Shown: one piece after another, positions 1-21,356 of the stretch
Position numbering within the stretch: position 1 is the stretch's first letter
Layout: each line of letters begins with the position of its first letter
DNA from: a virus
Strand: one strand, 5' to 3'
Length of the DNA stretch: 21,356 nucleotides
Virus record (IMG/VR): IMGVR_UViG_3300030380_001980
Coordinates: 1 to 21,356 of that record
Notes under the pieces: generated by a model
Databases searched by the model: none
What the model saw: only the letters and a program-made list of their open reading frames with translations
Told to the model about the DNA's origin: nothing
Position numbers and translations under genes: made by a program

Positions 1-167
1 TGGACAAGAAAAACCCGGAAGACGTGGATACAAATGCTGAAGACCACTTGTATGATGCGTTAAGATATGGTATAATGTCCAGACCAAGATTTAGTGTATT
101 TGATTATGATCCTCACGCTGGACCAAGAAACAGTATGCCAGTAGCGGATACAACATTCGGATATTAA
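1..167 (+). CDS. terminase large subunit, C-terminal end (partial)
   Basis: Only the last 54 codons are present, read in the frame that stops with TAA at 165-167; the gene begins outside the window. The peptide contains EDVDTNAEDHLYDALRYG followed by IMSRPR. The pattern acidic-x-x-DALRYG is the usual end of the nuclease (RNase H/RuvC-like) domain of large terminase subunits, where a conserved Asp contributes to the metal site. The full protein would drive ATP-dependent DNA packaging through the portal and cut the concatemer. Its place directly before the portal gene fits. The identification rests on this short motif and the neighbourhood, since the ATPase domain is not visible. Confidence 0.85.
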   Translation, partial: DKKNPEDVDTNAEDHLYDALRYGIMSRPRFSVFDYDPHAGPRNSMPVADTTFGY

Positions 168-176
168 GGATATATT

Positions 177-2324
177 ATGAACGAAGATGATATGATGATT
201 GAAGACAATGCTATTGCATTAGAAGATAGTGACGATACATCTGTGTCTGACGTAGATATAAGTAATATAATTCCATTTATATTAGAACGATATAAACGGT
301 CTGAAGACTATCGCTACGATGATGAACAGCGTTGGCTAAAAGCATACCGTAATTATCGTGGTTTGTATGGACCGGATGTTCAGTTTACTGAAACTGAAAA
401 ATCTCGTGTATTTATTAAAGTAACAAAAACCAAAACGCTGGCAGCTTATGGACAGATTGTAGATGTCTTATTTGCTAACCAGCGTTTTCCTTTATCCATT
501 GAGCCTACGGAATTACCAGAGGGAGTTGTTGCAGATGTACATTTTGACCCTAAAGAACCAGAACAATTGCGTGGTGAAACTTCTCTTTCTAGTCCCTACG
601 GTTTTGCAGGTGACGGCAAAAAACTACCGGCGGGAGCTACAGCGCAGTCCCTACAAGAAAAACTTGGGGTGCTGGAGAGCAAACTGGAACCTATTTCTGA
701 CAAGTTAAAAGAAGGTCCGGGTAATACACCTACGGCTATTGCATTTAGTCCAGCCATGATTGCTGCAAAGAAAATGCAAAAGAAAATACATGATCAACTA
801 GAAGAGTCTGGTGCAACTAAACATCTGCGTAATGCTGCATTTGAAATGGCATTGTTTGGCACAGGTGTTATGAAAGGCCCGTTTGCTGTAGATAAAGAGT
901 ATCCTAATTGGGATGACAACGGTGAATATGACCCTTTATTTAAAACCATACCACAAGTAAATCATGTATCTGTTTGGAACTTTTTTCCAGACCCAGATGC
1001 AAACAACATGGACGAAGCGCAGTTTGTAATTGAACGGCATAAAATGTCACGTACACAATTACGTAATTTAAAGAAGCGTCCATATTTTCGGAGTGAAGTT
1101 ATTAATGAAGTTATTGCTATGGGTGAAAACTACACTAAGCAATACTGGGAAGATGATCTGTCTGACTATGCACCAGAGCATGGTGTAGATCGTTTTGAAG
1201 TTCTTGAATATTGGGGTATGGTTGATACTGAGTTACTAGAAGAACAAGGTATCGACATTCCAAAAGAATTAAAAGAGTTTGACGAATTGCAAGCTAATGT
1301 TTGGATTTGCAATAACAAACTATTGCGCATGGTGCTTAATCCATTTAAACCATCTAAAATTCCATACTCTGCTGCACCATATGAACTAAACCCGTACTCA
1401 TTCTTTGGCGTAGGTATTGCTGAAAACATGGATGATACGCAGACGCTAATGAATGGCTTTATGCGTATGGCTGTAGACAACGCTGTACTGTCAGGTAACT
1501 TGATTGTAGAAGTAGATGAAACTAATCTAGTGCCGGGACAAGACTTGTCATTATATCCGGGCAAGGTATTCCGTAGACAAGGTGGCGCACCGGGACAGGC
1601 AATCTTTGGTACTAAGTTTCCTAACGTGTCACAAGAGAATATGATGCTATTTGATAAGGCACGTGTACTGGCAGATGAAAGCACAGGCTTCCCTTCATTT
1701 GCTCACGGACAGACAGGTGTATCAGGCGTGGGTCGTACAGCTTCTGGTATATCCATGCTTATGGGTGCAGCGCAAGGTAGCACTAAAACAATTATTAAGA
1801 ATGTAGATGACTATTTGTTACGCCCACTTGGCGAAGGTTTCTTCCGCTTTAATATGCAGTTTGACTTTGACCCTGAAATTAAGGGTGATTTAGAAGTTAA
1901 AGCACGTGGCACAGAAAGCTTGATGGCTAACGAAATACGTAGCCAAAGGTTGATGCAGTTTTTGCAGATTGCAAGTAATCCTACGCTTGCACCCTTTGCT
2001 AAGTTCCAGTATGTAATCCGTGAGATTGCAAAGTCTATGGACTTAGACCCCGACAAAGTAACCAACAATATGGATGAAGCTGCACTGCAAGCAGAAATTA
2101 TGAAAGGGTTTCAACAGCCAGCAGGACCAGAGCAAGGTGGTATGACACCACCGCCGGGTGCTGATGCTATGGACCCAACAGGTGCAGGTGGCGGCAATAT
2201 AGGTACAGGTCAGGCTCCTGTACCGGGTGAACAGGGATTTAGTGGAAATGAACAACAACAAGGAAATACTCAGCAAGCTCAAGCCGCTGGTGGGCAACAA
2301 CCGCCAATGGGACCACTTCAGTAA
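177..2324 (+). CDS. portal (head-tail connector) protein
   Basis: The 715-residue protein would form the dodecameric ring at one capsid vertex, through which DNA enters and leaves. The start is ATG with AAGGA at 166-170 just upstream, right after the terminase stop. Visible portal-type features include an acidic N-terminus, the HVSVWNFFPDPDA segment near residue 261 followed by 'MSRTQLRNL', and near residue 497 the LADESTGFPSFAHGQ segment leading into TASGISMLM, typical of the portal stem and wing region. The length is normal for P22/T7-supergroup portals (about 530-730). From about residue 646 to the end the protein is rich in Gly, Pro and Gln, probably disordered, and this tail overlaps the next gene. 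The family is assigned from sequence pattern and gene order, not from a search. Confidence 0.88.
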   Translation: MNEDDMMIEDNAIALEDSDDTSVSDVDISNIIPFILERYKRSEDYRYDDEQRWLKAYRNYRGLYGPDVQFTETEKSRVFIKVTKTKTLAAYGQIVDVLFANQRFPLSIEPTELPEGVVADVHFDPKEPEQLRGETSLSSPYGFAGDGKKLPAGATAQSLQEKLGVLESKLEPISDKLKEGPGNTPTAIAFSPAMIAAKKMQKKIHDQLEESGATKHLRNAAFEMALFGTGVMKGPFAVDKEYPNWDDNGEYDPLFKTIPQVNHVSVWNFFPDPDANNMDEAQFVIERHKMSRTQLRNLKKRPYFRSEVINEVIAMGENYTKQYWEDDLSDYAPEHGVDRFEVLEYWGMVDTELLEEQGIDIPKELKEFDELQANVWICNNKLLRMVLNPFKPSKIPYSAAPYELNPYSFFGVGIAENMDDTQTLMNGFMRMAVDNAVLSGNLIVEVDETNLVPGQDLSLYPGKVFRRQGGAPGQAIFGTKFPNVSQENMMLFDKARVLADESTGFPSFAHGQTGVSGVGRTASGISMLMGAAQGSTKTIIKNVDDYLLRPLGEGFFRFNMQFDFDPEIKGDLEVKARGTESLMANEIRSQRLMQFLQIASNPTLAPFAKFQYVIREIAKSMDLDPDKVTNNMDEAALQAEIMKGFQQPAGPEQGGMTPPPGADAMDPTGAGGGNIGTGQAPVPGEQGFSGNEQQQGNTQQAQAAGGQQPPMGPLQ

Positions 2325-2469
2325 GTATTTAGATAACATAATAGATCAGCATCATAAAGTGCTAGAACAATCTGAGAACATGATAACGGTACATAAAGCA
2401 CAGGGTGCTATTGATGTACTACGTAAGATTAAACGATTACGTGAGGACGTAGCTAACGCTGAAGGGTAG
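2248..2469 (+). CDS. small helical protein overlapping portal 3' end
   Basis: A short charged protein, probably all helical, of 73 residues from ATG 2248 or 80 from GTG 2227. I prefer 2248 because AGGG lies at 2233-2236 and the GTG has no visible ribosome site. The core reads WDHFSKYLDNIIDQHHKVLEQ and ends with QGAIDVLRKIKRLREDV. From memory, this pattern of W near the start and QGAI..LR..K.LR near the end recurs in small genes after the portal in marine podoviruses. It overlaps the portal gene by 77 bases in another frame and stops 4 bases before the next gene, so translation is probably coupled. The function is unknown; a head-completion or packaging accessory role would fit the position. 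Confidence 0.7.
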   Translation: MNNNKEILSKLKPLVGNNRQWDHFSKYLDNIIDQHHKVLEQSENMITVHKAQGAIDVLRKIKRLREDVANAEG

Positions 2470-2473
2470 TATT

Positions 2474-4243
2474 ATGGCAAAAGGTATAGCAAAACAAATG
2501 GAACTCTTTGAGCCTGTAGAACGTGGCTTTGATGAGGGTGGTCTTATGGATGAGGGCGGTACAGTAGACCCTATATCTGGTAATGATGTACCACCGGGTT
2601 CTACTCAAGAAGAAGTTCGTGATGACATCCCTGCGCAACTCAGTGAGGGTGAATTTGTTATTCCTGCAGACGTAGTGCGTTACATTGGCCTTGAGAACTT
2701 AATGCGTATGCGCCAAGAAGCAAAGCAGGGTTTAGCTCAGATGGAAGCTATGGGTCAGATGGGTAATAGTGAACAAGCTACCGTTGAAGATGACTTGCCC
2801 TTTGATATGTATGACCTTGATGTAGAAGAGGACCAGAGTGATTTAAATTTTAATTTAGGTGGAGTGGTTCCAGTACAAGGCACAGGCGTTATCAACAGAC
2901 CTAATACTGGTCCCACTACAGGATTTAAACCTTATGTAGCACCTACTGTTCCCGGCTTTAATGTACCACAACTTCAAAATGTACAATACACACAAGCTCC
3001 ACAAACAACTAATTTACCTACATTTCAACAAGTAATGGGAAGTAATCTGGGTAAGTATGATGAGTTAAGACGATATGTAAATGATGCAGGGCAAGTAAGA
3101 CAAATACCATTTAAAAATGGACAACCTATTTACCCTATCCCTGAAGGTTTTAGGTTTGAAGCAATGGGTACAACAACTCCTACAGATACATCTACCACAC
3201 CTGTCACAGTAACAGATCAACAACAAGATGATGGCGGTGGGGATGGGGCTGGTAGTTCCGGTGTAACTTCCGGTAGAGTAGGAACAACACTAGGAACAAA
3301 TCCTGCTATTGGTTTACCTAATGTATTAACGGGCGGTGTAGCTAGTCAAGCTGATAAAGATGCGTTTGGCGGTAAGGTAGGTGCTATTAATAATGCTGGG
3401 TACAGAAGTGCTGTTGTAGATTTAGCTGGCTATCAATTAGGTTCATTGTCCCCAACAGCAGCTTTAGCTAATCAAATGGGCAATATGTTATCTACTACCG
3501 ATATAGGTAAGGCTTTAGGTATAGAAAAGTCTGGTAATTACAATGAAATTGGAACAGCAATGAATCAAGCACGTGGTACGGCACTAGCTGAGTTAGGTCT
3601 TAGTAATATGTCACAAGTAACTACAAATGCACAGTATGACGCTATAACAGCCGCTATGGTTGCAGCCCAGACAGCAGCCAAAAAAGGAGATTTAAACTAT
3701 GGTCCTGTAACGGCAAAAGCATTAGAAGCACATAAAGAGGCTATACAAGCTGGTCGAGTTGCTTCAATGACAGCATTAGGGTATAGCCCAACTGATATTA
3801 ATAATCCTGTTGCTGTAGCACGGGCTATTGCATCATACGATAGGAATGTAAGTCAACTACAAGGACAGATTGATGCAACAAAAAGCACAGGGTTTGTTAT
3901 GGATAAAAGAGGAAATCCAGTACGAGATAGAAATAAAAATCCTGTAATGAAAGAACTTTCTCTTGCTAAAATGAAAGAGTTAGAACAAATGAAGAGTTAT
4001 AACTTTAATAAATCAAAGTCTTTGTCAAAATCAAAGGCTGCTAAAGCAGCCGCAGCAAAAGCGATAAAAGATGAAACTAATAGAGCAAAAGAAGACGTGG
4101 CTAAAACTGCAGTAGAGCAAGCAATGGACATAGATCCCGGTTATTCTGGTCCCGGTGGGTACGGTCCTTCTGGCGGCGGTACAAGTGAAGGTGCTGGCGG
4201 TGTAGAGGGTTCTGTAGGCGATGGATACGGCGGTGGCGATTAA
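2474..4243 (+). CDS. virion-associated protein of unknown function, Gly-rich C-terminus
   Basis: A 589-residue protein starting at ATG with AAGGG at 2461-2465. The first 110 residues form a compact module: DEGGTVDPISGNDVPPGS, then VRDDIPAQLSEGEFVIPAD and VVRYIGLENLMRMRQEAKQG. From memory, this module is common in marine phage structural regions as a hypothetical protein. The middle is Pro/Thr/Gln-rich with a GGGDGAGSSG linker. Next comes an Ala-rich helical region (roughly residues 300-470), then a Lys/Ser/Ala-rich stretch and a Gly/Tyr-rich tail. No enzyme motif, signal peptide or membrane segment is seen. Its place between portal and scaffold suggests a head or internal virion component, which is inference. 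The 3' end overlaps a 40-codon ORF. Confidence 0.8.
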   Translation: MAKGIAKQMELFEPVERGFDEGGLMDEGGTVDPISGNDVPPGSTQEEVRDDIPAQLSEGEFVIPADVVRYIGLENLMRMRQEAKQGLAQMEAMGQMGNSEQATVEDDLPFDMYDLDVEEDQSDLNFNLGGVVPVQGTGVINRPNTGPTTGFKPYVAPTVPGFNVPQLQNVQYTQAPQTTNLPTFQQVMGSNLGKYDELRRYVNDAGQVRQIPFKNGQPIYPIPEGFRFEAMGTTTPTDTSTTPVTVTDQQQDDGGGDGAGSSGVTSGRVGTTLGTNPAIGLPNVLTGGVASQADKDAFGGKVGAINNAGYRSAVVDLAGYQLGSLSPTAALANQMGNMLSTTDIGKALGIEKSGNYNEIGTAMNQARGTALAELGLSNMSQVTTNAQYDAITAAMVAAQTAAKKGDLNYGPVTAKALEAHKEAIQAGRVASMTALGYSPTDINNPVAVARAIASYDRNVSQLQGQIDATKSTGFVMDKRGNPVRDRNKNPVMKELSLAKMKELEQMKSYNFNKSKSLSKSKAAKAAAAKAIKDETNRAKEDVAKTAVEQAMDIDPGYSGPGGYGPSGGGTSEGAGGVEGSVGDGYGGGD

Positions 4244-4343
4244 GAAGCTGCGTAAGAGGCTTAAATCTTACAATCAGTTGGCTACTCACTCCCCACACCC
4301 GACAGTGTGGCTACGGTGGCCCCAACAAAAGGAAATACAATGA
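4221..4343 (+). CDS. 40-residue basic ORF linking two genes (candidate small gene)
   Basis: ATG 4221 to TGA 4341-4343, in a different frame from both neighbours. It overlaps the end of the upstream gene by 23 bases, and its stop overlaps the scaffold start as ATGA (4340-4343), an arrangement typical of translational coupling. The peptide is basic at the front (IKKLRKRLKSY) and ends with HSPHPTVWLRWPQQ. GAGGG at 4205-4209 could serve as a distant ribosome site. The stretch also contains a short inverted repeat, CCACAC (4293-4298) against GTGTGG (4305-4310). It could be a real small gene, or an ORF of chance over a conserved non-coding linker. I recognise no family. Confidence 0.45.
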   Translation: MDTAVAIKKLRKRLKSYNQLATHSPHPTVWLRWPQQKEIQ

Positions 4344-5215
4344 ACGATACAATCATGGCAGAAGAAATGCAGACACCAAAGAAAGTTGCATTTGCTAATC
4401 GTAAATACACTAACGAAGAAAAACGCAAGATTGAAGAAGAAGAACTAGAACAACTAATGAAGGAACAGAAGGGTGAAGTAGAGCAAGAAACTGCTGAACC
4501 ACAAGAAGAAGCTGAACCTACTACAGCAGAAGAGAAAACATTTAAGAAGCGTTACTCTGACCTACGCCGACACCAGCAAAAACAAGCTGAAGAGTTTAAG
4601 ACTGAACTAGATGCAATGAAACGGCAACTTGAGTCAGCCACTAAAAAAGAAATGAAGCTACCCAAGTCTGATGAGGACATTGAACAGTGGGCAGCAGACT
4701 ACCCAGATGTAGCAGCTATCGTAGAAACAATTGCCATGAAGAAGGCAGCGGAACAATCTACTGCACTAGAAGAACGCATGAAAGTAATTGATGAGATGCA
4801 AACTTCTGCTACTAAAGAGAAGGCTGAAGCAGCATTGATGCAGATGCATCCTGACTTTGATGAGATTAGAGACAGTGATGACTTTCACAATTGGGCAGAA
4901 GAGCAGCCTAAGTGGGTACAAGATGCGCTGTATGATAATGACAATGACGCTAGGTCTGCCGCACGTGCAATTGATTTGTACAAAGCTGACATGGGTATTT
5001 CTAAAAGCAAACCTACTAAAGATAAAGATGCAGCTAAGTCTGTATCTACAAAAAACTCACGAAGTAAGCCACAAGAAGATGAGTCTTCTACTTACTTAAA
5101 AGAGTCTCAAGTACAAAAGATGTCACCTCAACAGTATGAAAAGATGTCTGATGAAATTATGGAAGCTATCCGTTCTGGAAAGTTTATCTATGATGTATCT
5201 GGCTCTGCTAGATAA
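4340..5215 (+). CDS. capsid scaffolding protein
   Basis: A 291-residue, highly charged, mostly helical protein that would template procapsid assembly and then leave the head. I place the start at ATG 4340, which has AAAGGAAA at 4328-4334. An in-frame GTG at 4307 would add 11 residues but has no ribosome site. The Glu/Lys-rich coiled-coil N-terminal half contains FKKRYSDLRRHQQKQAEEF, followed by a second helical region with the MHPDFDEIRDSDDFHNW motif near the middle and a Lys/Ser-rich linker. The C-terminus is SGKFIYDVSGSAR. In scaffold proteins of this type the basic C-terminal region contacts coat protein. Lying directly before the major capsid gene is the classic arrangement. No protease motif is visible. 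Confidence 0.85.
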   Translation: MNDTIMAEEMQTPKKVAFANRKYTNEEKRKIEEEELEQLMKEQKGEVEQETAEPQEEAEPTTAEEKTFKKRYSDLRRHQQKQAEEFKTELDAMKRQLESATKKEMKLPKSDEDIEQWAADYPDVAAIVETIAMKKAAEQSTALEERMKVIDEMQTSATKEKAEAALMQMHPDFDEIRDSDDFHNWAEEQPKWVQDALYDNDNDARSAARAIDLYKADMGISKSKPTKDKDAAKSVSTKNSRSKPQEDESSTYLKESQVQKMSPQQYEKMSDEIMEAIRSGKFIYDVSGSAR

Positions 5216-5222
5216 AAAAGAG

Positions 5223-5250
5223 TTGACAAATAGTTATTTATACGTATAAC
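5223..5250 (+). promoter_or_regulatory. sigma70-type promoter upstream of the capsid gene
   Basis: A perfect -35 box TTGACA (5223-5228) is followed after 16 bases by TATAAC (5245-5250), matching five of six -10 positions. Transcription would begin near 5257. It lies 8 bases after the scaffold stop codon and about 200 bases before the major capsid ATG, in the only large intergenic gap of the window. It would give capsid mRNA a source independent of upstream read-through. Host RNA polymerase is the likely reader. Confidence 0.65.
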
Positions 5251-5253
5251 TAT
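5230..5253. promoter_or_regulatory. dyad overlapping the -10 region (candidate operator)
   Basis: Perfect 8-base inverted repeats ATAGTTAT (5230-5237) and ATAACTAT (5246-5253) are separated by 8 bases. A second, nested palindrome TTATACGTATAA occupies 5238-5249. The dyad covers the promoter spacer and -10 box, where a bound protein would block or modulate polymerase. No regulator is encoded in the window. AT-rich DNA makes short palindromes easier by chance, so the binding role is inference. Confidence 0.4.
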
Positions 5254-5256
5254 AGT

Positions 5257-5451
5257 CAGATTAGTGTATCTGTGTAGCGCAATGCGGATACACTATAATT
5301 CACAAACAGCCAAGCCTTACGGATTACCTGACAAACATGGCCCGTTGAATGGTAGGACGGCCATCCTATCAGAATACGCACCCAAGTGCATCAGCCTCCT
5401 GATTAGTCTTGCGAGTTTGTATCTGTAAAATGCTACATAGGAGATTTTAAC
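5257..5451 (+). ncRNA. structured 5' leader of the major capsid mRNA
   Basis: No protein-coding content is seen in this gap. Four stems can be drawn. H1 is a 14-pair stem (5262-5275 with 5282-5295, three G-U pairs) closed by AGCGCA. H2 is ATGG/CCGT with ACGG/CCAT (5337-5345 with 5357-5364, one bulged C). H3 is GCAC-CCAA-GTGC (5378-5389) and H4 is ATCAG-CCTC-CTGAT (5390-5403). An alternative 10-pair stem joins 5283-5292 to 5418-5427, encloses H2-H4 and is incompatible with H1. The ribosome site AGGAG (5439-5443) follows, 8 bases before the ATG. Predicted roles are transcript stabilisation or translational control. It matches no RNA family I can name. Confidence 0.5.
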
Positions 5452-6528
5452 ATGGCATTTACTACTGCTAGTGGTTATGGTAATCTTCCTAACGGTAATT
5501 TTTCTCCCGTAATTTACAGCAAACAGGTGCAACTTGCTTTCCGCAAGTCTGCTGTTGCTGAAGCAATCACCAATTCTGATTACTTTGGTGAAATTGCTGC
5601 TATGGGTGATTCCGTTAAGATTATCAAGGAACCCGAAATTACAGTTAAGGCTTATGCCCGTGGTACAACCATCACGCCGCAAGACCTTGACGATGAAGAC
5701 TTCAGCCTAACAATTGACAAAGCTAACTACTTTGCATTTAAGGTTGATGATATTGAAGAGGCACACTCACACGTTAACTTCCAGTCTCTGGCAAGTGATC
5801 GTGCTGCGTATCGCCTTGCTGACCAATTTGACCAAGACGTTCTTGGTTATATGTCAGGCTTTAAGCAATCTGCTCTGCATGGCGCAGCCAATACAGCTAA
5901 CACAACCGTAAATGGTTCAGTCGCTGTTGCAACTGCTGGTACAGACGAATTGCTTGCAAGCATGAAACTGGATGCATCAGACTTTACTGATGGTGCAGGT
6001 TCTGCAGGTTCTGCAGGTGACGCTATTGCTATTGCCCCTCGTACTGGTGGTGCAACTGACGCAACTCCTGCTGCTGGTGACACTCACCCACTGACTTTGA
6101 TTGCACGTATGGCTCGTCTTCTTGACCAGCAGAACGTGGATTCACAAGGTCGTTGGTTGATCCTTGATCCAGTATTTATGGAAGTATTGAAGGACGAAGA
6201 TTCTCGTTTGTTCAATGCTGATTTTGGTGGCGGTGGACTGCAAAACGGTCAAGTCTCCACACAAATCCACGGCTTCCAAGTCTATCAGTCTAACAACCTA
6301 CCTTCAGTTGGTTCTGGCCCGTCATTCGCTGGCACAAACAGTTCATCCAACTATGGTGTGATTGTTGCAGGACATTCATCTGCTGTTGCTACTGCAGAGC
6401 AGATTAATAAGACTGAAACTTACCGTGATCCTGATAGCTTCGCCGACATTGTTCGGGGTATGCATTTGTATGGTCGCAAGATTCTTCGTCCTGAAGCTCT
6501 TGTTAACGCCATTTACCATTTAGCATAA
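5452..6528 (+). CDS. major capsid protein
   Basis: A 358-residue coat protein, close in length to T7 gp10A and expected to have the HK97 fold. ATG 5452 has a strong ribosome site (AGGAG, 8-base spacing). The features match podovirus coats: an N-terminal arm with FSPVIYSKQVQLAFRKS, then GDSVKIIKEPEITVKAY with the DLDDEDFSLTIDKANYFAFK segment of the E-loop and spine region, and late in the protein GFQVYQSNNLPS, a common coat signature. A loop around residues 180-210 is rich in Gly/Ala/Thr and carries a 9-base tandem repeat, and may be a surface insertion. There is no propeptide or maturation protease evidence. The promoter and leader upstream suggest high expression. Confidence 0.92.
   Translation: MAFTTASGYGNLPNGNFSPVIYSKQVQLAFRKSAVAEAITNSDYFGEIAAMGDSVKIIKEPEITVKAYARGTTITPQDLDDEDFSLTIDKANYFAFKVDDIEEAHSHVNFQSLASDRAAYRLADQFDQDVLGYMSGFKQSALHGAANTANTTVNGSVAVATAGTDELLASMKLDASDFTDGAGSAGSAGDAIAIAPRTGGATDATPAAGDTHPLTLIARMARLLDQQNVDSQGRWLILDPVFMEVLKDEDSRLFNADFGGGGLQNGQVSTQIHGFQVYQSNNLPSVGSGPSFAGTNSSSNYGVIVAGHSSAVATAEQINKTETYRDPDSFADIVRGMHLYGRKILRPEALVNAIYHLA
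5995..6018. repeat. 9-base tandem repeat inside the capsid gene
   Basis: GCAGGTTCT occurs twice in direct tandem (5995-6003, 6004-6012), followed by a partial third copy GCAGGT. It encodes AGSAGSAG in a Gly/Ala-rich loop of the coat protein. Repeat number could change by slippage without breaking the frame. Confidence 0.7.
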
Positions 6529-6540
6529 GGAGACATAATC

Positions 6541-7017
6541 ATGGCTACAATTACTGCTACTCTTGCTCCTGCTATGGGTAATTCCCAGCGTGGACGCAAT
6601 CCATACATGGTTGAGCAGGTCGTTGACCTTACTGCTAACAGCATTAATCCTAACGGTGACGTAGTACAGTGTATCACTGTCCCTGCAAACACCAAGATTA
6701 TTGCTGCTGGTTTTCAGGTAACAAAAAGCGCAACTCAGAATACGGGTACTGATGCTACTGCCATTCTTGGTACTGGCGCAGATGACAACGAATACGTAAC
6801 AGCGTTTGACATTGACGGTGCTGCTGATGGTGCTTATGCACCTAGCGTAACTGTTTCTGCTGATCTTGTTATTGGTTCTGCGGATACTCTGGATCTTACC
6901 CTTGCGGGTGGTGGCGCATCTTTTACTGCTGGTGAAATTCGTGTTTTCGCCGTAATGATGGATGTAAGCTCACTTGGTGAAATGGAAGCTGCTGAAGTTT
7001 CCCGTGACCAAATCTAA
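6541..7017 (+). CDS. probable head decoration / structural protein
   Basis: A 158-residue protein with AAGGAG overlapping the capsid stop codon (6527-6532) and an ATG 8 bases further on. It is beta-rich, Ala/Thr/Gly-rich and low in charge. Recognisable segments are YMVEQVVDLTANSINPNGDV near residues 22-40, then ITVPANTKIIAAGFQV, the aspect of a beta-sandwich. No catalytic motif, membrane segment or signal peptide is seen. The gene directly after the coat gene often encodes a decoration or stabilisation protein on the capsid surface, and similar small proteins occur there in marine podoviruses (from memory). The role comes from position and composition only. A strong hairpin follows the stop codon. 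Confidence 0.6.
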   Translation: MATITATLAPAMGNSQRGRNPYMVEQVVDLTANSINPNGDVVQCITVPANTKIIAAGFQVTKSATQNTGTDATAILGTGADDNEYVTAFDIDGAADGAYAPSVTVSADLVIGSADTLDLTLAGGGASFTAGEIRVFAVMMDVSSLGEMEAAEVSRDQI

Positions 7018-7023
7018 CTAAAT

Positions 7024-7057
7024 AGGTGATGGGGCAGGGCAACTTGCCCCTTCACTT
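7024..7057 (+). terminator. strong hairpin between head and tail genes, likely leaky terminator
   Basis: The upper stem GGGGCAG (7031-7037) pairs with TTGCCCC (7044-7050) around the 6-base loop GGCAAC. The lower stem AGGTGA (7024-7029) pairs with TCACTT (7052-7057), with one T-T mismatch between them. The following bases TTCTATTAA are T-rich but not a clean T-run, so termination would be partial. The position after the capsid genes resembles the terminator after T7 gene 10. An RNA-processing or stability hairpin is the alternative. Confidence 0.55.
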
Positions 7058-7074
7058 CTATTAAGGAATCGTAA

Positions 7075-7764
7075 ATGGCTACAACATTTTTACAATTAGT
7101 AAATCAAATAAACAGACGTTTAAATGAAGTGGAATTAACTTCTACTAACTTTGCATCTGCAGCAGGTTTTTATGCACACGCTAAAGATGCAGTTAATGCA
7201 TCTATTAGATATATTAATCAATCTGAATTTGAGTGGCCTTTTAATCATACTACTAAAACACAAACTTTAACGGCTAACACTAGTCGTTATGCTTTTCCAA
7301 CAGATTGTAAAGTTATTAATTTTGATACTTTTAGAATTAAAGAAGATTCAACTTTAGGCAACTCTACTACACGTATATTGCCTATGGCTTATGAAGAATA
7401 CTTAGATAAATTTGTAGCGCAAGAATATAATAGTTCTAGTTTTCAAGGTGTACCTACTCGTGTAGTACATGCGCCATCTCTTGAGTTTGTTCTTACTCCA
7501 GAACCTGATGCTGCTTATATTTTAGTATATGAGTATTTTAATTTTACTGCAGACTTATCTGCGCACGGCGATGCAATTGTTATACCCGATAGATTTGCTC
7601 ATGTTATTACAGATGGTGCAATGCACTATGCTTATTTATTTAGGGGTAATACACAAGATGCATTAGTAATGAAAGAAAAATTTGATGAAGGTATTAAGTA
7701 CATGCGTTCAATGCTAATTAATCGTACACCTTACGTACGTTCATACATGCGTACACAAAACTAG
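7075..7764 (+). CDS. tail tubular protein A-like adaptor
   Basis: A 229-residue protein, near the size of T7 gp11 (196), which forms the ring beneath the portal and holds the nozzle. The start is ATG with AAGGAA at 7063-7068. The N-terminus FLQLVNQINRRLNEVEL, followed by AKDAVNASIRYINQSEFEWPF, is helical and typical of this gatekeeper/adaptor family. TRYAFP-type strands follow, then a C-terminal helical part with 'DRFAHVITDGAMHYAYLFRG'. It lies directly before the long nozzle gene, as gp11 precedes gp12 in T7. The N-terminal motif is, from memory, very common in uncultured marine podoviruses. The coding sequence is noticeably AT-richer than the capsid gene, with many AAT and TTA codons. Confidence 0.85.
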   Translation: MATTFLQLVNQINRRLNEVELTSTNFASAAGFYAHAKDAVNASIRYINQSEFEWPFNHTTKTQTLTANTSRYAFPTDCKVINFDTFRIKEDSTLGNSTTRILPMAYEEYLDKFVAQEYNSSSFQGVPTRVVHAPSLEFVLTPEPDAAYILVYEYFNFTADLSAHGDAIVIPDRFAHVITDGAMHYAYLFRGNTQDALVMKEKFDEGIKYMRSMLINRTPYVRSYMRTQN

Positions 7765-7774
7765 GGGTAGTAGT

Positions 7775-9955
7775 TTGGCTGATGCATGGAAAACTTACGC
7801 CGTTGAGTTTCGTGGTGGATTAATAAGTAACCTGTCACCGCTACAGCAGGGTCTTAACGCACCGGGTAGCGCACGAATACTACGTAACTTTGAACCATCT
7901 GTAGAAGGTGGCTATCGTAGAATAGAAGGTTATGATAAGTATGACAGTGATTTAATTCCCCCATATGGTGCGCCAAAAGTACACGGTGCAAGTCAAAGTG
8001 GTACAAGTCTTGTCATAGCTAATTGTCATCAGACACCTGTAGCTGGAGATGTGTTATCATTTGCAGGTGGTGCAGTCGACGGTGCATCTCAATCAGGTAC
8101 ATCATTAGCTGTAGACGGACTAGATGTTAAACCTTCTGCTAATGATACGTTTACTATAGCTGGCGATTCTACTGTATATACAGTTAGCAGTGCTACTGCT
8201 TTAGCAGGAACAGACTCTACTTTAACAATAACACCTGCATTAGCTGCTACACCTGCTGATGATGCAGTTCTTAGTTTTAGATATACGATAGCTGCAGGTG
8301 GTGTTACTTTTGCAGCAGCAACAAACAGAGCAACCCTTACACTATCACAAACGATGGTGCATAATCCATCAGATCAAGATGATGTTACGTTTGTTTCAAC
8401 CACACTAAACTATCTGACACTTGGTGTTGCAAGCTGGGAAAGCCAAGCTATTGTCGCAAAGAATGATGATATTTTTAAATCAACAGGAACTGGGTTTACA
8501 AAAATAAATGTTCCTAATTATGGAACAACCTTAGTAAACGGTGCAAGTCAAACAGGTACATCTCTTATTGTAGATGGTTTAACTGCAGCACCACAGGCAC
8601 AAGATCAATTTACTATAGCGGGTGTTGCAAAAATATATACGGTAACAGCCACAGCTACAGTATCTTCAGGTGGTTCTACTTTAAGTATTGATCCTGCGCT
8701 TGCGTCAAGTCCTGCTGATGATGCCGCTATAACATTTATATCTACAAGCAGAGAAGGTGCTTCACGTACAAGATTTGCAAAGTATAATTATAACGGTACA
8801 CAAAAAATTGCAATAGTAGATGGGGCAAATGCTCCAGCAACATATGACACTAGTTTATTTACTGCACTAAATGATGCACCTGCTGATGTAAAAGGCGCAG
8901 CATTTATAGCTAACTTTAAAAATGCTTTGTTCTTTGGCAAAGGAACTATACTTAATTTTACTGCACCTTATACTGATAGCGATTTTTCTGTAGCAAATGG
9001 TGCAGGGTCTATAAATGTAGGCTCACCAATTACAGGTTTAGAAGTATTTCGTGATCAGTTAATTATTTTTACCGAAGTGTCTATACAAAGATTAGTAGGT
9101 AACACAATCGCAGATTTTACATTACAACCAGTAACTAACGATTTAGGTTGTATTGAAAGTGACACCATACAAGAAGTTGGTGGTGACATTATGTTCTTAG
9201 CACCTGATGGTTTACGATTGTTAAGTGCCACAGATAGAATTGGTGATTTTGGATTAGGTGTTGTATCTAAAAATATACAGGATGATTTAGTTACATTTAT
9301 TTCTACTAATACAAATTTTACTAGTTGCGTTGTTAGGGAAAAATCACAGTATAGAATATTTGGATATAATAATAATATTACCCAAGAAAATGCTCAAGGA
9401 ATTTTAGCCACGCAGTTTGCAGAACAAGGTGGCGCAAATATGCAGTACGCAGAAACTAGAGGCATACGAGCATTTGTAGCAGATAGTAACTACCATTTAA
9501 ATAATGAAGTTGTGCTATTTGCAAATGACGATGGCTACCTATATCAGATGGAATCGGGTAGCGACTTTGATGGCACAGCAATTACTATATCGTTTGCTAC
9601 ACCGTTTATTCCAATTGAAGACCCACGAGTACGAAAAACTTTTTACAAGATATTTTTGTACACTGATCCGCAAGGAAGTGTGGCATTTGATTTAAGTCTA
9701 AAGTTAGACTTTGACGAAGCTGGTACAGTGCAACCAGCACCTATTAGTATACAAAACGTACAAGGAACTGTTGGATTCTTTGGTGCAGGTATATTTGGTA
9801 CAACATCGTATGGTGCAAAATTAGTTAAACTATTTGAAAGTCAAGTAGTAGGTTCTGGATTTGCAGTTTCATTTTTGTTTGACTCTGCTACACAAGCACC
9901 ACCATTTTCACTTGACGCATTAACAGTCGAATACGCCACTAACGCAAGAAGGTAA
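7775..9955 (+). CDS. tail tubular protein B-like nozzle protein (TTG start)
   Basis: A 726-residue protein comparable to T7 gp12 (794), which forms the tail nozzle. The start is TTG 7775 with AGGGG at 7763-7767; no in-frame ATG lies nearby, and the conserved N-terminus begins at once with ADAWKTYAVEFRGGLISNLS, then APGSARILRNFEPSVEGGYR. The rest is beta-rich, as expected for the propeller of this family. It carries three copies of a GASQ(S/T)GTSL module starting at residues 71, 103 and 256. The first is cut short, while the second and third run about 65 residues to PADDA. These look like inserted beta domains exposed on the nozzle. Gene order (adaptor, then this) supports the call. Confidence 0.82.
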   Translation: MADAWKTYAVEFRGGLISNLSPLQQGLNAPGSARILRNFEPSVEGGYRRIEGYDKYDSDLIPPYGAPKVHGASQSGTSLVIANCHQTPVAGDVLSFAGGAVDGASQSGTSLAVDGLDVKPSANDTFTIAGDSTVYTVSSATALAGTDSTLTITPALAATPADDAVLSFRYTIAAGGVTFAAATNRATLTLSQTMVHNPSDQDDVTFVSTTLNYLTLGVASWESQAIVAKNDDIFKSTGTGFTKINVPNYGTTLVNGASQTGTSLIVDGLTAAPQAQDQFTIAGVAKIYTVTATATVSSGGSTLSIDPALASSPADDAAITFISTSREGASRTRFAKYNYNGTQKIAIVDGANAPATYDTSLFTALNDAPADVKGAAFIANFKNALFFGKGTILNFTAPYTDSDFSVANGAGSINVGSPITGLEVFRDQLIIFTEVSIQRLVGNTIADFTLQPVTNDLGCIESDTIQEVGGDIMFLAPDGLRLLSATDRIGDFGLGVVSKNIQDDLVTFISTNTNFTSCVVREKSQYRIFGYNNNITQENAQGILATQFAEQGGANMQYAETRGIRAFVADSNYHLNNEVVLFANDDGYLYQMESGSDFDGTAITISFATPFIPIEDPRVRKTFYKIFLYTDPQGSVAFDLSLKLDFDEAGTVQPAPISIQNVQGTVGFFGAGIFGTTSYGAKLVKLFESQVVGSGFAVSFLFDSATQAPPFSLDALTVEYATNARR

Positions 9956-9959
9956 AACT

Positions 9960-12443
9960 ATGGGAACAGGATATACCAGAAACGATTCAGCTAACAATAT
10001 TGCTGATGGAAACGTAATTAATGCTGCTGACTTTGATGGCGAATATGACGCTATTGAGTCAGCCTTTAATGCTACAAGTGGACATACACATGATGGCACT
10101 GCTGCTGAAGGTGGGCCTGTTACTGTGCTTGGCCCAGTACAAGACTTTGTAGCTAGTTCAACAGAGATAAAACCAAAGACTGATAATACACTAGACATAG
10201 GTACATCTGCACTACAGTTTAAAGATTTGTATCTACATGGTAAAGGATACATTGATGGCCTTGGTGAAACTTTATTAGTTGATACAGACAAAGCTATACA
10301 GTTTAGAGATAGTGCATTAAGTATAAACTCTAGCACAGATGGGCAGTTAGATATTGATGCAGATACTGAACTAGAACTTGTAGCACCCACGGTTGATATA
10401 GATGCATCTACTGCTGTTACTATTGATACAACTACTCTTACTATTACAGGTGCAGCAAACGTCACTGGTGATTTAGATGTTGATAATATTAACATAAACG
10501 GTAATGCAATTATCAGCACAGATACTAATGGTAATATTGCCCTTACTCCAAATGGCACTGGCGAAGTAGACATTAGTAAAGTAGATATAGACAGTGGCAC
10601 AATTGATAATACTACAATTGGTGGAGCAACTGCCGCAGCAGGTACATTTACTGCAATAGTTGGTGAGTCTGCTGCAATTGACAACATTACTATAGATGCA
10701 AACACTATATCTTCCACCGACTCAAATGGCAATATAACACTTGACCCTAATGGAACAGGTGTTATTGATATTCCTACCGATACTAAACTTCAAATACGTG
10801 ATAGCGCAATATTTATTAACTCAAGCACAGACGGTCAACTAGACATAGATGCTGATGCGGAATTAGAAATTACTGCGCCTATTGTAGACATTGACGCATC
10901 CACATCTGTAAATATTAGCAATGATCTAAAACTAGACAGCGATGCTGCTGTAGTATCTCTTGGTGCAGATGGTGAAGTAACACTTACACATGAGCATAAT
11001 GTAGGTGTGACACTTAACGTAGAAAACTCAGGTACAAATTCTGTTACTGATATTCTTAAACTGCAAGCGCAAAGCAGCGGCACACCTGCTGTTGGTATTG
11101 GTACAGGAATTGAGTTTTCTACAGAAACTGCTGCAGGGAATCTAGAAACTGGTGGTGTTATTGAATCATCCGCTAGTGGACTAACCCCGACATCTGAAGA
11201 ATTTGACATGATATTTAAAACCATGTCATCTGGCGGTGCGGCAGCAGAACGACTAAAGTTAAATGGCAGCGGTGCTACTATTGGCAATGTTAATGTAAAT
11301 GGTAATACAATCATCAGCACAGATACAAATGGCAATATAGCACTTACACCTAACGGCACTGGCGAAGTTGATATATCTAAAGTTGATATTGATGGCGGTG
11401 CTATTGACGGAGCAATAATCGGTGCAAACTCTGCTGCTGCTGGTACGTTTACTACTATAACAGGTCAGTCTGCTGTAATTGACAATATTACAATAGACGG
11501 TAACTCCATTACATCCACTGACACTGGTGGTAACATTGCGCTAACGCCAGATGGAACAGGAGATGTGCAGTTAGATGCTGATACAGTTCGTGTTGGTGAC
11601 AGCAATGCTAATGCAACCATTACAACCAACGGCACAGGCGACTTAATATTAAATACAAATGCAGGTACAGACTCTGGAAGTATAACTATAGCTGATGCTG
11701 CTAATGGTGCAATAACTATTGCCCCTAACGGTACTGGCAATGTAACTATAGGCAATCTTACATTAGATGCAGATGCAACAAAAACTAATGATCATGTCTT
11801 GACATACAATAGCACTTCTGATACAATACAGCTTGAAGCTATTCCGGCACCATCTTTGGGTGGTAACTTAGCCAGCGATCTAGCAAGTAATGGCAATAAT
11901 ATTGCTATGGCAGACAACGATGAAATACGGGTAGGTGCTGGCAATGACATTGTTATTAAATGGGATGCTACAGACGGACATATTACTACCCTTGGTACAC
12001 TAAACATTGATGGTGCTGATGGGCATGAGATGGCAAAGTTTGTCGATGGTGGTGCTGTAGAATTATACCATAATGATACTAAAACATTTGAAACTGTTGC
12101 GGCAGGTGTGCAGGTAACAGGAAGATCAACAAGTGCTACTATAACTGCAGAAAACGATGGTAGTTTTGACTTATCAGCTAACAATAACTTTTCTTGTACT
12201 ACAGCAGGTAATACAGAGATAACTTTTTCTAATACAGTAGCAGGTCAGTCTGGTAATATAACATGGACTACTTCAAGTGGTCATTCTGTTACTGCAAATG
12301 CCGTAGTAGGAATTAATGCTACTGCATTGGCTGCATTGCAAACAGCAGGGACGTATAATCTTTCATACTATTCTACGGCTGCATCAGGTAACGCAAGTGT
12401 TTTAGTGTCTGTATCAGGCGCACTTACTTCAGCGGGAGCATAA
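9960..12443 (+). CDS. repeat-rich tail fibre protein
   Basis: An 827-residue fibre with AAGAAGG at 9946-9952 before the ATG. The N-terminus (GYTRNDSANNIADGNVINAA, then HTHDGTAAEGGPV and LDIGTSALQFKDLYLHG) resembles virion-attachment ends of marine phage fibres. The body is almost all short beta repeats. Six copies of a P-(N/D)-GTG or NGTG motif lie near residues 198, 264, 465, 531, 557 and 590, and two pairs are spaced exactly 66 residues. A DGQLDIDAD block recurs near 116 and 280. The C-terminus (about 700-827) is a Ser/Thr/Asn-rich domain ending in SVSGALTSAGA, a candidate receptor-binding tip. No enzymatic or autocleaving chaperone motif is seen. Low charge and few stops on the opposite strand create false reverse ORFs. 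Confidence 0.82.
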   Translation: MGTGYTRNDSANNIADGNVINAADFDGEYDAIESAFNATSGHTHDGTAAEGGPVTVLGPVQDFVASSTEIKPKTDNTLDIGTSALQFKDLYLHGKGYIDGLGETLLVDTDKAIQFRDSALSINSSTDGQLDIDADTELELVAPTVDIDASTAVTIDTTTLTITGAANVTGDLDVDNININGNAIISTDTNGNIALTPNGTGEVDISKVDIDSGTIDNTTIGGATAAAGTFTAIVGESAAIDNITIDANTISSTDSNGNITLDPNGTGVIDIPTDTKLQIRDSAIFINSSTDGQLDIDADAELEITAPIVDIDASTSVNISNDLKLDSDAAVVSLGADGEVTLTHEHNVGVTLNVENSGTNSVTDILKLQAQSSGTPAVGIGTGIEFSTETAAGNLETGGVIESSASGLTPTSEEFDMIFKTMSSGGAAAERLKLNGSGATIGNVNVNGNTIISTDTNGNIALTPNGTGEVDISKVDIDGGAIDGAIIGANSAAAGTFTTITGQSAVIDNITIDGNSITSTDTGGNIALTPDGTGDVQLDADTVRVGDSNANATITTNGTGDLILNTNAGTDSGSITIADAANGAITIAPNGTGNVTIGNLTLDADATKTNDHVLTYNSTSDTIQLEAIPAPSLGGNLASDLASNGNNIAMADNDEIRVGAGNDIVIKWDATDGHITTLGTLNIDGADGHEMAKFVDGGAVELYHNDTKTFETVAAGVQVTGRSTSATITAENDGSFDLSANNNFSCTTAGNTEITFSNTVAGQSGNITWTTSSGHSVTANAVVGINATALAALQTAGTYNLSYYSTAASGNASVLVSVSGALTSAGA
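10497..11560 (+). repeat. duplicated fibre segment (two copies 801 bases apart)
   Basis: The segment coding NGNAIISTDTNGNIALTPNG then GTGEVDISKVDID starts at 10497, and a near-identical protein copy starts at 11298. Each is followed at 66 residues by a related unit. The protein copies are almost the same while third codon positions differ widely, so the duplication is old, or amino-acid sequence is kept by selection. Confidence 0.75.
11799..11827 (+). promoter_or_regulatory. possible internal promoter in the fibre gene
   Basis: TTGACA (11799-11804), a 17-base spacer and TACAAT (11822-11827) match the sigma70 consensus at 11 of 12 positions. It could supply transcript for the adhesin starting 617 bases downstream. 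It lies inside coding sequence of an AT-rich gene, so chance is a real alternative. Confidence 0.3.
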
Positions 12444-15400
12444 ATGAGTCTTATTCAAGGAACAGGTGGTGGATTAGGTGGTGCAGGTGCGCCGGGTGGT
12501 TCATTGGGATCATTTTATTCACATCTGCTTGACCAGTCGTTGAAGTTCAATGATGACGATAGCCAGTATCTAACCAGAACCCCAACTACTACTGGCAACC
12601 GAAAGACTTGGACGTTTAGTTGTTGGCTGAAAGGTGCGTCTTTCGCTAGTAGTCAAACAATATTTTCTACTTCACAGAACTACGACTCACTACGGTATAC
12701 AACTACTGGAAAGTTTATGCTTCTCTTGGGGAATAGTAGCTCCAATCTACAAACCACAGCCCTTTTTAGAGACCCCTCTGCTTGGTATAACCTTGTTGTT
12801 GCGGTTGATACAACACAATCCACATCAACAGACCGTGTAAAATTTTATGTTAATGGCTCTCAGGTTACGTCATTTTCAACATCAACATACCCGTCATTAA
12901 ATTATGATACTGGTTTTAATTACACAAGTTATTCCAATGCCATAGGACGTAGACAAAGTACATCAAGTCTTTATTGGGATAGTTATCTAGCCGAAATCAA
13001 CATGATTGACGGAACAGCTTTAGATGCTTCTAGCTTTGGTGAAACTAAGAATGGTATCTGGATACCAAAAGATACCAGTGGCCTGACATTTGGAACCAAT
13101 GGTTTTCACCTGACATTTAAAGATGATGTTGTTTCTGAGGGGTTCAATACTGTTGCCTATGCTGGAACCGCTGGTACGCAAAGCATCAGTGGGGTGGGCT
13201 TTGCGCCGGATTGGGTTTGGATTAAAAAGAGAGCTACTGCAGGCCACGTTATTCAAGATACAGTGCGTGGTTCTTTTGGGTATATACAATCCAATGCAAC
13301 AAGTGCGGAAAATACAACCTCTGGAAATGATTGGTTTAGGTCATTTGATGCAGATGGATTCACTGTGTCTGATACCACAACAAGTGGAAGTGCAACATCA
13401 GAATGGAACGATTCCGGTGAAAATTACGTTGCTTGGTGCTGGGAAGCTGGCGGCACACCAACAGCCAACAACAGTGCTGGTGTAGGGTATACCCCAACAG
13501 CAGGTTCTGTAAAGATAGATGGCAGCAATCTTGGTTCTGCGTTGGCTGGCACTATCCCTGCAACTAAAATATCAGCTAACACCGCTAGAGGTTTTTCGAT
13601 TGTAGGTTATGAGGCAACAGGTTCGGCTGGCACTATTGCACACGGCTTATCTGCTGCGCCTGAGTTTATTATTGTCAAACATCGTGACCAATCGAGTACA
13701 TCTTGGCCTGTTTATTACGGCGATAATACAGATGTCCTTTATCTCAACGATACTGCTGCAACAACCGATGATGCGAATGCTTGGAACGACACTTCACCTA
13801 CATCTACTGTTTTCTCTGTAGGGGCAAATGGTGGCGATACCAATAATAGTTTAGGCGGCTCAACTGTAGCCTATTGTTTCCATTCAGTGTCTGGCTATTC
13901 GTCCATTGGTTCATACACAGGAAATGGGTCTACAACAGGTCCAACAGTAACGACTGGCTTCCGTCCTGCTTGGGTTATGATAAAAAGCAGTGTTGGTACT
14001 ATTGGTCACTGGCTTATATGGGATACTACCAGACATCCTTCTAATCCTAATGACAATGTTATTTACGCTAATTTAGACAATGCAGAAAGCGTTGGTTCCA
14101 GTTATGCAATTGAAGTAACAGCAACAGGCTTTCAAATTAAACATAACGGCTCAGACGTAAACACATCAGACAAGACATACATCTATATGGCCTTTGCCGA
14201 CACTCGTGAAGCAGCCTTCTTCAAAGATGTAAGCACCAACGGCAATCACTTTACACCTGTGAATCTAGATTATAGAGACAGTATTCCTGATGTGCCAACA
14301 AATAACTTTGCTACTTTGAATCCTTTATCAAAAGGGTCTGGCACTGTAACTTTCAGCGAGGGCAATCTGAAGTCTAGCACTAGTGTATCACTCGCAGTAG
14401 CAGAACACGGCGCAACATTTACAATTCCAAAATCTGGAAAATGGTATTGGGAAGCTGCGTATACTGGTGCATTAACTGGTGGCTCCGTTGCTGCTATAAT
14501 GGGTATTATGGACATTGACACTCAGACGGTTGGTGTAAGCGGGAATCATCTTACAACTACAACTGGCGATTACGTTTCATACTATACACACAATAGCGCT
14601 ATTTATGAAAACAACGTACTTGATTCAAGTTTTAGCGGAAACGAAGCAGCGGCTACTGTTGGTTTTGCTTTAGATATAGACAATGGGTATTTGTTTGTAC
14701 ATCTTAATGGGACTTATATTGGCGGCACACCAAACTTCAGCACTGGTGCTAATCATGCGGCTGAACCCAACACAACTAGAACGTGGCTTCCATTTTTTGG
14801 TGCCAATGGTGGTGGAACAATTACTTGGACAGTTAATTTTGGGCAAGACAGTTCTTTTGCTGGCACAAAAGCTACAGACAATTCTAACACAGATGACAGC
14901 GGTCACGGCAGCTTTGCCTACGCACCACCAAGCGGATACCTTGCCTTGTGTTCGCAGAATTTGCCAGACGTAGACATTATTGATGGCAGTGAGAATTTTA
15001 ATACGGTGCTTTATACTGGCAATGCTGGAACTCAAAGTATTACTGGAGTAGGTTTTGACCCGGATTTAACTTGGGCTAAAAACAGGACTGACGACGGTTA
15101 TCATCACGAATTATATGACACAGTTCGTGGTGATAATAAAAGATTGTTTAGTAGTCAAGCTGATGCTGAAGCTACTGGTTATTTGCAATTTATAAGTGAC
15201 GGATTTTCTCTAACTGCTGGTGGGGGTATAAACACAAATAGTAAGAATCACGTTGCTTGGAACTGGAAATCTGGTGGAGCAACACCAGAAAAAACCTACG
15301 TTGTAAAGGTTGTTTCAGATGGTGGTAACAAATACAGATTTGATGACTTTGGTACAAGCGCAGTTACTTTAAATTTACAAGAGGGCGGCACATACACATT

Positions 15401-16322
15401 CGATCAATCGGATAGTAGTAATGATGGGCATCCATTAAGGTTTAGTACAACATCAAACGGTACACACGGAGGCGGTTCAGAATATACAACAGGTGTAACA
15501 ACAACAGGAACACCGGGAAATGCTGGCGCAAAAACAGTTATAACTGTTGCAGCTAGTGCAGCTACTTTGTATTATTATTGTACCCAGCACTCAGGTATGG
15601 GCGGTCAAGCTAACACAAACTCTACCTTTGGTTCAACGCATTTAGAGGGCAGTGTTTTATCTACCGTTTCTGCAAACACAACGGCTGGGTTTAGTATTCT
15701 TGAATATACTGGCACAGGTTCGGCAGTCACTGTTGCACATGGATTAAGTGCTGCACCAGAATTAATTTTATCTAAAAATAGAGATGATGGTGATGGCTGG
15801 AATGTTTATCACTCTTCTTTAGGTGCATCGGCTTATTTGTACTTAAACAGTAGTGGAACAGGTGAGACAGGTGTGTCATATCCGTGGAACGGAACGGCTC
15901 CAACAAGTTCAGTATTCTCCACTAATTCAGCAGGGTCAATAAGTTCAGAAAAAATGATAGCCTATTGTTTTCACTCAGTTGAGGGCTACTCAAAGGTCGG
16001 TTCCTACATCGGGAACGGAGCCAACGATGGTGCGTTTGTCTACACAGGATTTAGGCCAGCTTGGACTATGATTAAACGTGCAGTCGGCGGCACTGACCAT
16101 TGGGTAATTGATGATGTTGTAAGGTCGCCTACTAACGAAATGGCTAATACCCTTTACGCAGATTTATCTAACAATGAATATGATGGCTCGTTATATGGAA
16201 TAGACTTTGTGTCAAATGGCTTCAAAATTCGTGACAATGACGGAAACTATAACGCCAATGGCAATACTTACATTTACCTCGCCTTTGCCGAATCCCCATT
16301 TAAATTTGCTAATGCACGATAG
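12444..16322 (+). CDS. multidomain tail adhesin: LamG, duplicated AHGL-type module, SPRY-like, cupredoxin-like
   Basis: A 1292-residue protein whose ATG directly follows the previous stop. A Gly-rich N-terminus (1-25) is followed by a LamG/concanavalin-like domain (about 33-200; YLTRTP, WTFSCWLKG, RVKFYVNGSQ, YLAEINMIDG). Module 1 (about 234-590) and module 2 (about 852-1290) are duplicates, each with three roughly 90-residue sub-repeats of the form GF.P.W..IK...DT.R or HGLSAAPE. I believe Pfam names this region DUF7483 (from memory). Between them lies a SPRY-like domain (about 640-810; GKWYWE at 665-670). A cupredoxin-like domain is inserted in module 2 at about 951-1055. The carbohydrate-binding folds suggest host-surface recognition. 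The fibre chaperone gene follows. Confidence 0.8.
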   Translation: MSLIQGTGGGLGGAGAPGGSLGSFYSHLLDQSLKFNDDDSQYLTRTPTTTGNRKTWTFSCWLKGASFASSQTIFSTSQNYDSLRYTTTGKFMLLLGNSSSNLQTTALFRDPSAWYNLVVAVDTTQSTSTDRVKFYVNGSQVTSFSTSTYPSLNYDTGFNYTSYSNAIGRRQSTSSLYWDSYLAEINMIDGTALDASSFGETKNGIWIPKDTSGLTFGTNGFHLTFKDDVVSEGFNTVAYAGTAGTQSISGVGFAPDWVWIKKRATAGHVIQDTVRGSFGYIQSNATSAENTTSGNDWFRSFDADGFTVSDTTTSGSATSEWNDSGENYVAWCWEAGGTPTANNSAGVGYTPTAGSVKIDGSNLGSALAGTIPATKISANTARGFSIVGYEATGSAGTIAHGLSAAPEFIIVKHRDQSSTSWPVYYGDNTDVLYLNDTAATTDDANAWNDTSPTSTVFSVGANGGDTNNSLGGSTVAYCFHSVSGYSSIGSYTGNGSTTGPTVTTGFRPAWVMIKSSVGTIGHWLIWDTTRHPSNPNDNVIYANLDNAESVGSSYAIEVTATGFQIKHNGSDVNTSDKTYIYMAFADTREAAFFKDVSTNGNHFTPVNLDYRDSIPDVPTNNFATLNPLSKGSGTVTFSEGNLKSSTSVSLAVAEHGATFTIPKSGKWYWEAAYTGALTGGSVAAIMGIMDIDTQTVGVSGNHLTTTTGDYVSYYTHNSAIYENNVLDSSFSGNEAAATVGFALDIDNGYLFVHLNGTYIGGTPNFSTGANHAAEPNTTRTWLPFFGANGGGTITWTVNFGQDSSFAGTKATDNSNTDDSGHGSFAYAPPSGYLALCSQNLPDVDIIDGSENFNTVLYTGNAGTQSITGVGFDPDLTWAKNRTDDGYHHELYDTVRGDNKRLFSSQADAEATGYLQFISDGFSLTAGGGINTNSKNHVAWNWKSGGATPEKTYVVKVVSDGGNKYRFDDFGTSAVTLNLQEGGTYTFDQSDSSNDGHPLRFSTTSNGTHGGGSEYTTGVTTTGTPGNAGAKTVITVAASAATLYYYCTQHSGMGGQANTNSTFGSTHLEGSVLSTVSANTTAGFSILEYTGTGSAVTVAHGLSAAPELILSKNRDDGDGWNVYHSSLGASAYLYLNSSGTGETGVSYPWNGTAPTSSVFSTNSAGSISSEKMIAYCFHSVEGYSKVGSYIGNGANDGAFVYTGFRPAWTMIKRAVGGTDHWVIDDVVRSPTNEMANTLYADLSNNEYDGSLYGIDFVSNGFKIRDNDGNYNANGNTYIYLAFAESPFKFANAR
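15294..15608 (+). other. cupredoxin-like domain inside the adhesin (residues about 951-1055)
   Basis: The segment starts with YVVKVV and continues with LNLQEGGTYTFDQSD, then GHPLRFST with His996, and ends YYYCTQHSGMGGQ with Cys1046, His1049 and Met1052. His...Cys-x2-His-x2-Met is the type-1 copper ligand pattern with amicyanin-like C-terminal spacing. The 50-residue gap between the first His and Cys is close to that in plastocyanin. It lies between sub-repeats 1 and 2 of the second duplicated module; module 1 has only a linker there. Whether copper is bound is unknown. Confidence 0.7.
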
Positions 16323-16333
16323 GAGAATACAAA

Positions 16334-16903
16334 ATGCCGTGGAAATATAGCGGAAGAATTTTAAGGCCGGGTAAGGCTTGGACAGATAATAACGGAACCT
16401 TACACTCCGCATTATGGATGCGTTATGATGATGCATGGAAAACTAAATACGGAATTGTGTGGGAAGATGCTGCTGCATCAGAAGCACCCTTTGATAATAG
16501 ATTTTATTCTGGTAGACAAGCAGATGGTACGTTAATACCTCGTTCACTGACAGATGTCAATCAAGTTGATGAGGATGGCAATCCTGTCAATGACGATGAT
16601 GGCAATCAGCTTGTTACGCTTGGTTTGAAGTCTAACGCTATAGCTCTAGCCAAAACAGAAGCTGCTGGACTGCTTGCTCCATACGATTGGTATGTAACTA
16701 GGAAGTCAGAGAAATCTACAGCAATTCCAAGCGCAGTCAGCACTTACAGAGATGCCGTGAGGACGGCTTGCGCAGCTATAGAAACCTCAATCGGCAATGC
16801 AAGTGACTTGTCTGCGTTCATGGCACTCTATAATACGCCTATGGACAGCGATGGTAAGCCAACTGGCAATGCGCCGATCAATGACTGGCCGGATACAATT
16901 TAA
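16334..16903 (+). CDS. tail fibre assembly chaperone-like protein
   Basis: A 189-residue protein with AGGAGA at 16321-16326 before the ATG. The N-terminal half (MPWKYSGRILRPGKAW, then WMRYDDAWKTKYGIVWED) may contact the adhesin or the virion. The C-terminal part reads LLAPYDWYVTRKSEKSTAIP then AVSTYRDAVRTAC. This resembles tail fibre assembly proteins (Caudo_TAP/DUF4376-like), where '(A)P.DW...' is followed by 'YR..(V/L)R'. It ends with PINDWPDTI. Such proteins help fibre trimers fold and usually lie directly after the fibre gene, as here. A minor structural protein is the alternative. Its stop overlaps the next start as TAATG. Confidence 0.65.
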   Translation: MPWKYSGRILRPGKAWTDNNGTLHSALWMRYDDAWKTKYGIVWEDAAASEAPFDNRFYSGRQADGTLIPRSLTDVNQVDEDGNPVNDDDGNQLVTLGLKSNAIALAKTEAAGLLAPYDWYVTRKSEKSTAIPSAVSTYRDAVRTACAAIETSIGNASDLSAFMALYNTPMDSDGKPTGNAPINDWPDTI

Positions 16904-17133
16904 TGGAAGTATCTAGCATGATGTTCTGGAATATTATTCTTACGCTTGTAATAGCACCTGCGTTCTGGATGTTTAGATCAATGATGGCAGAGGTAAAGCG
17001 TATAGATATATTATTAAACAGAACACGGGAAGACTACGCAACTAAGAGTGAACTTAGAGATGATATGGCAAGAGTCATGGAAGCATTACATCGTGTCGAA
17101 GATAAATTAGATAGAGCATTACAAAAGGACTAA
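16903..17133 (+). CDS. small membrane protein with coiled coil (holin candidate)
   Basis: A 76-residue protein starting at ATG 16903, which shares one base with the upstream TAA; no ribosome site is seen, so it is probably translated by coupling. One hydrophobic segment (about residues 7-25, FWNIILTLVIAPAFWMF) is followed by a charged helical region, EVKRIDILLNRTREDYATKS, and a heptad-like end, MEALHRVEDKLDRAL. A single N-terminal membrane helix with a cytoplasmic or periplasmic coiled coil fits a small class II/III-like holin, or a structural membrane-interacting protein used at entry. No endolysin or spanin gene is visible nearby, so the lysis role is not secured. Confidence 0.65.
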   Translation: MEVSSMMFWNIILTLVIAPAFWMFRSMMAEVKRIDILLNRTREDYATKSELRDDMARVMEALHRVEDKLDRALQKD

Positions 17134-17136
17134 ACA

Positions 17137-20004
17137 ATGGCAATGTTTAAAGCATTTAAGCCTAGTGGCATGGAAAAGATAGCACGTTCTATGGGCTATC
17201 AAGGTAGTATGGATGGGTTTCAAAACTATCTTTCACAAGACCCTATGCGACAGCAGCAAATGAGTAACTTTCAAAACAAAGCTATGCAGATGGCAGCAGG
17301 TGGTATGGTTAATAACTACAAAAAAGGTGGTGCAGTACCACCACGCCGTACTGAAATCAAAGGCCAAGACCATATGCTTGCCTACATCACACCGCAAGAG
17401 GCTGAGTTGCTAAAAGCGCATGGTGGTTCAGGTAAGCCGGGTCCAATGGGTATTCCTTCTTTTGAGGATGGCCCAGCAAACGTAACTTCTTATCTTGTAC
17501 CTACTGGTAGCGGTGTCGGGGAAGAACAAGAATATAAAAGAGTATATATAGGCTCTAGTCAAGACACTATAGCAAACAGGGCAGCAGGTTCTGGCGATCT
17601 TTCTAATCAATTACAGGGTACATCTCCGGGTGTCTTACCTGTAGATGTTCCTTATGAAGTAGCGGCAGCAATCAATCCAAACTTTGCTGCTACACAAGAA
17701 TATTATGATTCATTACAGTCTACTGATGAAGGGATGCCCGTTGAAGATACTACTCCGCAAGGACCAACAGACCTAACAGGGCAGTATGGTGATCAAATAG
17801 CAGATAATATGGCTAATAATGTACAAACATTTGGTACTACTTTTAGACCTAATAATACGCCGCCATTACTTAACACTGCTTTTGTTGATAATGCAGGGCA
17901 AACATATGTAAATACTTCTGGTGTGCAACGAGCCGTTGCTGGACAACCAATAATGCCAGAGTTACCAAATGAGTTGGATGCTCGTAGAAAACTACCTAAG
18001 TTACCAAATGAGTTGGATGCTTATGCTACTGGTGGTGTTGTAACGAACCCTACAGGTACACAAGCAGGTACACCTACTGTAACTCAGCCTACTGTTTCTC
18101 AAGATGGACAACCTACTATTGGTCAGTTTACAGTAGAGCAAATGTATCAACCCGGTGTGCCTATCGGTGGTACGACTATAGCTGCTGAAACTCCTTATGA
18201 TGCATCACAAGACATTGCTGCAGGTACAGGTACTCTTACAGGTAGCGTTGCTGTGCCTACAGCCACTGCTGCAGCCTCACAGGCACAGCAGATTACCCCA
18301 TCACAAGCAAACACAATGCAAGTTGAACAAGTTGCAGGTGACGTAAATGCAGCATTAGATGCTACTCAAGCTGCGCAGTCCAATCCGAACGATCCTAGAC
18401 TGGATATACAAGCAGCACAACAAACACAATCTTCTGTGGGTAATTTGCAAGCGGCGCAGGGTACTTCTTTTCTTATTAATAATCCTGTACAAAGACAACT
18501 ACAGAATGGTGAGTTAATTAGTGGCACAGGTGTTGATGCTGCTAAAGCTGCTGCACTAACTGCACAGACACAAGCTGCTGCTGCACAGGCTAATCCATCT
18601 GCACAAACTATGGTAGCCAATCAGCTTGATGGCTTGATGCAAGATTTTGATGGTGGTGCTACACCAGCATGGGCTGCAGGAGCCATGAGAGCCGCTACAG
18701 CAGCTATGGCTGGACGTGGGCTAGGTGCATCATCTCTTGCTGGGCAAGCTGTTGTACAGGCTGCTATGGAGTCTGCAATGCCTATCGCAATGGCAGATGC
18801 ACAAACAGTAGCTAAGTTTGAATCACAGAACTTATCCAATCGTCAGCAGTCAGCTATGCTTGCTGCAGAGCAACGTGCTAAGTTTATGGGTCAAGAGTTT
18901 GATCAGGTATTTCAAACTAAAGTAATGAATGCTAGTAAAATTAGTGACATTGCAAACCAAAACTTTACAGCGGAACAGCAGGTGCAACTAGAGAACTCAC
19001 GTGCTGTTAACACAATGAACTTGGCTAACTTGAATAATAAACAGTCTCTTGTAATGGCAGAGGCGGCTGCACTAGCACAACTTGATGTAGCTAATCTAAG
19101 TAATCGTCAACAGGCTGCAGTGCAAAATGCACAGAATTTCTTGCAGGTTGATATGGCTAACTTGTCTAATCGCCAACAGACAGAATTGTTTCAAGCGCAA
19201 CAGCGGGTACAAGCATTGTTTACAGATCAAGCTGCTACCAATGCTGCTGCACAGTTTAATGCCTCTAGTCAGAATCAAACAGATCAGTTCTTCCAACAAC
19301 TTGGATCACAAGTGTCTCAATTCAATGCTACGCAGCGAAATGCACAAGCACAATTTAATGCAGGACAAACTAACACAGTTAATCGTTTCAATGCAGAAAT
19401 AAACAATCAACGTGATCAGTTTAATGCAAATAATCAAATGGTAATTGCACAATCTAATGCTACTTGGCGCAGACAAATTGCTACAGCGGACACTGCTGCA
19501 GTTAATCGTGCTAATGAATTAAATGCTAACGCTATCTTGGATATTAGTAAACAAGCGTACAGTAATCTGTGGAACTACTATGCAGATACTATGGAGTGGG
19601 CATGGACATCTGCAGAAAATCAAATTGACCGTAATAACGCTTTGGCTATTGCTGAATTAGATGCTAATACACGTAGTAAAGTTGCAGCAGAAGGCTCTTC
19701 AGGTGCAGCAGGTAACGCTATTGGTAGCTTAATTGGTACACTAGGCAGTGCATGGATTTTATCTGGTGGGCTTTGTTGGGTTGCTCGTGAGGTCTATGGC
19801 AAACAAAATGTACAGTGGTTTATTTTCCGTACATGGTTACAGTACGATGCACCTAAGTGGTTTAAAAAATTATACATGACACACGGTGAAAATTATGCTA
19901 AACTAATTGCTAAAGTACCGCCATTAAAATGGGCAACTAAAAAACTCATGGACATGGTAGTGGAGAATAAAAGGGAGAAACACAATGTCTCGTGCGCACA
20001 CTGA
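17137..20004 (+). CDS. long helical virion protein with strict 11/22-residue repeats
   Basis: A 955-residue protein with AAAGGA at 17124-17129. The N-terminus (1-120) has MAAGGMVNNYKKGGAV, then HMLAYITPQEAELLKAHGG. The middle (about 120-480) is Thr/Pro/Gln-rich and probably disordered. From 565 comes a helical rod: 22-residue units (NLSNRQQ-like at 565, 609, 631, 653, 675), then 11-residue units (FNA-like at 707, 718, 729, 740, 751, 762, 773, 795). After a small Gly/Ala hydrophobic stretch (about 857-875) a C-terminal domain reads CWVAREVYGKQNVQWFIFRT and ends KKLMDMVVENK. An internal or ejection protein, or a short tape-measure-like rod, is the best inference. It overlaps the next gene by 20 bases. 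Confidence 0.7.
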   Translation: MAMFKAFKPSGMEKIARSMGYQGSMDGFQNYLSQDPMRQQQMSNFQNKAMQMAAGGMVNNYKKGGAVPPRRTEIKGQDHMLAYITPQEAELLKAHGGSGKPGPMGIPSFEDGPANVTSYLVPTGSGVGEEQEYKRVYIGSSQDTIANRAAGSGDLSNQLQGTSPGVLPVDVPYEVAAAINPNFAATQEYYDSLQSTDEGMPVEDTTPQGPTDLTGQYGDQIADNMANNVQTFGTTFRPNNTPPLLNTAFVDNAGQTYVNTSGVQRAVAGQPIMPELPNELDARRKLPKLPNELDAYATGGVVTNPTGTQAGTPTVTQPTVSQDGQPTIGQFTVEQMYQPGVPIGGTTIAAETPYDASQDIAAGTGTLTGSVAVPTATAAASQAQQITPSQANTMQVEQVAGDVNAALDATQAAQSNPNDPRLDIQAAQQTQSSVGNLQAAQGTSFLINNPVQRQLQNGELISGTGVDAAKAAALTAQTQAAAAQANPSAQTMVANQLDGLMQDFDGGATPAWAAGAMRAATAAMAGRGLGASSLAGQAVVQAAMESAMPIAMADAQTVAKFESQNLSNRQQSAMLAAEQRAKFMGQEFDQVFQTKVMNASKISDIANQNFTAEQQVQLENSRAVNTMNLANLNNKQSLVMAEAAALAQLDVANLSNRQQAAVQNAQNFLQVDMANLSNRQQTELFQAQQRVQALFTDQAATNAAAQFNASSQNQTDQFFQQLGSQVSQFNATQRNAQAQFNAGQTNTVNRFNAEINNQRDQFNANNQMVIAQSNATWRRQIATADTAAVNRANELNANAILDISKQAYSNLWNYYADTMEWAWTSAENQIDRNNALAIAELDANTRSKVAAEGSSGAAGNAIGSLIGTLGSAWILSGGLCWVAREVYGKQNVQWFIFRTWLQYDAPKWFKKLYMTHGENYAKLIAKVPPLKWATKKLMDMVVENKREKHNVSCAH
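17960..18021 (+). repeat. exact 23-base direct repeat, period 39
   Basis: Identical 23-base copies lie at 17960-17982 and 17999-18021 inside the long virion protein gene. They encode LPNELDA twice, the first followed by RRK and the second by YAT. Nucleotide identity points to a recent in-frame tandem duplication of 13 codons in a flexible region. Confidence 0.8.
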
Positions 20005-20203
20005 TATAGTAAGAGCATATTATAATATGGATATAGAAAATATGCCTAGTGATAAACCTACAAAGTCAACAAGTGGGTTATTGTCAAAGAAAACATCAAG
20101 TAATAATATGAGTGAGGGTTTAGATTTATCTAATCCAGCAGTTCGTGTAGCAAAACAAATGCAAGTTATACGCAAGCACAGGGATGAAATTAAAAATGGC
20201 TGA
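19985..20203 (+). CDS. small basic protein of unknown function
   Basis: A 72-residue protein with a good ribosome site (AGGGAG at 19972-19977). It starts MSRAHTDIVRAYYNMD, has a Ser/Lys-rich linker with GLLSKKTSS, and ends with a helical basic part, NPAVRVAKQMQVIRKHRDEI. It overlaps the gene before (20 bases) and after (8 bases). It has no membrane segment or known motif. Its position among virion genes suggests a minor structural or assembly protein; I do not recognise the family. Confidence 0.65.
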   Translation: MSRAHTDIVRAYYNMDIENMPSDKPTKSTSGLLSKKTSSNNMSEGLDLSNPAVRVAKQMQVIRKHRDEIKNG

Positions 20204-20690
20204 AGAAATGTTTGATGCTCCTATCCCCGGTATGTCTTTAACACACGAGTTAGGGGCAAGACCTTGGCAACAACCATCACAGTTTCCTACTGTAGATGAT
20301 GCTATTGAATACTATATGGCAAGCATGACATCCGAAGAATACATGGAACAACTAATTGACATTTTAGAAATGGGTGTACCTGTTACGTCCATTGCAAATA
20401 GTATGCAGTTAGCTAGTGTGATGGAAGGTAAACATACTGTTGATGTAGGTATGCTAGTTGTGCCATTGCTTATGGAACTTATTATGATGTTAGGGGATAG
20501 TGCAGGTATTGAATACGAAACAGGGTTACAAAATCCAGATGCAAATAAACCACGGGATTCTCAGCTTGCTAAGTATGCTATGAAATATAAAAAGAGTATA
20601 GATAAAGTTGATTTAGAAGAATTAAAAGAAGCTGACACAGAAGATGATAAAGACGATGAGCCTAAAGGCTTGATGGCAAGGAGAACATAA
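20196..20690 (+). CDS. conserved small virion-region protein, unknown function
   Basis: A 164-residue protein from ATG 20196, which overlaps the upstream stop within ATGGCTGA. ATG 20184 would add four residues (MKLK) and is less likely, because AGGG at 20180-20183 then lies too close. The N-terminus is MFDAPIPGMSLTHELGARPW, followed by YYMASMTSEEYMEQLIDILE and a helical hydrophobic part with VGMLVVPLLMELIMMLGD, which may be buried rather than membrane. The end is acidic (EELKEADTEDDKDDEP) with a short basic tail, GLMARRT. From memory, related 'DAPIPG' proteins occur in structural regions of marine phages. The function is unknown; a virion component is inferred from context. Confidence 0.7.
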   Translation: MAEEMFDAPIPGMSLTHELGARPWQQPSQFPTVDDAIEYYMASMTSEEYMEQLIDILEMGVPVTSIANSMQLASVMEGKHTVDVGMLVVPLLMELIMMLGDSAGIEYETGLQNPDANKPRDSQLAKYAMKYKKSIDKVDLEELKEADTEDDKDDEPKGLMARRT

Positions 20691-21356
20691 TGGGATTGTT
20701 TAGTGGAAGTTTTGGTACAGGTTTAATCACTGGTTTAGCGTCTAGTGTAGATAGGTCTATGCGTGATGCTATTACTAGACGCAATAGCGAGATGAGTGAG
20801 GCACGTAAATATTTGGCAACTAGGACAGCCGCTAAACGAGATGCTGCTGAAGCCAAAAAACTTAAACAAGATGAAGCTAATCAACTTGCCTTTGATGCTC
20901 TTGCAACACAGTTAGGTGGCGATACCGATTTAACCTATGCAGCATTTAAAAGACTAGGTACTGCTGAAGACGTGCAGTCTTATCTTGCAGACGTTAAGAC
21001 TACACGTAAAGCATTACAACCCGGAGAAGTATATGATCCTAAAGCAGATTTTACAGGTTATCAAAAGGGTAAAACTCCAGTAACTAGAGAAGCTGCACTA
21101 AGTGATCTTTCTATTCCTATGCCAGCTATTAGTAAAATATCTGGATCAGACCTTGGCATAGATGATCAAATCGGGCGTATGTTTGGTAGAGAAGGTCAGG
21201 CCGCAGATAAAGCAGCGGCTAGACTTAATGAAAGATTTGCAAGTGATGCACCTGCTGCACGTACACCACTAACAGGTACAGGTACAGTTACAGGTATAGA
21301 TTTATCTAGGCAGACTGCTGCACAGGAAGCTGGGTTTGCCGCTACTAAACGTGACA
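20690..21356 (+). CDS. probable internal virion protein, N-terminal part (runs off the window)
   Basis: Open reading from ATG 20690 (overlapping the upstream TAA as TAATG) to the window edge, 222 codons with no stop. GGAGA at 20680-20684 gives a ribosome site. The start MGLFSGSFGTGLITGLASSV is Gly-rich and mildly hydrophobic. A long charged Ala-rich helix follows (SEARKYLATRTAAKRDAAEA), then a helical region with YAAFKRLGTAEDVQSYLADV. A small amphipathic Gly-rich N-terminus before long helices is common in internal or ejection proteins of podoviruses. No lytic enzyme motif is present in the visible part, but such a domain could lie further downstream. Confidence 0.65.
   Translation, partial: MGLFSGSFGTGLITGLASSVDRSMRDAITRRNSEMSEARKYLATRTAAKRDAAEAKKLKQDEANQLAFDALATQLGGDTDLTYAAFKRLGTAEDVQSYLADVKTTRKALQPGEVYDPKADFTGYQKGKTPVTREAALSDLSIPMPAISKISGSDLGIDDQIGRMFGREGQAADKAAARLNERFASDAPAARTPLTGTGTVTGIDLSRQTAAQEAGFAATKRD

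Follow-up and report, generated by a model that had tools for sequence, protein, structure and literature searches.

Type-1 copper proteins serve as electron carriers and as domains of enzymes, but are not known as parts of virions. The viral DNA analysed here, IMG/VR record IMGVR_UViG_3300030380_001980, raises the question of whether such a copper site can be part of a phage fibre and what it might do there. A preliminary description of the window (the whole analysed stretch of 21,356 nucleotides, positions 1 to 21,356 of the record) had placed a cupredoxin-like domain with a complete type-1 ligand set inside a phage adhesin. Our analysis makes it probable that this protein, a phage fibre, contains a cupredoxin-fold module at residues about 948-1058, which has a complete type-1 copper site and was inserted into a loop within one of the DUF7483 repeats.

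Judged by sequence similarity, the carrier protein is a phage fibre. Its ORF matches DUF7483 (PF24299) in four stretches with 626 bits (cut-off 27 bits), the virion structural protein phrog_19943 with 950 bits, and the tail fiber phrog_24898 with 406 bits. The DUF7483/phrog_19943 phage fibres are the family of the carrier protein, and fibres related to it were found in 78 phage records. PHROG matches in the window comprise portal, major head, and tail proteins, and the DNA matches Puniceispirillum phage HMO-2011 across the portal and coat genes; on these matches, the window is assigned to an HMO-2011-like podovirus, as its structural module. The fibre gene is preceded by a repetitive ORF of 827 aa with NGNAIISTDTNGNIALTPNGTGEV units (9960-12443), and a further ORF of 955 aa (17137-20004) contains many NLSNRQQ and Q/A/N-rich repeats; both are without a PHROG match.

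The four residues named in the preliminary description, H996, C1046, H1049, and M1052, are located exactly as given there when read from the translation of the 1292-aa ORF (12444-16322, + strand), in which GHPLRF starts at residue 995 and YYYCTQHSGMGG at residue 1043 (Table 1). The span originally given for the domain, 15294-15608, lies in the right place, but the domain is slightly wider, at about 15285-15617. The whole fibre protein contains 6 Cys, 27 His, and 11 Met. After shuffling of this protein, C-x2-H-x2-M appeared in 0.1% of trials, and in 0.06% it was also preceded by a His at a distance of 30-70 residues. The 28.7-kb record contains a single instance of the codon pattern TGY-N6-CAY-N6-ATG. 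A chance origin of the ligand motif is ruled out by its conservation in homologues, which is described below.

Table 1. Features of the fibre ORF and of its predicted copper site
Feature	Position	Strand	Evidence
Fibre/virion structural protein, 1292 aa, domain carrier	12444..16322	+	DUF7483, phrog_19943, phrog_24898
Second DUF7483 repeat, first part, residues about 836-943, upstream of insertion	14949..15272	+	domain-less homologues align to residue 943-946
Cupredoxin-like domain, residues about 948-1058	about 15285..15617	+	AlphaFold2 model, PDB matches, hhalign
H996, predicted first type-1 copper His ligand, G-H-P motif	15429..15431	+	invariant in 72 homologues; aligned to cupredoxin His
C1046, predicted copper thiolate ligand, sole Cys of domain	15579..15581	+	invariant in 72-sequence alignment
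H1049, predicted second His ligand	15588..15590	+	invariant in 72-sequence alignment; aligned to cupredoxin His
M1052, predicted axial Met ligand	15597..15599	+	invariant in 72-sequence alignment; aligned to cupredoxin axial Met
Second DUF7483 repeat, remainder, residues 1062-1285, downstream of insertion	15627..16298	+	PF24299 positions 107-330

The fold of the domain was predicted with two AlphaFold2 models. The first one, based on an alignment of 63 near relatives, reached a pLDDT of 86.8 and had rusticyanin, CueO, laccases, and amicyanin as PDB neighbours. The second one, comprising residues 948-1059 and based on an alignment of 72 diverse relatives, had a mean pLDDT of 95.9 and a pTM of 0.88. 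Its best PDB matches were the three-domain copper nitrite reductase (6tfo/2dv6) and a pseudoazurin with an engineered amicyanin loop (2ux6), followed by rusticyanin, CueO, and plastocyanin. The Foldseek E-values were modest (about 1e-3) with TM-scores of 0.5-0.6, and nearly all leading matches were type-1 copper proteins. Thus, the structure prediction proposed in the preliminary description yielded a β-sandwich, with plastocyanin and amicyanin among the neighbours of one or the other model, the Greek-key topology being judged from model confidence and the nearest PDB entries rather than from direct inspection of strand order. Among viral models, tail fibre and baseplate proteins of phages were frequent matches.

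The relationship to cupredoxins is faint at the level of single sequences. In Pfam, the domain scored 12.8 bits against PF00127 (Copper-bind), which is below the curated cut-off of 21.2; NCBIfam returned zero matches for the domain, and a single-sequence phmmer search against the PDB found nothing. Sequence profiles retrieved PDB cupredoxins at E-values of about 0.1-0.7, interspersed with antibody V domains. In contrast to these weak PDB matches, hhalign aligned the domain with a set of ten plastocyanin-family (PF00127) proteins from marine bacterial genomes with a probability of 93.6% and an E-value of 2e-7. The lectin-like domain of the same fibre, used as negative control, had an E-value of 0.33. 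In the hhalign alignment, His, Cys, His, and Met all fall on the known cupredoxin ligands; M1052 corresponds to the axial Met in the cupredoxin profile, the loop being two residues shorter. As phmmer was empty and the profile matches to the PDB were weak and mixed, the case is carried by the fold and the profile-profile evidence.

Among known systems, the domain resembles pseudoazurin, amicyanin, and plastocyanin in predicted fold, in the H...C-x2-H-xn-M ligand arrangement, and in the alignment of all four ligands. The short C-x2-H-x2-M loop type is shared with amicyanin. In contrast to the PF00127 proteins, which are periplasmic electron carriers, the phage domain is part of a fibre. In plastocyanin, azurin, and amicyanin, the first His is usually followed by Asn, whereas the phage domain has Pro at this position. 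Its G-H-P motif recalls multicopper oxidases, which have His-Pro at the first ligand within an HP-x-H-x-H segment. Rusticyanin and the cupredoxin domains of multicopper oxidases such as CueO and laccase are also among its top Foldseek neighbours. Unlike these oxidases, the phage domain is a single domain without enzyme context and without the His residues of the trinuclear site; its only His residues are 996, 1008, and 1049, and no trinuclear HxH motifs are present.

Conservation of the site is high in an otherwise variable domain. In the alignment of 72 diverse homologues (A5), which has a mean column identity of 39%, only six columns are invariant, namely F986, H996, C1046, H1049, M1052, and G1053. 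All four ligands, in the order His, Cys, His, Met with a C-x2-H-x2..4-M loop, are present in the window and in 305 of the 309 distinct domain copies from the collected loci. Three of the remaining copies have no motif in the aligned stretch (a copy cut by a contig end, an interrupted copy, and a degenerate second copy in phage Syn1), and in the fourth one, from locus L399, Cys and His are jointly replaced by Ser beside an intact copy. Because some of the search patterns contained the C-H-M motif, a separate scan was done with the N-terminal pattern [TV]YxFDQS[DH]S alone. In this set, H...C-x2-H-x2/3-M was found in 76/76 distinct sequences (x2 in 66, x3 in 10), the first His being less independently tested than Cys, the second His, and Met, as the pattern adjoins it upstream. 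Thus, the free variation of the four residues that would have spoken against the preliminary description was not seen. Exactly one Cys is present in 301 of the 309 copies, so that a disulfide within the domain is unlikely. Conservation is highest in the ligand loops, with a mean top-residue frequency of 0.64-0.71 compared to 0.48 for the first strands. Two loci encode tandem domain copies in one protein: the L399 ORF starting at 275 (+), with copies at residues 590-695 and 731-843, one of which reads HYYSPNSTGMG and has lost Cys and the second His, and the L403 ORF starting at 2 (+).

The occurrence of similar segments in other marine phages, which the preliminary description had suggested, is borne out by named marine phages and by IMG/VR. 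The named carriers are marine (31 records with the window domain as query, 129 with a divergent copy) and almost all are phages of Synechococcus, Prochlorococcus, Pelagibacter, and Methylophilales; many of the carrier proteins are annotated as tail fiber, baseplate wedge, or virion structural protein. At least 600 IMG/VR stretches matched in the search for the domain. The ORF starting at 5524 in phage P-HM1 (L217) has a second, more divergent and more plastocyanin-like copy at residues 681-787 (NTAGTYYYQCSNHGGMIGTITV), which scores 19.8 bits against PF00127, near the cut-off of 21.2. In record L415, a partial minus-strand gene at 6934-8118 (record end) resembles one for ribonucleotide reductase, with an NPCSEI motif. 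In bacterial assemblies, 51 loci with the domain were found; plasmids gave zero domain matches. Some of the bacterial loci are phage-type, such as a Pelagibacteraceae contig with the T7 tail-fibre N-terminus PF03906, and others look cellular, including proteins with RTX or DUF4214 parts and SAR86 lipoproteins with a lipobox. Single-domain SAR86 lipoproteins with the lipobox LAAC or LYAC are encoded at L100:4794-5357, L119:4863-5393, and L108:4791-5339. It is possible that these are cellular copper lipoproteins and the source or the recipient of the phage module.

Alignment of related fibres suggests how the domain reached its position. The DUF7483 fibre homologues of Roseobacter phage CRP-406 and Methylophilales phage MEP301 lack the domain and have a short loop at the place where the carrier has it; in MEP301, this loop reads WNWKAGG-TAVSNTAGTITSQVSAN. 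From these loops, the domain is identified as an insertion that lies between about residues 943 and 1062 in the second DUF7483 repeat. Synechococcus phage S-B68 has the domain at the corresponding loop of a different DUF7483 copy, and in several IMG/VR contigs it is bordered by the same flanks. These arrangements indicate exchange of the cupredoxin-like domain as a mobile module.

The conservation pattern argues that the site has been kept for metal binding, and copper binding by H996, C1046, H1049, and M1052 is strongly predicted. The site would probably be loaded with copper on lysis or in seawater. The metal may lock the ligand loops and thereby give a rigid accessory domain, and such a domain might help the fibre to adhere to a widely shared surface feature; both steps carry less weight. 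Recognition of specific hosts would probably reside in other parts of the fibre, since the copper end is the most conserved one and is therefore unlikely to serve this purpose. Because conservation across phages with unrelated hosts is strongest in the ligand loops, we infer that a general task, copper-stabilised accessory adhesion, fits better than host-specific recognition. Possible roles in the virion are a copper-stabilised adhesion module, copper capture, and a redox trigger.

Alternatively, a different soft metal (Zn, Ag, or Cu(I) only) could occupy the site, or the bound metal could be purely structural and without redox function. Cys-His-His-Met sites can bind several metals, and no redox partner is seen in the window; we nevertheless consider this rather unlikely, as the domain matches type-1 copper proteins in fold and in the spacing of its ligands.

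A more far-reaching role, in which fibre-bound copper engages copper-handling or electron-transfer proteins on the host surface and the metal acts in attachment or DNA release, as a 'Trojan horse' or redox trigger, appears quite unlikely. It would agree with the near-invariant ligand set, the strong conservation of the ligand loops, and the related lipoprotein versions in marine bacteria. A parallel role of iron in attachment has been proposed for iron-binding HxH sites in the tail fibres of T4 (gp37) and Alteromonas phage R22Y (PMC11705849), which likewise place a metal site in a tail fibre, including that of a marine phage. This proposal is the closest published idea that was found. In these fibres, iron is held in a trimeric HxH stack, whereas the phage domain has a copper-type site in a cupredoxin fold, and no HxH iron-site motif was found in it. 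Against the copper version of this idea, no partner was identified, the domain occurs in phages that infect many unrelated hosts and is missing from related fibres, and some copies are in baseplate proteins such as P-HM1 gp7 and not at the fibre tip.

That the domain is a metal-free, immunoglobulin-like β-sandwich whose residues are kept by descent is very improbable. Its YYC motif weakly matches antibody V domains, and the joint loss of Cys and His in one L399 copy indicates that apo-like versions can exist, but four invariant ligands at this level of overall identity and the cupredoxin neighbours in the PDB speak against it. A V-type domain in particular was rejected, as the conserved Cys pair and an Ig-type disulfide are absent from a domain that has a single Cys in nearly all copies. 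A soluble plastocyanin-type auxiliary metabolic gene can practically be dismissed: cyanophages do carry petE (PMC5083919), likewise a phage-borne type-1 copper fold, but this is a soluble metabolic gene and not a virion module, whereas the domain is embedded in the fibre ORF and its relatives are virion proteins.

The preferred reading remains a cupredoxin-fold module of the fibre with a predicted copper site. Literature searches, largely confined to papers available without subscription, yielded no account of a cupredoxin-type domain in tail proteins of phages. Both the fold and its chemistry are known; its place in the virion and how large the family is appear to be undescribed. In its widest form, the idea is that type-1 copper centres are widespread on marine phage tails and that their copper acts in infection, either in docking via copper-handling proteins of the host or in triggering a redox-dependent change of the fibre, and also affects copper speciation in the ocean. 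This is unlikely as a whole; if true, it would be the equivalent for copper of the iron 'Trojan horse' that has been proposed. If copper is bound, many ocean phages with Pelagibacter, Synechococcus, Prochlorococcus, and methylotroph hosts would bear a metal centre on their tails. Fibre domains without annotation thereby gain a testable biochemical property, which raises the question of whether copper affects the adsorption or stability of these phages.
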